This document shows, in pieces, positions 1 through 64,000 of a DNA stretch of 64,000 bases (position 1 is its first letter; each line of letters starts with the position of its first letter). Both the position numbers and the translations under genes were made by a program. Under the pieces are notes generated by a model that was not told the origin of the DNA, searched no databases, and saw nothing but the letters and a program-made list of their open reading frames with translations. Source of the DNA: Flavobacterium sp. WV_118_3 (GTDB lineage Bacteria > Bacteroidota > Bacteroidia > Flavobacteriales > Flavobacteriaceae); NCBI RefSeq assembly GCF_039778605.1, contig NZ_CP156060.1:3252001-3316000 (forward strand). The letters are read 5' to 3'.

Positions 1-205
1 GTAACTAAACATAAAATGTAGCTTTTAATGGTTTATTCGGTTAAGATACGAAAAAAAGGAAAACCTTTTTTTTATTATAGTAAGCAATACTTCATTTCTC
101 TTTTTTTAAAAAAACACTAAAAAACTGAAAGTCAATATTTTAATTATAATACTACTGCTTATATATTTAAAAAATTATTAATATGAAAAATCTTATATAA
201 AAAGA

Positions 206-213
206 TATCTTTG
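206..213 (+). promoter_or_regulatory. Bacteroidetes -7 promoter element
   Basis: TATCTTTG matches the Bacteroidetes sigma-A -7 consensus TAnnTTTG and lies about 29 bp before the first gene. The rest of positions 1-241 is AT-rich and holds no convincing gene. I see no clear TTG -33 element at normal spacing. Confidence 0.45.
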
Positions 214-241
214 CCCGATTTTTAATGAACCCTAATTTTTA

Positions 242-973
242 ATGATGAAAAAAATTTTTATTGTCGCAATTAGCGCCTTTATTTTCTTTGGATGTGAAGA
301 TAAAGAACCTGTTAGTTGTTATCTGAAAAATCCTAAACTAAGTAGTAATTCACCTCTCCTCACAGGCGAAAGTATTATGCTAAAGTCCACTAATGTGGTG
401 TTTGAGGATGCAATTTATGAATGGACTGGTCCTAATGATTTTCATTCTTCCGAACGTAATCCTGTAATTCCAAACGCTACCACTGCAATGGCGGGAGAAT
501 ATAAATTAAAAATTACCCGTGGAATTTGTGAAAGTGAAGTTGTTAGTACCGATGTATCACTAATTACCAATACCGTAAACTGCTCGGTAGTGGATAATCA
601 TATAACATTCCGTTATGACTATTTTCCCGATACTTATTTGTATTATTTTCAAGCTGGTCCAAAATCGGATAATACGTATCAAATATATGGAGGTGGTGTA
701 AACGGAAATGTTACTATTACCTTTAAAGGTAATAATATTCCCGAAACCGGAATTTATTCAATAGTAAATTCATACGATTTAATAGCACAAAATAAAGTAT
801 TCGTTAAACTTAATAGGAGTGATGTTCTAAACTTTTATGCGCTTTCAGGAGATGTTGTGGTATCAAAAGCCAATGGTAAATTATCTGCAAAGTTTTGTGA
901 TATGCCTTTTTCAGTAGCAAATTCCAATCAGGTTTATTTTACGGCTAATGCAAAATTAATTGATAATAATTAA
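242..973 (+). CDS. Putative lipoprotein with an Ig/PKD-like domain
   Basis: A 243-residue protein whose N-terminus (MMKKIFIVAISAFIFFGCED) is a lipoprotein signal peptide with Cys18 as the likely lipidation site, so the product should be anchored to a membrane. Residues about 30-105 (LTGESIMLKSTN, YEWTGPNDF, AGEYKLKITRG) follow the pattern of an Ig/PKD-like beta-sandwich, as in many Bacteroidetes surface proteins. The remaining 130 residues match nothing I recognise. The second ATG at 245 could equally be the start. It is followed 11 bp later by another secreted protein gene, so the first three genes may form an operon. Function unknown. Confidence 0.75.
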   Translation: MMKKIFIVAISAFIFFGCEDKEPVSCYLKNPKLSSNSPLLTGESIMLKSTNVVFEDAIYEWTGPNDFHSSERNPVIPNATTAMAGEYKLKITRGICESEVVSTDVSLITNTVNCSVVDNHITFRYDYFPDTYLYYFQAGPKSDNTYQIYGGGVNGNVTITFKGNNIPETGIYSIVNSYDLIAQNKVFVKLNRSDVLNFYALSGDVVVSKANGKLSAKFCDMPFSVANSNQVYFTANAKLIDNN

Positions 974-984
974 AGCTTTACAGT

Positions 985-1587
985 ATGTTTAAAAAAATAC
1001 TATTACTGTTATTACTAGTAAGTACTTTAACATCCGTTGCTCAGAATTCTTATTTTGTTGATACGAAAAAAAAGAAAACAATAGTTAGAAATGATGCAAT
1101 CGATATATTGGTAATAGACAATAGAATCTCTTATAAATTACCCGGGAAAACCTGGGAAAAATATATAACCTTTAAAGATTTGGATTATTTGGTACATGGT
1201 CCTTATAAGTTTAAAGCTTTTACGATAAATAATAAAAGAGAAGGCTATTATATAATAGCCGAAGAAGGCTCTAAAAAATTAGTAGGTATTTCTATCGTAA
1301 GGGAAGTAATGTCAAGTAAAGGTACCATTTTAACCCGATCCGTTTATAATTATTTATATGTATTGGAAAATGACACTACTGTACTTTATGATTTATTAGT
1401 TAAAGATTCTAAAAACAAAAGAAATAGAGAAAAAAGGACCGAAATACCGGAACAAATAAAATCCTACTTTCCAAATTGTACTCCGCTTCTGAACAGAATC
1501 GACAGTTTGTTACAAAATTCCTCTGACCCTGAATTTCTTTCAATTTTAGAATTAATTCAAAATCCTATTTACATTCAATGCAATTAA
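985..1587 (+). CDS. Hypothetical secreted protein
   Basis: A 200-residue protein that starts with a Sec signal peptide (MFKKILLLLLLVSTLTSVAQ) with likely cleavage after Ala19 or Gln20. The mature part is basic and rich in Lys, Ile and Tyr, with no motif I recognise. It sits 11 bp after the lipoprotein gene and ends 2 bp before the likely start of the barrel gene, so the three are probably co-transcribed and act at the envelope. Family not recognised. Confidence 0.7.
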   Translation: MFKKILLLLLLVSTLTSVAQNSYFVDTKKKKTIVRNDAIDILVIDNRISYKLPGKTWEKYITFKDLDYLVHGPYKFKAFTINNKREGYYIIAEEGSKKLVGISIVREVMSSKGTILTRSVYNYLYVLENDTTVLYDLLVKDSKNKRNREKRTEIPEQIKSYFPNCTPLLNRIDSLLQNSSDPEFLSILELIQNPIYIQCN

Positions 1588-1589
1588 CT

Positions 1590-2282
1590 ATGACAAAAAT
1601 TAAACTATTATTACTTTTATTATTCCCCACAATACTCTTTTCGCAAGCACCAAGAGGTTTCCATATTTCTGCAGGAATGAACTATACTTCTTTGGATTCA
1701 AAAGATTTACTAAGTGATCCTGGTATTGGCTATAAAATTGGAACTGTTTTTACTTTTGGCTACCATGAATCTTATAATTATCAATTTGAGGTTTTCTATA
1801 ACAACAGAAATGTCAATCTGAAAACGGTAAATCAATCTTATGAATACGATGGTACTACTAAATATTCAAAAAGTGCTATTGATCTGGGTCTTTTCTTAAA
1901 TTATTATATTTTAAAACCTGATGAAGATAAATTTTATTTTGGTCCGCAAGCAGGTTTAATCCTATCTTTTGGTTCTGGATTTACGCCCTCAGGAGGTGAA
2001 GATGTTAATGGTCAATATTATTTACCCCATCTTCTTGATGAAAATAGTTTAACCAAAGCCGAAAAAATTGATTATGGCGCAGGATTCGGTTTAACAGGTG
2101 GTTATAACAATTTTAAATTTGACCTGCGTTATACCTTAGGATTAACTAATGTATTAGGACCTGTAGAAACAAATAGTTATAATAGTAATTATACATACAC
2201 TGGCCCTTCATTGAATGGAAAAATAAATACTTTTTCATTCGTTGTAAGTTATAGTTTAGCAAGATTACTAGGTTATGAATAA
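1590..2282 (+). CDS. Outer-membrane beta-barrel protein (PorT-like fold)
   Basis: A 230-residue protein with a signal peptide (MTKIKLLLLLLFPTILFSQ) and alternating aromatic/polar strands typical of an eight-stranded outer-membrane barrel (for example FHISAGMNYTSL near the start and FSFVVSYSLARLLGYE at the end, the last strand ending near the C-terminus). An in-frame ATG at 1578 would overlap the previous gene by 10 bp; I prefer 1590 because it gives a standard signal peptide directly after the preceding stop. Barrels of this type (outer membrane beta-barrel/PorT family) are common in Bacteroidetes and mostly uncharacterised. It ends at a strong terminator shared with gltX. Confidence 0.7.
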   Translation: MTKIKLLLLLLFPTILFSQAPRGFHISAGMNYTSLDSKDLLSDPGIGYKIGTVFTFGYHESYNYQFEVFYNNRNVNLKTVNQSYEYDGTTKYSKSAIDLGLFLNYYILKPDEDKFYFGPQAGLILSFGSGFTPSGGEDVNGQYYLPHLLDENSLTKAEKIDYGAGFGLTGGYNNFKFDLRYTLGLTNVLGPVETNSYNSNYTYTGPSLNGKINTFSFVVSYSLARLLGYE

Positions 2283-2314
2283 AAAAAAAGCTCCGATATC
2301 GGAGCTTTTTTTTT
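2281..2314. terminator. Bidirectional intrinsic terminator
   Basis: A perfect 18-bp palindrome, AGCTCCGATATCGGAGCT at 2289-2306, is flanked by an A-run on the left and a T-run on the right. It can therefore terminate transcription both from the barrel gene (+) and from gltX (-). Confidence 0.9.
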
Positions 2315-3824
2315 ATAAAGTACTAATCGCTTTTTGAATTCGCTGTACGGTTTCTTCTTTTCCGATCATTTCGACAATATCGAACAAATGTGGACCTTTT
2401 AAAGCACCTACAAGGCTCAAACGAAACGGTTGCATCACTTTCCCCATTCCAATCTCATTTTTGGTCATCCAGTCCTTTACAATCGTTTCAATGTTTACCG
2501 AAGTAAAGTCACCAATGTTTTCAACAACCGAAATTAATTCCTGCATGATCGAACCGGTGTCTTCTTTCCAGTTTTTAGCGGCTTTTTCATCGTAGGCCGA
2601 TGGCGCTACAAAAAAGAAATCCGATAAGTCATATAAGTCGGTTACAAAAGTCGCACGCTCTTTTACCAGTCCTACTACTTTTTCAACATAAGAAATCTCT
2701 TTGTTAATTCCCTTTTCTTTTAGAATCACAGCATAAGCTGTAGCTAACGAAGCGTCCGATTGTTGTACCAGATAATGGTGGTTAAACCATTTGTTTTTTT
2801 CCGGATCGAATTTCGCACCGGCTTTGTGTACGCGTCCTAAATCAAACTTTGTAACCAATTCTTCCAAGGTAAATAACTCCTGATCGGTTCCGTCGTTCCA
2901 TCCTAATAAAGCCAGGAAGTTGACCACAGCGCCCGGGAAAAATCCTTTTTCGCGGTATCCCGACGATTTTTCGCCCGAAACCGGATCCGTCCAATCCAAT
3001 GGAAATACCGGAAATCCAAGTTTATCACCATCACGTTTGGAAAGTTTTCCATTTCCAACCGGTTTTAAAATCAACGGTAAGTGTGCAAATTTTGGTGCTT
3101 CCCATCCAAATGCTTTGTATAACAATTCGTGTAAGGGTAGGGAAGGCAACCATTCTTCTCCACGAATCACATGAGACGTTTCCATTAAATGGTCGTCTAC
3201 AATATTCGCCAGGTGATAGGTTGGCATTCCGTCACTTTTAAACAATACTTTATCGTCTAATAAGTTGGTATCAAATTTAATATCGCCACGGATAATATCA
3301 TTCAGATGTAAGGTTTCTCCAACCGGTGTTTTAAAACGGATCACATATTCTTCACCATGGTTGATACGTTCTGCAACTTTTTCGGCCGAATTGGTAAGTG
3401 AATTATCCAATTGCTCGCGAACCGTATGGTTATATATAAAGGTTTTTCCGTCCTGTTCGGCAGTTTTACGCAGATTATCCAGGCTTTCGGCCGTGTCAAA
3501 AGCATAATATGCCCAACCACTGTTAATAAGTTGATCGGCATATTCCTTATAAAGTTCTTTACGTTCGCTCTGACGGTACGGTCCGAATTTTTCGTTTTTA
3601 CCAATTGTTTCATCCGGCGCAATACCCAACCATTCCAAAGCTTCCATAATATACGCTTCCGCTCCGGGTACAAAACGGTTCTGATCGGTATCTTCTATCC
3701 GAAGGTAAAACGTACCACCGTGTTGTTTAGCAAATAAATAATTAAATAAAGCGGTTCTAACGCCTCCTATATGTAAAGGTCCTGTAGGACTAGGTGCAAA
3801 TCGCACACGAACTGGCTTTGACAT
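2313..3824 (-). CDS. gltX: Glutamate--tRNA ligase
   Basis: A 503-residue class I aminoacyl-tRNA synthetase that charges tRNA-Glu in the cytoplasm. The N-terminus carries the HIGH-type motif (APSPTGPLHIGG, residues 10-21) and the KMSKS equivalent KLSKRDG lies near residue 260. The length and order (Rossmann catalytic domain, then helical anticodon-binding domain) are normal for bacterial GltX. It is transcribed away from the AT-rich 3.8-4.7 kb gap and ends at the shared terminator. The ATG at 3824 is the natural start, preceded by a -7 promoter element. The tRNA-Gln specificity (non-discriminating or not) cannot be told from sequence alone. Confidence 0.98.
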   Translation of the reverse strand: MSKPVRVRFAPSPTGPLHIGGVRTALFNYLFAKQHGGTFYLRIEDTDQNRFVPGAEAYIMEALEWLGIAPDETIGKNEKFGPYRQSERKELYKEYADQLINSGWAYYAFDTAESLDNLRKTAEQDGKTFIYNHTVREQLDNSLTNSAEKVAERINHGEEYVIRFKTPVGETLHLNDIIRGDIKFDTNLLDDKVLFKSDGMPTYHLANIVDDHLMETSHVIRGEEWLPSLPLHELLYKAFGWEAPKFAHLPLILKPVGNGKLSKRDGDKLGFPVFPLDWTDPVSGEKSSGYREKGFFPGAVVNFLALLGWNDGTDQELFTLEELVTKFDLGRVHKAGAKFDPEKNKWFNHHYLVQQSDASLATAYAVILKEKGINKEISYVEKVVGLVKERATFVTDLYDLSDFFFVAPSAYDEKAAKNWKEDTGSIMQELISVVENIGDFTSVNIETIVKDWMTKNEIGMGKVMQPFRLSLVGALKGPHLFDIVEMIGKEETVQRIQKAISTL

Positions 3825-3841
3825 TTTTTAAAAATTTTACG

Positions 3842-3849
3842 CAAAGATA
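3842..3849 (-). promoter_or_regulatory. -7 promoter element for gltX
   Basis: On the minus strand this reads TATCTTTG, a match to TAnnTTTG, 18 bp upstream of the gltX start codon, giving a very short leader. Confidence 0.5.
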
Positions 3850-4690
3850 CAATTATGCTTTTTCCCTTCGAATTATTTTATCCGATACTGTTTATAAATA
3901 GGTTCATTTACTGTTTATCCTATCTGAAAAATATTTTTCGCAATCATTCCCGATAAAAATACCTTTGTTTTATCAAATCGATAGCGTTCTTTAAAATACA
4001 TTATACTATATAAGGTAATTTACAAATTGACATTGCCGATTATTTAATATAAAACCTTGTAAATCAGTAAACTTTATATCATTTTAACATTAAAAATGAG
4101 CTATGTTAATACAAATTTACATTGTATTGATTTTCAGTTAATTATAAGTTAACACAGATTGTTTATAACTTTAGATAGAAAATTATAAAAGATTTTTGGT
4201 TGTATCCTAAAATTTGCTAATCCAAAACCTAAATGAAACTACCAAATCTATTTTTTAAAATTTGTTTTGAAATTATGAATAGATAGTCAACAGTTATTAA
4301 CAGAAATTAACAAGTAAACTTATTAATAAAAATAGATGTAAATGGTTTATCCACCATTGTTAATAACGTTTTAAAAAGACTTCATTTCTAAAGCTTTATC
4401 GATAAACAACACTGTTGATAAAACCGGATAAAATTGTATAACTCCAAATTAAGAAGAAAAAATAAAAAGTTATTGCCACTATTAACAAGCTATAATAACA
4501 AACAATTTTTTTAAAATTTTTAAAAGATCTTTTTTATTATTTTAATGATTGTTGACAACTTCTCTGTTTAACTCTTTTCTCTTTCTTCTGTTTTCTTTGT
4601 TCTTTCCTCTTTAAACGTTGTTCCTTCTGTAAAATAGTTAATTCCTGTTTCGATTAAAATTGTAATTTTATCGGTTATAAACAAATTTTG
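3850..4690. other. Gene-free AT-rich region, candidate replication origin
   Basis: About 840 bp without a convincing ORF, very AT-rich, between divergent gltX (-) and the DUF4175 gene (+). It holds a cluster of nonamers resembling DnaA boxes (consensus TTATNCACA). The best is TTATCCACC at 4347-4355. Looser TTATNNACA forms lie at 4160-4168, 4294-4302, 4358-4366, 4413-4421 and 4675-4683 on both strands. A pyrimidine-rich run follows at about 4555-4635. Three parS sites lie 3.7-5.8 kb to the right beside mnmG. Genes on each side run away from the gap, as is usual at an origin. The origin assignment is inference; no dnaA gene is in the window. Confidence 0.4.
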
Positions 4691-4695
4691 ATAAT

Positions 4696-7600
4696 TTGGA
4701 AACGAAAGAACTGATATTTCAAAAGCTGGAAGACTTTATAAAAAAGTTTTATACGAACGAATTGCTAAAAGGAATTATTCTTTTTACCGGTTTCGGTTTG
4801 CTGTATTTTATTGTCACGTTGCTCGTGGAACATTTTCTATGGCTTTCTCCAAACGGTAGAACGGTTTTGTTCTGGCTGTTCATTTTAGTAGAACTTTTCT
4901 TTTTGCTACGGTTTATTCTATTTCCGTTGTTCAAACTTTTCAAATTACAAAAGGGAATCGATTACAAACAGGCTTCGTTAATTATCGGAAATCACTTTTC
5001 GGAAGTAAATGATAAGCTGACGAATTTTTTACAGCTGTACGGACAAAGTGATAAATCGGAATTACTATTGGCTTCGATCGAACAAAAAGCGATATCGTTA
5101 AAACCGGTTCCGTTTGGAAATGCAATTAATTTTAAAAAGAACACCAGGTATCTTCCGTATGCCATAATCCCATTGTTGGTGTTATTGTTTTTTATGGTCT
5201 CCGGAAATTCAAATCTCATTACCGAAAGTTTGGATCGGGTAGTGCATTACAAAAAAGAATATGCGCCACCGGCTCCGTTTAGTTTTCAGATTATCAATAA
5301 AAATCTAACGGCCGAACAGGGTCAGGATTTTTTATTACAGGTAAAAACCAATGGAACGGTAATTCCGGAAAATGCAATGATCGCTATTGGTAATGAAAAT
5401 TATTACCTGGAAAACGTTCGACCGGGTGTGTTCCAATATCAGTTTGATAAAATTACCAAGAATACCGATTTTAAACTATTGGCCAACGAAGTGGTTTCAA
5501 ATACTTATCAGGTAAATGTCGTTGCGGTTCCAACCATTGTTAATTTCGAAATGGTTTTGAATTTTCCATCCTATCTCGGAAAAAAACCGGAATTGATTCA
5601 GGGAAGTGGCAATGCGATCGTACCAGAAGGAACTACCATTACCTGGAAAGTTAATACGCTGGCTACGAGTAAAGTGGTTTGGAAAGATGCTTCGGTTAAT
5701 GACGCGTTTAAACGCAATGAAAACCTGTTTAGTTTATCCAAAAGAATACTTCAAAATACAGAATATCAAATACTTACTTCAAATGAAAAGGTAACCGATC
5801 ACGAAAAATTACAGTATCAGATTACTACGGTTAAGGATCAGTTTCCGACGATTTCGGTACAATCGGCTCCGGATTCGTTAAAACTAAAAAAGAACATGGT
5901 TATTGGCCAGGTTTCCGACGATTATGGACTGACGAAATTACAGGTGGTATATTATCCGAAGGAAAAACCGAATCAGGTTTCTCGTGGAACCATTCCAGTG
6001 AAACGCGAAACGTTTGATCAGTTTGTCTATACGTTTCCTAATGGTTTGAATATTCAACCAGGTGTAGAATACGATTATTATTTTGAGATTTTTGATAATG
6101 ATGCGATTCACAATTTTAAAAGTTCGAAGTCTTCTGTCTTTTCTCATCGTGAGTTAACGACCGAGGAAAAAGAGGATCAGATTTTACAGGAGCAGAATAG
6201 TAATATCAACAGTCTTGAAAAGTCCATTAAAAATCAGGATAAGCAATTATCAGAACTGGATAAATTACAGAAATTAGGAAAAGAGAAAACCAATCTCGAT
6301 TTTAAAGATCAGAAAAAAGTTCAGGATTTCATTAACCGTCAGAAGCAACAGGATCAGATGATGAAGGAATTTTCTAAAAAAATGCAAGACAATCTGGAAC
6401 AATTTAATGCGGAAAAAAAGGATGAGTTCAAAGACGAATTGATGCGCCGATTGGAGAAGAATGAAAAGGAAATTGAAAAAAATGAAAAGCTTTTAAAAGA
6501 ACTGGACGAGCTTACAAACAAGCTAAAAGAAGAAGAGCTTTTTGAAAAAATTGATAAGCTAAAACAAAATACAAAAGATCAATCCAAAAATTTAGAACAA
6601 TTGGTGGAATTAACCAAGCGTTTTTATGTTGAAAAGAAAGCGGAACAGTTGGCCGATAAGTTGGATAAGTTAAGTGATAAACAGGACCAACTTTCCGATA
6701 GTAAGGATAACAATAAAAAGGATCAGGATAAGATTAACGAAGATTTTAATAAGTTGCAGGAAGATCTTCGTGACCTTGAAAAACAAAATCAGGATTTAAA
6801 AGCACCGATGGATATCCCTTCGAACAAAGAAGAGGAGAAAGGAATTAAAGAGGATATGAAAAATGCTTCCGAGGAATTGCAAAAGCAAAACCAATCCAAA
6901 GCAAAACCAAAGCAAAAATCCGCCTCTCAGAAAATGAAAAAGATGGCCCAGCAAATGCAGTCATCTATGGAATCCGGTGAAATGGATCAGCTGGAAGAAG
7001 ACACCAAAATGCTGCGTCAGATTTTGGATAACCTGTTGGCGTTTTCATTTTCGCAGGAAAGTCTGATGAAAAATTTTAAATCGTCCGGCGATCGTAGTCT
7101 TGGCTTTAATAAAATGTTGAAAAAGCAACAGGATTTAAAATTACAGTTCAAACATGTGGATGATAGTCTTTTTGCGATGTCGTTGCGCAATCCGAAAATA
7201 ACCGAAATGATCACAAATGAAGTTGGCAATGTGCATTACAATATTGATAAATCGCTAACCAATTTTACGGATAATAATATTGGTCGTGGTGTTTCGCACC
7301 AACAGTATACGATTACATCTTCGAACAAACTGGCCGATTTTCTAAGTGATGTGATGAACCAGATGCAGATGGAAATGCAAATGCAATCCTCCGGCCAGGG
7401 TAAAGGAAAACCAAAACCGGGAAATAAGGGAAGTGGTATGCAATTACCAGACATCATCAAAAAACAGGAAGGACTGAGTGAAAAGATGAAAGAGGGAATG
7501 AAAAAAGGAAAAGGGGAAAAGCCTGGTGATGGGAAACCAAACAAAGGTGGTAAAGAGGGTAAGGAAGGTTCCGATGGAAAAGACGGTAATGATGGTGAAG

Positions 7601-8010
7601 GCGATGCAGGTGAAATCTTAGAAATTTACAAAGAACAACAACGCCTTCGTGAAGCGTTACAAAAGGCTTTGGAAAAAGAAGGAGTGGGCGGAAACGGCCA
7701 GAATGCCCTAAACCAGATGAAGGATATCGAAAAGCAATTGTTAAACAAAGGCTTTAAAAATGAAACCATGCAGCGTATGTTAAACCTAAAGCACGAGCTA
7801 TTAAAATTAGACAACGCGATTCAGCAACAGGGAGAAGAAAACAAAAGGCAGTCGCAAACCAATAAAAAAGAATTTAATGGTTCTGGTAATCAATTGCCTG
7901 CTGCTTTAAAAGAATATTTGAATAGTGTTGAAATTTTAAATAGACAAAGCTTACCTTTGCGCCCAAATTTTAACCAAAAGGTTCAAAACTATTTTAAGAA
8001 AGATGATTAG
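4696..8010 (+). CDS. DUF4175 family membrane-anchored coiled-coil protein
   Basis: An 1104-residue protein. Three hydrophobic segments lie near the N-terminus (about residues 20-42, 54-78 and 152-170), followed by an extracytoplasmic region with Ig-like strands (about 190-480). A long highly charged Lys/Glu/Gln coiled coil follows (about 485-780), then a low-complexity Gly/Lys stretch near 900-980 that is almost collagen-like. The layout matches the Bacteroidetes DUF4175 family, whose role is not established. The start is TTG at 4696; no ATG is in frame until the third membrane segment (about residue 166), so TTG is needed to keep the first two segments. The 3' end overlaps ybeY by 8 bp, so they are translationally coupled. 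Confidence 0.9.
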   Translation: METKELIFQKLEDFIKKFYTNELLKGIILFTGFGLLYFIVTLLVEHFLWLSPNGRTVLFWLFILVELFFLLRFILFPLFKLFKLQKGIDYKQASLIIGNHFSEVNDKLTNFLQLYGQSDKSELLLASIEQKAISLKPVPFGNAINFKKNTRYLPYAIIPLLVLLFFMVSGNSNLITESLDRVVHYKKEYAPPAPFSFQIINKNLTAEQGQDFLLQVKTNGTVIPENAMIAIGNENYYLENVRPGVFQYQFDKITKNTDFKLLANEVVSNTYQVNVVAVPTIVNFEMVLNFPSYLGKKPELIQGSGNAIVPEGTTITWKVNTLATSKVVWKDASVNDAFKRNENLFSLSKRILQNTEYQILTSNEKVTDHEKLQYQITTVKDQFPTISVQSAPDSLKLKKNMVIGQVSDDYGLTKLQVVYYPKEKPNQVSRGTIPVKRETFDQFVYTFPNGLNIQPGVEYDYYFEIFDNDAIHNFKSSKSSVFSHRELTTEEKEDQILQEQNSNINSLEKSIKNQDKQLSELDKLQKLGKEKTNLDFKDQKKVQDFINRQKQQDQMMKEFSKKMQDNLEQFNAEKKDEFKDELMRRLEKNEKEIEKNEKLLKELDELTNKLKEEELFEKIDKLKQNTKDQSKNLEQLVELTKRFYVEKKAEQLADKLDKLSDKQDQLSDSKDNNKKDQDKINEDFNKLQEDLRDLEKQNQDLKAPMDIPSNKEEEKGIKEDMKNASEELQKQNQSKAKPKQKSASQKMKKMAQQMQSSMESGEMDQLEEDTKMLRQILDNLLAFSFSQESLMKNFKSSGDRSLGFNKMLKKQQDLKLQFKHVDDSLFAMSLRNPKITEMITNEVGNVHYNIDKSLTNFTDNNIGRGVSHQQYTITSSNKLADFLSDVMNQMQMEMQMQSSGQGKGKPKPGNKGSGMQLPDIIKKQEGLSEKMKEGMKKGKGEKPGDGKPNKGGKEGKEGSDGKDGNDGEGDAGEILEIYKEQQRLREALQKALEKEGVGGNGQNALNQMKDIEKQLLNKGFKNETMQRMLNLKHELLKLDNAIQQQGEENKRQSQTNKKEFNGSGNQLPAALKEYLNSVEILNRQSLPLRPNFNQKVQNYFKKDD

Positions 8011-8422
8011 TTTTAATTACGAAACCGATTTCGCCTTAGAAAATGAAGCGACTTATGAAGAATGGATTACTGCTGTAATCGAATCGGAAAACAAGCAGGA
8101 AGGGGAAATCAATTATATATTTTGTGATGATGAGTATTTGCATAAAATCAATGTGGAATACCTCGATCACGATACGCTTACAGACATCATTAGCTTTGAT
8201 TACACTGTAGGAAACGAATTACATGGAGATATATTTGTTTCGGTGGAACGTGTACGGGATAATGCGGCAGATTTCAATGTTTCTTTCGAGGAAGAAATGA
8301 AACGAGTGATGATTCATGGTATATTACACTATTGTGGTTATAAAGATAAATCCGAAAAGGACGAACTTTTAATGCGTGCTAAAGAAGATGAAAAGGTAGC
8401 TATGTTCCACGTGGAACAATAA
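8003..8422 (+). CDS. ybeY: Endoribonuclease YbeY (rRNA maturation factor)
   Basis: A 139-residue zinc-dependent endoribonuclease of the UPF0054 family, involved in 16S rRNA 3'-end maturation and ribosome quality control. The metal-binding motif reads HGILHYCGYKD: the first two His are kept and the usual third His is Asp, a variant I recall as common in Bacteroidetes. Conserved N-terminal features include the LHKINVEYLDHDTLTDIISF segment. It overlaps the DUF4175 gene by 8 bp. The C-terminal residues MFHVEQ are encoded by a parS palindrome, so this tail is probably dictated by the DNA site rather than by enzyme function. Confidence 0.95.
   Translation: MISFNYETDFALENEATYEEWITAVIESENKQEGEINYIFCDDEYLHKINVEYLDHDTLTDIISFDYTVGNELHGDIFVSVERVRDNAADFNVSFEEEMKRVMIHGILHYCGYKDKSEKDELLMRAKEDEKVAMFHVEQ
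8403..8418. promoter_or_regulatory. parS site 1 (ParB-binding), inside ybeY
   Basis: TGTTCCACGTGGAACA is a perfect 16-bp palindrome that fits the widely conserved chromosomal parS consensus TGTTNCACGTGNAACA. It overlaps the last codons of ybeY. ParB loads here to organise and segregate the origin region. Confidence 0.9.
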
Positions 8423-8515
8423 ACATCTTAATTCTTTTATAAAGTTTTTATTTGGTTTTCTACTTCTGCGTAGCTTTGTAGAAAATATTTTTTAAAATTA
8501 ATTGAAACAGTAAAA

Positions 8516-8531
8516 TGTTTCACGTGGAACA
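8516..8531. promoter_or_regulatory. parS site 2, abutting the mnmG start codon
   Basis: TGTTTCACGTGGAACA matches the parS consensus with one asymmetric position. It ends directly against the ATG of mnmG at 8532, so it occupies the place of the ribosome-binding site. The 109-bp gap from 8423 holds nothing else obvious. Confidence 0.9.
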
Positions 8532-10409
8532 ATGAGTTTATTTCAAGATAAATATGATGTAATCGTAGTGGGTGCCGGTCATGCTGGTTCCGAGGCCGCA
8601 GCCTCGGCCGCAAATATGGGATCCAAAACGCTGTTGATTACAATGAGTTTGCAAAACATCGCACAGATGTCGTGTAACCCGGCAATGGGGGGTATTGCAA
8701 AAGGACAAATCGTTCGGGAGATTGATGCGCTGGGTGGGTACTCCGGAATTGTGTCGGATAAAACAGCCATCCAATTCAAGATGCTGAATAAATCAAAAGG
8801 TCCAGCAATGTGGTCGCCACGGGTGCAATCCGATCGTATGCGTTTTGCAGAAGAGTGGCGATTGATGTTGGAACAAACACCAAATCTGGATTTCTACCAG
8901 GAAATGGTTTCCGGAATTCTAACCGAAAATGGAAAGATTGTCGGAATCAAGACTTCGCTTGGAATTGAAATCAAAGCGAAAACGGTAGTGCTAACGAATG
9001 GTACTTTTTTAAATGGTTTGATTCATATTGGAGAAAAACAATTTGGTGGCGGACGTGCCGGTGAAGGTGCGGCGTACGGAATTACCGAGGATTTGATAAA
9101 GTTAGGATTTACTTCTGGCCGAATGAAAACCGGAACACCACCACGAGTGGATGGTCGTTCGTTGGATTATTCGAAAATGGAGATTCAACCGGGGGATGAG
9201 AATCCTTCGAAATTTTCATATCTGGATGTCACAAAACCATTGACGGTTCAAAAACCGTGTCATATGACCTACACCTCGGAACTGGTGCACGATTTACTAC
9301 GTGAAGGTTTCGATCGTTCGCCTATGTTTAATGGGCGAATTAAAAGTTTAGGACCACGCTATTGTCCGTCGATTGAAGATAAAATCAATCGATTTGCCGA
9401 TAAAGAGCGTCACCAGCTTTTTGTAGAACCCGAAGGTTGGAATACGGTGGAAGTTTATGTAAATGGATTTTCAACTTCCTTACCGGAAGATGTTCAGTTT
9501 AAAGCATTGCGTTCGGTGGTTGGTTTTGAGAATGTAAAATTCTTCCGCCCGGGATATGCCATCGAATACGATTACTTCCCGCCAACGCAATTAAAGCATA
9601 CGCTGGAAACAAAACTTATTGAAGGTTTGTTTTTCGCCGGACAAATTAACGGTACCACCGGATATGAAGAAGCGGCTTCTCAAGGTTTGATCGCCGGAAT
9701 GAACGCCCACTTAAAAGCATACGATCAGGATCCGTTTGTTTTAAAACGTAATGAAGCGTATATCGGAGTATTGATTGATGATTTAATTACCAAAGGAACA
9801 GAAGAACCGTATCGTATGTTTACGTCGCGTGCCGAATATCGTACGTTATTGCGTCAGGATAATGCGGATTTCCGTTTAACGCCTATGTCGCATGCAGTAG
9901 GATTAGCTACCGACGACCGATTAAAACGTATGGAGCAGAAGCAAAGTCAGTCGGATGCCTTTGTTTCGTTTTTTAAAGAAACCAGTGTAAAAGTTGCAGA
10001 AGCGAATCCAATTTTGGAAGCTAAAGGTTCTGCACCAATTTCGCAGCCGGATAAAATGTTTAAAGTATTTTCCCGTCCGCAATTGGATTTGGAAGATATT
10101 TTAAAATTCGAAAAAGTAAAAGCATATGTAACCGAACACGAATTGGATTTGGAAGTAATCGAACAAGCCGAAATCCAGGTGAAATATTCCGGTTATATTG
10201 AAAAAGAAAAAAATAACGCCGACAAATTAAACCGACTCGAAGATGTTCGTATTCCGGAAAACTTCGATTACGATAAAATAAAATCGCTTTCGTTTGAAGC
10301 ACGGGAAAAATTAAAGAAAATTAAACCGATTTCGGTTTCGCAGGCTTCCCGAATCAGTGGCGTTTCGCCAAGTGATGTTTCAGTTTTGTTGGTCCATATG
10401 GGACGATAA
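8532..10409 (+). CDS. mnmG: tRNA uridine-5-carboxymethylaminomethyl(34) synthesis enzyme MnmG
   Basis: A 625-residue FAD enzyme (GidA) that, with MnmE, installs the carboxymethylaminomethyl group on wobble uridine 34 of certain tRNAs using methylene-THF. The N-terminal FAD-binding motif [12 protein letters not shown] (about residues 12-23) and the family signature [12 protein letters not shown] are clear, as are GGGRAGE and the C-terminal helical domain ending [16 protein letters not shown]. The length is normal. In many bacteria mnmG lies beside the replication origin, which agrees with the parS sites on both sides of it here. The ATG at 8532 directly follows a parS palindrome. Confidence 0.98.
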
Positions 10410-10424
10410 AAAAATAAACAAAAT

Positions 10425-10466
10425 AAAAACAGCCATGATATATAAAGTATCTTTGGCTGTTTTTAT
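10425..10466 (+). terminator. Intrinsic terminator after mnmG
   Basis: The arms AAAAACAGCCA (from 10425) and TGGCTGTTTTT (10454-10464) form a stem followed by a T-rich run. It lies between mnmG and the third parS site. Confidence 0.75.
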
Positions 10467-10470
10467 TTTA

Positions 10471-10486
10471 TGTTCCACGTGAAACT
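10471..10486. promoter_or_regulatory. parS site 3
   Basis: TGTTCCACGTGAAACT matches the parS consensus at all core positions, with only the last base off. It is intergenic, directly after the mnmG terminator. Confidence 0.85.
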
Positions 10487-10542
10487 ATCCCGCGAAGCCT
10501 TATAAACAAAGGAATCTTTAAAAAATAAATTTTTTAGCAGTA

Positions 10543-11403
10543 ATGAATTTTTCAAATAATACCGTTTTTATAAAAGTAAAAGATCATTCCGTTTCCAACG
10601 AAAATTTCGAATTGCTTTTGGATGAAGAGTTACAATTATTAAAAACGACTCCGCAACCTAGCCTGGAAAAATTACCGTCGTATTATGAAAGCGACGATTA
10701 TATTTCGCATACCGATGGGAAACGTTCGTTGTTTGAAAAAGTATATCATATCATCAAACGAAAAGCCATTCGCGATAAAGTAAAATTAATTACCGCTTTT
10801 CAATCGGAAAAAGGAGCACTTTTAGATATTGGTGCCGGAACGGGCGATTTTCTTTTGGAAGCTCAAAGTCAGGGTTGGAATACGATCGGAATCGAACCCA
10901 GCGAAAAAGCCAAAAATAGTGCGATCACAAAAGGGATTCGTTTTGCAGAGGCTTTAGAACAATTAGAAAAGCAATCGTTCGATGTGATTACGATGTGGCA
11001 TGTATTGGAACATGTTCCGGATTTGGAAAATCAGATTGCAACGTTAAAGCGTTTATTAAAACCAAATGGAACGATCATTATTGCCGTACCCAATTATAAA
11101 TCGTACGATGCAAATTATTACGGTGCCTTTTGGGCAGCCTATGATGTGCCAAGACACTTATGGCATTTTTCGAAAACGGCTATTGAAAAACTTTTCGCCC
11201 GTCAGAATATCCGACTGGTAAAAATCAAACCAATGCTTTTTGATAGTTTTTATGTTTCCCTTTTATCTGAAAAGTATAAAAATGGGAAAATGAATTTTAT
11301 AAAAGGTTTTTGGATCGGTTTACGATCAAATTTAGCAGCAAAGCAAAATTTTGAGTATTCTTCGCATATTTATATCCTAAAAAACAGCGAAAATTTAAAA
11401 TAA
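10543..11403 (+). CDS. Class I SAM-dependent methyltransferase
   Basis: A 286-residue protein with a Methyltransf_23/UbiG-type fold. The SAM-binding motif I is LLDIGAGTGDFLLEA (about residue 95). A later motif, MWHVLEHVPDL (about 148), is typical of this group, in which the HVLEHV segment contacts the cofactor. An N-terminal 80 residues precede the fold, with a YYESDDYISH segment seen in Bacteroidetes homologues of this type. The substrate cannot be deduced. It stands alone between parS site 3 and a long inverted repeat. Confidence 0.88.
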   Translation: MNFSNNTVFIKVKDHSVSNENFELLLDEELQLLKTTPQPSLEKLPSYYESDDYISHTDGKRSLFEKVYHIIKRKAIRDKVKLITAFQSEKGALLDIGAGTGDFLLEAQSQGWNTIGIEPSEKAKNSAITKGIRFAEALEQLEKQSFDVITMWHVLEHVPDLENQIATLKRLLKPNGTIIIAVPNYKSYDANYYGAFWAAYDVPRHLWHFSKTAIEKLFARQNIRLVKIKPMLFDSFYVSLLSEKYKNGKMNFIKGFWIGLRSNLAAKQNFEYSSHIYILKNSENLK

Positions 11404-11495
11404 AGTAAAATAATCCACGATCAAAGGCTAAAATATGCCATCTATCGGGGATTTTTTAAAAGGCGCTTAAAACGCTTTATTTAAAGCTGTTTTTT

Positions 11496-11542
11496 ATAAG
11501 ATTTTCTTATTATTTTTTAAATCAGACATAAGAAAATCTTAT
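11496..11542. repeat. 15-bp perfect inverted repeat
   Basis: The arms ATAAGATTTTCTTAT (11496-11510) and ATAAGAAAATCTTAT (11528-11542) are exact reverse complements with a 17-bp AT-rich spacer. It lies in the 250-bp gap between the methyltransferase and the Skp-like gene. Each arm is itself close to palindromic. It may act as a terminator, an mRNA hairpin or a protein-binding site; there is no clean T-run directly after it on the plus strand. Confidence 0.6.
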
Positions 11543-11653
11543 TGATCAAAAAAAAAGATAAAAATCATATTTTAAACTTTCAGTCGTACAACTTTTGGAA
11601 CTTTAATACGAATTCTTATTTTTACAAAAATTTTAAAAATCATAATTGATAAA

Positions 11654-12223
11654 ATGAAAAAATCCTTTTTAATTATCGGACTTGCGTTGGCAATGTTTTC
11701 TTGCAACAAAGAAGGAGCAACTACTGCTTCAGAAAATAAAACGGCTTATGTAGATACTTCTAAATTGATAGAAGAAAATCAGGAAGCTAAAGATATTGAG
11801 TCAAAATACAAAACCAAGTCGCAGGAAATGGGAAGAGAATTAGAGGGTGAAGCCAAACAATTCCAGTCTGATGCTGCCAATTTCCAAAGAGATGCACAGG
11901 TTAAAGGTATGGCCTGGGCACAACAAAAAGGAGCAGAGTTGCAAAAAAGAGAGCAACAAATCAATATGAAACAACAAGCGATGTTACAAACATTGCAACA
12001 GGAAAGTGGTAAAGAAATGGATTCTTTGGTAAAAAGAATTAAAGATTATATCAAAGATTACGGTAAGAAAAACAATTACGAATATATCTACGGAACGGGT
12101 GATGCCGCTACAATCTTATACGGAAAAGAAGGTTTGGATATTACCGAAAAAATCAGCAAAGAATTAAACGATAAGTACAAATCTTCTGATAAAAAAGAAG
12201 AGAAAACTGAAGAAAAGAAATAA
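11654..12223 (+). CDS. OmpH/Skp-family lipoprotein
   Basis: A 189-residue protein with a lipoprotein signal (LALAMFSCNKE, Cys17). An OmpH/Skp-like region follows: an initial strand AYVDTSKLI, then a long amphipathic coiled coil (about residues 40-125) and a C-terminal strand NYEYIYGTGDAATILYGKEG that matches the end of the Skp fold. Skp-type proteins are periplasmic holdase chaperones for outer-membrane proteins; here the protein would be membrane-tethered. The Lys/Glu tail is low complexity. A strong terminator follows immediately. Confidence 0.88.
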   Translation: MKKSFLIIGLALAMFSCNKEGATTASENKTAYVDTSKLIEENQEAKDIESKYKTKSQEMGRELEGEAKQFQSDAANFQRDAQVKGMAWAQQKGAELQKREQQINMKQQAMLQTLQQESGKEMDSLVKRIKDYIKDYGKKNNYEYIYGTGDAATILYGKEGLDITEKISKELNDKYKSSDKKEEKTEEKK

Positions 12224-12225
12224 TG

Positions 12226-12252
12226 AAAAGCCTTCCTTGTGAAGGCTTTTTT
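12226..12252 (+). terminator. Intrinsic terminator
   Basis: The AAAAGCCTTC and GAAGGCTTTT arms, with the short loop CTTGT and a trailing T-run, begin 3 bp after the stop of the Skp-like gene. Confidence 0.9.
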
Positions 12253-12303
12253 ATTGAAAATCAGATAAATAATTGTATTTTTAGTTTTTAAAATATACGC
12301 CAA

Positions 12304-14583
12304 ATGGAAACTATTTCGAATGCTGCTGCCTATGTTTTGCGTTTCATTAACCAAACGCAAAAGTCGGTTTTCCTTACCGGTAAAGCCGGAACCGGTAAAA
12401 CGACATTGCTCCGCGAAATCATTACGACTACACATAAGAATACTGTTGTTGTAGCACCTACGGGTATTGCGGCTTTGAACGCAGGTGGTGTTACGATACA
12501 TTCGATGTTTCAGTTACCCTTTGCGGCATTTCTCCCGGATGCCAATACAGATCCGTATATTTCTGAAAATTCACGGTTCGAAAATAGAAATACTTTAAGC
12601 CGGCATTTTAAAATGAATGGTGCCAAACGTGCCGTTATTCAGAATATGGAATTGCTGGTTATCGATGAAGTGAGTATGCTTCGTGTAGACATTATGGATG
12701 CTATGGATTTTATGTTGCGTAAAGTCCGCAGAAATGAAATGCCTTTTGGTGGCGTCCAAGTATTATTTATAGGAGATTTACTACAATTACCACCAGTCAT
12801 CAAAAATGAAGAATGGTCGGTTTTACAGCGTTACTATCGTGGGAAATTCTTTTTTCATTCCCATGTGATTCAGCAAAACCCGCCTTTGTATATCGAACTG
12901 GACAAAATTTTCAGGCAAACCGATTCCGAATTTATTTCTGTTTTAAACAACCTGCGAAATAATACGGTTACGACAAATGACCTGGCTATTTTAAACCAAT
13001 ATGTACAACCGGATTTCGATTTTAAAAAGAATCCCGGTTTCATCACCCTTACTACACATAATGCCAAAGCCGACGCTATCAATAGTACTGCGCTGGAGGA
13101 ACTGGATGGAGAAGTTTATACGTTTCTGCCGGAAATTGTAGGTGATTTTCCGGATAAGATCTTTCCGGTGGAAGAACAGCTCAAATTAAAAGTTGGTGCG
13201 CAGGTGATGTTTGTGAAAAACGATCTTTCGTTTGAAAAACAATATTTTAACGGAAAAATGGGTGTTGTAAAATCGATTTCGCCCCGTGAAATTTTTGTGC
13301 ATTTTCCGGAAGAAAATAAAACCATCGAAGTCGAACGTTACGAATGGAAAAATATTCGGTACTATGTGGACGAAATGACCAAGGAAATTGAAGAGGAGAT
13401 TTTAGGCACTTTTACGCACTATCCAATCAAACTCGCCTGGGCAATTACCGTACACAAAAGCCAGGGTTTGACGTTCGACAAAGCAGCGCTCGATGTATCG
13501 CAGGTTTTTCTGCCCGGACAAGCCTATGTTGCTCTTTCGCGTTTGCGTTCGTTAAAAGGGCTTATTTTGCTTTCTGCGATACAAATGAATGGTATTTCCA
13601 ACGATGCCGATGTGATGGATTATGCACAAAGCCGGGTTTCGGTCGAAAAACTGGAAGGGGAATTGGTATCCGAAACACGTGTTTTTTTACTTAATTATCT
13701 GAAAGACAGTTTTAACTGGCACGAACTGGCTGCGCAATGGAGCAAACATCAGCAAACCTACCTGTCGGAAACCGGAAAATCGCCTAAAGGACAATCGAAG
13801 GTATGGGCGCAACAACAATCACTGGCGGTACATGAATTGCGGGAACCATCGCAAAAATTTATCGCGCAACTCACAAAATTGTTTCAGCAGGAACCGGTCG
13901 ATCTGGCTTTTATAGAAGAGCGGATCAATAAAGCATTCGATTATTTTTTCCCGAAAATGGACGAGCTGACTTTCGAGTTGTACTGGAAAATAGAGGAGAT
14001 CAAACGCCTGAAAAAAGTAAAAGCTTTTTTCGAAGAATTGTCGGAACTGGAGGAGTTGCAAACCAATGCGGTTTTACGATTGTTAAAAGTCAAATTGTTG
14101 CTACGTGCCGTTTTGGAAAACAAAGAAATATCAAAAGAAGTATTGGTATCGCCCTACTTGCAAAAATACAAACAGGATAAGATTGAAATTATCCGGGAGG
14201 CGTTGCGAAAAACAGCGGTTACGCTTATCGAGGATGAAGCGGATATCGAACGCTATACGGCGAAAAAGAAAAAAACAAAAGAACCGAAAAAATCAACCTA
14301 CGAAGAGACGCTGGAATTGTGGACGCAAAACCTATCGATTACCGAAATTGCCGGAATCCGGAAACTTACCGTGGGGACGGTATATACCCATTTTTCAAAA
14401 CTGATTCAGATGGAAGCGATCGAAATTTCGGATATTTTGCCACAAGATAAACTCAAAAATCTGGCATCGGCTTTTAAAGAATATAGCGGCGAAGGCTTAG
14501 GCGAAATAAAAGAAAAATACGGCGATGAATTTAGCTGGGAAGAACTCCGCTTGTACAAAGCCGTTTTACAAAAAAACAGTTGA
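12304..14583 (+). CDS. Pif1/RecD2-like superfamily 1B helicase with C-terminal HTH
   Basis: A 759-residue protein. The N-terminal half is a Pif1-like DNA helicase: Walker A GKAGTGKTTLL (about residues 25-35), Walker B LLVIDEVSMLR (about 118), FIGDLLQLPPV, VHKSQGLTFDKA (motif V) and YVALSRLRSL (motif VI). The C-terminal part ends in an HTH_40-type winged helix (ETLELWTQNLSITEIAG and following, about residues 665-710) of the kind also found in RecQ-like proteins, expected to bind DNA. It probably acts in replication or repair at structured DNA. It is monocistronic: its own terminator precedes and a long palindrome follows. Confidence 0.9.
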   Translation: METISNAAAYVLRFINQTQKSVFLTGKAGTGKTTLLREIITTTHKNTVVVAPTGIAALNAGGVTIHSMFQLPFAAFLPDANTDPYISENSRFENRNTLSRHFKMNGAKRAVIQNMELLVIDEVSMLRVDIMDAMDFMLRKVRRNEMPFGGVQVLFIGDLLQLPPVIKNEEWSVLQRYYRGKFFFHSHVIQQNPPLYIELDKIFRQTDSEFISVLNNLRNNTVTTNDLAILNQYVQPDFDFKKNPGFITLTTHNAKADAINSTALEELDGEVYTFLPEIVGDFPDKIFPVEEQLKLKVGAQVMFVKNDLSFEKQYFNGKMGVVKSISPREIFVHFPEENKTIEVERYEWKNIRYYVDEMTKEIEEEILGTFTHYPIKLAWAITVHKSQGLTFDKAALDVSQVFLPGQAYVALSRLRSLKGLILLSAIQMNGISNDADVMDYAQSRVSVEKLEGELVSETRVFLLNYLKDSFNWHELAAQWSKHQQTYLSETGKSPKGQSKVWAQQQSLAVHELREPSQKFIAQLTKLFQQEPVDLAFIEERINKAFDYFFPKMDELTFELYWKIEEIKRLKKVKAFFEELSELEELQTNAVLRLLKVKLLLRAVLENKEISKEVLVSPYLQKYKQDKIEIIREALRKTAVTLIEDEADIERYTAKKKKTKEPKKSTYEETLELWTQNLSITEIAGIRKLTVGTVYTHFSKLIQMEAIEISDILPQDKLKNLASAFKEYSGEGLGEIKEKYGDEFSWEELRLYKAVLQKNS

Positions 14584-14590
14584 TAAAAAA

Positions 14591-14623
14591 ACACCTGACA
14601 GGTTTTCGAAACCTGTCAGGTGT
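14591..14623. terminator. Long hairpin, likely bidirectional terminator (repeat family copy 1)
   Basis: The arms ACACCTGACAGGTTT and AAACCTGTCAGGTGT with a TCG loop form a 15-bp perfect stem between the convergent helicase (+) and doxX (-) genes. Almost the same hairpin occurs at 48078-48118, again between convergent genes. Confidence 0.8.
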
Positions 14624-14648
14624 GCTATTTAAAAAAGAAAGTTATTTC

Positions 14649-15035
14649 TTATAACCAGTAAACCGCTAAAATCGCAGGAATAAAATAGATTACGATGGTT
14701 CGTGCGCCGTCATAATCTTTTGCAATACGTTGTCCGAAAAGTAAAAACAGTAACGTAACACAAGAAAAAGTTGCACCATAATGACCAAAAGTTGTCACAC
14801 CGTTCATAACCAGTTGTGCAATTCCGATTACACATAAAGCACCGGCAATTACTTCCAATACTAAAATTAAAAACAACGATTGTGGCACTTGATTTTTGAT
14901 AAATGTTTGTGCAAAATGACCTTTAAGCCATTCGACGTTTCCTTTCCAGTCCATAATTTTATCATAGCCGGATTGTAAAAAAGTGATGGCCAAAAAAGCC
15001 AGAATTAAAATTCCGAAAATTTCCGTATTCGTCAT
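14649..15035 (-). CDS. DoxX family membrane protein
   Basis: A 128-residue integral membrane protein with four predicted transmembrane segments (about residues 5-22, 53-74, 80-102 and 110-127). The N-terminal SGYDKIMDWKGN segment is typical of DoxX-like proteins, whose biochemical role is poorly defined (links to quinones and oxidative stress have been reported for some). It follows holB by 5 bp and so is probably co-transcribed with it; a functional link is not obvious. Confidence 0.85.
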   Translation of the reverse strand: MTNTEIFGILILAFLAITFLQSGYDKIMDWKGNVEWLKGHFAQTFIKNQVPQSLFLILVLEVIAGALCVIGIAQLVMNGVTTFGHYGATFSCVTLLFLLFGQRIAKDYDGARTIVIYFIPAILAVYWL

Positions 15036-15040
15036 GGTGT

Positions 15041-16189
15041 TTATTTTTTATGAATTAAACGTGTTAGTTTTATCGATAAATCGGTCAGGATAATTTTTGC
15101 GTTTCCGTTACGCTCAATATGGTAAATCGCATCCGACAATTCTTTAAAAATATCGTTGATATTATTACTGTTTACGAAAGGAGCAAAATTCTCCAGTTTA
15201 AATTTTTCAACCGTAGGTTCTATATAAACCAGGGAAGGGGATTGGTAGTTGAGTAATAAGGCCTGACGAAACATTTCAATACAAAAATGCAAAAATTGTT
15301 TTTGTGCTTCACGACCAATTCCGGCGATGGTCTCACTCCAGGAAATCAGATCCTGAATCGCCGCTGCATTTCCTTTGGCGCGAAATGCTGCCCGAACCCA
15401 CTGTACAAACCAGGCTTCAAACGGATAATCGTCCTCGGTTTTGTGTAGCAACTGTAAGGCTTTATTATAATTTCCCTGTGCCTGATGTGCTATTTTATAA
15501 GCCACTTTTTCGTCTGTTTTTTCACGTGAAACCAAAGCATCGGCGATAATACTTTCCGGAAGTCCGCCAAAATGTAAAACCTGACAACGGGATAAAATCG
15601 TTTGCAGTATATCGTTTTCATTTTCGGTGATCAACAGAAATACCGTTTTTTGCGGTGGTTCTTCCAGTAATTTTAAAAGTTTGTTCGCCGTAGCGATATT
15701 CATCTTATCGGCCATCCAGATAATCATCACTTTATAACCGCCTTCATAGGCTTTGAGCGATAAGGACTTTACAATTTCCTGAGCTTCGTCTACACCAATT
15801 TGTCCCTGTTTGTTCTGAATCCCAATGGTTTTATACCAGTCGAAAAGACTGCCATAAGGTGTTTCGGTTATAAACGTACGCCAGTATTTTAAAAAGTTGG
15901 CACTTACCGGGTGACTTTTCACTTCGTCGTTGGTCGAAACCGGAAATACAAAATGCAAATCGGGATGTGAAAAATGTTCGAATTTCAAGTTACAGGCTTC
16001 GTTCCCAGAAGTGTTTTCTCCGTTAGTATTGGAACATAAAATATATTGGGCATACGAAATGGCCATCGCCAGTGTACCCGATCCTTCCGGACCAACAAAA
16101 AGCTGTGCATGTGGAATGCGTCCGGAATCGGCGCTTTTCGTCAGATGGCTTTTAATGTGGGTTTGTCCTAAAATTTCTGAAAATAGCAT
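15041..16189 (-). CDS. holB: DNA polymerase III delta' subunit
   Basis: A 382-residue AAA+ clamp-loader subunit that helps load the sliding clamp. The N-terminus reads MLFSEILGQTHIKSHL, the classic start of delta'/DnaX-type proteins, so I place the start at 16189 rather than at an upstream ATG that adds 17 odd residues. The Walker A position is degenerate (FVGPEGSGTLAMA, no Lys), as expected for a non-hydrolysing delta' subunit. Other motifs are MIIWMADKMNIATANKLLKLLEEPP (sensor region, here named by its start and end) and LSRCQVLHF. It leads a two-gene unit with doxX. Confidence 0.93.
   Translation of the reverse strand: MLFSEILGQTHIKSHLTKSADSGRIPHAQLFVGPEGSGTLAMAISYAQYILCSNTNGENTSGNEACNLKFEHFSHPDLHFVFPVSTNDEVKSHPVSANFLKYWRTFITETPYGSLFDWYKTIGIQNKQGQIGVDEAQEIVKSLSLKAYEGGYKVMIIWMADKMNIATANKLLKLLEEPPQKTVFLLITENENDILQTILSRCQVLHFGGLPESIIADALVSREKTDEKVAYKIAHQAQGNYNKALQLLHKTEDDYPFEAWFVQWVRAAFRAKGNAAAIQDLISWSETIAGIGREAQKQFLHFCIEMFRQALLLNYQSPSLVYIEPTVEKFKLENFAPFVNSNNINDIFKELSDAIYHIERNGNAKIILTDLSIKLTRLIHKK
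15518..15533. promoter_or_regulatory. Possible fourth parS site, inside holB
   Basis: TTTTTCACGTGAAACC keeps the uninterrupted core TTTCACGTGAAA but differs from the parS consensus at two outer positions. It lies within the holB coding sequence, about 5 kb from the three better sites. Confidence 0.45.
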
Positions 16190-16321
16190 AGAGCAAATAT
16201 AGAATAAAACACCAACAGTAAAAACTGCTTTCGCGCTCACCGCAAAAATTGCATTATTTACCGCAATTATTTATCGCATCAATCCAATAACTGTATTTTT
16301 GATAGGTTAACTGTTAGAAAA

Positions 16322-17056
16322 ATGAAAAAGAAGATTTCGTTTTATGCCTACCACTTTTGTATTTGCCTGTCATTTCTGGTATTGCCATACCTGTTATCTT
16401 CGCAAACCAGTATTATACGCATTCCGGATATTCTGCACAATGGCCACGACCGGACGTACTTTTCGGTTTATGTCGGATTGCTCCTTTTTTTCTATGTGAA
16501 CTATTACTATTTTATTCCAAAACTCTATTTTTTTAAATAAAAAGACCGTTTACTTTGGGTTGCTTTTTGTTTTTCTGATTCTATTGCTTTTGACGTCTCA
16601 TTTTTTTGACAAACCGGATATGGATCTTTTTAATATCGAAAAAATGGCGCGCCCTAAGCCGATTCACCCGCCAGGACCAAAACCCGGATTTGGAGCGGGA
16701 CCGATGAACAAGCCAACGAGCATCTGAATACGATTTTGGTTTATCTGATCGGAAATTTAACAAGTCTTTTCCTAGTTATTAATAGACGTTTGCAACATGT
16801 GGAACGCGATAAAATGCAGGCTGAAATTTCATTACTCAAAGCACAGATCAATCCGCATTTTTTGTTTAATACGCTGAATAGTATTTATGCATTGGTAATT
16901 CGGAAAGACAATCGTACCGCCGATGCGATTGTCCAGCTTTCGGAACGGATGCGAGGGCGCACTGGGAAATCCTTTCGTTCCCGATGTATCCCAATCTGGC
17001 GCTTTGCTACCTGGAAAAAGAAAGCGTTTAGCCCAGATCCACTGAGGTTCCTTTAA
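16322..17056 (+). pseudogene. Decayed LytS/YehU-type sensor histidine kinase
   Basis: Pieces of one kinase gene lie in different frames. The first 72 codons (from MKKKISFYAYHF) give two membrane segments and stop at 16540. After a shift in a T-run, a second frame continues with more membrane sequence and a Pro-rich loop and stops near 16727. A third frame gives LTSLFLVINRRLQHVERDKM and the His-kinase core LKAQINPHFLFNTLNSIYAL (PF06580). From about 16950 homology ends abruptly and the ATPase domain is missing. No LytTR response regulator gene is adjacent. A -7 element TATTTTTG at 16294-16301 is still present upstream. Frameshifts from sequencing error cannot explain the missing ATPase domain. 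Confidence 0.85.
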
Positions 17057-17169
17057 AAATCATTTCCGCACTAAAAGTTGCATTTCGGCTCCGATAAATA
17101 AATATTACGCATTTACCCGCTTAAAAAATTTGAATAAAAGAGAAAAAAGGGCATAAAAAATAAAAATAC

Positions 17170-17177
17170 TATATTTG
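17170..17177 (+). promoter_or_regulatory. -7 promoter element for pgk
   Basis: TATATTTG fits TAnnTTTG, 36 bp before the pgk start codon. Confidence 0.5.
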
Positions 17178-17213
17178 TAGATTATTAAACAAACAATCAA
17201 CAAATAAAATATA

Positions 17214-18401
17214 ATGAAAACCCTTACCGACTTTAATTTTAAAGATAAAAAAGCAATTATCCGTGTTGACTTTAATGTGCCGCTTAATGAAAATTTCGAA
17301 GTAACCGATGCAACCCGTATCGAAGCAGCCAAACCAACGATCGATAAAATTTTAAATGAGGGTGGAAGCGTTATTCTGATGTCGCATTTAGGACGTCCGA
17401 AAGGCGTGGAAGAAAAATATTCACTAAAACATATCGTAGCCAAAACCGCTGCGGTATTGGGTGTTCCGGTAACCTTTGCATCCGATTGTATCGGTTCGGT
17501 AGCCGAAAATGCAGCGGCCAACTTACAACCGGGTGAAGTGTTGTTATTGGAAAATCTGCGTTTCCATGCCGAAGAAGAAAAAGGCGATGTGGAATTTGCT
17601 AAAAAACTTGCCAAACTGGGAGACATCTATGTAAATGATGCTTTCGGAACGGCACACCGTGCGCATGCTTCAACAACAATCATTGCCCAGTTTTTCCCGG
17701 AAAACAAATGTTTCGGGTTCCTGTTGGCAAAAGAAATCGAAAGTTTAAACAAAGTATTGCATCATGCCGAAAAACCGGTAACGGCTGTTTTAGGTGGATC
17801 CAAAGTATCGTCTAAAATTACTGTAATTGAGAATATCCTGGATAAAATTGACCATATGATTATTGGCGGCGGAATGACCTTTACCTTTATCAAAGCATTG
17901 GGCGGAAATATCGGAAATTCGATTTGTGAAGATGATAAACTGGAATTAGCATTAGACATTATAGCACAAGCAAAAGCTAAAAACGTACAAATCCACCTTC
18001 CGGTGGATGTCGTGGCGGCCGATGCTTTTTCAAACGAAGCCAATACCCAAATTGTTGATGTCAATCAGATTCCGGATGGATGGCAGGGATTGGACGTTGG
18101 ACCGAAATCATTGGAAGCGTTAAAAGACGTAATCAAAAATTCCAAAACGATTTTATGGAACGGGCCATTGGGCGTTTTTGAATTGGAAAAATTTGCAGAA
18201 GGAACCATTACCCTTGGAAACTTTATTGCTGAAGCTACTAAAAACGGAGCGTTTTCGCTTGTTGGTGGTGGCGATTCAGTAGCTGCAGTAAAACAATTTG
18301 GATTGGAACCGAAAATGAGCTATGTTTCTACCGGCGGTGGTGCTATGTTGGAAATGTTGGAAGGGAAAACATTGCCCGGAATCGCAGCCATTTTGGAATA
18401 A
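17214..18401 (+). CDS. pgk: Phosphoglycerate kinase
   Basis: A 395-residue glycolytic enzyme that transfers phosphate between 1,3-bisphosphoglycerate and ADP. It shows the N-terminal signature [13 protein letters not shown] (substrate-binding Asp and Asn), HLGRPKG, the [10 protein letters not shown] segment, and the C-terminal nucleotide-binding [13 protein letters not shown]. The length is standard. It has its own -7 element and comes directly after the decayed kinase gene. No terminator is clear before mltD. Confidence 0.98.
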
Positions 18402-18448
18402 ATTGCCATTTTTAACAATATTTAAACAAAATATAAGTTATTAGCTAT

Positions 18449-18456
18449 TATGTTTG
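18449..18456 (+). promoter_or_regulatory. -7 promoter element for mltD
   Basis: TATGTTTG fits TAnnTTTG, about 50 bp before the mltD start codon. Confidence 0.4.
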
Positions 18457-18505
18457 CATGGCTTACATAAGAAATTGAACTTTAACATGTTATAAGATAG
18501 AATGT

Positions 18506-20371
18506 ATGGATAATAAAAAAATATTGTCTTTGTTTTTAGGTCTGATCAGTCTGGGCGCTATGGCTCAGGAGACGGCCGAAAACGAAGTTCCGGCCAAACC
18601 GGAAATCAAATTGTCCTATCTGGACTCCCTAAAATCGACGTTCGTAAAATATGAAACCAGTGCCTGCATCGACGAAATGTGGATGAAGGAATTAAGCAAT
18701 CAGGATTTGTTTACCGATATGGAATCTGATCTTGCCAAAGTAAATATCGATCAGGAAGTTGCCTACGACCTGCCTACGGATTTACTTAAGGACCGCTTAA
18801 AAAGACTGGACGAAAAATCACCTTTCAACATCGAATACAATCAGGGACTTGAAAATATTATTAAATCATTCCTGAAAAACAGACCAAAAGCTTTCGAAAG
18901 AATGATGGCCATTTCGGAATATTATTTCCCGATGTTTGAAGAAAAGCTTGCGAAATATAATATTCCATTGGAAGTTAAATATTTAGCGGTTGTAGAATCG
19001 GCTTTAAATCCAAAAGCAAAATCAAGAGTGGGTGCTACCGGATTATGGCAGTTTATGTATGCTACCGGAAAACAATACAACCTGGAAGTGAATTCCTATG
19101 TAGACGAGCGTAGCGATCCTATGAAAGCTACCGAAGCCGCTTGTCAGTATTTGTCGACTATGTACGGTATTTTTGGCGACTGGGATCTGGTGCTGGCGTC
19201 CTATAATACCGGACCGGGTAACGTAGCCAAAGCAATCCGTCGTTCCGGAGGAATGACCAACTATTGGAATATTCGTAAATTCATGCACAAGGAAACACAA
19301 GGTTATCTTCCGGCTTTCCTGGCAACCATGTATATCTACGAATACCGTAAAGAACATGGTATCGTTCCGAAACGCGCACCAATGACGTATTTTGAAACGG
19401 ATACGCTAATGGTAAAACAAAAAATGTCGTTCAAACAACTTTCTGATTTATTGGATATACCGGTAGAACAATTGCGATTGTTAAACCCGATCTATAAACT
19501 GGATGTGGTTCCGTATGTAACCGACAAACCGCATTATATCCGTTTGCCTAAACAAAAAGCGGGTATGTTTGTTTCGAACGAAGATAAGATTTATGCCTAT
19601 GTGCAATATGAAGAAGGCAAACGCGAAAAACCGTTTACTTCTCCCAACATTCGTAAAGATGCGATTGCACAACGTACCACAAAACGCGATTCGCTTGCAG
19701 TAGCCAATGTGGAAGATTTACCGATGAAGTCGGTGAAAAAGACCCGCATTAAATACTATACCGTGAAACGCGGGGATAATCTGTCGGAGATTTCTTCAAA
19801 AAACAATGTGACCGTTGCCGAACTGAAGAAATGGAACAAGCTGAAAAAGAATACCGTTAATGCCGGACAAAAACTAAAAATTGAATTCGAAACCAATGTT
19901 ATGGTAGCCGACCGATCGGCAGCCAAAAAGAAAACGGCGGAACCAAAAATGGCCGAACCTAAAATTATAGAACCAAAAGCCACCGAAAACGATTTGTATG
20001 TTGTTCAGAAAGGGGATAACCTTACCGCTATTGCCGAAAAGAATAAAGTGACGATCGATCAGTTGAAAGAATGGAATAACATCGAAAACAGCGAAATCAA
20101 AATCGGTCAGAAATTAACGGTTCAGGCACCTGCTGAAGAAACTGCACCGGTAGCGGTGGTTGAAAAAGAAGTGAAAAAAGAAATCATAAACCGTGATTCC
20201 AGCAAAGAACGCAACTACAACAAAGAAAGAATGTATATCGTTCAGAAAGGGGATTCACTTTTCAGCATCGCTAAAAAACACCCGGGCATTACCGTTGCCG
20301 AAATCAAAAAATGGAATAATATCGATAACGAAAATATCAAACCCGGAATGAAACTTAAAATCAACGGGTAG
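18506..20371 (+). CDS. mltD: Lytic transglycosylase MltD-like, SLT plus three LysM domains
   Basis: A 621-residue cell-wall enzyme that cleaves peptidoglycan without water to leave 1,6-anhydro ends. A signal peptide (residues 1-20) is followed by an SLT domain of family 1D with catalytic Glu in VVESALNPKAKS (about residue 160) and the GATGLWQFM and YNTGPGNV motifs. Three LysM peptidoglycan-binding domains follow, beginning YYTVKRGDNLSEI, LYVVQKGDNLTAI and MYIVQKGDSLFSI (about residues 418, 500 and 575), separated by charged linkers. Downstream genes follow on the same strand with short gaps. Confidence 0.95.
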   Translation: MDNKKILSLFLGLISLGAMAQETAENEVPAKPEIKLSYLDSLKSTFVKYETSACIDEMWMKELSNQDLFTDMESDLAKVNIDQEVAYDLPTDLLKDRLKRLDEKSPFNIEYNQGLENIIKSFLKNRPKAFERMMAISEYYFPMFEEKLAKYNIPLEVKYLAVVESALNPKAKSRVGATGLWQFMYATGKQYNLEVNSYVDERSDPMKATEAACQYLSTMYGIFGDWDLVLASYNTGPGNVAKAIRRSGGMTNYWNIRKFMHKETQGYLPAFLATMYIYEYRKEHGIVPKRAPMTYFETDTLMVKQKMSFKQLSDLLDIPVEQLRLLNPIYKLDVVPYVTDKPHYIRLPKQKAGMFVSNEDKIYAYVQYEEGKREKPFTSPNIRKDAIAQRTTKRDSLAVANVEDLPMKSVKKTRIKYYTVKRGDNLSEISSKNNVTVAELKKWNKLKKNTVNAGQKLKIEFETNVMVADRSAAKKKTAEPKMAEPKIIEPKATENDLYVVQKGDNLTAIAEKNKVTIDQLKEWNNIENSEIKIGQKLTVQAPAEETAPVAVVEKEVKKEIINRDSSKERNYNKERMYIVQKGDSLFSIAKKHPGITVAEIKKWNNIDNENIKPGMKLKING

Positions 20372-20389
20372 ATTCTCCCAAAATAATCC

Positions 20390-21376
20390 GTGAAAAAAGC
20401 AATCTTTTTTGCAATACTCTTACCAATGCTTTCTCTTGTTTCCTGTAAAGACAGACAGAAACAAGGGGAAGCATTTTTGCCTGAATCAAAAGGGAATATT
20501 AATGAAATTGCCATCGTGATCGACGATGTGATGTGGAACGGTGAAGTGGGCGACAGTCTTCGTAAAAAATTGGCTTATCCGGTAGATGGATTGCCACAGG
20601 AAGAACCGATTTTTACGATCAACCAGTACTCTCCTAAAATTTTTGAAGGCGTCGTAACACAAAGCCGGAATATTTTGGTCGTGTCCAAAGGACTGAACAA
20701 AGAATTCAAACACGTGGAAAACAAATATGCCAAACCGCAAAATGTTTTCTATATCACCGGATATTCCATTCACGAAATTCTCGACCTGATCGAAACCCAT
20801 TCGGAAACCCTTATTTCGATTATCAAATATTCCGAAATCCATTATGTCCAGCATAAAATGGAAAAAGCCCGATTGAGTGACGATAAACTTCGGGGTGTGT
20901 TTATGATCAATATTGAAATTCCGGATACGTATCGTTATGCCGATGAAAAGGAATATTTTTATTGGATGAAAAAAGACATTCCATCCGGTAGCTCCAGTCT
21001 TTTGGTCTATCAGGTGCCGATTTCACAAATTGAAAAGAACAATGATATCGTTGGTAATATTGTAAAAGTCCGCGATTCGGTGGGCGCTTTGTATATCCGC
21101 GGAACGATGGAACATTCCTCGATGGTCACCGAAGAAGGCTATTCTCCCTATTTTATGAATACCCGTCTCGATGGCAAAACCGCCTATGAAACCAAAGGAA
21201 CCTGGGAACTTCAGAATAACTTTATGAGCGGACCGTTTCTGAATTATGCCATCCGCGATGAAAAAAACAAACGCTATCTCATTCTGGAAGGTTTTGTTTA
21301 CGATCCGTCGAATGCCAAAAGAGATATGATTTTTGAACTGGAAGCGATTATGAAATCCGTTCACATACTGCAATAA
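20390..21376 (+). CDS. DUF4837 family lipoprotein
   Basis: A 328-residue protein with a lipoprotein signal (MLSLVSCKDRQ, Cys19). The start is GTG at 20390; no ATG upstream is in frame, and GTG gives a complete signal peptide. The mature part (IAIVIDDVMWNGEVGDSLRKKL near the start, named here by its ends) matches what I recall of the DUF4837 family, found almost only in Bacteroidetes and of unknown role. It follows mltD by 18 bp, so the two are likely co-transcribed and may both act on the envelope. Confidence 0.85.
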   Translation: MKKAIFFAILLPMLSLVSCKDRQKQGEAFLPESKGNINEIAIVIDDVMWNGEVGDSLRKKLAYPVDGLPQEEPIFTINQYSPKIFEGVVTQSRNILVVSKGLNKEFKHVENKYAKPQNVFYITGYSIHEILDLIETHSETLISIIKYSEIHYVQHKMEKARLSDDKLRGVFMINIEIPDTYRYADEKEYFYWMKKDIPSGSSSLLVYQVPISQIEKNNDIVGNIVKVRDSVGALYIRGTMEHSSMVTEEGYSPYFMNTRLDGKTAYETKGTWELQNNFMSGPFLNYAIRDEKNKRYLILEGFVYDPSNAKRDMIFELEAIMKSVHILQ

Positions 21377-21396
21377 TTTATGACAACCATACAGAT

Positions 21397-21846
21397 ATGA
21401 CTCTAAAATTCGAAATAAAGCGATTTAACGAACTTTCGCTTGCTGATCTATATGCTAGCCTACAATTGCGTTCCGAAATCTTTGTAGTCGAACAGGATTG
21501 CGTTTATCAGGATATTGATGGCAAAGATCAGAAAGCGCTACACCTAATGGGAACTTTTAACGGGGAATTGGTAGCCTATTGCCGAATCTTCCAGCCGGGC
21601 GATTATTTTCAAAATGCCGCTTCCATTGGAAGGGTAGTGGTGAAACAATCCTACCGCGACCGCAAATGGGGTCATGATCTGATTCGCGAAGCCAAAAACG
21701 GAATCCGGGCACACTACGGTACGGATACCATCACCATCTCGGCACAATTATACCTGAAACGTTTTTACGAATCCCACGGATTTGTTCAGGCTTCGGACGA
21801 ATACCTGGAAGATAATATTCCGCATATCGAAATGCAGATAAAATAA
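21397..21846 (+). CDS. GNAT acetyltransferase, ElaA-like
   Basis: A 149-residue protein of the GNAT superfamily. The N-terminal LYASLQLRSEIFVVEQDCVYQDID region is diagnostic of ElaA-type members (named by its ends), and the acetyl-CoA-binding segment is IGRVVVKQSYRDRKWGHDLI. The acceptor substrate is unknown. It lies 20 bp after the DUF4837 gene and is convergent with the OmpA-domain gene, with only 2 bp between the stop codons. Confidence 0.9.
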   Translation: MTLKFEIKRFNELSLADLYASLQLRSEIFVVEQDCVYQDIDGKDQKALHLMGTFNGELVAYCRIFQPGDYFQNAASIGRVVVKQSYRDRKWGHDLIREAKNGIRAHYGTDTITISAQLYLKRFYESHGFVQASDEYLEDNIPHIEMQIK

Positions 21847-21848
21847 CG

Positions 21849-22667
21849 TTACACTTTCGTAATCACCAATTCCACGCGTCGATCCTGATCCGGGCCATTG
21901 CCCAAAGGTTGGGTGTTTCCGTAGCCTTTAAATGTCATTCGGTTTTTGTCGATTCTTTTCTGAATCAGAAATTTATAAACAGCCTGAGCACGGTTGTGTG
22001 AAAGCATTCTCTTTTTGGTGTCTTTGTCGATCGCCTCTTTTTGAAACGTAGGTGTACAGCAAATATGACCCTGAATTTCGAATTCCAGATTTTTGTATTT
22101 CTGTAACAACTTGGCCACCCGTTCCAGTTCGTTTTTCGATTTTAGCGTTAAACGACTACTTCCTTTATCAAAAAGGATTTTTTCAAGATAGATCCGGTCG
22201 CCAACTATCAGATCGCCTTTAATGGTCGAATGCATTCCGGGAATCGGTTTAGGCGGAACCGGTTTAAAGTTCATCACCACATCGACGCGTCGGTTTTTCT
22301 GGCGTACTTCCGGAAGGTTGTCCACAATATCGTCGTCGATCAAAACACGCCCTTTGCCTTCGATGGTTACAATGATCTTGTTTTTGATTCCCTTTTCAAT
22401 CAGCTTATTTTTGATTGTATTCGCCCGATTGTTCGACAGCTTATAGTTATAGGCATCTTTACCGCGATCGTCGCAATAACCGTAAATCTGGATGCTCTCG
22501 ATACGGGAAGTATCGATTGCCTTTACGAAAGCTACTACGTCATTGGCCTGTTTTTCTTCCAGGTTAAATTTGTCAAATTCAAAATAAACAGAATGTACAA
22601 CCTCTTCCTGTGCCGTCAGAAACTGACACGTCAGCAAAAAAAGAAAAACAAGCGCAATACGTTTCAT
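21849..22667 (-). CDS. Secreted protein with two OmpA-like domains
   Basis: A 272-residue protein with a signal peptide (ending FLTAQEEV). It contains two peptidoglycan-binding OmpA-like domains in tandem. The first is VYFEFDKFNLEE with YGYCDDRGKDAYNYKLSNNRA (about residues 26-130). The second is ILFDKGSSRLTLKSKNEL with GHICCTPT and LSHNRAQAVYKFL (about 165-272). The second domain has an insertion around CCTPT where the usual TD motif lies, so its diaminopimelate-binding site may differ. It follows kup by 10 bp, so it is probably in the same operon. Confidence 0.88.
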   Translation of the reverse strand: MKRIALVFLFLLTCQFLTAQEEVVHSVYFEFDKFNLEEKQANDVVAFVKAIDTSRIESIQIYGYCDDRGKDAYNYKLSNNRANTIKNKLIEKGIKNKIIVTIEGKGRVLIDDDIVDNLPEVRQKNRRVDVVMNFKPVPPKPIPGMHSTIKGDLIVGDRIYLEKILFDKGSSRLTLKSKNELERVAKLLQKYKNLEFEIQGHICCTPTFQKEAIDKDTKKRMLSHNRAQAVYKFLIQKRIDKNRMTFKGYGNTQPLGNGPDQDRRVELVITKV

Positions 22668-22677
22668 ATTTCAGATG

Positions 22678-24660
22678 TTATTTTCGGTCTTTAATTCGGG
22701 TCAGACTGATGTCTTCCGGCGGATGGATCACAATTGGATATTGTTCGATTTTTACCGAACTGCTATCCAGTCCAAAAGCCTGTTCTTCGGATAAACTGAT
22801 TTTTTTCAGGAAGAAATAAATATCCAGAATAATACGTTGGTACCAAGGGAAATCGTTATCGTAGGACATAAATTTTTCGATTAGTACAAACTTGAAATCA
22901 CCCAATACGTTGTTTCGATTCAGGGATTCATAACGACTGGTAATGTCCACTTCGCCGTTTTTAACCATATCCTGAACTACTTTTTTAAACAACAGGTTAA
23001 TGCGCGGTGCGACACGGAATCCCAAATAGAAATCCACCCGGATAATATCGTCTTTTACAATCTCACGAACGCGGTATTCCATTTCATACGGTTCGTCGAC
23101 TACGTTTACGTGAATCAGCCAGTAAATATCGGCGCGTTTCGGACGCTTTTGCAAAATGGAATAAATAATTTTCGATTCCACTTCATCTCCGTGGCTGGCA
23201 TTGGTCATATAAACCAAATGCGTGGCATATTTTGGTATCGAAAGGTCGTTACTCAACTCGGAAATAACATTTTTAAACTTGTCGATTTTAACGAATTCGG
23301 TATAGTCTTTTCGGATCTTTTTAGCGGTAAACCAGGCGATCATAATAAAGGCCAGTAAGCCGGCAATGAATACCGATACATAACCACCATGCGGGAATTT
23401 TTCGATATTGGCCAGGAAGAACGAGATTTCAATGGTTAGGTATAAAGCGATAACCAAAACGATAAAGATTGGGTTATAGCGTTTTAATACCATAAAGAAG
23501 CCCAGTAAAATGGTGGTCATAATCATACACATGACGATTGCCAGTCCGTAGGCGGCTTCCATATTTCCGGATTCTTCAAAGTGAACGACAATAAATACAC
23601 ATCCGATAAATAACAACCAGTTGATAGACGGAATGTATAATTGCCCTTTTAATTCGGTTGGGTATTTGATGCGCACTTTTGGCCATAGGTTTAAACGCAT
23701 CGCTTCACTGATCAAGGTAAACGATCCGCTAATCAATGCCTGCGAAGCAATAACGGCTGCCATGGTTGCGATCGCAATTCCGAATGGTAAAAACCAGTCC
23801 GGCATCACCAGATAGAATGGATTTCCGGGATTGTTGGCGTTTCCGCTTAGTTCGACTAAAGTGCTTCCGGTATTCGAAATCAGATAAGCTCCCTGACCGA
23901 AGTAGTTTAAAACCAGCATACTTTTTACAAAAATCCAGCTGATTCGGATGTTTTTGATACCACAATGTCCAAGGTCACTGTACAAGGCTTCCGCTCCGGT
24001 GGTACACAGGAATACATAGCCTAAAACATAGAATCCTTCGTGGTGTATTTTTAATAAATGAAAAGCATAGTAAGGGTTTAGTGCTTTTAATACAGCAACA
24101 TTTCCCATCAGGTGAATAACACCTAGCGTTCCCAACATTCCGAACCAAAGTAGCATTAATGGGCCGAAGAATTTTCCAACCAGTTTGGTTCCGAATCGCT
24201 GAATAAAGAATAAAGCAAAAAGAATTCCAATAACAATCGGAATGGTGTTTAGTTCCGGATTATAAGTTCGCAATCCTTCGATAGCTGATGATACGGAAAT
24301 GGGTGGTGTAATAATACCGTCGGCGAGCAGGGCGCTTCCTCCCAGAATAGCGGGAACGATCAGCCAGCGCTTTTTGAGTTTTTTGACAAGGGTGTAGAGC
24401 GAAAAGATTCCACCTTCCCCTTTATTGTCGGCACGTAATGTGAGAATTACATACTTAAAAGTTGTCTGAATGGTTAGCGTCCAGAAAATACAGGAAATCG
24501 CACCAAGTACCACATCCGGATCGATAGCCTGTTTTCCAACAATGGCTTTCATTACGTATAATGGAGAGGTTCCGATATCTCCATAAATAATTCCTAATGT
24601 GACAATTAAACCACCTAGGGTCACTTTGTTAAGGTGGTTACTGCTGTGTGTAGAACTCAC
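22678..24660 (-). CDS. kup: KUP-family potassium transporter
   Basis: A 660-residue inner-membrane K+ uptake protein, likely a K+/H+ symporter. The N-terminal LGIIYGDIGTSPLYVMKAI signature is diagnostic, and about 12 transmembrane helices cover residues 15-455, with a C-terminal cytoplasmic domain after that. The start is GTG at 24660 (GTG AGT TCT), with no better ATG in frame. Upstream on the minus strand lies a -7 match TAATTTTG (24682-24689). The double OmpA-domain gene follows at once. Confidence 0.96.
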   Translation of the reverse strand: MSSTHSSNHLNKVTLGGLIVTLGIIYGDIGTSPLYVMKAIVGKQAIDPDVVLGAISCIFWTLTIQTTFKYVILTLRADNKGEGGIFSLYTLVKKLKKRWLIVPAILGGSALLADGIITPPISVSSAIEGLRTYNPELNTIPIVIGILFALFFIQRFGTKLVGKFFGPLMLLWFGMLGTLGVIHLMGNVAVLKALNPYYAFHLLKIHHEGFYVLGYVFLCTTGAEALYSDLGHCGIKNIRISWIFVKSMLVLNYFGQGAYLISNTGSTLVELSGNANNPGNPFYLVMPDWFLPFGIAIATMAAVIASQALISGSFTLISEAMRLNLWPKVRIKYPTELKGQLYIPSINWLLFIGCVFIVVHFEESGNMEAAYGLAIVMCMIMTTILLGFFMVLKRYNPIFIVLVIALYLTIEISFFLANIEKFPHGGYVSVFIAGLLAFIMIAWFTAKKIRKDYTEFVKIDKFKNVISELSNDLSIPKYATHLVYMTNASHGDEVESKIIYSILQKRPKRADIYWLIHVNVVDEPYEMEYRVREIVKDDIIRVDFYLGFRVAPRINLLFKKVVQDMVKNGEVDITSRYESLNRNNVLGDFKFVLIEKFMSYDNDFPWYQRIILDIYFFLKKISLSEEQAFGLDSSSVKIEQYPIVIHPPEDISLTRIKDRK

Positions 24661-24681
24661 GATGTGAAATATTTAAAATCA

Positions 24682-24689
24682 CAAAATTA
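24682..24689 (-). promoter_or_regulatory. -7 promoter element for kup
   Basis: TAATTTTG on the minus strand fits TAnnTTTG, 22 bp before the GTG start of kup. Confidence 0.4.
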
Positions 24690-24727
24690 TCATAAAAAAC
24701 GAAAGTCCTACACAATTCTTGCGAAAA

Positions 24728-26368
24728 TTAATTTTTAAGGATTTTATTGTATTCCGACTGATTATTGAGCAATGCTTGCGCTTTTGTTATTTCTATGTTA
24801 CTTTTTGTGTAATATTGATACAATCCTTCTTTATACTGATAGCGTTTTATGATTTCGTCGACAATAAGTTTTTTGATTTCCGACTTGTTTTTATCCAACT
24901 CTTTTTCCTCACTTCGTTGTACGGCTGCTAATAGTTGTTGGTATTCGGCAGTAATACTTTCTTCGATTTTTTCTTTTTTGGCTGTGGCTAAGGTGTTTTT
25001 TAAAGCCAATTCGGTTTCGGTGTCAAATTCGAATTTCTCTTTTTTCAAAAAGGCTTTGAATTCAGTAAAATCGGTGTCCGAAAAAGTCGGAATGGTTGTT
25101 CCTAAATTCGGATTTTTATAATAGTACTGCGTTACGTAGTTGAAAATCCCGTCGTTTTTTAGCAAAGCATCCGAGATCGTACTCGTTTTGGCTTCTGCAA
25201 GCTCGATGTCGGGTTGAATACCACCACCGTCATAAACGGTTCTTCCTTTACGGGTTTTAAAAGCGTTATACTGACTCGCATCGGTACGAATCGCTTTTCC
25301 GTTTTTATCTTTTTTGGAATAATCCAATGCCTGAATACATCTTCCGGATGGCGTATAGTAGCGGGAGATAGTCACTTTTACCTGTGTTCCGTAGGTTAAA
25401 TCCAACGGACGTTGTACCAATCCTTTTCCGAAACTTCGGGCGCCCACAATTACGGCTCGGTCCAGATCCTGTAATGCTCCGGCTACAATTTCGGACGCGG
25501 ACGCACTTTTTCCATCAACCAGAACAGCTAGTGGAATCGTTAGGTCAACCGGTTGTTTTTGTGTTTTATAGCTGTTATTGTGTTTTTCAATTTTTGATTT
25601 TGTGGTTACGATGACCTCGTTTTGCGGTACAAAAAGATTACAGATGTTCACCGCTTCATGTAGTAAACCACCCGGATTTCCGCGTAAATCGAGTATGATT
25701 TTGGTCGCACCCTGACTTTTTAATTTTTCCAGCGCGTCTTTGGTTTCGGCCGATGCTTTCGCATTAAATTGTGACAATACGATATAACCGGTTGTTTTGT
25801 CGGCTAACAATGCATAAAAAGGTACCGCTTTAATTTCGACTTCATCCAGTACAATTTGGGTTTTCATTAGTTTTCCCTGACGTTTGTATTGTATGTCGAT
25901 CTTGGAATTTTTAGAGCCTTTTAAAAGTTGCGCGGCATCGTCTTTAAAATCAACTAAGTTGACATCGCCAATCTGAACAATTTCATCACCGGCTTTTAAA
26001 CCGGCTTTGTCGGCTGGAAAGTTTTTATACGGCTCACGGATAATCAAACGCCCTTCGCGTCGTGAAATATACGCACCGATTCCGGTATATTCACCGGTCG
26101 AATTGATCTTGAATTTCGCAACATCCTGTTCGTTAAAGTAAACCGTATACGGATCCAGATCCAACAACATGTTTTTAATGGCTTTGTCCATCAAGTCGGC
26201 CGGATTGGTCTCGTCTACATAATTCTGATTGACGGTTTTAAATAGCGTTGTGAAGATTTCGATCTGCTTGGCAATTTCAAAAAAGTCATCCCTGAAACTG
26301 GCACCTACAAACAAAAAACCTCCCGCAACTACAGGAATAATATATCTTCTTTTAAACTGACGTAGCAT
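24728..26368 (-). CDS. S41 family C-terminal processing peptidase
   Basis: A 546-residue periplasmic serine protease of the CtpA/Prc type. An N-terminal membrane anchor (YIIPVVAGGFLFVGASF) is followed by a PDZ domain (ADKAGLKAGDEIVQIGDVNL, about residues 100-175) and the catalytic Ser/Lys dyad in GKSASASEIVAG and ARSFGKGLVQ. A charged C-terminal tail of about 150 residues is present. I place the start at 26368 (MLRQFKRRYI), which directly follows the upstream gene's stop; the longer frame would add 25 residues overlapping that gene. It is translated in tandem with the DUF4349 gene. Confidence 0.93.
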   Translation of the reverse strand: MLRQFKRRYIIPVVAGGFLFVGASFRDDFFEIAKQIEIFTTLFKTVNQNYVDETNPADLMDKAIKNMLLDLDPYTVYFNEQDVAKFKINSTGEYTGIGAYISRREGRLIIREPYKNFPADKAGLKAGDEIVQIGDVNLVDFKDDAAQLLKGSKNSKIDIQYKRQGKLMKTQIVLDEVEIKAVPFYALLADKTTGYIVLSQFNAKASAETKDALEKLKSQGATKIILDLRGNPGGLLHEAVNICNLFVPQNEVIVTTKSKIEKHNNSYKTQKQPVDLTIPLAVLVDGKSASASEIVAGALQDLDRAVIVGARSFGKGLVQRPLDLTYGTQVKVTISRYYTPSGRCIQALDYSKKDKNGKAIRTDASQYNAFKTRKGRTVYDGGGIQPDIELAEAKTSTISDALLKNDGIFNYVTQYYYKNPNLGTTIPTFSDTDFTEFKAFLKKEKFEFDTETELALKNTLATAKKEKIEESITAEYQQLLAAVQRSEEKELDKNKSEIKKLIVDEIIKRYQYKEGLYQYYTKSNIEITKAQALLNNQSEYNKILKN

Positions 26369-26370
26369 TT

Positions 26371-27195
26371 TTAAACGGATTTTTTCTTTAATCTTTTGCG
26401 TATATACACCAAAAGTAACACGAAAATAAGGATAAATGGCCAAACTTGCAGTAGGTCAAGGAAGAAAGTTGAAATCCCGAAAAAGCCTTCTTTAAACGAA
26501 TTCCACATTTTACTGCCGTAGGAAACGGTCACGCCGCTTTCGGAGGCATTTTGAGTGTACATTTCGATCGTGATGGTACTCATCGCAATCCGGCTTTGCA
26601 GGTATTTTAACCGCCCTTCGATCGATTCAATTTCTTCGCGAACCGTTGCCAGTCCTTTTTCGATTTCCAGTATTTCGGAGACTTTAGTCGCTTTGTTTAA
26701 TAAATCAAGATAGCGTTTTTCTAAGGTTTTTTTGGTATTGATGCGCGATTCGATATCGATATATTCTTCGGTTACATCATCGGATGCAATTTCTTTGCGA
26801 TCAAAATGGGAAACGCCTTTGCCGATATCGTTGATAAACGCATCAAAAGCCGTATTCGGAATCCGGATCGTCAGATTGCGGTAAACCGAATTGTTGTTTT
26901 TTCCGGTTACATCGTTTTGGATGGCAGCTTTATATTTTATAATTGCCTTTTGAATATCGGTATACGACTGGTTGAGGTCGGATGTTTCAAACCGAAGGTT
27001 GGCATTTTTAATGATTTTAGCTTCGATAGTGGTTTCCGATCCGCCGGCAGCAGCAGCTTCATCAGCCATAGGCGCGGGTTCCAGATTCATCATTTTGACA
27101 TCGAGGGATTCCGCCACGGCCACATCTTCGGAATGTTGGTTTTTACAGCTAATAGAAAAGGTAAGGACCGCTACAGCAAGGAGTATTTTTTTCAT
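26371..27195 (-). CDS. DUF4349 lipoprotein with a coiled coil
   Basis: A 274-residue protein with a lipoprotein signal (MKKILLAVAVLTFSISCKNQ, Cys17). The DUF4349 region includes ANLRFETSDLNQSYTDI, then a conserved RIPNTAFDAFINDI segment, a coiled coil (about residues 150-205) and a C-terminal transmembrane helix (WPFILIFVLLLVYI) followed by Lys/Arg. Upstream ATGs at 27207 and 27222 only lengthen the signal peptide. Function unknown; the stop of this gene sits 2 bp from the start of the S41 protease. Confidence 0.88.
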   Translation of the reverse strand: MKKILLAVAVLTFSISCKNQHSEDVAVAESLDVKMMNLEPAPMADEAAAAGGSETTIEAKIIKNANLRFETSDLNQSYTDIQKAIIKYKAAIQNDVTGKNNNSVYRNLTIRIPNTAFDAFINDIGKGVSHFDRKEIASDDVTEEYIDIESRINTKKTLEKRYLDLLNKATKVSEILEIEKGLATVREEIESIEGRLKYLQSRIAMSTITIEMYTQNASESGVTVSYGSKMWNSFKEGFFGISTFFLDLLQVWPFILIFVLLLVYIRKRLKKKSV

Positions 27196-27284
27196 AGAAA
27201 GTGCCATTAGTTTGATATACAACGTAAAATCACAACTAAAAGTACAATTTTAGATGGAATTGGAATTCGATACAATGAAAAATC

Positions 27285-27671
27285 TTACAATTCTTTGTTT
27301 TGGATGGAATCGGCAAACTTTTCAAAAAGCTGTACGGTTTTTTCTTCGATCTCGGGATACGATAAGCGTTCTTTGGTTTGGTACAAAAACATAAAGGCAT
27401 ACGGTTTATCGATCGTATCCAACAGCATGTTTTTGTTAAGTCGGTAGGTTTCGCGTAACACCCGTTTAAAATAATTGCGGTCTACGGCTTTTTTAAAGTA
27501 TTTTTTTGAAACGGAAACACCCATTTTGATTTTTTCGTCCGATTCGTCCGATTCCAAAGGTACATATACCAGGCGCAATGGGTATTTGGAAACCGACTTC
27601 CCCTGGGAGAACAATAAGTCGATTGTGCTTCGGCTTTTGAGTTTTTCGGTTTTCGGATAGGTATGTTTCAT
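27285..27671 (-). CDS. rnpA: Ribonuclease P protein component
   Basis: A 128-residue basic protein that binds the RNase P RNA and supports 5' maturation of tRNA precursors. It carries FPK-like N-terminal sequence (KTEKLKSRSTIDLLFSQGK) and the RNR signature KKAVDRNYFKRVLRE. I use the ATG at 27671; an upstream ATG at 27686 would overlap the promoter element. rpmH, its neighbour in many bacteria, is not here. Confidence 0.95.
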   Translation of the reverse strand: MKHTYPKTEKLKSRSTIDLLFSQGKSVSKYPLRLVYVPLESDESDEKIKMGVSVSKKYFKKAVDRNYFKRVLRETYRLNKNMLLDTIDKPYAFMFLYQTKERLSYPEIEEKTVQLFEKFADSIQNKEL

Positions 27672-27675
27672 CCGG

Positions 27676-27683
27676 CAAAGGTA
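27676..27683 (-). promoter_or_regulatory. -7 promoter element for rnpA
   Basis: TACCTTTG on the minus strand fits TAnnTTTG and lies only 5 bp upstream of the start codon, implying an almost leaderless transcript if real. Confidence 0.4.
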
Positions 27684-27740
27684 CAAAAAGGTAGCATAAA
27701 ACGGGTCGTGTTTACTAATAGCCGACAGGTTTGCTATTGC

Positions 27741-28778
27741 TTATTTATTTTTGATCAGTTTCTTCGCGATTTCCCGGAGCATTTCCCGGTTTTGATCCAC
27801 ATAAAACAAACCGGCCTGGATGAGTTCGTAGATATTTTTTTGTGAGGTATCGTCCATTTCCGGTGAGGCATTTTTTAATTGTGGCATCAATCGGTAATAG
27901 TTTTTTTGGTTGCGTGGCCCTAAGGTCTCGTACATTTTCGTCAGGTGATAATCGACGGTTTCCACGTTGGCAGACAGCAAGATATCAATCAGTGGTCCGA
28001 TCCATTTGATCTTACCGGCGTTTTCAAATTTTTCAAAAGTATACGGTTTGTGGACTTCTCCGGTTCCTACAGAAATGATGATCATATCATTAATGGCTGG
28101 AAAATCTGTTTTTTCCCGATCGCCCAGAATTTTAGAAAAGGCAATTTTACGCGCTTCGGCATAGGCACACAAAGCCGGATTATTGGCATAAACACCACCG
28201 TCGATTAAAGTGAATTCCTGTCCGTATAATGATTTTATTTTGGCCGGTTCAAAGTAGGTTGGCGCAGCGCTTGTCGCCCGACATACATCTCTGACGTAAA
28301 AATTTTCCAGAGTCGATTCGGCTTCGTGACTGGTAAAGAATTTTGCTTTCCGCTGACCAATATCGTAGGACGTGATCAAACAAGGTTTGATAAAATTTTG
28401 TAACTGCAAATCGCCAAAAACTTCCAGAAGTTGTTTTTCCAGATTGCGTTGCGAAATTTTTTCGTTAAACAATCCAAACGGGTTGATCATGTGCTCCCAC
28501 AGCGAAACATTAAAAATACTTTCTCCTTTTTTGGCGTACAGATCCAAAGCGGCTTCCACCGAAAATTTGGCTTTTTTGTTTTTATCCGGAAATAACAGGA
28601 TGGACGTTAGTAATCCTCCGGTGCTGCTTCCGGCAATCAGATCAAAATAGTCGCCTAATTTTGCAGTTGGATTATCCAGTTTTTGTAATTCTTCTTCGAT
28701 ATATTTCAAGACCACGCAGGTGATGATTCCGCGGATACCACCACCATCAAGGCTTAATATTCGTATTTTTTTTGACAT
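27741..28778 (-). CDS. Patatin-like phospholipase
   Basis: A 345-residue lipid acyl hydrolase. The oxyanion motif is LDGGGIRG (residues 9-16), the nucleophile elbow is GSSTGG (about 51), and the catalytic Asp lies in DGGVYANNP (about 190). This is a Ser/Asp dyad arrangement. There is no signal peptide, so the protein is likely cytoplasmic. It resembles patatins used as effectors in CBASS immunity, but no cyclase or other defence gene is adjacent, so a general lipid-metabolic role is at least as likely. Confidence 0.92.
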   Translation of the reverse strand: MSKKIRILSLDGGGIRGIITCVVLKYIEEELQKLDNPTAKLGDYFDLIAGSSTGGLLTSILLFPDKNKKAKFSVEAALDLYAKKGESIFNVSLWEHMINPFGLFNEKISQRNLEKQLLEVFGDLQLQNFIKPCLITSYDIGQRKAKFFTSHEAESTLENFYVRDVCRATSAAPTYFEPAKIKSLYGQEFTLIDGGVYANNPALCAYAEARKIAFSKILGDREKTDFPAINDMIIISVGTGEVHKPYTFEKFENAGKIKWIGPLIDILLSANVETVDYHLTKMYETLGPRNQKNYYRLMPQLKNASPEMDDTSQKNIYELIQAGLFYVDQNREMLREIAKKLIKNK

Positions 28779-28824
28779 GGTACTGTAGTGTTACCATCCC
28801 GTTTTGAAGGGGATTTTGTTGTGG

Positions 28825-29004
28825 CTAATGTATTACAAAAGGATTATATAACCGTTTATAAGGCTTTAATTTTGATAATTTTTTTCGAGTCGGAAATCCC
28901 GTCGTGATCCACGATGCAGTTTTACCATCAATGATCAAAACGATATCGACTGCAAATCCATCGTTAGTTTCGGTTTTGTTTAGCCTTGTAAAGGTAGTAT
29001 TTAA
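28825..29004 (-). pseudogene. Possible eroded gene fragment
   Basis: The 365-bp gap between the patatin and M1 peptidase genes contains a 59-codon open frame on the minus strand, without a start codon. Its translation reads like real protein (TNDGFAVDIVLIIDGKTASW, then TTGFPTRKKLSKLKPYKR) and its codons match neighbours. I cannot name the parent family. It may be the tail of a lost gene. Confidence 0.3.
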
Positions 29005-29100
29005 TTAAAAAGGAGGGTTGACATCGGGCTGACAAAAGATTGCAATATGGGAAATAAACAGGAGAGACCGATAGCTATTGGTATTTGGAATCAAGATACA

Positions 29101-29128
29101 AAAAAAGCGGCTTTAAAGCCGCTTTTTT
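29101..29128. terminator. Intrinsic terminator after the M1 peptidase gene
   Basis: A perfect 28-bp palindrome: AAAAAAGCGGCTTT (29101-29114) followed by its reverse complement. It lies just past the stop of the minus-strand M1 peptidase. Confidence 0.9.
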
Positions 29129-29143
29129 TATGGTGTGTTGTCG

Positions 29144-31033
29144 TTATGGCTTTGCCTCATAAACGTTGTTTTCTTTTTTGACATCGGCCATTAAATCGCT
29201 TGGATCGATTACGATGGCTTTGATGGCTTTTTTCTCTTTGTTGATGGTGAAATCATACGCGGTAAAAGCCCAGTCCCATCCTCCTAAAACAGTTCGCTGG
29301 ATTTCCGGGAACGGATTCTCTTTGTTCCAACGCATTAAGGTATTCGGGATATAGAAACTTTCTTTGGTTCCGTCCTGATATAGCACAAGAATATCCAATG
29401 GCATTGGCATTCTTCCGATTCGTTCCAGTGTTACCTTAGTGTTTTTTCCATCTTCGGTAACCGATTTAATGCCGTAATCGATGGTATTTGTGGTTTTGGT
29501 CCAGTCGTTTAGGTACCAATCCAATGACGCTCCCGAAACACGCTCGGCCGTACGTTTAAAGTCGTTTGGCGTTGGGTGCGTAAATTTATAATCGCGGAAA
29601 TAACGTTTTAGGGTTTCCATCATTTTGTCCATTCCGATTACATAGCCCAATTGGGTTAAAAATACTTCCCCTTTGCTATAGGCCGAAATGCTGTAAATCA
29701 TGTTTTCGTCAAAGCGATCCGCATGTGTGGATTGTGGTTGCTCATGACCGGTATTGACCATATAGAAATAGTTGTTGTAGGCCGATTGGAACGGATTTTC
29801 GTCTTCCTGAAGTTTTTTATCCATTACCTTGATCATGGCCAAATCCGAAATAAAGGAGGTAAATCCTTCGTCCATCCAGAAATGTTTGCTTTCGTTGGTC
29901 GCTAACACGTGTTGGAACCAGGAATGTGCCATTTCGTGAGCGGTTACGCCAATTAAACTCGGCAGACTTCTGTCGCCGGTAATCAACGTACACATCGCAT
30001 ATTCCATACCGCCGTCGCCACCCTGAATCACAGAATATTGCTTGTAAGGATATTCACCTACGGATTTATTGAAAAAGTCCATTAGAGCAGCTGTTTTTGG
30101 CTGAAGCTCTTTCCATTTGTCCATGTATTTTGGGTTGTTTTTGTAGAAAAAGTGCAATTCTACATTGTTGGGTCCCGGATAAATATCGTGGATAAAATCT
30201 TTGTCGGCGCCCCATGCAAAATCATGAACCATTGGAGCTATAAAATGCCAGGTAAGGGTTTTGGTTTTTTTAGGATAGGTTACCGTAGTCCCTTTGTCTT
30301 CATAGCCGTGGCCGATTTCGTTTTTGTTTTGTAAATATCCGGTCGATCCGATTACATAGTCTTTGTCGATCGTGATTTTTACGTCGAAATCACCCCAAAC
30401 ACCATGGAATTCCCGTCCGATATAGGGATCGGCATGCCATCCTTCGAAGTCGAATTCGGCAATTTTAGGGTACCATTGTGTCATCGAAAGGGCTACACCT
30501 TCGTCGGAATTTCTTCCGGAACGACGGATTTGAAGTGGCACCTGTCCGTCAAAATCCAACGTAAAGGTGGTGGATTTTCCCGGTAAAATCGGTTTGGCCA
30601 AATCGACTTCCAATACGGTTCCTACTACGCGGTTATTGGCGGTTTCGCCATCCTGTTTGAAATTGGCTACTTTAAGGAAACCGATTTCGTTTGGTTTTAG
30701 AGTGCTGATTCTACTTTCTTTTACCGTTTTGTCTCCGGTTTTAAAGCTTTTGACCATACGTTTGTCCGGATCGGATATCGTTTTTAAACGGGCATCCATT
30801 TCGCTACCCGGCTGAAAGGCATTAAAATACAAATGGTAAAATACCTTGCGTAAGGTATCGGGCGAATTGTTGGTGTAAACAAGCGTTTGTTTTCCTTTGT
30901 ACTGGAAGTTTTTCACATCCATGTTTACCTCCATTTTGTAGTCAACATGCTGTTGCCAGTAACCCGGATCCGGATTCTTTTGTGCCCACAAACTGCCCAT
31001 GCTCAGTAAAGAAAGTAAGAATAACTTTTTCAT
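29144..31033 (-). CDS. M1 family zinc metallopeptidase
   Basis: A 629-residue secreted peptidase. The signal peptide is MKKLFLLSLLSMGSLWAQ; I chose the ATG at 31033 because the longer frame adds 16 residues before it. The zinc site is HEMAH with the third ligand Glu in HFWMDEGF (about residues 373-396), and the GGMEY segment just before it corresponds to the exopeptidase GxMEN motif. These point to an aminopeptidase-like enzyme in the periplasm or at the surface. The gene for a secreted subtilase lies 88 bp upstream. Confidence 0.93.
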   Translation of the reverse strand: MKKLFLLSLLSMGSLWAQKNPDPGYWQQHVDYKMEVNMDVKNFQYKGKQTLVYTNNSPDTLRKVFYHLYFNAFQPGSEMDARLKTISDPDKRMVKSFKTGDKTVKESRISTLKPNEIGFLKVANFKQDGETANNRVVGTVLEVDLAKPILPGKSTTFTLDFDGQVPLQIRRSGRNSDEGVALSMTQWYPKIAEFDFEGWHADPYIGREFHGVWGDFDVKITIDKDYVIGSTGYLQNKNEIGHGYEDKGTTVTYPKKTKTLTWHFIAPMVHDFAWGADKDFIHDIYPGPNNVELHFFYKNNPKYMDKWKELQPKTAALMDFFNKSVGEYPYKQYSVIQGGDGGMEYAMCTLITGDRSLPSLIGVTAHEMAHSWFQHVLATNESKHFWMDEGFTSFISDLAMIKVMDKKLQEDENPFQSAYNNYFYMVNTGHEQPQSTHADRFDENMIYSISAYSKGEVFLTQLGYVIGMDKMMETLKRYFRDYKFTHPTPNDFKRTAERVSGASLDWYLNDWTKTTNTIDYGIKSVTEDGKNTKVTLERIGRMPMPLDILVLYQDGTKESFYIPNTLMRWNKENPFPEIQRTVLGGWDWAFTAYDFTINKEKKAIKAIVIDPSDLMADVKKENNVYEAKP

Positions 31034-31121
31034 TTTGTAGTAATTGATTTTTGGATCGTTGCCGATCGGTAGAATAGCCAAAATGGAAGGGGAGTCCCTT
31101 CCATTTCAGCGTGTTTTGGAA

Positions 31122-32729
31122 TTATTTTTTAGAAGCCATCTTGTCGGCCATGATCAATGCATTATACGCATTTACCATTTTACCGGATTTGGATATTTCG
31201 CTAAACGGTCGTACATTGTTAGGATCCCCTCCTAAAATAACATCCTGTTTTACCGCAATACCGGAATCCATAATGATCTGTTTTACCTGAGCCGCTGTTA
31301 GGCTTGGATAGTACGAACGAATCAAGGCTGCTACTCCGGCAACATTTGGTGATGCCATTGACGTTCCCTGTAGGTATTCATAGCTTTGATTTGGTGTAGT
31401 CGCATAGATTTTTTCACCCGGTGCAAATACGTCCACATCCGATTTACCGTAGTTGGAGAAATCGGCAACCAATTCCGGCCCGTACACATAGTTTAAGGCG
31501 CCTACCGTAAGGAAGTTGTTTGCAATTTCTGGTCCCATTTTGATGTTGTCGTTCGGGAAACGATCTACACCGCCATCAGCATTCAGGTCTAAACCTTCGT
31601 TACCGGCAGCCACCACCAATAGTACGTCTTTTGAAGCCGCATATTTGATCGCATCATATACCCATTCCGGATGTTGTGCAAAGTATTTTCCGAAACTTCC
31701 GTTGATCACTTTAGCACCGTTGTCTACCGCATAACGAATTGCCAATGCGATATCTTTATCGTATTCGTCTCCGTCCGGTACTGCTCTTACGGCCATGATT
31801 TCTACGTTATTACTCGCAACACCATCGCCTCCCAATCCGTTTCCACGGGTTTGTGCGATAATACCGGCTACGTGTGTTCCGTGTTTCGCACCTTCTTTTT
31901 CTGGCCCGATTACGTTATTGTCGCCGTATTTTACATCTTTGATATCGTCCGGATTGTCACCAACCAGTTTTCTTCCGTTAAATTCAAGGTTTAAGTGGTA
32001 GTTCACCTGACTGTATACCTGGTCTTTAAACTCGTCGATTTTCTTCAGATCGTTCCCCGTTTGAGGTAATACCTGCGACATTACCATTTTCGCCTGGTTT
32101 ACAGCCGGATCGGTCGTCTGGATTTTCTGAATTTCCTCTAAAGTATAGGTGTCTTTCTTTAAATGCTTTTTAAGGGTATTGCTGGCATTTAAGATAAAAT
32201 CCAATTGTTGTTTGGCCTGAATTACCTCATTGTATTCTTTATCGTAGGCCTCTTTTGCTTTTTTATAGGCTTCGGAATTGGTGTCTCCTTTTTTCAGGAT
32301 ACGCGTGAATTCCATATTTTCATGTTCGGCTTTTCCTAAGAAATTCCATCCGTGGATGTCATCGATAAATCCGTTTTTATCATCGTCGATACCATTACCA
32401 GCGATTTCTTTTGGATTGTTCCAGATAACCGGTTTTAAATCTTCATGATCAATATCCACTCCGGAATCCACAACTCCAACGATTACTTTTTTACTTTTTT
32501 TACCTTTTAAAAAGTCATAGGCTCTGTCTACACTCATTCCGGGAACTGTATCTTTAATAAGATCCAGATGACTCCAGCGTTTTAAATCTTTTTCGGCCAG
32601 TTTACCCACTTTAACCGGCATATTATCCGGTGCGGAAATAGGTGCGTAAACACTTGTTTTTTGTGTGCTGCAACTTGCCAGGGCTATAGCCAGTGCGGCA
32701 GATAAGTAAAGCGGTTTTATTAGTTTCAT
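31122..32729 (-). CDS. S8 family subtilisin-like lipoprotein protease
   Basis: A 535-residue secreted protease with a lipoprotein signal (ALASCSTQ, Cys20). The catalytic triad is Asp88 (VVDSGVD), His283 (HGTHVAG) and Ser457 (GTSMASPN), with oxyanion Asn377 (AAGNEG). The Asp-His interval is nearly 200 residues, much longer than in subtilisin; about 130 residues of it (roughly 135-265) are charged and probably helical, an insertion seen in a Bacteroidetes subfamily. It probably degrades protein at the cell envelope. Confidence 0.95.
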   Translation of the reverse strand: MKLIKPLYLSAALAIALASCSTQKTSVYAPISAPDNMPVKVGKLAEKDLKRWSHLDLIKDTVPGMSVDRAYDFLKGKKSKKVIVGVVDSGVDIDHEDLKPVIWNNPKEIAGNGIDDDKNGFIDDIHGWNFLGKAEHENMEFTRILKKGDTNSEAYKKAKEAYDKEYNEVIQAKQQLDFILNASNTLKKHLKKDTYTLEEIQKIQTTDPAVNQAKMVMSQVLPQTGNDLKKIDEFKDQVYSQVNYHLNLEFNGRKLVGDNPDDIKDVKYGDNNVIGPEKEGAKHGTHVAGIIAQTRGNGLGGDGVASNNVEIMAVRAVPDGDEYDKDIALAIRYAVDNGAKVINGSFGKYFAQHPEWVYDAIKYAASKDVLLVVAAGNEGLDLNADGGVDRFPNDNIKMGPEIANNFLTVGALNYVYGPELVADFSNYGKSDVDVFAPGEKIYATTPNQSYEYLQGTSMASPNVAGVAALIRSYYPSLTAAQVKQIIMDSGIAVKQDVILGGDPNNVRPFSEISKSGKMVNAYNALIMADKMASKK

Positions 32730-32798
32730 ATTCTTTGTTTTTCTGATTTTATAGGTCGAAAGTATTTTTTTTTGTTACAAAAAGGGCTGAGATTAACA

Positions 32799-33659
32799 CT
32801 ACTTTAGTATTTCATCACAAGTAAATACGTCTTTTAAACGTACGCCTTTTTCGGTATGTTCGACGGTAATGATTGGATTATGTGCATCGTGTTCTAAAAA
32901 CAAAAGATAGTTTTTATCGGCAGCGTGGTTCATGAATTTGGTTTTTTCGTCCAATGTTAACAGCGGACGGGTGTCGTATCCCATCACATATGGAATCGGG
33001 ATATGACCGGCTGTAGCTAAAAGATCGGCACAAAAAACAAGGGTTTTGCCGTTGTATTCGATATGCGGAATCATTTGCTTTTCGGTATGACCGTCGACAA
33101 AAAAGATGCCAAAGCCCAATTCCGATTTTTCAAGGAAATCGCCATCCGGACGTTGTATAAATTTCAGCTGACCGCTTTCTTGGATCGGTAAGATGTTTTC
33201 ACTTAAAAAAGAAGCTTTTTCGCGGGCATTCGGTTTGGTGGCCCATTCCCAATGGTTTTCGTTGGTCCAGAACGTTGCATTTTTAAAACCGACTTCGTAT
33301 CCGGTCCGGTCTTTATTCCAGACTACGCTACCGCCGCAATGATCAAAATGCAGATGCGTCATAAATACATCGGTAATATCGTCGCGGTGAAAACCGTGTT
33401 GCGCCAATGATTTGTCAATCGTATGATCACCCCAAAGGGAATAATACCCGAAAAACTTGTCCGATTGTTTGTTGCCCATTCCGGTATCGATCAGAATCAG
33501 TCGGTTGCCATCTTCGATCAACAGGCATCGTGCCGCGATATCAATAAGGTTGTTTTCGTCGGCAGGATTGGTTTTGTTCCAGATGGTTTTCGGAACCACG
33601 CCAAACATAGCGCCACCATCCAGTTTAAAGTTGCCGCTTTCTATAGGATATAATTTCAT
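32799..33659 (-). CDS. MBL-fold metallo-hydrolase
   Basis: A 286-residue metallo-beta-lactamase-fold hydrolase with the HLHFDHCGG motif (HxHxDH, two-metal site, about residue 103) and further metal ligands in FVDGHTEKQ and LEHDAH. There is no signal peptide. The layout resembles the AHL-lactonase/quorum-quenching branch, but the substrate is not determinable. It is divergent from the SUF genes, with a 260-bp intergenic region that holds the sufA promoter and no other gene. Confidence 0.9.
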   Translation of the reverse strand: MKLYPIESGNFKLDGGAMFGVVPKTIWNKTNPADENNLIDIAARCLLIEDGNRLILIDTGMGNKQSDKFFGYYSLWGDHTIDKSLAQHGFHRDDITDVFMTHLHFDHCGGSVVWNKDRTGYEVGFKNATFWTNENHWEWATKPNAREKASFLSENILPIQESGQLKFIQRPDGDFLEKSELGFGIFFVDGHTEKQMIPHIEYNGKTLVFCADLLATAGHIPIPYVMGYDTRPLLTLDEKTKFMNHAADKNYLLFLEHDAHNPIITVEHTEKGVRLKDVFTCDEILK

Positions 33660-33880
33660 TGCATTCGTTTTAATTTGGAATGTAAAGATACTTTTTAATG
33701 CTAAATCAGGAAAAATAAATACAGCTAAACCGCAACCGGTTTGAATAAAAATGGGAAAAACTTACAATAATAGAGGACTTTTTAGGATTTAAAAATGACA
33801 AATATCATGTTATAACTATTTTCTATCAAGCTATTCGTTATAAAAATGTTAGGTAGTATGGCAAACCGCAATATTTGTAA

Positions 33881-33888
33881 TATCTTTG
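33881..33888 (+). promoter_or_regulatory. -7 promoter element for the suf operon
   Basis: TATCTTTG fits TAnnTTTG, 31 bp before the first SUF gene. No obvious iron-responsive operator was recognised next to it. Confidence 0.5.
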
Positions 33889-33919
33889 CTGGAAATTAGA
33901 AATAATCTGTTTAAACATT

Positions 33920-34249
33920 ATGATAAAAGTATCTGAAACAGCAAAAAAAAGAATCGTCCATTTAATGGAAGACGATGGTTTTGACGCTGCTACCGATTAT
34001 GTTCGCGTAGGCGTAAAAAGTGGCGGTTGTTCAGGCTTATCGTATGACTTAAAGTTTGATAAAAGCTTAGGCGATGATGATAAAGTGTTCGAAGACAATA
34101 ATATAAAAATAGCGGTTGATAAAAAAAGCTTTTTGTATTTAGTGGGAACTACTTTGGAATATTCCGGAGGATTAAACGGAAAAGGATTTGTTTTTAACAA
34201 TCCTAACGCGAACAGAACCTGCGGTTGCGGTGAAAGTTTTTCACTTTAA
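33920..34249 (+). CDS. sufA: Iron-sulfur cluster assembly A-type carrier
   Basis: A 109-residue HesB/IscA/SufA-type protein that passes Fe-S clusters to target proteins. The three conserved Cys are present: one in VKSGGCSGLSYDL and two in the C-terminal CGCGESF. It leads the suf operon, 80 bp before sufB. Assignment as SufA rather than IscA rests on this context. Confidence 0.92.
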   Translation: MIKVSETAKKRIVHLMEDDGFDAATDYVRVGVKSGGCSGLSYDLKFDKSLGDDDKVFEDNNIKIAVDKKSFLYLVGTTLEYSGGLNGKGFVFNNPNANRTCGCGESFSL

Positions 34250-34329
34250 AAGATAAGTCATTATACCAATACCTTTATTCCGGCTTAAAACCGGAATAAG
34301 GTACAAGTATTGAGAACAAGCATATAGAA

Positions 34330-35778
34330 ATGAGTAAGTATACTGAAGAAGAATTAAAAAAAGAACTGGAAACCAAAGAGTATGAATATGGTTTCTATAC
34401 CGATATCGAATCGGAAACGTTTCCTGTTGGGTTAAATGAAGACATCGTTCGGGCCATTTCGAAAAAGAAAGGGGAACCGGAATGGATGACCGAATGGCGA
34501 CTGGAGGCTTTCCGCGCCTGGACGGAAATGATCGAACCGGAATGGGCTAACGTACACTACGAAAAACCGGATTTTCAGGCGATCTCCTATTATTCTGCTC
34601 CTAAGAAAAAAGATAAATACCAAAGTTTGGATGAGGTGGATCCGGAATTACTGGAAACCTTTAAAAAACTGGGTATCTCTATAGACGAACAAAAGAAACT
34701 GGCCGGTGTGGCGGTCGATATCGTAATGGACTCGGTTTCCGTAGCCACTACGTTTAAAAAGACGTTGGCCGAAAAAGGAATTATTTTCTGTTCCATTTCG
34801 GAAGCCATTCAGGAACACCCGGAATTGGTGCGTCAATATATCGGTTCGGTGGTACCGCAAAAAGACAATTTTTATGCCGCATTAAACTCGGCGGTATTCT
34901 CCGACGGTTCGTTCTGTTATATTCCAAAAGGCGTACGTTGTCCAATGGAATTATCGACTTATTTCCGTATCAATCAGGCCGGAACAGGGCAGTTTGAAAG
35001 AACACTTGTTGTTGCCGACGAAGGGAGTTATGTGAGTTACCTGGAAGGATGTACCGCACCATCGCGTGACGAAAACCAATTGCATGCTGCCGTTGTGGAA
35101 CTAATCGCGCTGGACAATGCCGAAATTAAATATTCGACCGTTCAGAACTGGTTCCCGGGGAATAAAGACGGAAAAGGTGGGGTTTTTAACTTCGTAACCA
35201 AAAGAGGTTTGTGTGAGAAAAACGCCAAAATTTCCTGGACGCAGGTTGAAACCGGATCAGCGGTAACCTGGAAATACCCGTCATGTGTATTAAAAGGGGA
35301 TAACTCGGTAGGCGAATTCTACTCGATTGCGGTGACCAATAACTTCCAGCAAGCCGATACCGGAACCAAAATGATTCACTTAGGAAACAATACCCGAAGT
35401 ACAATTATTTCCAAAGGTATTTCTGCCGGAAAATCACAAAACAGTTACCGTGGATTGGTTCAGGTGAGTGCCAGAGCCGAAAATGCCCGTAACTTTTCGC
35501 AATGTGACTCGTTACTAATGGGTAACAATTGCGGGGCGCATACGTTCCCGTATATCGAATCCAAAAACAGTACGGCGAAGATCGAACACGAAGCAACGAC
35601 GAGTAAAATTGGAGAAGATCAGGTGTTTTACTGTAATCAGCGGGGTATTCCAACCGAAAAAGCGATTGCATTAATCGTAAACGGATTCAGTAAAGAGGTC
35701 TTAAACAAACTTCCGATGGAGTTTGCCGTGGAAGCACAAAAATTACTTGAAATTTCATTAGAAGGATCGGTAGGTTAA
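34330..35778 (+). CDS. sufB: Fe-S cluster assembly scaffold SufB
   Basis: A 482-residue beta-helix scaffold of the SufBC2D complex on which new Fe-S clusters are built. The conserved segments [28 protein letters not shown] and [15 protein letters not shown] are clear. The length is typical. It lies between sufA and sufC in the standard order. Confidence 0.98.
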
Positions 35779-35847
35779 TCCCGAATCTTTCGAACAGTAT
35801 AGAAGCAACGGAGACGTTACAAATAAAAATTAAACATTAGAAGCGAA

Positions 35848-36594
35848 ATGTTAGTTATCAAAAATTTACACGCTAGCGTAGAAGATAAAGAAATATTAAA
35901 GGGGATCAATCTGGAAGTAAAAGCCGGAGAAATCCACGCAATCATGGGGCCAAACGGAGCCGGAAAAAGTACGCTTTCTTCGGTAATTGCAGGTCGGGAA
36001 GATTATGAAGTGACCGAAGGGGAAATCCTTTTGGAAGGGGAAGAATTAACCGAACTGGCACCGGAAGAGCGCGCACACAAAGGGGTGTTCTTATCGTTCC
36101 AGTATCCAATTGAAATCCCGGGTGTTTCTGTAACCAACTTTATGAAAACGGCGATCAACGAAACCCGTAAAGCACAAGGTTTGGAAGAAATGCCAGCCAA
36201 TGAAATGCTAAAAATGATTCGCGAAAAATCTGAATTATTGGAAATCGACCGTAAATTCTTATCCCGTTCGTTAAACGAAGGTTTTTCCGGTGGTGAGAAA
36301 AAGAGAAACGAGATCTTCCAAATGGCGATGTTGGAACCGAAACTGGCTATTCTGGATGAAACGGATTCCGGTTTGGATATCGATGCCTTGCGTATCGTTG
36401 CCAACGGAGTTAACAAACTGAAAAGTAAAGACAACGCCGTTATCGTAATTACACACTACCAAAGACTTTTGGATTATATCGTTCCGGATTTCGTTCACGT
36501 TTTACACGATGGTAAAATCGTTAAAACCGGAGGTAAAGAACTGGCATTAGAGCTGGAAGAAAAAGGATACGATTGGATTAAAAACGAAAACTAG
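35848..36594 (+). CDS. sufC: Fe-S cluster assembly ATPase SufC
   Basis: A 248-residue ABC-type ATPase that drives SufB-SufD. The Walker A motif is GPNGAGKST (about residue 35), the signature is [14 protein letters not shown] and the Walker B is [12 protein letters not shown]. No membrane segment is present, as expected. It lies 69 bp after sufB and 42 bp before sufD. Confidence 0.98.
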
Positions 36595-36636
36595 ATTTCG
36601 GTATAACCGGTTGTTCCGGTTTTGAAACGCATAAAC

Positions 36637-37953
36637 ATGGATTTAAAAGAAAAACTGTTAGCCTCTTTTATGGCTTTTGAAGAACGCGTAGATGTACAGG
36701 CAACCCTGCACGACGTTCGTACCGAAGCCTTGAAGAACTTTGAAAATAAAGGTTTTCCAACCAAAAAGGAGGAAGCCTGGAAATATACGTCGCTGAACGC
36801 TATTTTAAAAAAGGATTTCAGTGTATTTCCGAAAGAAGAAAGTGCTGTCGATTTTAAGGAGGTAAAGAAATACTTCCTGAATGATGTGGATACTTATAAA
36901 GTGGTTTTTGTGGATGGGGTTTTTAGCTCGTTTTTGTCATCAACAACACACGACGGACTGGATGTTTGTTTGATGTCATCGGCATTGACCAAACCCAAAT
37001 ACAAAATGATAATCGATACCTATTTTAATCAGGTAGCGAGTAAAGAAGAAAGCTTAACGTCCCTAAATACGGCTTTTGCCTATGAAGGTGCGTATATCAA
37101 TATCCCGAAAAGTAAAGTAGCCGACAAACCGATCGAAATTATCTACTTTTCCACCGGAAACGAAGCGGCTTTGATGGTACAACCCCGAAATCTGATTATC
37201 GTGGGGGAAAACGCGCATGTGCAAATTACAGAGCGTCACCAGAGCTTAAACGAGAATCCGGTATTGATCAATTCTGTTACTGAAATCTTCGCGCACAAAC
37301 GCGCTATTGTCGATTTCTATAAGATTCAGAATGATGTGCAAACCACAACATTGATCGACAATACGTATATTTCCCAAAAACAGGAAAGTATCGTTTCGGT
37401 ACATACCTTTACGTTTGGTGGAAATATCACCCGTAATAACCTGAACTTCTATCACGAAGGCGAGCGTATCGACAGTACGTTAAAAGGAATTACAATTATT
37501 GGCGACAAACAACACGTAGATCACTATACCTTGGTACACCATTCACAACCAAATTGTGAAAGCCACCAGAATTACAAAGGTATCTTTGGAGACAATTCAA
37601 CCGGTGTGTTTAACGGGAAGATTTATGTGGAAAAAGAAGCGCAGAAAACCGATGCATTCCAGCAAAACAACAACATTTTGTTGAGTGATAAAGCGACGAT
37701 AAACGCCAAGCCGCAGTTGGAAATCTTTGCCGACGATGTAAAATGTTCGCACGGTTGTACGATCGGACAGTTGGACGAAAATGCGATGTTCTACATGCAA
37801 CAACGCGGAATTCCGAGAAAAGAAGCCAAAGCGTTATTGATGTATGCCTTTACAAGTGAAGTAACCGCAAGTATTAAAATACCGGAATTGAAAAACAAAA
37901 TTGCCCGTATCATTGCCACTAAATTAGGGGTGAATATGGGATTCGATTTGTAA
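36637..37953 (+). CDS. sufD: Fe-S cluster assembly protein SufD
   Basis: A 438-residue partner of SufB. The C-terminal beta-helix contains the diagnostic DVKCSHGCTIGQLDENAMFY and QQRGIPRKEAKALL segments. I use the ATG at 36637; a TTG further upstream would add five residues without support. A terminator follows, separating this block from the metal-efflux operon. Confidence 0.96.
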   Translation: MDLKEKLLASFMAFEERVDVQATLHDVRTEALKNFENKGFPTKKEEAWKYTSLNAILKKDFSVFPKEESAVDFKEVKKYFLNDVDTYKVVFVDGVFSSFLSSTTHDGLDVCLMSSALTKPKYKMIIDTYFNQVASKEESLTSLNTAFAYEGAYINIPKSKVADKPIEIIYFSTGNEAALMVQPRNLIIVGENAHVQITERHQSLNENPVLINSVTEIFAHKRAIVDFYKIQNDVQTTTLIDNTYISQKQESIVSVHTFTFGGNITRNNLNFYHEGERIDSTLKGITIIGDKQHVDHYTLVHHSQPNCESHQNYKGIFGDNSTGVFNGKIYVEKEAQKTDAFQQNNNILLSDKATINAKPQLEIFADDVKCSHGCTIGQLDENAMFYMQQRGIPRKEAKALLMYAFTSEVTASIKIPELKNKIARIIATKLGVNMGFDL

Positions 37954-37976
37954 TACAAGACCACTCAAAATAAATG

Positions 37977-38006
37977 AAAGCCTGACAAAATTGTCAGGCT
38001 TTTTTG
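37977..38006 (+). terminator. Intrinsic terminator after sufD
   Basis: AAGCCTGACAA and TTGTCAGGCTT pair across two bases, followed by a T-run. The remaining 200 bp before the next gene is AT-rich, with no gene seen. Confidence 0.9.
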
Positions 38007-38213
38007 TTTAAAAACATGCGTTTTGCGAATTTTAAATGGTTTTATACGAGTGAATTACGATTTTTATTGTTAATTTTAATTGCGAGATGGATGAGGTTCA
38101 TGAAAATCTAATAAAAATCTAATGAGATAAATTAGCTTTTATTTGAGTGAAGGTGGAATTTTGTTGCAGAATTAAGATTCGTTGTTGAAGACAAATTTCA
38201 ATACTGTTTTTAT

Positions 38214-39467
38214 ATGAAATTGAAACTATTGCTCACTTTTGCCCTCGTAGTTATGGCAAAAGACGTGGTGGTATCGCAAACGGTTTACGATATCAAAACG
38301 GCACTACAAACCGCAAAGGCCAATAACCGGGAACTCAAATCGGAACAGCTCACCGTACAGGTGGCACAAGCCGACGTGGTTACGGCGAAATTACGACCAA
38401 ACCTGTCGTTAAACAATCAGACACTACAACTGGCCGAATCGGCACATTATGCGCCCGGTACCCAATGGAGTAATGCCCAGAACCGCCAGGTTTGGTGGCA
38501 GCTAACCAAACAGTTCCAGCTTCCGTCACAACGGAAAAATAAAATCGATGTGGCCAATAAAAGTGTAGCCGTTTCGGAAGCAGCCTATCAGGATTTCGAA
38601 CGCAACTTGCTTACGGATGTCGCGATGAAATGGCTGGATGTATGGTTGGCACAGAAAAAATGGCAAACGGCTTTGATGGCCAAAAACAACTGGGATACGT
38701 TGGTTACGATCAATAAAAACCGATTGAAAAATCAGGTGATCACCACGACCGATTATAATCGTACGGAGTTGGTAGCCAATCAATACAACCTGTTGTCGCA
38801 AACTTCAAAACAGGATTACCAGAATAAATTAAATACACTGAAATTCGCTTTAGGTGTGACGAATGATATTGCCATTGCTGCGGATGATGCTGTCGAACTT
38901 TCGGCACTGCAAAACCAGGATCAGATGTTGCAAAACGCCATCGAAAACCGAAGCGATATCAACGTGCTGAAAAACAATGTGGAGATGATGAAAAGTAATA
39001 TCTCCCTTCAGAAAAGCATGGCCTATCCGCAACCGGAATTGGGAGCGATTTATAATCCGCAAAATACGGTGCCGTATGTCGGGATTTATGCGACGATTGA
39101 TCTGCCGTTTTTCGATAGAAATCAAGGCGAAATCAAAAAATCACAGGTCACCAAAGACAAAGCCGAACAAGAACTGGCAACCTCCAAAGAGCGTATCAAA
39201 ACAGAAATTGGAAACGCCTACGCCAGTTACAAACAGTTCGAACAGAATGCCGGAAATCTGAAAAAAATGAAAGAACAATCGTATCAGATTCTAAGTAATG
39301 TGAAATATGCCTATATGCGCGGCGGAACCACTTTAATCGACTTTCTGGAAGCACAACGTACGTGGTACGACAGTCAGGAAAATTATTACGAAGCGGTCTA
39401 CCAGCACAAAGAAAGTTATATCCAATTACTATACACAACAGGTTTAATAAATCAAATCGCACAATAA
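38214..39467 (+). CDS. TolC-family outer-membrane efflux protein
   Basis: A 417-residue protein with a signal peptide (ending VVVSQ). It contains the repeated long-helix architecture of OEP/TolC proteins, with conserved LRPNLSLNNQTLQLAES and FFDRNQGEIKKSQ segments like those in CzcC/CusC-type channels. It is the outer-membrane exit duct of the tripartite metal pump encoded downstream. Its stop codon TAA shares an A with the ATG of the adaptor gene, so the two are translationally coupled. Confidence 0.92.
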   Translation: MKLKLLLTFALVVMAKDVVVSQTVYDIKTALQTAKANNRELKSEQLTVQVAQADVVTAKLRPNLSLNNQTLQLAESAHYAPGTQWSNAQNRQVWWQLTKQFQLPSQRKNKIDVANKSVAVSEAAYQDFERNLLTDVAMKWLDVWLAQKKWQTALMAKNNWDTLVTINKNRLKNQVITTTDYNRTELVANQYNLLSQTSKQDYQNKLNTLKFALGVTNDIAIAADDAVELSALQNQDQMLQNAIENRSDINVLKNNVEMMKSNISLQKSMAYPQPELGAIYNPQNTVPYVGIYATIDLPFFDRNQGEIKKSQVTKDKAEQELATSKERIKTEIGNAYASYKQFEQNAGNLKKMKEQSYQILSNVKYAYMRGGTTLIDFLEAQRTWYDSQENYYEAVYQHKESYIQLLYTTGLINQIAQ

Positions 39468-40468
39468 TGAAACGTGTTTTTTCAATTTTAGTTTTAGGGC
39501 TCTTGCTTTCCTGCAATTCCAAAGAGAAAAAGAAAGTAGAAGACCCACAGCCTCCGAAAGTAGAAAACGACGGAAGCCTTATCACGTTCACGGATAAGAG
39601 TATATTCAACCTCTTTAAAACCGAAGTAATCGGAAGCGGTTCCTTAAGCGGGGATTTGATGGCGGTTGGTCAGGTAGGCGCAACGGTACTCGGATCGGAT
39701 TCCGGTAGTTCCAACAATATTGTGTTGTTCGAAAATCCCGAACTGGCTTCCAATTACACCCAATTGATCCAGCATCAGATTAATATCAAACAAATCAGTA
39801 ATGTCAATATCAAACAACGTCAGATTGAGTTGGCCCGGGCAAAAGACCTGAATCAGCACGGTGCGATGACCGGCCAGGAGTTGTTAAATGCGCAAACGGC
39901 TTTGTCTATGGAAATGACCAATTTGTCGAACGAAAAAGCAGCAATCATCGAACACGAAGCCATGTTGAAATCGGCTGGTTTCGATCCGGATTTGTTGCGA
40001 AGAGCACAAAAAGGTGCGGCCTATCTGGTGAGTGATATTCCGGAAAATCAAATCAGTAAATTGAAAAAAGGGGATACCTGTCGTATTCAGTTTACGGCCT
40101 ATCCGAATGAAACCTTTACCGGTAAAATCGAAGCTATTGCCGATCGGGTGGATTTTACCACGCGTATGGTGAAACTGCGCATCGGATTAAATAATGCCGA
40201 CGACCGACTAAAAGTGGGGATGTATGCCAATGTGGCTTTCGGGTTAAAAAGTAATAATACGATTAGTGTACCCAAAACGGCTATCGTAACGGTGCAAGGT
40301 AAAAACTATGTGTTTATACAGAAAAACGACTCTCAGTTTGAACGAAAAGAAGTGCAGATCGGACAGCAGATTGGCGATCGGATTATCATCTTCGGAGGTG
40401 TCGATAATGGAAGTAAAGTCGTAAAAGACGGGGTAATGCAGCTTAAAGGATTGTCATTCGGTTACTAA
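39467..40468 (+). CDS. RND efflux periplasmic adaptor subunit (lipoprotein)
   Basis: A 333-residue membrane-fusion protein of the CusB/CzcB type. The lipoprotein signal is VLGLLLSCNSK (Cys16). It contains a helical hairpin (about residues 90-175), a beta-barrel region (KKGDTCRIQFTAYPNETFTGKIEAI, given by its ends) and a membrane-proximal C-terminal domain. I chose the ATG at 39467, which overlaps the tolC stop; a longer frame runs into that gene. It lacks the His/Met-rich N-terminus of some copper adaptors. Confidence 0.92.
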   Translation: MKRVFSILVLGLLLSCNSKEKKKVEDPQPPKVENDGSLITFTDKSIFNLFKTEVIGSGSLSGDLMAVGQVGATVLGSDSGSSNNIVLFENPELASNYTQLIQHQINIKQISNVNIKQRQIELARAKDLNQHGAMTGQELLNAQTALSMEMTNLSNEKAAIIEHEAMLKSAGFDPDLLRRAQKGAAYLVSDIPENQISKLKKGDTCRIQFTAYPNETFTGKIEAIADRVDFTTRMVKLRIGLNNADDRLKVGMYANVAFGLKSNNTISVPKTAIVTVQGKNYVFIQKNDSQFERKEVQIGQQIGDRIIIFGGVDNGSKVVKDGVMQLKGLSFGY

Positions 40469-40480
40469 AAAGTTATACAA

Positions 40481-40780
40481 ATGGTACAAGCTCAGATTTT
40501 TATTGACAAAGACGAATTGAGAGGCACGCGTCCTTTATACGAATTCATCTTATTGTTTCTGTTGGAAAAAAATATCGCAGGAGCAACCGCATTTAACGGA
40601 TTTATGGGCTTTGGAAAACACCAGAAGCTGAAACGGCCGAACCGGGAATTTTCTTTTGACGAAACACCGCTGGTGATCTCTTTTGTCGATACAAAAGAAA
40701 ATGTGGAAGAAGCTATAAAAGAATTGCGAAACGTGTACAGCGGAGGATTAATTATCACACATGCTGTGGAACAATGGTAA
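40481..40780 (+). CDS. Small PII-like DUF190 protein
   Basis: A 99-residue cytoplasmic protein resembling the DUF190 family, with a ferredoxin-like PII fold: QAQIFIDKDELRGTRPLYEF at the N-terminus, GATAFNGFMGFGKH in the middle (a DUF190 landmark) and VYSGGLIITHAVEQ at the end. PII-like proteins sense small ligands and bind partner proteins as trimers. It sits in frame order between the adaptor and the RND pump (12 bp after one, 3 bp before the other), so it is made together with them and may regulate the pump. The ligand is unknown. Confidence 0.85.
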   Translation: MVQAQIFIDKDELRGTRPLYEFILLFLLEKNIAGATAFNGFMGFGKHQKLKRPNREFSFDETPLVISFVDTKENVEEAIKELRNVYSGGLIITHAVEQW

Positions 40781-40783
40781 AAA

Positions 40784-43700
40784 ATGATTAAGAATTTACT
40801 TTTATTCTCACTTAGAAACCGATGGATTGTAGTGGGGATCAGTATCGCTTTGATGCTGGTGGGCTATTTTTGCTTTACGCAATTAAAAATTGAAGCGTAT
40901 CCGGATATTGCCGATACCAACGTAATTGTTGTGGCACAATACAAAGGGCGTGCTGCCGAAGAGGTGGAACAACAGGTTACAGTGGCTATCGAACGGGCGC
41001 TACAAAATACACCGAACGTACTGGACAGAAGAAGCCGTACGATTTTCGGTCTGGGAATTGTTCAGTTGACGTTTAAAGACGGAACAGACGATTATTTCGC
41101 CCGACAACAGGTTATGGAGCGATTGGCAACAGCCGATTTGCCGGATGGTGTGGAGGTCGAATTGGCGCCATTGTCAACCGCGGTTGGGGAGATTTTCCGT
41201 TATGTGGTGGAAGCACCGCCAAGTTTTACACCAATCCAAATCCGGGATTTACAGGACTGGGTGATCAAACCGTATTTGCTGCAAACCGATGGGATTGCTG
41301 ATATTACGACCTTTGGCGGGCCATTAAAACAGTTTCATATTCAGTTATCACCGGAAAAACTGCGAAAATACGACCTGAAAATTTCCGATATTGAGGAAAA
41401 GGTAGTTGCGAATAATATCAACTCCGGAGGAAATACCATCGAACGTGGCGGACAGGCTTTTGCGGTTCGTGGACTCGGAGCGATTAAAAGCGAAAAGGAT
41501 ATTGAAAACATCGTGATCAAAACGGCCAACGGACTTCCGGTTTTTATCCGCGATGTGGGCGAAGTGGAAATCATGCCACCACCGCCAAGTGGGGTTTTGG
41601 GCTATACATTCCCGGATGAAAAAGTGGATGTCAATAATGGAGTGGAAGGAATCGTGTTATTACGCCGTTATGAAAACCCGAGTGAGGTTTTAAAAAGTCT
41701 GAAACAGCGCATCGCCGACCTTCAGGATCACGAATTACCGGAAGGGGTGAAAATCCGTACAATGTACGATCGTAGCTTCCTGATCAATCACTCGCTGGAA
41801 ACCGTAGGGCATACCTTGTTCGAAGGAATCAGTATTGTGATTATCGTCTTGATCTTTTTCCTGGGAAGCTGGCGAAGTGCATTAGTGGTAGCGTTGACCA
41901 TTCCGTTCTCGTTATTGTTTGCTTTTATCATTATGCGATTAACCGGTATTCCGGCCAACTTGCTATCGTTGGGAGCGATCGACTTCGGGATTATCGTTGA
42001 TGGTGCCGTGGTCATGGCCGAACACTTGATCAGGCGTTATAAAAAGGCGACCATCGAAGAGCGAAAAGAAGGTATTGTAAAAATTACCATGCTTTCGGCT
42101 CAGGAAGTGGGGCGTGAGATTTTCTTCTCGGTGGCGATTATCATTCTGGCCTATATGCCGATTTTATTGATGACGCGTGTAGAAGGGAAATTGTTCTCCC
42201 CAATGGCGTTAACATTATCGTTTGCAGTAGTGGGTTCGATGTTGGCAGCGCTAACGCTGATACCGGTACTGATCTCGTTTGTGTATAACAAAGTGGTTTC
42301 GAATACCGATTCGGAGATCAAAGAACACAAAAACATCGTACTGGATTATCTGGATAAAAAATACAGCAAGCTACTTAGTGGATTGTTGAACAATTATAAG
42401 AAAACCGTTTATATCGGAATGGCGGTGGTGTTTGTACTGATCGCATTCGGAGCGCGTTTGGGATCGGAGTTCTTACCGGAATTGGACGAGGGATCGATCT
42501 TTATCCGTGGAAATTTCCCGGCGGGTATTTCGATTCAGGAGAATTCGACCTATTCGCCTAAAATCCGAAAAGTGATTTCCAAATATCCGCAGATTTCCTA
42601 TATCATTACACAGGCGGGGCGAAATGACGATGGTACCGACCCGTTCCCGGCCAACCGTAACGAGATTCTGATCGGATTAAAAGATTATAAATTGTGGAGT
42701 GATACGATTACCAAAAAAGAACTGGTAAAAATGGTTCGTACCGATCTGGAACATGCGTTGCCAAGTGTGCGTTTCTCCTCCGGTCAGCCCATTATCGACC
42801 AGGTAATGGAGATTGTAACCGGTAGTGCGGCCGATTTAGCGGTGAGTATCGTGGGAGATGATTTGCAGTTGATGCGTTCCAAAGCCGATAGTATTGTGTC
42901 GATTGTTAATAAAATGAAAGGAAGTGCCGCGGTGAACATCGAACAGGAAGGACCGCAGGAACAGTTGTCAATCCATATCGACCGTGAAAAAACAGCTCGT
43001 TTTGGAATTAATGTTTCCGATGTTCAGGATATTATCGAAGCCGCGATCGGTGGAAAAGCGATTACCACCTTATACGACGGTGTAAAACGATACGATATCG
43101 TAGTGCGCTATTTGCCACAACACCGTGCGAATATCGATGAGATCAAATCCTTATTAGTGACGTCAACCAATGGGGCTTTAATTCCAATTGATCAGTTGGC
43201 GGATGTAAGTTTTATTCAGGGACAAACCAATATTTACCACTACAATGGAAAACGTATGATTACTGTACGTACCAATATCGTTGGACGCGATCAGGTGAGT
43301 TTTGTAAAAGAGCTGGAAGGAAAAATCAACAAAACGGTTAAAGTACCAAAAGGCTACCAGATCATTTACGGTGGGCAATATGAAAACCTGGAACGTGCCG
43401 GTAAACAATTATTACTAACAATTCCATTAACGATTGGACTGGTGTTTATATTACTGTTCTCACTTTATAAAAACTTTAAAGACACGTTGATTACGATGGC
43501 TTGTATCCTGTTTGCCCTTGGTGGCGGAATCACAGCCTTATTGTTACGCGGTTATTACTTTAACGTTTCGGCAGGTGTAGGATTTGTATCGATATTTGGT
43601 ATATCGGTAATGGCCGGAGTATTGCTCGTCTCGGCGCTCAATAGAGCCAATGTAGGAATCAGTGATGAAAGTTCCCGAGAGACGGTCGAAAAAGTCTCCA

Positions 43701-43903
43701 AAGAGCAATTGCGCGCAATCTTATCCATTCTGGTATTAGCCGTACTGGGATTAATACCGGCGGCAACGTCAACCGGAATCGGTTCCGATGTACAACGTCC
43801 GTTGGCTACGGTAATTATCGGAGGATTGTTGAGTACGCTTGTTTTTGCACCGCTTATCATTCCGGCCTTGTATTACTGGATTCATCCAACGAAGAAAATT
43901 TAA
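40784..43903 (+). CDS. CusA/CzcA-family heavy-metal RND efflux pump
   Basis: A 1039-residue inner-membrane proton-driven pump with 12 expected transmembrane helices and two large periplasmic loops. The N-terminus (RNRWIVVGISIALMLVGYF, IEAYPDIADTNVIV) is typical of the HME family. The TM4 motif reads DFGIIVDGAVVMAEH (about residue 405): the proton-relay Asp pair is kept, and Glu-His occurs where CzcA has Glu-Asn. The exported metal (Co/Zn/Cd, Ni or Cu/Ag) cannot be told from this alone. It ends a four-gene operon. Confidence 0.96.
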   Translation: MIKNLLLFSLRNRWIVVGISIALMLVGYFCFTQLKIEAYPDIADTNVIVVAQYKGRAAEEVEQQVTVAIERALQNTPNVLDRRSRTIFGLGIVQLTFKDGTDDYFARQQVMERLATADLPDGVEVELAPLSTAVGEIFRYVVEAPPSFTPIQIRDLQDWVIKPYLLQTDGIADITTFGGPLKQFHIQLSPEKLRKYDLKISDIEEKVVANNINSGGNTIERGGQAFAVRGLGAIKSEKDIENIVIKTANGLPVFIRDVGEVEIMPPPPSGVLGYTFPDEKVDVNNGVEGIVLLRRYENPSEVLKSLKQRIADLQDHELPEGVKIRTMYDRSFLINHSLETVGHTLFEGISIVIIVLIFFLGSWRSALVVALTIPFSLLFAFIIMRLTGIPANLLSLGAIDFGIIVDGAVVMAEHLIRRYKKATIEERKEGIVKITMLSAQEVGREIFFSVAIIILAYMPILLMTRVEGKLFSPMALTLSFAVVGSMLAALTLIPVLISFVYNKVVSNTDSEIKEHKNIVLDYLDKKYSKLLSGLLNNYKKTVYIGMAVVFVLIAFGARLGSEFLPELDEGSIFIRGNFPAGISIQENSTYSPKIRKVISKYPQISYIITQAGRNDDGTDPFPANRNEILIGLKDYKLWSDTITKKELVKMVRTDLEHALPSVRFSSGQPIIDQVMEIVTGSAADLAVSIVGDDLQLMRSKADSIVSIVNKMKGSAAVNIEQEGPQEQLSIHIDREKTARFGINVSDVQDIIEAAIGGKAITTLYDGVKRYDIVVRYLPQHRANIDEIKSLLVTSTNGALIPIDQLADVSFIQGQTNIYHYNGKRMITVRTNIVGRDQVSFVKELEGKINKTVKVPKGYQIIYGGQYENLERAGKQLLLTIPLTIGLVFILLFSLYKNFKDTLITMACILFALGGGITALLLRGYYFNVSAGVGFVSIFGISVMAGVLLVSALNRANVGISDESSRETVEKVSKEQLRAILSILVLAVLGLIPAATSTGIGSDVQRPLATVIIGGLLSTLVFAPLIIPALYYWIHPTKKI

Positions 43904-43924
43904 CAGGAGATCTCAATCCTAAAG

Positions 43925-43992
43925 CCGTGCCGATATGCGAGGTCGGTACGGTTATACATAAAAAGGCGGTCCGTTTTTGGACGGCCTTTTTT
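43925..43992 (+). terminator. Double hairpin terminator after the efflux operon
   Basis: Two successive hairpins. CCGTGCCGA (43925-43933) pairs with TCGGTACGG (43943-43951). Then AAAAGGCGGTCC pairs with GGACGGCCTTTT, with one mismatch, followed by T residues (43960-43992). The second has the form of an intrinsic terminator. Confidence 0.75.
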
Positions 43993-44054
43993 GCTTTCCC
44001 AAAAGGCTCCCTTAAATCTGTCTTAATTTATGCGTCTTTTAAAGAAACATCCCG

Positions 44055-44062
44055 TAAATTTG
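44055..44062 (+). promoter_or_regulatory. -7 promoter element for the sufS block
   Basis: TAAATTTG fits TAnnTTTG, 73 bp before sufS, giving the second SUF block its own promoter. Confidence 0.5.
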
Positions 44063-44075
44063 CATGGATTAAAAA

Positions 44076-44112
44076 ATGGAGGGACAGGCGATTCGCTTGT
44101 CTGCAATTCCAT
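44076..44112 (+). other. Hairpin in the sufS leader
   Basis: ATGGA (44076-44080) pairs with TCCAT (44108-44112), enclosing GACAGGCGATTCGCTTGTC (44083-44101), which also folds on itself with one G-T pair. It ends 24 bp before the sufS start, so it could shape translation. No known riboswitch recognised. Confidence 0.35.
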
Positions 44113-44135
44113 CTGACAAAAAACAGTAAAATCAG

Positions 44136-45356
44136 ATGAAAAAACTAGATATTCAGGCCGTAAGAGCCGATTTTCCCATACTTTCTCAAACAGTAAACGG
44201 AAAACCGCTGGTCTATTTTGATAATGGCGCCACCGCCCAAAAACCGAAAGTGGTAATCGATGCGATTACAAAATATTACGAGGAAATCAATGCGAATATC
44301 CATAGAGGCGTGCATACCTTGAGCCAGTTGGCAACCGATGCGTATGAAGTGTCCCGTAATACGATTCAAAAACATCTGAATGCCAAACACAATCACGAGA
44401 TTATTTTTACGTCGGGGACAACCCATGGAATTAATCTGGTGGCCAATGGTTTTGCCGCACTTTTACAACCGGGCGATGAAGTAATGGTTTCGGCTATCGA
44501 ACACCATAGCAACATCGTGCCGTGGCAGTTTTTATGCGAGCGTACCGGTGCAAATTTGGTTGTGATTCCGATGAACGAAAAAGGAGAATTGATCCTTTCG
44601 GAATTCGACAGGTTGCTGAATGATAAAGTAAAAATCATTGCGGTAAATCATATTTCTAATGCGTTGGGAACGGTAAACCCAATTGCCGAAATCATTGAAA
44701 AAGCACATCAGGTTGGTGCAGCCGTTTTAATCGACGGTGCACAGGCGACGCCCCATTTACGTCCCGACGTACAGGAACTGGATTGCGATTTCTATGTGTT
44801 TTCCGGTCATAAGGTTTGCGGACCAACTGGAGTCGGAATCTTATACGGAAAAGAAAGCTGGTTAAACCGACTACCACCGTATCAGGGTGGAGGTGAAATG
44901 ATCAAAGAAGTAACCTTCGAAAAAACAACTTACGCCGATTTACCGCATAAATTTGAAGCCGGAACACCCAATATCGCAGGCGGAATCGTTTTAGGAACCG
45001 CAATCGATTATCTGAATGGAATCGGGTTTGAAGCCATCGAAGCCTACGAACAGGAATTGTTGGCCTACGGAACCGAAAGATTATTGGAAATTGAAGGCGT
45101 AAAAATATACGGAACCGGAGCGCATAAAGCGTCGTTGATTTCGTTTAACATTGAAGGTATCCACCCGTACGATATCGGAACGATTGTCGACAAACTGGGA
45201 ATTGCCGTACGAACCGGTCACCACTGTGCACAACCGGTGATGAATTTCTTCGATATTCCGGGAACGGTGCGCGCGTCGTTTGCGTTTTACAATACGAAAG
45301 AAGAAATTGATATCTTTGTAGAAGCTGTAAAAAAAGCAAAACAAATGTTATCCTAA
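44136..45356 (+). CDS. sufS: Cysteine desulfurase SufS
   Basis: A 406-residue PLP enzyme that takes sulfur from cysteine for Fe-S assembly. The PLP lysine is in VFSGHKVCGPTGVG (about residue 226). The active-site Cys lies in RTGHHCAQPVM (about 364), with the surrounding sequence typical of group II (SufS) rather than IscS. It starts the second SUF block, with its own promoter and hairpin leader, 6.2 kb from sufD. The lipoprotein gene and sufE follow. Confidence 0.97.
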   Translation: MKKLDIQAVRADFPILSQTVNGKPLVYFDNGATAQKPKVVIDAITKYYEEINANIHRGVHTLSQLATDAYEVSRNTIQKHLNAKHNHEIIFTSGTTHGINLVANGFAALLQPGDEVMVSAIEHHSNIVPWQFLCERTGANLVVIPMNEKGELILSEFDRLLNDKVKIIAVNHISNALGTVNPIAEIIEKAHQVGAAVLIDGAQATPHLRPDVQELDCDFYVFSGHKVCGPTGVGILYGKESWLNRLPPYQGGGEMIKEVTFEKTTYADLPHKFEAGTPNIAGGIVLGTAIDYLNGIGFEAIEAYEQELLAYGTERLLEIEGVKIYGTGAHKASLISFNIEGIHPYDIGTIVDKLGIAVRTGHHCAQPVMNFFDIPGTVRASFAFYNTKEEIDIFVEAVKKAKQMLS

Positions 45357-45366
45357 AAACAAGCCT

Positions 45367-45846
45367 ATGAGACTAGTAACCCTTTTGGCATCGGTTATTA
45401 TTACCTGTACAGGATGCAACTGTACGAAGAAAAATATAGCCGGATCGACAGCAAAAGAAACCGAACTAACGATGAAACAGGAACAACAAAACCCGGTTTT
45501 TGAATATGATGCTTCATCAAGAGGGTTCTATCGAAAAATCGTACTGGACAATAAGGAATTACGGGTAAGCAGTACAAGAGGTGATAGGAGTGAACCAACG
45601 GTGATACAACTTTCGGATCAGGAGTGGAATGATATCCTGACGAACTTTAAAAAGATAGATCTGAAAGCGGTGCCGGAATTAAAAGCACCTACCGAAAAAA
45701 GGTTTTATGACGGTGCTGCGATGGCCAATTTTACGATACAAACCAAAGAAGGAACGTATACCGCACCTACTTTTGATCACGGATTTCCGCCGGCAGCGAT
45801 TGAAAAAATTGTAAATAAGCTAAATGAATTAGCCGACAAAAAATAA
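45367..45846 (+). CDS. Hypothetical lipoprotein between sufS and sufE
   Basis: A 159-residue protein with a lipoprotein signal (VIITCTGCNCTKKN). The lipidated Cys is probably the one in TGC; a second Cys follows two residues later. The mature part is hydrophilic, with FEYDASSRGFYRKIVLDNKE near its start. No family recognised. It is 10 bp after sufS and 4 bp before sufE, so it is made with Fe-S assembly genes, yet its signal places it in the envelope. Confidence 0.75.
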   Translation: MRLVTLLASVIITCTGCNCTKKNIAGSTAKETELTMKQEQQNPVFEYDASSRGFYRKIVLDNKELRVSSTRGDRSEPTVIQLSDQEWNDILTNFKKIDLKAVPELKAPTEKRFYDGAAMANFTIQTKEGTYTAPTFDHGFPPAAIEKIVNKLNELADKK

Positions 45847-45850
45847 CAAG

Positions 45851-46270
45851 ATGACGATAAAAGCAATTCAGGAGGAGATTGTAGACGAATTCTCGATGTT
45901 TGATGACTGGATGCAACGGTACGAATACATCATTGAACTGGGGAAAAGTTTACCGCTCATTGAAGAACAGTATAAACAAGACGAAAATATAATTAAAGGC
46001 TGCCAGTCGAAAGTATGGTTGTATGCGGAAGAGAAAGACGGAAATATCGTTTTTACGGCCGATAGCGATGCCATCCTGACCAAAGGGATTATTGCCATCC
46101 TGATCCGTACCTTTTCGAACCAGTCGGCGCAGGCTATTTTAGAAGCCAATACCGATTTTATCGACGAAATCGGATTAAAAGAACACTTATCACCAACCCG
46201 TGCGAATGGACTGGTGTCGATGATCAAACAAATTAAAATGTATGCTTTGGCGTTTCAGTCCAAAAATTAA
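45851..46270 (+). CDS. sufE: Cysteine desulfuration protein SufE
   Basis: A 139-residue sulfur-transfer partner of SufS that accepts persulfide on Cys in IIKGCQSKVWLYAE (about residue 51). The overall pattern (DDWMQRYEYIIELGKSLP, LSPTRANGL) is typical of SufE. It lies 4 bp after the lipoprotein gene and 5 bp before the DUF59 gene. Confidence 0.96.
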   Translation: MTIKAIQEEIVDEFSMFDDWMQRYEYIIELGKSLPLIEEQYKQDENIIKGCQSKVWLYAEEKDGNIVFTADSDAILTKGIIAILIRTFSNQSAQAILEANTDFIDEIGLKEHLSPTRANGLVSMIKQIKMYALAFQSKN

Positions 46271-46275
46271 AGGTT

Positions 46276-46599
46276 ATGGAAGAATTTAACGATACTATAA
46301 ATCTGGGAGAAAATGTGGTAACAGTACTGAAAGGTATTTATGATCCTGAAATTCCGGTAGATATTTACGAATTGGGTCTTATTTATGATGTAATGATCAA
46401 TGAAGACAATGACGTAAAGATCTTAATGACACTTACTTCACCAAACTGTCCGGTAGCGGAAACTTTACCGATGGAAGTAGAAGAAAAAATCAAATCCATC
46501 GATGCGGTAAAATCCTGTGAAGTGGAAATCACGTTCGATCCGCCATGGAGTAAAGACCTGATGAGCGAAGAAGCCAAACTCGAACTGGGAATGCTGTAA
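46276..46599 (+). CDS. SufT-type DUF59/MIP18 family Fe-S protein
   Basis: A 107-residue protein of the MIP18/PaaD-like family. The motifs are IYDPEIPVDIYELGLIYDV (about residues 22-40) and LTSPNCPVAETLP with the conserved Cys (about 58-68). Members of this family in suf operons (SufT) help deliver or mature Fe-S clusters. Its stop TAA and the next gene's ATG share a base, so translation is coupled. Confidence 0.93.
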   Translation: MEEFNDTINLGENVVTVLKGIYDPEIPVDIYELGLIYDVMINEDNDVKILMTLTSPNCPVAETLPMEVEEKIKSIDAVKSCEVEITFDPPWSKDLMSEEAKLELGML

Positions 46600-47102
46600 T
46601 GGAAGAGATTGTAAACAGAGTCGCGAATAGTGTTTTGCAGGTTTTTGACCTGGAAGACTATTATCCGGAAGGGCCTCGTTTTTCCATTGATATTTCGCAA
46701 TGGCTTTACGAAGGTCTGGTGCTGCGCGAAAAAGATTTCCGCGAACAGCTTAAAAACCATAACTGGGAGACCTATAAAGACGGTTTTGTGGCACTATCCT
46801 GTAGTACGGATGCGATTGTTCCTGCGTGGGCATTTATGTTAATCACGGCTTATTTGGAGCCGGTTGCCAAAAATGTTTTCTGGGGAACGATTCCGCAAAT
46901 GGAAATTGGATTGTATCAGGAAATACTGCAAAAGCTGGATTATAGCAGTTATCAGGATAAACCGGTGATCATCAAAGGGTGCTCCCGCAAACCGGTTCCG
47001 CAGGAAGTCTATGTGCTGGCCACGCAAAAGCTGATGCCGGTTGCCAAAAGCATTATGTTTGGCGAAGCCTGTTCGGCCGTTCCGGTTTATAAACGCAAAT
47101 AG
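46599..47102 (+). CDS. DUF2480 family protein
   Basis: A 167-residue soluble protein resembling the Bacteroidetes DUF2480 family (EEIVNRVANSVLQVFDLEDY at the N-terminus, then AIVPAWAFMLITAYLEP and FGEACSAVPVYK at the end). It overlaps the SufT gene by one base. Its steady place behind suf genes suggests a role in Fe-S metabolism, which is inference. It is the last gene of the block. Confidence 0.88.
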   Translation: MEEIVNRVANSVLQVFDLEDYYPEGPRFSIDISQWLYEGLVLREKDFREQLKNHNWETYKDGFVALSCSTDAIVPAWAFMLITAYLEPVAKNVFWGTIPQMEIGLYQEILQKLDYSSYQDKPVIIKGCSRKPVPQEVYVLATQKLMPVAKSIMFGEACSAVPVYKRK

Positions 47103-47123
47103 TATTTGTCGGTTTTTACACAG

Positions 47124-47176
47124 TTTTTTGTGATTTTTTTGTGATTTTTTTGTGATTTTTTTGTGATTTTTTGTTA
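47124..47176 (+). repeat. Phased T-tracts: 11-bp tandem repeat
   Basis: About four and a half copies of an 11-bp unit made of seven T followed by GTGA, with exact 11-bp spacing. Runs of T (A-tracts on the other strand) repeated once per helical turn give intrinsically curved DNA. It lies 28 bp before the start codon of the DUF3078 gene, in the promoter position. Confidence 0.9.
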
Positions 47177-47203
47177 CCTTGTGTGAAACAGAAAATTCTA
47201 CCT

Positions 47204-48076
47204 ATGAGAAAAATTGCATTGACACTGCTTTGTTTTATCGGTACTATGGCCGTTCAAGCACAGGAACCTGTTCAGGATACTACAAAACACTGGACAACCA
47301 AAGGGAATATTTCATTCCTTCTTAATCAATCGGCCTTTAACAATTGGGTTGCCGGAGGAGAAAACAATATCGCCGGTAATCTGGGCGTGAATTACGATTT
47401 TAATTATAAGAAGGGTGACTGGTCCTGGGACAATAAAATTATTGCCGCCTACGGGCTTGTAAAAACGAAGAACTCCGCTTTTGAAAAGAAAACGGACGAC
47501 CGACTGGAGTTAAACTCGCTATTGGGTAAAAAAGCGGCTGGTTACTGGTATTATTCTGCTTTTTTAAACTTTAAAACGCAGATGACAAAAGGATACAAGT
47601 ATGGGACGGATGCCGATGGTGCCGAAACCCGAAGTGAATATACCAACTTTCTGTCTCCGGGATACCTGTCTTTTGGTCCGGGTATGCTTTGGAAAAAAAG
47701 TGATAATCTGAAAGTAAACCTTTCACCGGCGACTTCTAAGTTAACATTTGTTGACAAGAATTTTACCTTGCCCAATCAGGGTTATTTTGGCGTGGATGAA
47801 GGAAAAAGTATGCGATATGAATTGGGTTTTAACGCATCGGCCTATTATAAGTTTAACCTGATGGAAAATGTATCGGTTGAAAATATACTAAACCTGTACT
47901 CCAATTATCTGGAGGATCCGCAAAACGTCGATTTGGATTATCAGTTAAATATCGTGATGAAAATCAACAAATATTTATCGACCAATCTGGCTTTCCAAAC
48001 CATTTATGATGACAATGCTTTTAAAGGATTTCAGATCCGTCAGGTATTGGGACTTGGAATCAATTACGGATTTTAA
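47204..48076 (+). CDS. DUF3078 outer-membrane protein
   Basis: A 290-residue protein with a signal peptide (GTMAVQAQEPV). The segments WTTKGNISFLLNQSAFNNWV and GGENNIAGNLGVNYDFNY are typical of DUF3078, and the amphipathic strands to the C-terminus (LGLGINYGF) suggest a beta-barrel. Function unknown. I chose the ATG at 47204; a TTG start at 47171 lies inside the T-tract array and would spoil the signal peptide. Confidence 0.9.
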   Translation: MRKIALTLLCFIGTMAVQAQEPVQDTTKHWTTKGNISFLLNQSAFNNWVAGGENNIAGNLGVNYDFNYKKGDWSWDNKIIAAYGLVKTKNSAFEKKTDDRLELNSLLGKKAAGYWYYSAFLNFKTQMTKGYKYGTDADGAETRSEYTNFLSPGYLSFGPGMLWKKSDNLKVNLSPATSKLTFVDKNFTLPNQGYFGVDEGKSMRYELGFNASAYYKFNLMENVSVENILNLYSNYLEDPQNVDLDYQLNIVMKINKYLSTNLAFQTIYDDNAFKGFQIRQVLGLGINYGF

Positions 48077-48077
48077 A

Positions 48078-48118
48078 ATTTACACCTGACAGTTTTTTAA
48101 AACCTGTCAGGTGTAAAT
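48078..48118. terminator. Long hairpin, repeat family copy 2
   Basis: TTTACACCTGACAG pairs with CTGTCAGGTGTAAA around an AT-rich loop. It is nearly the same as the hairpin at 14591-14623. It directly follows the DUF3078 stop. Confidence 0.75.
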
Positions 48119-48131
48119 AATAGTGTAAATA

Positions 48132-48157
48132 AAAAGGCTGTCCACCGACAGCCTTTT
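48132..48157. terminator. Bidirectional terminator before hflX end
   Basis: AAAAGGCTGTC pairs with GACAGCCTTTT around CACC, with A- and T-runs suited to either strand. It lies 1 bp from the end of the minus-strand hflX gene. Confidence 0.85.
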
Positions 48158-48158
48158 G

Positions 48159-49391
48159 TTATTCTTCATCTTCCTTTTCAACGGCATCCTTATAATCAGG
48201 ATATAGGAAATTATTATAAGGGAAGCGCGTAATGTGAATTGTTCGTACGGCTTCGTATACTTTTTCACGGAATTCCTCGAAATTTTGTTTACTGGTTGCC
48301 GAAATAAATAAGGCATTGTTTTCGCCTACTTTCGACATCCAGGTGTTTTTCCACTCGTCCAATGTATAGTGTTTGGTTGTCCGTTCGGTAATCAGATCAT
48401 CGGAGTCAATCGTCAGGTGTTTATAAGCGTCGATCTTGTTAAATACCATGATCGTTGGTTTATCGGCACTTTTAATATCCTGTAAAATCTGATTTACAGA
48501 GGCGATATGATCTTCAAAATCGGGATGCGAAATATCTACCACATGTAATAATAAATCGGCTTCGCGTACTTCGTCCAGCGTACTTTTAAAGGATTCCACC
48601 AATTGTGTTGGTAATTTGCGGATAAATCCAACGGTATCCGATAACAGGAATGGTAAGTTCTTGATCACTACTTTACGAACGGTGGTATCTAAAGTGGCGA
48701 ATAGTTTGTTTTCGACAAACACATCACTTTTACCAATGGCATTCATTAAAGTCGATTTTCCTACGTTGGTATAGCCCACCAAGGCCACGCGAACCATAGC
48801 ACCGCGGTTGCTTCGTTGTACGGACATCTGACGGTCGATGGTTTTGATTTTCTCTTTTAATAAAGCGATACGATCCCTAACAATACGACGGTCGGTTTCA
48901 ATCTCGGTTTCACCGGGACCACGCATACCAATACCACCTCGCTGTCGTTCAAGGTGCGTCCACATACCCGAAAGACGGGGTAGCAAATACTGACATTGTG
49001 CCAGTTCTACCTGTGTACGGGCATAGGATGTTTCGGCTCTTTGCGCAAAAATATCCAGGATAAGGTTGGTACGATCCAGAACTTTACAGTCCAAAAGTTT
49101 GGAAATGTTTTTTTGCTGTGCCGGTGTAAGCTCGTCGTCAAAAATCACGGTTTTAACGTCGTTATCTTTTATATAGTATTGGATCTCTTCCATTTTACCG
49201 GTTCCCACAAATGTTTTGGGGTTGGGTTTGTCCATTTTTTGAGAAAAACGCTTCACCACTTCACCTCCGGCTGTAAAAGTCAGAAATTCGAGTTCATCCA
49301 GATACTCGCTAAGTTTTTCCTCACTTTGCTCTTTGGTTATGATTCCGACAATTACGGTTTTTTCAAAATTTATTACTTCTTTCTCTAACAT
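48159..49391 (-). CDS. hflX: Ribosome-associated GTPase HflX
   Basis: A 410-residue GTPase that can split or rescue stalled ribosomes. The HflX N-terminal domain is followed by RGGIGMRGPGETEIETDRR (about residue 158). The G motifs are GYTNVGKST (G1), DTVGF (G3), FNKIDAY (G4) and SATSK (G5). The length is normal. It is convergent with the DUF3078 gene. Confidence 0.97.
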   Translation of the reverse strand: MLEKEVINFEKTVIVGIITKEQSEEKLSEYLDELEFLTFTAGGEVVKRFSQKMDKPNPKTFVGTGKMEEIQYYIKDNDVKTVIFDDELTPAQQKNISKLLDCKVLDRTNLILDIFAQRAETSYARTQVELAQCQYLLPRLSGMWTHLERQRGGIGMRGPGETEIETDRRIVRDRIALLKEKIKTIDRQMSVQRSNRGAMVRVALVGYTNVGKSTLMNAIGKSDVFVENKLFATLDTTVRKVVIKNLPFLLSDTVGFIRKLPTQLVESFKSTLDEVREADLLLHVVDISHPDFEDHIASVNQILQDIKSADKPTIMVFNKIDAYKHLTIDSDDLITERTTKHYTLDEWKNTWMSKVGENNALFISATSKQNFEEFREKVYEAVRTIHITRFPYNNFLYPDYKDAVEKEDEE

Positions 49392-49550
49392 TCTTTTCTA
49401 TTAAAGTACAAAAATAAGCATTTCAGGATTAATCGGAATAAATTATTAAATCATAACTAAAGAAGCATTTTGTATTACAAACAGGCCATAAAGTATTTTT
49501 TTTACTAAATGGATAGGATTTTTGTATTGCCTCACCAATTAAAATATTTA

Positions 49551-52313
49551 ATGATGAAGAAAACGTTCCTGATGCTATTGATGATTATGCTTAATTCTAT
49601 TTGTTTCTCTCAGGTTTTTCCGGAAGGATTTGAAGGAAGCTTTCCGCCTTCCGGTTCGGAAGGAGCCTGGATCGTAACGCACAACGGAATAGGGATGGGA
49701 CCGATGAACCGGAATATCTGGAAACAAACGCCTCGTATTACGAGTGTGTATAATCCACATTCCGGAAATTATGCTGCTATGGTCGAAAAAATAAACATTG
49801 GAGACGGTAAAACAGAAGAAGACTGGCTTATTGCACCCAAAGTTGCCATTCCGGTCGGTGGCGAATTGTCCTTCTATATTTTGCATGGACGTGCCGGTGA
49901 TCAGGGATCCAAACTCAAAATAAAGATTTCAAAAACAGCTCAAACGGATCTGTCTTCTTTTACAGAAGTAGCTGAATTCTCAGAAAGTCAAATTGGTTCT
50001 GTTTCAGGTGTCTATAAAAAGATGACGATTACTTTTAACGAACAACACGTCACAGCAGATGAAATGGTTTATATCGCCTTTGTGCGCGTGCATAAGCAGA
50101 CGGAAGGTAGTACTGGTGACCGCTTTTTGATTGATGATATCGAATTGAAATCTCCCTGTGTTACACCAAAGGATATCAAGATAACGAATGTTACCGCCAA
50201 TTCGGCAGTGTTAGCCTGGGCGCTTCCGGACAGTCCCGGAAAATGGGAAATCGAACTGATTGCTGCTGCTTCGCCACTTTCCGAAAGTACTACTGTAACC
50301 GAAAACCAATATGTTGTCATAAATCTTAATCCTCAAACGACCTATCGCTTCAGAGTGCGGTCGGAATGTGGGGAAATGGCATACAGTGAATGGAGTGATT
50401 TCTATGCGTTTACTACCCTTGTGAATAATGACGAGTGCCGTAATGCTCAAACGATTCCTGTAAACGAAGATCAATCCTGTAGTAAAGTAGTACCGGTATC
50501 TTTTTTAGGAACTACGATAACCGGATCCGATAGCTGTGTACCGGATAATAATGGCGATATATGGTTTTCTTTTACGGCTACTCATGAAACTCATATGATT
50601 GACCTGATTAATTTCAAAGGAAACGCAAAACCGGTTGCCATAACGATGTATGAAGGAAAACAATGTGATCAAATACAACCAATATATTGTAATACCACTA
50701 ATTCTTTACTGGCATTGGGATTGCGGATAGGGACTGTTTATACCCTCCGGCTGGCGGTTAATAGTCTGCGTGGAAAAACAACCTTTAGCTTTGATCTCTG
50801 TGTTAAGATACCGGATGTTGTCCAGAGCAAGGCTACAGATTGTCTGGTTTATACTGTAAATCCGGATTTTGAAAAGCCTTTACATCAGGTGAAATCAGCA
50901 TATCCCCAACTTTATAATCAGCACAGTGTTCCGGGATGGAAAACAACAGCGGAAAATAACCATATAAAATTTTGGCATTCGGGTAATAATCTGAATATAC
51001 AGGCTTATTCAGGAACTCAGTTTGTTGAAATTAATGAAACGGAAGGTTCGGATATATACCAGGATTACGCGACGGCAGTTCCTATATCCTTTCGGTGTCG
51101 TTTTTTGCACAGAGGTCGGGATAATGAAAGTTCCTGTGCACTCTATGCCGGTCCGCCGGAAGGTCCCTTTGCTTTAGTTGTGATCGCTACAACAGGGAAC
51201 AATGCCTGGAAGGAGTATGTCGGAACGTACGCTGTTCCGGAGAATCAGCCTGTAACCCGTTTTATTTTTAAAAACCAGTCAGGTAGTGGCAACCTTCTGG
51301 ATGATTTTGAGCTAAAAAGCGATAATAGTATTATCACACCAGGCCCTATACTGTTAAATTGTGCCAACGTTTTGGCAAATGTCTCAGCAAAAGGGGAGGG
51401 TGTCTGGCTGGCCGATACTAATAATCCCGGAACATCTACGATAGGGGATTATCATGCCAATAAAACTACGATCTCCGGATTTACAACAAGCGGAACCTAT
51501 CGTTACTACTGGAAAACAGCATATTGTGTTGATATACTTGATGTGAAAATTGATAATGAGGATAAAACAACCCTTCTGACGTTTAATCCGATCGGGCCAA
51601 TTTGCCCGGGAGCAGCCGTTCCGAAATTACCCAGCCGTTCGAAAGAAGGAATAGCAGGTGCCTGGATGCCACCGGTAATCAGTAATGCTATTACGACGAC
51701 TTATATCTTTACCCCGTATGCCAATCAATGCGTAAAACAAGGTATTACAGCATCGCTTACAGTAGCAGTACAACCGATAGCGGTAACTGTTCTTAGTGAT
51801 TGTACCGATGATGAAGTCGTGCTGAAAATACAACCAGAAGAAGGAAATACTTTTGACCTGACAAAGACTCATTTTCAATGGTTCTGTGATAAAAAAGGAA
51901 AAGTAGGCGATAATATGCCTGATTTTAATGTGACTCGTTATTGCCGGGATTGGATTAATGATGTTGCTTTTCCGATTGTTTTTACGGTTGAAGTTACTGT
52001 AGCAGGTAGATGCTCCGTTACAAAAGAAATTGTCGTCAAAGGGCTGCGTTGTCAGATTCAAAAAGGGATCTCGCCCAATAACGATAATTTGAACGACACT
52101 TTTGATTTAACGGGGTTTAGTGTCGAAAAACTAAGCATTTTTAACCGATACGGTACGGAAGTTTACAGTCATGGTGCAGGCTATACCAACCAATGGTTCG
52201 GACAATCCAAAAATGGCAGTGAGTTGCCGGATAGCACCTATTTCTATGTTATTGATTTGGAAAAAGGTGAAACAAAAACGGGTTGGGTTTATATCAGCAG
52301 AGAAAATAGATAA
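49551..52313 (+). CDS. T9SS type B surface protein, module 1
   Basis: A 920-residue secreted protein. The signal peptide ends NSICFSQ. The mature N-terminus (FPEGFEGSFPPSGSEG, WLIAPKVAIP) is a cleaved-adhesin/choice-of-anchor-J-type domain. An FN3 domain follows (NVTANSAVLAWALPDSPGKW, about residue 208), then a PPC-like domain (NDECRNAQTIPVNEDQSC), a lectin-like domain (PDFEKPLH to LLDDFELK) and Ig-like regions. The C-terminal 85 residues (GISPNNDNLNDTFDL, LSIFNRYGTEVY) are the gliding-associated type B sorting domain that directs T9SS export. The ATG at 49551 (or 49554) gives a normal signal. A PorP gene follows. Confidence 0.9.
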   Translation: MMKKTFLMLLMIMLNSICFSQVFPEGFEGSFPPSGSEGAWIVTHNGIGMGPMNRNIWKQTPRITSVYNPHSGNYAAMVEKINIGDGKTEEDWLIAPKVAIPVGGELSFYILHGRAGDQGSKLKIKISKTAQTDLSSFTEVAEFSESQIGSVSGVYKKMTITFNEQHVTADEMVYIAFVRVHKQTEGSTGDRFLIDDIELKSPCVTPKDIKITNVTANSAVLAWALPDSPGKWEIELIAAASPLSESTTVTENQYVVINLNPQTTYRFRVRSECGEMAYSEWSDFYAFTTLVNNDECRNAQTIPVNEDQSCSKVVPVSFLGTTITGSDSCVPDNNGDIWFSFTATHETHMIDLINFKGNAKPVAITMYEGKQCDQIQPIYCNTTNSLLALGLRIGTVYTLRLAVNSLRGKTTFSFDLCVKIPDVVQSKATDCLVYTVNPDFEKPLHQVKSAYPQLYNQHSVPGWKTTAENNHIKFWHSGNNLNIQAYSGTQFVEINETEGSDIYQDYATAVPISFRCRFLHRGRDNESSCALYAGPPEGPFALVVIATTGNNAWKEYVGTYAVPENQPVTRFIFKNQSGSGNLLDDFELKSDNSIITPGPILLNCANVLANVSAKGEGVWLADTNNPGTSTIGDYHANKTTISGFTTSGTYRYYWKTAYCVDILDVKIDNEDKTTLLTFNPIGPICPGAAVPKLPSRSKEGIAGAWMPPVISNAITTTYIFTPYANQCVKQGITASLTVAVQPIAVTVLSDCTDDEVVLKIQPEEGNTFDLTKTHFQWFCDKKGKVGDNMPDFNVTRYCRDWINDVAFPIVFTVEVTVAGRCSVTKEIVVKGLRCQIQKGISPNNDNLNDTFDLTGFSVEKLSIFNRYGTEVYSHGAGYTNQWFGQSKNGSELPDSTYFYVIDLEKGETKTGWVYISRENR

Positions 52314-52368
52314 TAACATCAGAGAACGCCTGATCGTGTTAGGGGATTTATTGAGAAGTAGTATAGCA

Positions 52369-53289
52369 ATGAAGAAAATATATTTGACCGCCTTTTTAGC
52401 CCTGATCGGATTAAAAGAGGCCTCAGCACAACAAGACCCACATTATACACAATACATGTATAATATGAATGTCATCAACCCGGCGTATGCCGGTTCGAAG
52501 GAGACCTTATCCTTTGGGTTGTTATACCGCAAGCAGTGGGTTGATCTTGAAGGGGCTCCGTCTACGGCTACCTTTTCGGGTCACAGTCCGGTAGGTAAGA
52601 ATGTAGGATTGGGACTTTCGGTAATTTCGGACAAGATCGGTCCTGTGAAAGAGAATAATGTGTACGCTGACTTCTCCTACACCTTAAACCTTGGTGGTGA
52701 ACACAAACTGGCTTTGGGATTAAAAGCGGGAGCGACTTTCCATAAGGTTGGGCTATTATCGGATGTAAGTCCGTATGTTCCGGATGCGAACGACCCTGCT
52801 TTTGCCGAGAACACCAGCCGTACGTTTTTTAACGCGGGAGCCGGATTGTTCTACTATACCAATAAGTACTATTTGGCAGCTTCGGTACCCAACATGTTAA
52901 AGTCGACGTATTTGGATTATAACGGCCGTAAATTCGGAAGTGATACCCAACACTATTTTGTAACGGGGGGATATGTATTCGATTTAAGCGAGAATGCAAA
53001 ATTCAAACCGTTCTTTATGGTGAAGTCGGCCTTCGATGCGCCAACTTCGTTTGATGTATCGACCAACTTCCTTTTTTATGACAAATTCGAAATCGGAGCT
53101 ACTTACCGATTGGACGATTCCTTCGGAGCGATGGTTAACTATGCCATTACGCCAAGCCTTCGTATCGGATATGCTTATGATCATATCGTATCCGATTTAA
53201 AAAAAACGGCATCATCATCGCATGAATTTATAGTACTGTTTGACCTCTGTTTTTCTAAAATTGCATCCAAATCGCCCCGATATTTCTAA
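52369..53289 (+). CDS. PorP/SprF family outer-membrane protein, module 1
   Basis: A 306-residue membrane protein. The signal peptide ends EASAQ, and the mature start QDPHYTQYMYNMNVINPAYAG is diagnostic of PorP/SprF. SprF-type proteins assist secretion or anchoring of type B CTD proteins by the T9SS. I use the ATG at 52369, matching its twin at 61710; the longer frame overlaps the adhesin gene. The two twins agree at almost every base from just before the start codon until about 35 codons from the end. Confidence 0.95.
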   Translation: MKKIYLTAFLALIGLKEASAQQDPHYTQYMYNMNVINPAYAGSKETLSFGLLYRKQWVDLEGAPSTATFSGHSPVGKNVGLGLSVISDKIGPVKENNVYADFSYTLNLGGEHKLALGLKAGATFHKVGLLSDVSPYVPDANDPAFAENTSRTFFNAGAGLFYYTNKYYLAASVPNMLKSTYLDYNGRKFGSDTQHYFVTGGYVFDLSENAKFKPFFMVKSAFDAPTSFDVSTNFLFYDKFEIGATYRLDDSFGAMVNYAITPSLRIGYAYDHIVSDLKKTASSSHEFIVLFDLCFSKIASKSPRYF

Positions 53290-53307
53290 CATTAAATAGC
53301 CTACAGT

Positions 53308-55224
53308 ATGAAAAAAATGGTCTTCGCTTTTGTTGTCGCAATTATTAGTTTTAAAGTAGCCGCTCAGCATGGAAATACCTATATAGCGGATAGTTATTTT
53401 AACCGTTCCGAATATGCCAATGCGGCTGATGCCTATTTGGAAGTAATGGATAAAAGTCAGAGGAAAGATAAAAATTATATATATAAACAACTGGCCGACA
53501 GTTATTACAATATGCCTGATGCTCCTAAAGCTAATGAATGGTATGCTAAGGTAATCGCTAAAAAACAAGATGCCGAAACCTATTATCATTATGCCGAGAT
53601 GTTAAAGGTAGAAGGAAAATACGAGGAAGCTAACAAACAAATGAAACAGTTTGTCAAAATGTCGCCCAAGGATCCGCGAGCAATTGCTTTTAAAGAAAAT
53701 CCAGACTATCTGACTAAATTAAATAATATCGTAAAAATTTTCGATCTGAAACGATTGGATTTTAATAGCGATAAATCGGACTTCGGTGCGTTTTTAAGTA
53801 GTGATAATATGCTATATTTTGCTTCAGCTCGTAACACTTCGCGTAAAATCTACGGATGGAACAATGAGCCGTTTTTGGATTTATATGCTGCTGTTTATAA
53901 TGCCAACGGAACCTTTAGTGAACCGGTGTTGGTCGATAATATCAACTCAAAATACCATGATGGACCGGCTACAATCAGCGCCGATGGGAATACGATGTAT
54001 TTTGCCAGTGAGAGTTTTAAGAAGAGATTGTTTCATCGGAATAAAGTGAAAAAAATAAAGCAAGGCCAGGTTAATTTGTTTAAAGCCATTAAAATAGACG
54101 GAAAATGGGGTGACATCAAACCCCTTCCGTTTAACAGTAAAGACTATTCTACCAGTAACCCAAGTTTGAGTAAAGACGGTAAAACATTGTACTTCTCCTC
54201 AAACATGCCCGGTTCGGTAGGAGGTGTGGATATCTGGAGAGTAACGCTCAATGAAGATGGTACTTATGGTAAACCTCAGAATCTGGGTAAAACAATCAAT
54301 ACTAAGGGAAATGAAAGTTTTCCGTTTGTGACAGACGATCATAAATTGTTTTTTGCATCTAATGGGCATCAGGGATTTGGTGGATTGGATGTTTACTGCG
54401 TCGATCTGGTTGGAAAAATGAAAGTTAGCAATCTGGGAAAACCGGTAAATTCTGCGAAAGATGACTTTGCCTTTAGTTTTAATAAAGCAAAAAACATCGG
54501 ATTCGTTTCAAGTAATCGCGACGGATCGGATAATATTTACAGCGTTATCCCGCTTGTTGTTTCCGAAAACACAATTCCGGAAGCGACTGAGACAGATTGG
54601 AAAGAAGCAAAAGAACCGGAAAAACCGATATTGCTTGTTGAGAACTCCGATCTTGTAAAAAAAGAGGCCGCAATTGGTGTCGATGGATTGGTGCAGGGAA
54701 TCAGGTTGCCAACCAAAGCGATGCTGAATCAATCGGACGATGCAAATGGGATTAGAACAACGGCATCCGAATCTATAGGCGCAGTAAAAAAAGAAGATGC
54801 AATCGTCGCTAGTAATACTGATAATGCGCATACAGCCGTAACAGGTGAAAACGCAAATCATACCATTGCTGTTGGAGCAAAAGCATTGGATGATATTTAT
54901 TTTGACTTCGATAAAAGTGTAATTAACGAGGTGGCGGCAAAAGAATTGGATAAACTGGTTCGAATAATGAACGAAAACCCGGAAATGGTTGTCATGGTAA
55001 AGTCGCATACGGACAGCCGCGGGAAACAAGGTTATAATTTAAAACTTTCGGTACAGCGGGCGGAAGCAACGGTTCAATATGTGATTTCTAAAGGTATCTC
55101 CCAAGAGCGGATTTACGGTGAAGGATATGGCGAAAGCCTTCCTAAAGTGAACTGTCAGGATGATTGTACCTTCTGGAAACATCTTCAGAATAGAAGATCG
55201 GAATTCATAATTGTTAAGAAATAA
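53308..55224 (+). CDS. TPR-PD40-OmpA family protein, module 1
   Basis: A 638-residue periplasmic protein. The signal peptide ends FKVAAQ. TPR-like helices (about residues 25-135) are followed by PD40/WD40-like beta-propeller repeats (LYFASARNTSRKIYG, GPATISADGNTMYFAS, NPSLSKDGKTLYFSS, about 160-410). A linker that differs from its paralogue lies at about 420-535. A C-terminal OmpA domain follows (YFDFDKSVINEVAAKEL, KSHTDSRGKQGYN) with the usual peptidoglycan-binding pattern. Such proteins may link the PorP channel to peptidoglycan. It follows porP by 18 bp. Confidence 0.93.
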   Translation: MKKMVFAFVVAIISFKVAAQHGNTYIADSYFNRSEYANAADAYLEVMDKSQRKDKNYIYKQLADSYYNMPDAPKANEWYAKVIAKKQDAETYYHYAEMLKVEGKYEEANKQMKQFVKMSPKDPRAIAFKENPDYLTKLNNIVKIFDLKRLDFNSDKSDFGAFLSSDNMLYFASARNTSRKIYGWNNEPFLDLYAAVYNANGTFSEPVLVDNINSKYHDGPATISADGNTMYFASESFKKRLFHRNKVKKIKQGQVNLFKAIKIDGKWGDIKPLPFNSKDYSTSNPSLSKDGKTLYFSSNMPGSVGGVDIWRVTLNEDGTYGKPQNLGKTINTKGNESFPFVTDDHKLFFASNGHQGFGGLDVYCVDLVGKMKVSNLGKPVNSAKDDFAFSFNKAKNIGFVSSNRDGSDNIYSVIPLVVSENTIPEATETDWKEAKEPEKPILLVENSDLVKKEAAIGVDGLVQGIRLPTKAMLNQSDDANGIRTTASESIGAVKKEDAIVASNTDNAHTAVTGENANHTIAVGAKALDDIYFDFDKSVINEVAAKELDKLVRIMNENPEMVVMVKSHTDSRGKQGYNLKLSVQRAEATVQYVISKGISQERIYGEGYGESLPKVNCQDDCTFWKHLQNRRSEFIIVKK

Positions 55225-55250
55225 ATAATAAAATAATTTAACAATACTCA

Positions 55251-55280
55251 AAGAGCAGCCTATATGGCTGCTTTTTTTGT
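55251..55280 (+). terminator. Terminator closing module 1
   Basis: AGCAGCC and GGCTGCT pair around TATAT, followed by a T-run. It separates the two modules. Confidence 0.85.
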
Positions 55281-55321
55281 GAATTTTAACATATAACGTT
55301 AAGTTATTGCTAATTTTATTT

Positions 55322-55329
55322 TATATTTG
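55322..55329 (+). promoter_or_regulatory. -7 promoter element for module 2
   Basis: TATATTTG fits TAnnTTTG, 34 bp before the giant adhesin start codon. This gives the second module its own promoter. Confidence 0.5.
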
Positions 55330-55363
55330 GGGATTAAACTTATCAAAAATCATAGGATTAATT

Positions 55364-58300
55364 ATGAAAAAAATTACATTATTAATTCTTATGTCATTAT
55401 TGAGTTTTGTGAGCTATTCACAAGTTTTCCCCGAAGGATTTGAAGGTGCTTTCCCACCATCAGGGCCAGGAGGATCTTGGGTTGTCACTCATAATGGCAT
55501 AGGAATGGGGCCCGCTAACGGGAATCTGTGGGTGCGTTCACCGCTAAATTCCACAGCATCCCCTCCTCACACTGGCAACTATGCTGCCGTGGTTGAAAGA
55601 GTGAATGTCGGTGACGGGAACACCGAGCAAGATTGGTTGATCTCTCCAGTGGTTACTGTGCCGGCTAACGGACAGTTACGTTTCTACGGACTTCATGGAC
55701 GTGCAGGAGATCAGGGATCAAAACTGAAAATTAAAGTATCAACAACAACAACGTCAGGATCCCAAGGTACTTTGGCGAACTACACTATCGAAGTAGCGAG
55801 CTTGACGGAAACGCAAGTGTCTCCTGTTGCAGGAGAGTACAGAGAGGTGGTTGTTAACCTATCGCCAGCTGTAGCGGCAAACCAGCAAGTGTATATCGCT
55901 TTTGTAAGAGAGCATACACAAGTAGGAACCGCAGCCGATGGTGACCGTTTTGTGATTGACGATATTAATCTGGTTCAGCAGTGTTTGGATCCTACCAATG
56001 GGGTAGCCAACAATATCACATCGAACTCCGCTGTGTTATCATGGACCAATCCAAGTGGTTCTACACAATGGGAAATCGAATTAATCCCTTCTGCAGATCC
56101 TTTAACAGGAGTGGGACAAGTTATTAACTCGAATCCATATACCGCTACTACAACTTCAACTGGTGCACCGATTGCACCTGGAACGGTTTACCAATATAAA
56201 GTACGATCAATATGTACTGGTGGTGTACCTAGTGATTGGGCAGGACCTTTCTATTTTACAACGGTAACTTTAGGACAGACTTGTGCTGCGCCAATTATGA
56301 TCAACCAGTTGCCGTACTCCACTACCGATAATACGAGTAACTACGGTAATAATATTAGTGGTAGCCAGGGAACAACAGGTTGTGGTACCACAACAAACTA
56401 CTTAACAGGTAATGACGTAGTGTATGCTTATACTGCTACTTTTACCGGTAATATTGATATTTCGATGACCCCTACGGCAACGTATTCGGGTATTTTCGTA
56501 TATAATAACTGTGCTAATATCGGAACAAGCTGTTTGGCAGGTATCGGAAACTCGAACTCCAATATCAGAAACATTCCTAACTTCCCGGTAACGGCAGGAA
56601 CGACTTACTATTTTGTTATTTCTACCAACGCGACTCCGCAAACAACGGGATATACTTTAGTAATTCAGAAAGTAACATGTACACCTCCGGGTGCTTTGGC
56701 TGTTGCGGGTATTACGATGAACTCGGCTAACTTAAGCTGGAGTAATCCTTCATCGGGTACAGAATGGGAAGTAGTTGTTCAGGCACTTGGTGCGGGAATC
56801 CCTCAGGGAGCAGGAACAGCTGTAACCACAGGACCGGCTTATGTTGCTACTACTACTGTAACAGGTACGCCTTTAGCTTCCGGAACAGATTATGAATATT
56901 ATGTAAGAGTAAAATGTCCGGACGGATCTTATAGTCAGTGGTCAGGACCAAAACCATTCAAAACATTACCAAACTACTGTGCGGGAGATCATTTCTTTGA
57001 TCCGGGAGGACCTAATGGACAGTATGCTAATAGTGCTAACGTAACAACAACTATTTGTCCTACAAACCCAGGAGATATCGTTACCGTTACTTTTAACTCG
57101 TTTGACACAGAGTCAGGATACGATTTCGTTCGTGTTTATAACGGACCAAATGCTACGTCTCCATTATTAGGAACGTACTCAGGAAACTTAACAGGTGCGA
57201 ACCTTCCTGGACCTTTTGAGTCATCAGGACCAGGTGCTTGTTTAACGTTTGTATTTACTTCTGACGGAAGTGGTATACGTGACGGATGGGATGCAACAGT
57301 AACGTGTGGACCACCGCCAACTTGTCCGAAACCGAAAAACTTAGCTGTATCGAATATTACAGCGAATTCGGCTCAGTTAAACTGGTTGGAGTCTGGAACA
57401 GCTACAAGCTGGGTTGTAATCGCGGTACCAGCAGGTACACCTAACCCGAACAATAACCCAATTCCTGGAACAGCAATTACGGCTACGGTAACGACACCGC
57501 CACCGTATGTGTTAAACGGATTGAGTTCAAATACGGATTATGATTATTATGTAAGAGCAGTTTGTAGTCCAACGGATTCCAGTACATGGGCAGGACCTAG
57601 AAACTTTAAAACACAGCCAGACTTCTGTGCTGGTGACCATTTCTTTGATCCGGGAGGACCTAATGCACAGTATGGAAACAATGCTAACGTAACAACAACA
57701 ATCTGTGCGCCAACGCCTGCAGATATCGTTACCGTTACTTTCTTAAACTTTAATACAGAATCTGGATTCGATTTCGTACGTGTATATAACGGACCAAATG
57801 CTACGTCTCCATTATTAGGAACTTATTCTGGAGCTTTAACCGGAGCAAACTTACCAGGCCCTTTTGAATCTAATGTGGGTGGATGTTTAACTTTTGTATT
57901 TACTTCAGATGGAAGTGGAACACGTGACGGATGGGAAGCTACAGTAACATGTGGACCACCGCCAACATGTCCGAAACCGAAAAACTTTGTAGCGTCTAAC
58001 CCTACGATGAACTCGGTTCAGTTAAACTGGCTTGAAGCCGGAACGGCAACTAGCTGGATTGTAATGGCAGTTCCAACAGGAACTCCAGATCCAAATACAA
58101 ACCCAATCCCTGGAACAGCAATTACGGCTACGGTAACTACACCACCACCGTATGTATTAGGAGGATTGACTTCGAATACAGAATATGATTTCTATGTAAG
58201 AGCGGTTTGTAGTCCAACGGATTCCAGTACATGGACAGGCCCTAGAACACTTAGAACATTACCGAACTACTGTGCCGGTGATCATTTCTATGATCCGGGA

Positions 58301-61300
58301 GGACCTAACGGACAGTACGGAAACAGTGCTAACGTAACGACTACTATCTGTCCGGCGAACCCGACTGATATGGTTACCGTTACATTCAATAGTTTCAATA
58401 CTGAAGCTGGATATGACTTTGTACGTGTGTATGAAGGAACAGGAACAACAGGTACTTTATTAGGAACATATGCAGGTGATTTAACAAACAACCTACCTGG
58501 CCCATTTGAGTCAACTGTGGGAGGATGTTTAACATTTGTGTTTACATCTGACGGAAGTGGAACACGTGACGGATGGGATGCTACAGTAACATGTGCACCA
58601 CCACCAACATGTCCGAAACCGAAAAACTTATCGGCTACTAATATGACACAAACGTCTGCCGATCTAAACTGGCAGGAAATGGGTACCGCTACGCAGTGGG
58701 AAGTGATTGTATTACCAGCAGGTTCTGCACCACCAGCTCCTGGAGCTACAGGGGTGATTGTTAATACACCACCACCATTTACCTATAGTGGACCACCGGC
58801 ATTGTTGCCAGGAAGACCATATGATTTCTATGTGAGAGCTATTTGTAGTGCTTCAGATATCAGTGCCTGGTCGATTAAAGGAACATTCCGTACGTTAATT
58901 TCGAATGACGAATGTACTGCACCAATTCACGTACCGGTAAATGAAGATTCACTTTGTGGTCAGACAACACCGGGAACATTAGCAGGAGCAACAGCTTCAG
59001 CTTTACCAAACACTTGTGGTGGTAACCCGAATGATGACGTTTGGTTTGAATTTACAGCGACACATACACAACACTATATCGCGTTGTTAAATACTACTTC
59101 AACTGGTTTAAATACAGATAATATGTATCACTCGGTATACAGTGCATGTGGTGGTACACCAATTGTATGTAGTGATCCGAATAACAGTCTTGTAAACGGT
59201 TTAGTACCGGGACAAAACTATTTGATCCGTGTATATAGTAATGCAGCAACAGCACAAAGCTTCACATTTAACCTTTGTGTGGGTACAGTTATTACTTGTG
59301 CCGATGCGCAAGCATTCTGTGCGAACAATACATCACCATCAATTACCTTCCCAGGTTCTATCGGGGTGCCAAACTTAGGAACAGTAGCGTGTTTAACAAC
59401 AACGCCTAACCCAACTTGGTATTTCTTACAAGTACAACAATCAGGAAACTTACAGTTCCAGATTTCTCAAACCAGTACTACAGGACAAGGAATTGACGTG
59501 GATTTCATCGCTTACGGTCCGTTTACTTCACCTACAGCAGGTTGTGGTAACCTTGGAGCAAACGTAGGATGTAGTTATAGTTCCGCATCAGTTGAGAACT
59601 TTAATATTCCGAATGCTATATCAGGTCAATATTATTTGATTGAGATTACGAACTATAACGGTAGTGCGGGTAATATTACTTTAGCACAAACCAACCAGGG
59701 TCAGTCAGGTGCCGGTTCTACGAACTGTGACATCGTTTGTACGGTTGACTTAGGTCCGGATAAGATTTTATGTGGACAAACATCATACACGTTAGATGCT
59801 GGAATTGTAAATGCAACTACTTATACTTGGTATAACGGAACTAACGTTATTCCTGGTGCTACAGGTCAGACATTAACCGTTACACAATCGGGTGAGTATA
59901 GCGTAGTGGTTACAAAACCATCATGTTCAAACAACCCTACGGATAGTGTAAACATTACTTTCGGCCCAACTATTAATCAGGTTACAATGCCGGATTATAA
60001 AGTTTGTGACGATATATCTAACGACGGATTAGCGGATTTCGATTTGTCAACATTAACCCCTCAGGTTGTTGCAGGACAGAACCCGGCGTTTACGTATAAT
60101 GTAACCTACCATGCTTCATCAGCTGATGCTACTGCCGGAGTAAATCCAATTGACGCAACTGTTCCTTATAACAGTAACACGAAAATAATTTACATCCGTG
60201 TTGAAGGAGCAAATAGTGCTACATGTTTCGGTGTGATTCCGGTGAACCTGGTTGTAAAACTAATGCCAATCGTAACGATGCCGGCTACCTATTCTGTATG
60301 TACTGGAACTGTAACGATTATTGGTACACCTCAAAACTACACTGCAGCTAATAATCCAACGTATACATGGTACTTCGGTACAACTGTTATCGCTGGTGAA
60401 ACAACTGATCAAATAACAGTATCACAAGCGGGTACTTATACATTAGAAGTAACAGTTGACGGATGTACAAACTCAGTTAGTACAGTTGTAACGAACGACG
60501 GTGTTACTGTTACCGCTCCGGATGATGTAACGGTTTGTGGTTCGTATACCTTACCAACATTAGCGTCCGGTACATATTATACAGGTTCTGGTGCTACTGG
60601 TACTGTATTGAATGCTGGTGATGTGATCACATCTACACAGACCATTTATGTTTACTTACAGTCTACAGTGAATCCAAGTTGTTATGCGGAAGATAGTTTT
60701 AATGTGAATATTACAACTAACATCGTTGCTCCGGTAATTCCAAGTGCGACAGTTTGTGATAGCTATACATTACAACCGTTACCTTCGTTCGCGAATTACT
60801 ATACCGGTACTGGTGGAACAGGAACGTTGTTAACAGCTGGTTCTACAATTACAACTTCACAAACGATCTACGTATATGCACAGTCGGGTGTTGCACCAAA
60901 CTTCTGTACAGATCAAAGTAGTTTTGTGGTAACGATCCAAACAGCTACTGCTGATGCTCCGGCTAACGTGGAGTCTTGTGGAGCGTATACTTTACCGGCA
61001 TTATCTGCTAATAATAACTATTACACAGGTCAAGGTGGTACAGGTACGATGTTAAATGCAGGTGATCCTGTTAATGCAACTACAGTATTGTATGTATATA
61101 CAAGTACTTCTGCAGGATGTAACGATGAGAATAGTTTCACGGTAACAATCTATAACACACCTACAGTTGCAACATTACCAGATGTAACAGTAGAATGTGA
61201 AGGATTTACATTACCGGCATTACCAGCAGGAAATGCATACTATACCGGTACTGGTGGAACTGGAGCCCAGTTACAAGTTGGACAAGTAGTTTCGACTACT

Positions 61301-61642
61301 CAAACCGTTTACATCTTTGCTCAAACCGGAACAGGTTCGGCAATTTGTACCAACGAAAGTAGCTTCGAGATTTCTGCTTCATGTATAATACCTAGAGGTA
61401 TTTCGCCAAACAATGACGGATTAAACGATACTTTTGATCTTTCTAATTTCGAAGTAGAAAAACTAAGCATCTTTAACCGATACGGTACAGAAGTGTTCAG
61501 CCATGGCGCAGGTTATACTAAGCAATGGTTTGGTCAATCTAAAGGTGGTAGTGAGTTACCAGACGGTACCTATTTCTATGTGATCGAGTTAAAAGGAGGG
61601 GATACTAAAACCGGATGGGTTTATATCAGCAGAGAGAAATAA
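55364..61642 (+). CDS. Giant T9SS type B surface protein, module 2
   Basis: A 2092-residue secreted protein. The signal peptide ends SFVSYSQ. The N-terminal domain (FPEGFEGAFPPSGPGG) is of the same type as in module 1. Then come FN3, a PPC-like domain, another FN3, and three CUB-like domains alternating with FN3 (CUB starts AGDHFFDPGG or AGDHFYDPGG). Next are another PPC-like domain (NDECTAPIHVPVNEDSLC), Ig-like regions, four short repeats ending ...YYTGxGGTG... with TQTIYVY, and the type B sorting domain (GISPNNDGLNDTFDL). I use the ATG at 55364, as it gives a normal signal. The product probably acts at the cell surface, in adhesion or in polymer binding. Confidence 0.92.
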   Translation: MKKITLLILMSLLSFVSYSQVFPEGFEGAFPPSGPGGSWVVTHNGIGMGPANGNLWVRSPLNSTASPPHTGNYAAVVERVNVGDGNTEQDWLISPVVTVPANGQLRFYGLHGRAGDQGSKLKIKVSTTTTSGSQGTLANYTIEVASLTETQVSPVAGEYREVVVNLSPAVAANQQVYIAFVREHTQVGTAADGDRFVIDDINLVQQCLDPTNGVANNITSNSAVLSWTNPSGSTQWEIELIPSADPLTGVGQVINSNPYTATTTSTGAPIAPGTVYQYKVRSICTGGVPSDWAGPFYFTTVTLGQTCAAPIMINQLPYSTTDNTSNYGNNISGSQGTTGCGTTTNYLTGNDVVYAYTATFTGNIDISMTPTATYSGIFVYNNCANIGTSCLAGIGNSNSNIRNIPNFPVTAGTTYYFVISTNATPQTTGYTLVIQKVTCTPPGALAVAGITMNSANLSWSNPSSGTEWEVVVQALGAGIPQGAGTAVTTGPAYVATTTVTGTPLASGTDYEYYVRVKCPDGSYSQWSGPKPFKTLPNYCAGDHFFDPGGPNGQYANSANVTTTICPTNPGDIVTVTFNSFDTESGYDFVRVYNGPNATSPLLGTYSGNLTGANLPGPFESSGPGACLTFVFTSDGSGIRDGWDATVTCGPPPTCPKPKNLAVSNITANSAQLNWLESGTATSWVVIAVPAGTPNPNNNPIPGTAITATVTTPPPYVLNGLSSNTDYDYYVRAVCSPTDSSTWAGPRNFKTQPDFCAGDHFFDPGGPNAQYGNNANVTTTICAPTPADIVTVTFLNFNTESGFDFVRVYNGPNATSPLLGTYSGALTGANLPGPFESNVGGCLTFVFTSDGSGTRDGWEATVTCGPPPTCPKPKNFVASNPTMNSVQLNWLEAGTATSWIVMAVPTGTPDPNTNPIPGTAITATVTTPPPYVLGGLTSNTEYDFYVRAVCSPTDSSTWTGPRTLRTLPNYCAGDHFYDPGGPNGQYGNSANVTTTICPANPTDMVTVTFNSFNTEAGYDFVRVYEGTGTTGTLLGTYAGDLTNNLPGPFESTVGGCLTFVFTSDGSGTRDGWDATVTCAPPPTCPKPKNLSATNMTQTSADLNWQEMGTATQWEVIVLPAGSAPPAPGATGVIVNTPPPFTYSGPPALLPGRPYDFYVRAICSASDISAWSIKGTFRTLISNDECTAPIHVPVNEDSLCGQTTPGTLAGATASALPNTCGGNPNDDVWFEFTATHTQHYIALLNTTSTGLNTDNMYHSVYSACGGTPIVCSDPNNSLVNGLVPGQNYLIRVYSNAATAQSFTFNLCVGTVITCADAQAFCANNTSPSITFPGSIGVPNLGTVACLTTTPNPTWYFLQVQQSGNLQFQISQTSTTGQGIDVDFIAYGPFTSPTAGCGNLGANVGCSYSSASVENFNIPNAISGQYYLIEITNYNGSAGNITLAQTNQGQSGAGSTNCDIVCTVDLGPDKILCGQTSYTLDAGIVNATTYTWYNGTNVIPGATGQTLTVTQSGEYSVVVTKPSCSNNPTDSVNITFGPTINQVTMPDYKVCDDISNDGLADFDLSTLTPQVVAGQNPAFTYNVTYHASSADATAGVNPIDATVPYNSNTKIIYIRVEGANSATCFGVIPVNLVVKLMPIVTMPATYSVCTGTVTIIGTPQNYTAANNPTYTWYFGTTVIAGETTDQITVSQAGTYTLEVTVDGCTNSVSTVVTNDGVTVTAPDDVTVCGSYTLPTLASGTYYTGSGATGTVLNAGDVITSTQTIYVYLQSTVNPSCYAEDSFNVNITTNIVAPVIPSATVCDSYTLQPLPSFANYYTGTGGTGTLLTAGSTITTSQTIYVYAQSGVAPNFCTDQSSFVVTIQTATADAPANVESCGAYTLPALSANNNYYTGQGGTGTMLNAGDPVNATTVLYVYTSTSAGCNDENSFTVTIYNTPTVATLPDVTVECEGFTLPALPAGNAYYTGTGGTGAQLQVGQVVSTTQTVYIFAQTGTGSAICTNESSFEISASCIIPRGISPNNDGLNDTFDLSNFEVEKLSIFNRYGTEVFSHGAGYTKQWFGQSKGGSELPDGTYFYVIELKGGDTKTGWVYISREK
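56970..58900 (+). repeat. Three tandem CUB-FN3 units inside the giant adhesin
   Basis: The segment starting near the CAGDHF codons recurs at about 56973, 57622 and 58267, a period of about 645 bp (215 residues), each unit being one CUB-like and one FN3 domain. Long identical DNA stretches across copies (such as ggaccaaatgctacgtctcc in the first two) suggest recent duplication. Confidence 0.85.
60520..61340 (+). repeat. Four short beta repeats inside the giant adhesin
   Basis: Four successive units of about 65-70 residues share a pattern of Cys, Y-or-F-T-L near the start, then YYTG, GGTG or GATG, an AGD/AGS/VGQ turn, and TQTIYVY or variant. They precede the C-terminal sorting domain. The family is not recognised by name. 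Confidence 0.7.
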
Positions 61643-61657
61643 GCAGTAACATTATAT

Positions 61658-61690
61658 AAAGACCTGCCTGAGTGATCGGGCAGGGACTTT
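61658..61690 (+). other. Hairpin between giant adhesin and porP
   Basis: CCTGCC (61663-61668) pairs with GGCAGG (61679-61684), with AAAG/CTTT flanks able to extend the stem. There is no long T-run, so it may be a processing or partial-termination site that lets porP be expressed at a different level from the adhesin. Confidence 0.45.
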
Positions 61691-61709
61691 ATCTACAAAC
61701 AGTATACCA

Positions 61710-62630
61710 ATGAAGAAAATATATTTGACCGCCTTTTTAGCCCTGATCGGATTAAAAGAGGCCTCAGCACAACAAGACCCACATTATACACAATACATGT
61801 ATAATATGAATGTCATCAACCCGGCGTATGCCGGTTCGAAGGAGACGTTATCCTTTGGGTTGTTATACCGCAAACAGTGGGTTGATCTTGAAGGGGCTCC
61901 GTCTACGGCTACCTTTTCGGGTCACAGTCCGGTAGGTAAGAATGTAGGATTGGGACTTTCGGTAATTTCGGACAAGATCGGTCCTGTGAAAGAGAATAAT
62001 GTGTACGCTGACTTCTCCTACACCTTAAACCTTGGTGGTGAACACAAACTGGCTTTGGGATTAAAAGCGGGAGCGACTTTCCATAAGGTTGGGCTATTAT
62101 CGGATGTAAGTCCGTATGTTCCGGATGCGAACGACCCTGCTTTTGCCGAGAACACCAGCCGTACGTTTTTTAACGCGGGAGCGGGATTGTTCTACTATAC
62201 CAATAAGTACTATTTGGCAGCTTCGGTACCTAACATGTTAAAGTCGACGTATTTGGATTATAACGGCCGTAAATTCGGAAGTGATACCCAACACTATTTT
62301 GTAACGGGGGGATATGTATTCGATTTAAGCGAGAATGCAAAATTCAAACCGTTCTTTATGGTGAAGTCGGCCTTCGATGCGCCAACTTCGTTTGATGTGT
62401 CGACCAACTTCCTTTTTTATGACAAATTCGAAATCGGAGCTACTTACCGATTGGACGATTCCTTTGGAGCCATGGTTAACTATGCCATTACGCCAAGCCT
62501 TCGTATCGGATATGCCTACGACCATATCGTATCCGATTTAAAAGTAACCACACCTTCTTCGCACGAAGTCATCTTGTTATTTGATGTTAACTTCTCTAAG
62601 AAAGTGTCCCGATCTCCGAGATATTTCTAA
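61710..62630 (+). CDS. PorP/SprF family outer-membrane protein, module 2
   Basis: A 306-residue protein with the same signal peptide and QDPHYTQYMYNMNVINPAYAG start as its twin at 52369. Reading the two side by side, I find only about a dozen base differences over the first 800 or so bases, all synonymous. The last 35 codons diverge (for example LKVTTPSSHEVILLFDVNFSKK against LKKTASSSHEFIVLFDLCF). The upstream 5-10 bases also match. Role as for SprF: partner for the giant type B protein upstream. Confidence 0.95.
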   Translation: MKKIYLTAFLALIGLKEASAQQDPHYTQYMYNMNVINPAYAGSKETLSFGLLYRKQWVDLEGAPSTATFSGHSPVGKNVGLGLSVISDKIGPVKENNVYADFSYTLNLGGEHKLALGLKAGATFHKVGLLSDVSPYVPDANDPAFAENTSRTFFNAGAGLFYYTNKYYLAASVPNMLKSTYLDYNGRKFGSDTQHYFVTGGYVFDLSENAKFKPFFMVKSAFDAPTSFDVSTNFLFYDKFEIGATYRLDDSFGAMVNYAITPSLRIGYAYDHIVSDLKVTTPSSHEVILLFDVNFSKKVSRSPRYF

Positions 62631-62649
62631 TATAAAAGCGACCTAAGAC

Positions 62650-64000
62650 ATGAAGAATTTATATATCACTTTAAGTTTTGTGATCGCTAGTTCGACACTA
62701 TCGGCACAAAACAAAGACACCCAAAGCGCCGACAAACTCTACAATAGATTTGAGTATGTCGATGCTGCCAATGCTTACCTGAAGCTGGTAGACAAAGGTA
62801 AAGCGGACGGATACGTTTACAAGCAACTGGCCGACAGTTACTACAACGTATTCAATGCTGCCGAAGCCTCCAAATGGTACGCTAAGGCGATCAGCGAAAA
62901 GCACGACGATGCCGAGACCTATTACCGTTATGCCCAGATGTTAAAAGCACAGGGGAAATATGACGAGGCGAACAAGCAAATGCAGAAGTTTGCCAGTATG
63001 GCTCCGAATGATCAGCGTGCGATCGCATTCAAGCAAAACCCGAATTATCTGCCCAAACTAAACGAAAAGGCGAAATCCTTTGATATCAAAAACATGGATA
63101 TCAACAGTGATAAATCGGATTTCGGAGCGGTTTTAACCAATGATAACACCCTGTATTTTGCCTCAGCGCGAAACACTTCGCGTAAAACCTACGGATGGAA
63201 CGAACAACCGTTTTTGGATTTGTACAGTTCCACGTATAATTCCGACGGAACCTTTAGTCAGCCGACACCGGTAGAGAGTATCAACTCGAAATACCATGAC
63301 GGACCGGCTACGATCAGTGCCGATGGTAATACGATGTATTTTGCCAGTGAGAGTTTTAAAGAAGGTATGTTTGAAAAAGACAAAGCGCAGAAGTTAAAAT
63401 TCGGACAGGTAAACTTGTTTAAAGCCACTAAAAACGGAAGTAGCTGGAGTAACATTACTTCATTACCGTTTAACAGTAAAGACTATTCTACCAGTAACCC
63501 AAGTTTGAGCAAAGATGGTAAAACACTTTACTTCTCTTCCAATATGCCAGGTTCAGTTGGTGGTGTGGATATCTGGAAAGTAGCGATCAACTCAGATGGA
63601 ACGTACGGAACACCGGAGAACCTGGGTAAGAAGATCAATACCGAAGGAAATGAGAGTTTTCCGTTTATCACGGATGACAACAAATTGTATTTCTCATCAG
63701 ACGCCCGTCAGGGATTTGGAGGAATGGATGTGTACGTGATCGACTTAAACAAAGGAACCGATGCGACGAACGTAGGAAAACCGGTAAACTCGGAGAAAGA
63801 CGATTTCGCATTTAGTTTTAATACGACTAAAAACATCGGATTTGTATCGAGTAACCGTGCCGGAGTAGACAACATCTATATGGCGATTCCGGTTTGTGGT
63901 GTGGAAGTGGTTTCTTTGGTTAGAGATGCAAAAACAGGCGCTAAATTATCAGGCGCTCGTGTAGCGATCTTAGACGAGAAAAACAACATCATTTCGACTA
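62650..64000 (+). CDS. TPR-PD40-OmpA family protein, module 2 (cut by window end)
   Basis: An open frame of 450 codons with no stop before the window ends. The signal peptide ends SSTLSAQ. Residues about 25-135 are TPR-like (YKQLADSYYNVFNAAEASKWY), followed by PD40 repeats (LYFASARNTSRKTYGW, GPATISADGNTMYFAS, NPSLSKDGKTLYFSSNMPG). From about residue 415 (VCGVEVVSLVRDAKTGAKLSG) begins a carboxypeptidase-regulatory-like Ig domain that the module 1 paralogue lacks. An OmpA domain is expected beyond the edge. It starts 19 bp after porP. Confidence 0.92.
   Translation, partial: MKNLYITLSFVIASSTLSAQNKDTQSADKLYNRFEYVDAANAYLKLVDKGKADGYVYKQLADSYYNVFNAAEASKWYAKAISEKHDDAETYYRYAQMLKAQGKYDEANKQMQKFASMAPNDQRAIAFKQNPNYLPKLNEKAKSFDIKNMDINSDKSDFGAVLTNDNTLYFASARNTSRKTYGWNEQPFLDLYSSTYNSDGTFSQPTPVESINSKYHDGPATISADGNTMYFASESFKEGMFEKDKAQKLKFGQVNLFKATKNGSSWSNITSLPFNSKDYSTSNPSLSKDGKTLYFSSNMPGSVGGVDIWKVAINSDGTYGTPENLGKKINTEGNESFPFITDDNKLYFSSDARQGFGGMDVYVIDLNKGTDATNVGKPVNSEKDDFAFSFNTTKNIGFVSSNRAGVDNIYMAIPVCGVEVVSLVRDAKTGAKLSGARVAILDEKNNIIST

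Follow-up and report, generated by a model that had tools for sequence, protein, structure and literature searches.

Tandem type IX secretion modules of Flavobacterium sp. WV_118_3 combine type B cargos, near-identical PorP carriers and PorE-like proteins in probable static surface anchors

Bacteroidota display dozens of large surface proteins by means of one export system, and one carrier family serves both static and moving proteins, which raises the question of how a given cargo is assigned to its carrier and to its place at the cell surface. The sorting information has been placed in the pair of cargo CTD and carrier, with the responsible part of the carrier left unnamed (Paillat 2025). 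The window that we analysed, a 64,000-nucleotide stretch of the Flavobacterium sp. WV_118_3 chromosome (NZ_CP156060.1, positions 3,252,001 to 3,316,000), poses this question in a compact form, since it holds two tandem modules in which almost identical carriers stand beside cargos of 920 and 2092 aa. We consider it probable that each module joins a type B T9SS cargo to its own PorP/SprF carrier and a PorE-like wall tie, which together would make a static surface anchor, that the PorP barrels of these two modules and of a third have been gene-converted, and that the carrier tail most likely picks the periplasmic partner.

The gene order, spacing, sizes and gene kinds given in the preliminary description were borne out in both modules, which lie at 49551-55224 and from 55364 to 524 bases beyond the window end; these and all features of the window given below are on the forward strand. 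In module 1, the cargo gene (49551-52313, 920 aa) encodes a signal peptide, choice-of-anchor J, fn3 and GBD_T9SS_assoc domains and a type B CTD (CHU_C/Bac_Flav_CTERM, 52056-52301), and is followed after 55 bp by porP1 (52369-53289, 306 aa) and, 18 bp further on, by the gene for a PorE-like protein of 638 aa (53308-55224) with TPR, a PD40 propeller and OmpA, and without a CarboxypepD_reg match. Module 2, with gaps of 67 and 19 bp, comprises the 2092-aa cargo (55364-61642; choice-of-anchor J, fn3, CUB, GBD_T9SS_assoc and, at 61388-61633, the type B CTD), porP2 (61710-62630, 306 aa) and a PorE-like protein of 624 aa with TPR, PD40, CarboxypepD_reg and OmpA, the gene for which starts at 62650, is cut by the window end at 64000 and runs on to genome position 3316524. 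The cargo C termini were identified as CHU_C/TIGR04131 type B CTDs (CHU_C E values of 6.3e-21 and 3.1e-22 for modules 1 and 2), and the two carriers as PorP_SprF proteins (E values of 2.4e-85 and 2.6e-85) that exceed the curated TIGR03519/PF11751 cut-offs (266.8 and 267.0 bits versus 90.55; 287 versus 22.3). In the PorE-like proteins, the domain search found OmpA and PD40 and, weakly, TPR; the NCBIfam PorE and CHU_0125 models matched strongly, yet below their curated cut-offs, and the OmpA end is similar to the solved PorE domain 6top. The modules belong to the published kind of operon made up of type B cargo, PorP and PorE. The label of adhesin draws on the fn3, CUB and choice-of-anchor J domains, which suggest such a role for the cargos.

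A search for further copies showed that the cargo-PorP-PorE-like order occurs eight times in this genome, so that the arrangement is not due to chance. All 10 PorP genes lie directly downstream of a CHU_C cargo gene, and eight of them are then followed by a PorE-like gene; CarboxypepD_reg is present in seven of the eight PorE-like proteins, that of module 1 being the one without it.

These components suggest a route in which the cargo, judging by its signal peptide, would be exported via Sec, would cross the outer membrane through SprA, the gene for which is present in the genome, and would then be bound, via its CTD, by PorP, as published for relatives. The PorE-like protein would hold PorP on its periplasmic side and bind the wall through its OmpA domain, as published for Porphyromonas gingivalis PorE, and the exported cargo would thereby be fixed on the surface. 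Operons of the cargo-carrier-PorE type in F. johnsoniae have been published as probable static cell wall anchors (PMC12618676). Fjoh_3952-3951-3950 has, in the same order as here, a type B cargo, a private SprF-like carrier and a PorE homolog, and the Fjoh_3952 cargo, the one for which this is in print, was seen as static foci and needs its carrier (PMC12618676). The genome analysed here has eight such modules, three of them with near-identical carriers, apparently by gene conversion. The complex formed by PorE, PorP and PG1035 in P. gingivalis (PMC9143113) likewise brings together a type B cargo, a PorP barrel and a PorE with a peptidoglycan-binding OmpA domain, although with a single PorP in place of many operon-linked copies; the discussion of that study speculates on a role in holding the PorK/N ring.

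The barrels are indeed almost identical, as the preliminary description had it, the PorP1 and PorP2 proteins sharing 97% of their residues. The underlying tract (52367-53174, with its porP2 counterpart at 61708-62515) is 99.1% identical over 808 bp, with 7 mismatches between modules 1 and 2, scores 717 versus at most 44 in 500 shuffles, and extends to a third carrier copy, the porP of module 3 (3734 kb). A sharp block of identity with diverged homologous flanks on either side (65% and 66% between modules 1 and 2) is what gene conversion leaves, and, from sequence comparison, the likeness of the three barrels is best read as such. Very recent duplication of whole modules would account for the tandem position of modules 1 and 2, for the paralogy of all three modules along their whole length, and for a 2.6-kb tract of 97.7% identity common to modules 2 and 3 (61523-64000, on to 64157 in window numbering), which covers the CTD interior, porP and part of the PorE-like gene; it is, however, at odds with the flanks of the porP tract, with the passengers of modules 2 and 3, which are at most 72% identical, and with porP-only or porP-PorE likeness of a similar kind in two other genomes, and we regard it as improbable. 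The PorE-like genes of modules 1 and 3 are 71% identical at the DNA level. We gave up the view that the tail escapes conversion in every case, since the final 90 bases of porP show 99-100% identity in Flavobacterium sp. NRK1 and in genome G086; those of NRK1 match fully beside PorE genes that differ, which speaks against the tail as chooser of the periplasmic partner.

Conversion tracts explain identical-looking carriers beside differing cargos, and they also urge caution, in that carrier identity is no proof of cargo matching. The notion of a dedicated cassette held insofar as each cargo has its own carrier and periplasmic partner, in line with the eight modules, with earlier publications (Paillat 2025; Gorasia 2022) and with the joint inheritance of CTD and PorP. 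Among genomes that have at least five modules, CTD distances rise with PorP distances in 16 of 16, a co-inheritance for which joint duplication alone would suffice; PorE distances are likewise correlated with those of PorP in 10 of 10 genomes. The further proposal that the barrel and periplasmic parts are matched to the cargo failed for the barrels: the PorE-like partners and the passengers differ, but, with a near-identical tract in all three modules, the barrel could hardly distinguish these cargos, save via the spared C-terminal end. Nor do the two modules offer the clean natural test of specificity once expected of them, since their CTDs are of one subtype (80% identical between modules 1 and 3); this value lies above the 68% CTD identity at which carriers crossed over (Paillat 2025), so that the carriers of the window are probably interchangeable. 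The cargo sizes do differ as described, and size is uninformative on specificity either way. Gene conversion could in this manner let one barrel type serve several related CTDs.

Our hypothesis is that the chooser of the periplasmic partner is most likely the C-terminal tail of the carrier. PorE-adjacent carriers end in [S/T]PR[FY]F (PRFF tails), and SprF-type carriers in Cys-X-Cys. That the modules might instead carry mobile gliding adhesins like SprB is suggested by the presence, in this genome, of SprA, of GldK (with Cys 288 and 345) and of an SprF-like carrier at 3709 kb, which ends in YDCHCPAVN, lacks a PorE-like neighbour and is likely of the mobile type. SprF shares the carrier fold, the binding of cargo by its CTD and a periplasmic C-tail that joins a partner, its Cys-X-Cys tail bonding to the moving GldK track (PMC12635249); the carriers of the window, by contrast, have tails (53254-53286 in PorP1 and 62595-62627 in PorP2) that end in SKSPRYF and SRSPRYF and adjoin PorE-like genes, the SprF counterpart here being the 3709-kb carrier. 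The CTDs of the window's cargos end in GWVYISR and not in HFS or HFT, endings seen in none of 170 PRFF-linked CTDs versus 12 of 15 Cys-X-Cys-linked ones, and mobile substrates in print lie outside PorE operons (PMC12618676). A gliding role for these modules is, in our view, very improbable.

Among 241 carriers, a PorE was adjacent to 119 of 137 with a PRFF tail versus 8 of 104 others, and to none of the 25 with Cys-X-Cys, where tail classes were defined after inspection of the data, neighbours were counted by the position of the profile match, and the PorE profile, built on the eight of this genome, may miss distant PorE. In a class-level sample chosen on PorP score alone, PorE was found at 17 of 17 PRFF carriers and at 0 of 9 others. 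A model-based test on the tree favoured dependence of tail and PorE (LR 27.0 on 4 df), and the observed correlation was reached in 0 of 1500 simulations; in the independent-pairs test, supported branches yielded too few pairs, about 2 of them concordant as against 0 to 0.1 discordant (p 0.25-0.5). A strict rule that PRFF always goes with an adjacent PorE was abandoned, as 18 of the 137 PRFF carriers lack PorE and retain the tail. Six of the first 13 such loci (L089, L090, L093, L097, L098 and L228) have downstream genes in common, and L149 there retains PorE; at L149, L154 and L232, the ORF start of the PorE neighbour overlaps porP. Other carriers have a wall-binding domain fused at the tail position, OmpA in three (one genome) and SPOR in one.

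It is possible, and we offer it tentatively, that the tail acts as an address label for the wall-fixed state or the gliding track: (i) [S/T]PR[FY]F would lead to PorE, (ii) Cys-X-Cys would lead to the moving GldK track, and (iii) fused OmpA or SPOR would lead to the wall directly, leaving barrels free to be homogenised between cargos. If so, the sorting question could be put to F. johnsoniae by exchanging a short peptide between carriers, and exchanged tails would make a static protein move and vice versa. Alternatively, the PRFF tail may be a signal for barrel assembly or folding, in which BAM recognises the C-terminal aromatic residue, and the association with PorE may stem from descent in one carrier clade. 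A C-terminal Phe is a classic BAM signal in Proteobacteria, many other carriers likewise end in F (the CPxF class), idle-PorE loci retain the tail, and independent changes on supported branches are few. On the other hand, carriers of the same barrel family with Cys-X-Cys, with no Cys or with long extensions do without a PRFF tail, which is thus not required for assembly in general, and both the class-level sample and the rejection of independence by the model-based tests argue against an assembly signal, which we consider doubtful. In the open-access literature that we searched, we found no mention of the PRFF tail, of its PorE link or of porP conversion.

Structure prediction gave a good 14-strand barrel with a disordered tail for PorP2, which, as a homologue, also informs on the fold of PorP1. 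Foldseek matched the model to FadL and to chains of solved T9SS complexes, and a sequence search for solved structures matching PorP found none. Since the module 1 PorP and PorE-like genes lie in frame, we translated across both, replacing stops by Gly, and modelled the product with AlphaFold on an alignment with 41 similar stretches. In this fusion, a poor proxy for a complex given its linker through the signal peptide, the tail was not ordered against PorE (residues 296-318 at pLDDT below 50; pTM 0.47), and docking thus gains no structural support.

Each module had also been described as set off by a promoter and a terminator. The promoter part was weak and gained no support, since sigma-70-like sites numbered 40, close to the 36.1 (sd 5.4) in shuffles; TATATTTG at 55322-55329 fits the Bacteroidota -7 box, and no -33 box was seen at the usual spacing from it. 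As to terminators, module 1 is followed by an intrinsic one at 55254-55278 (AGCAGCC-TATAT-GGCTGCT and a T run), read by eye and absent from the output of the scan, and hairpins were found 3' of module 2.

Operons of a type B cargo, an SprF-like and a PorE-like gene were reportedly described in F. johnsoniae by Kulkarni in 2019, who is also said to have proposed that the PorE-linked cargos are static. Five or six such operons are given for F. johnsoniae, with the same proposal of static cargos, in later work (Gorasia 2022; Paillat 2025, PMC12618676), and the modules studied here belong to this already described kind. Gene and domain calls confirmed the two modules of the preliminary description (49551-55224, and from 55364 onward), each with cargo, PorP/SprF and PorE-like gene in that order, the second PorE-like gene extending 524 bases past the window end. 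Further copies, which that description had proposed to look for, were found in the genome, a 3.85 Mb single contig of which the window is positions 3252001-3316000: by position comparison, each of the 10 PorP/SprF genes has a co-directional CHU_C gene immediately 5' of it, and a PorE-like gene follows in 8, with OmpA and PD40 matched in all 8. CHU_C gave 20 matches, 17 of them above the curated cut-off; one CHU_C cargo (L282:771-2561, 2296 kb) has a static-type CTD end and no adjoining PorP gene. A SprA gene is present, and the nearest named carriers come chiefly from Flavobacterium records. The PorE-like protein of module 1 (53308-55224) lacks the CarboxypepD_reg match seen in the other seven of the genome, and this stretch is disordered in the PorP1-PorE model.

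The carriers that adjoin PorE here end in [S/T/A]PR[FY]F, whereas the periplasmic C-tail of F. johnsoniae SprF bears a Cys-X-Cys motif that is disulfide-bonded to GldK Cys343 and is required for movement but dispensable for display (PMC12635249). The GldK encoded here (466 aa) has cysteines at 17, 288 and 345, the latter two fitting Cys285 and Cys343 of F. johnsoniae GldK (PMC12635249). The two PorP genes with no PorE-like follower are at 930 kb (L008:9336-10538), where the carrier has a C-terminal extension of about 100 residues, mostly charged and lysine-rich, and at 3709 kb, where it ends in YDCHCPAVN. We sorted 321 distinct carriers by tail class and counted 241 of them. The exclusions were 78 that had been selected for resembling PorP2, every one of them PRFF-tailed and next to PorE, and 2 that lay too close to a contig or locus end; porP2 and its identical copy were entered once. 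PRFF tails occurred 119 times with PorE and 18 times without, other tails 8 times with and 96 times without (Fisher 4e-38, kinship ignored), with classes drawn up after data inspection and a PorE profile built from this genome; none of 25 Cys-X-Cys carriers had PorE. In a class-level sample picked by PorP score alone, PorE stood beside 17/17 PRFF carriers and 0/9 others, and in an order-level sample beside 13/18 and 0/5. The exact PR[FY]F end was present in 202 of 216 PRFF-class tails. Distant carriers with a single-cysteine CP[KR]F end (e.g. L197, L205, L209-L211, L217), 15 of 18 having no PorE neighbour, perhaps carry another track link.

Kinship was taken into account on a tree of the 241 barrels minus last strand and tail, which requires a minimum of 11 changes for PRFF and 19 for PorE. 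Independent pairs on supported branches were about 2 concordant and 0 to 0.1 discordant, a number of pairs far too small. Letting the two traits evolve with linked rates in a four-state model improved the fit over independence (LR 27.0, 4 df, p 2e-5); the estimated rate of tail loss was 1.45 without PorE and 0.044 with it. The observed PRFF-PorE correlation was 0.79, and 1500 data sets simulated under independent evolution along this tree reached no more than 0.49. Since a few deep changes can sway such model-based and simulation tests, we regard the link between PRFF tail and PorE as likely rather than proven.

The PorP2 model is a 14-strand barrel (mean pLDDT 84.5, pTM 0.78) with residues 298-306 disordered; Foldseek returned FadL and chains 8gl6_F and 6h3i_F of solved T9SS complexes, which we take to be PorV. 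A read-through fusion model of PorP1 with its PorE-like partner gave no sign of tail docking (residues 296-318 disordered, pTM 0.47). OmpA and SPOR domains bind the cell wall, and a domain scan of 10 long-ended carriers found an OmpA domain behind the barrel in three (L184, L185 and L195, all of one genome), a SPOR domain in one (L178) and no added anchoring domain in six; these fusions locate the wall link at the C-terminal end of the carrier barrel. Three carriers of 970-1465 aa (L148, L140, L131) have very long C-terminal parts.

The cargo ends also differ between carrier types: HFS or HFT ended 12 of 15 CTDs beside Cys-X-Cys carriers and 0 of 170 beside PRFF carriers. By this mark, 7 of the 17 cargos above the CHU_C cut-off are mobile-type (3709, 1103, 1780, 1484, 2159, 3042 and 2463 kb). 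The genome has only one Cys-X-Cys carrier, which therefore probably serves all seven, a pairing we infer; one carrier for three orphans is recorded in Paillat 2025 (PMC12618676). The cargos at 1780 kb (L279:344-6595), 1103 kb (L007:12835-18738) and 3709 kb (L009:3590-9769) are 97-98% identical over a C-terminal stretch of some 2.9 kb, and two of them are alike over 4.4 kb at 94%. Mobile cargos thus look to have similar ends and one common carrier, and static cargos a carrier each, some of these made alike.

That likeness belongs to a tract rather than to the modules as a whole. The best tract linking modules 1 and 2 (52367-53174, 808 bp, 7 mismatches, 99.1%) had a score of 717, whereas 500 shuffles of the sites never exceeded 44, and its flanks fall to 64.6% over 463 sites on the left and 66.1% over 2043 on the right; module 3 (3734 kb) is 98.6% identical across it. 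A longer tract joins modules 2 and 3: its 2635 sites, 97.7% identical, start inside the CTD and reach the PorE-like gene, identity being 52.5% ahead of it and 84.3% behind it. The passengers of these two modules align at no more than 72%. In module 1 the tract runs from 2 bp 5' of the ATG to codon 269; the PorP2 model puts the last barrel strand at residues 283-293. We interpret these tracts as gene conversion. Two or more carriers each were available for 19 genomes or strains (carrier sets partial for several), and three of these showed porP likeness of at least 94%: this genome, Flavobacterium sp. NRK1 (porP 94-97%, PorE 71-88%) and G086 (porP 99%, PorE 95%, CTD 73%); the porP C-terminal end is not spared in the latter two. 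Neither tail code nor porP tracts were found in the open-access literature searched.

Identical barrels can hardly tell cargos 1, 2 and 3 apart, save through the last ~30 residues, and the CTDs of these modules are one subtype. In Paillat 2025 (PMC12618676), carrier Fjoh_1646 also handles the Fjoh_3952 CTD, at 68% CTD identity, and carriers whose CTDs are only 43% and 26% identical fail to do so; since CTDs 1 and 3 are 80% identical, carriers would, by analogy, be expected to cross over between cargos here. In a set of 124 modules, PorP distances correlated with CTD distances in 16/16 genomes with at least five modules each (r 0.66-0.97; at most 99/2000 permutations as high) and with PorE distances in 10/10 (r 0.72-0.99; at most 76/2000), the PorE-CTD correlations being less even (r 0.36-0.97; more than 100/2000 in 3/10 genomes). 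Joint duplication explains all three correlations without any contact; the closer tracking of PorP than of CTD by PorE would fit a PorP-PorE contact.

Transposase genes (rve, HTH_28; L002:2234-3459) lie a few kb 3' of module 3. The palindrome CCTGACAGGTTTnnnAAACCTGTCAGG has 44 copies in the genome (reversed control pattern, 0), among them window 14594-14620, genome positions 3316540 and 3732237, just 3' of modules 2 and 3, both with shared tracts, and 1780735, close behind one mobile cargo.
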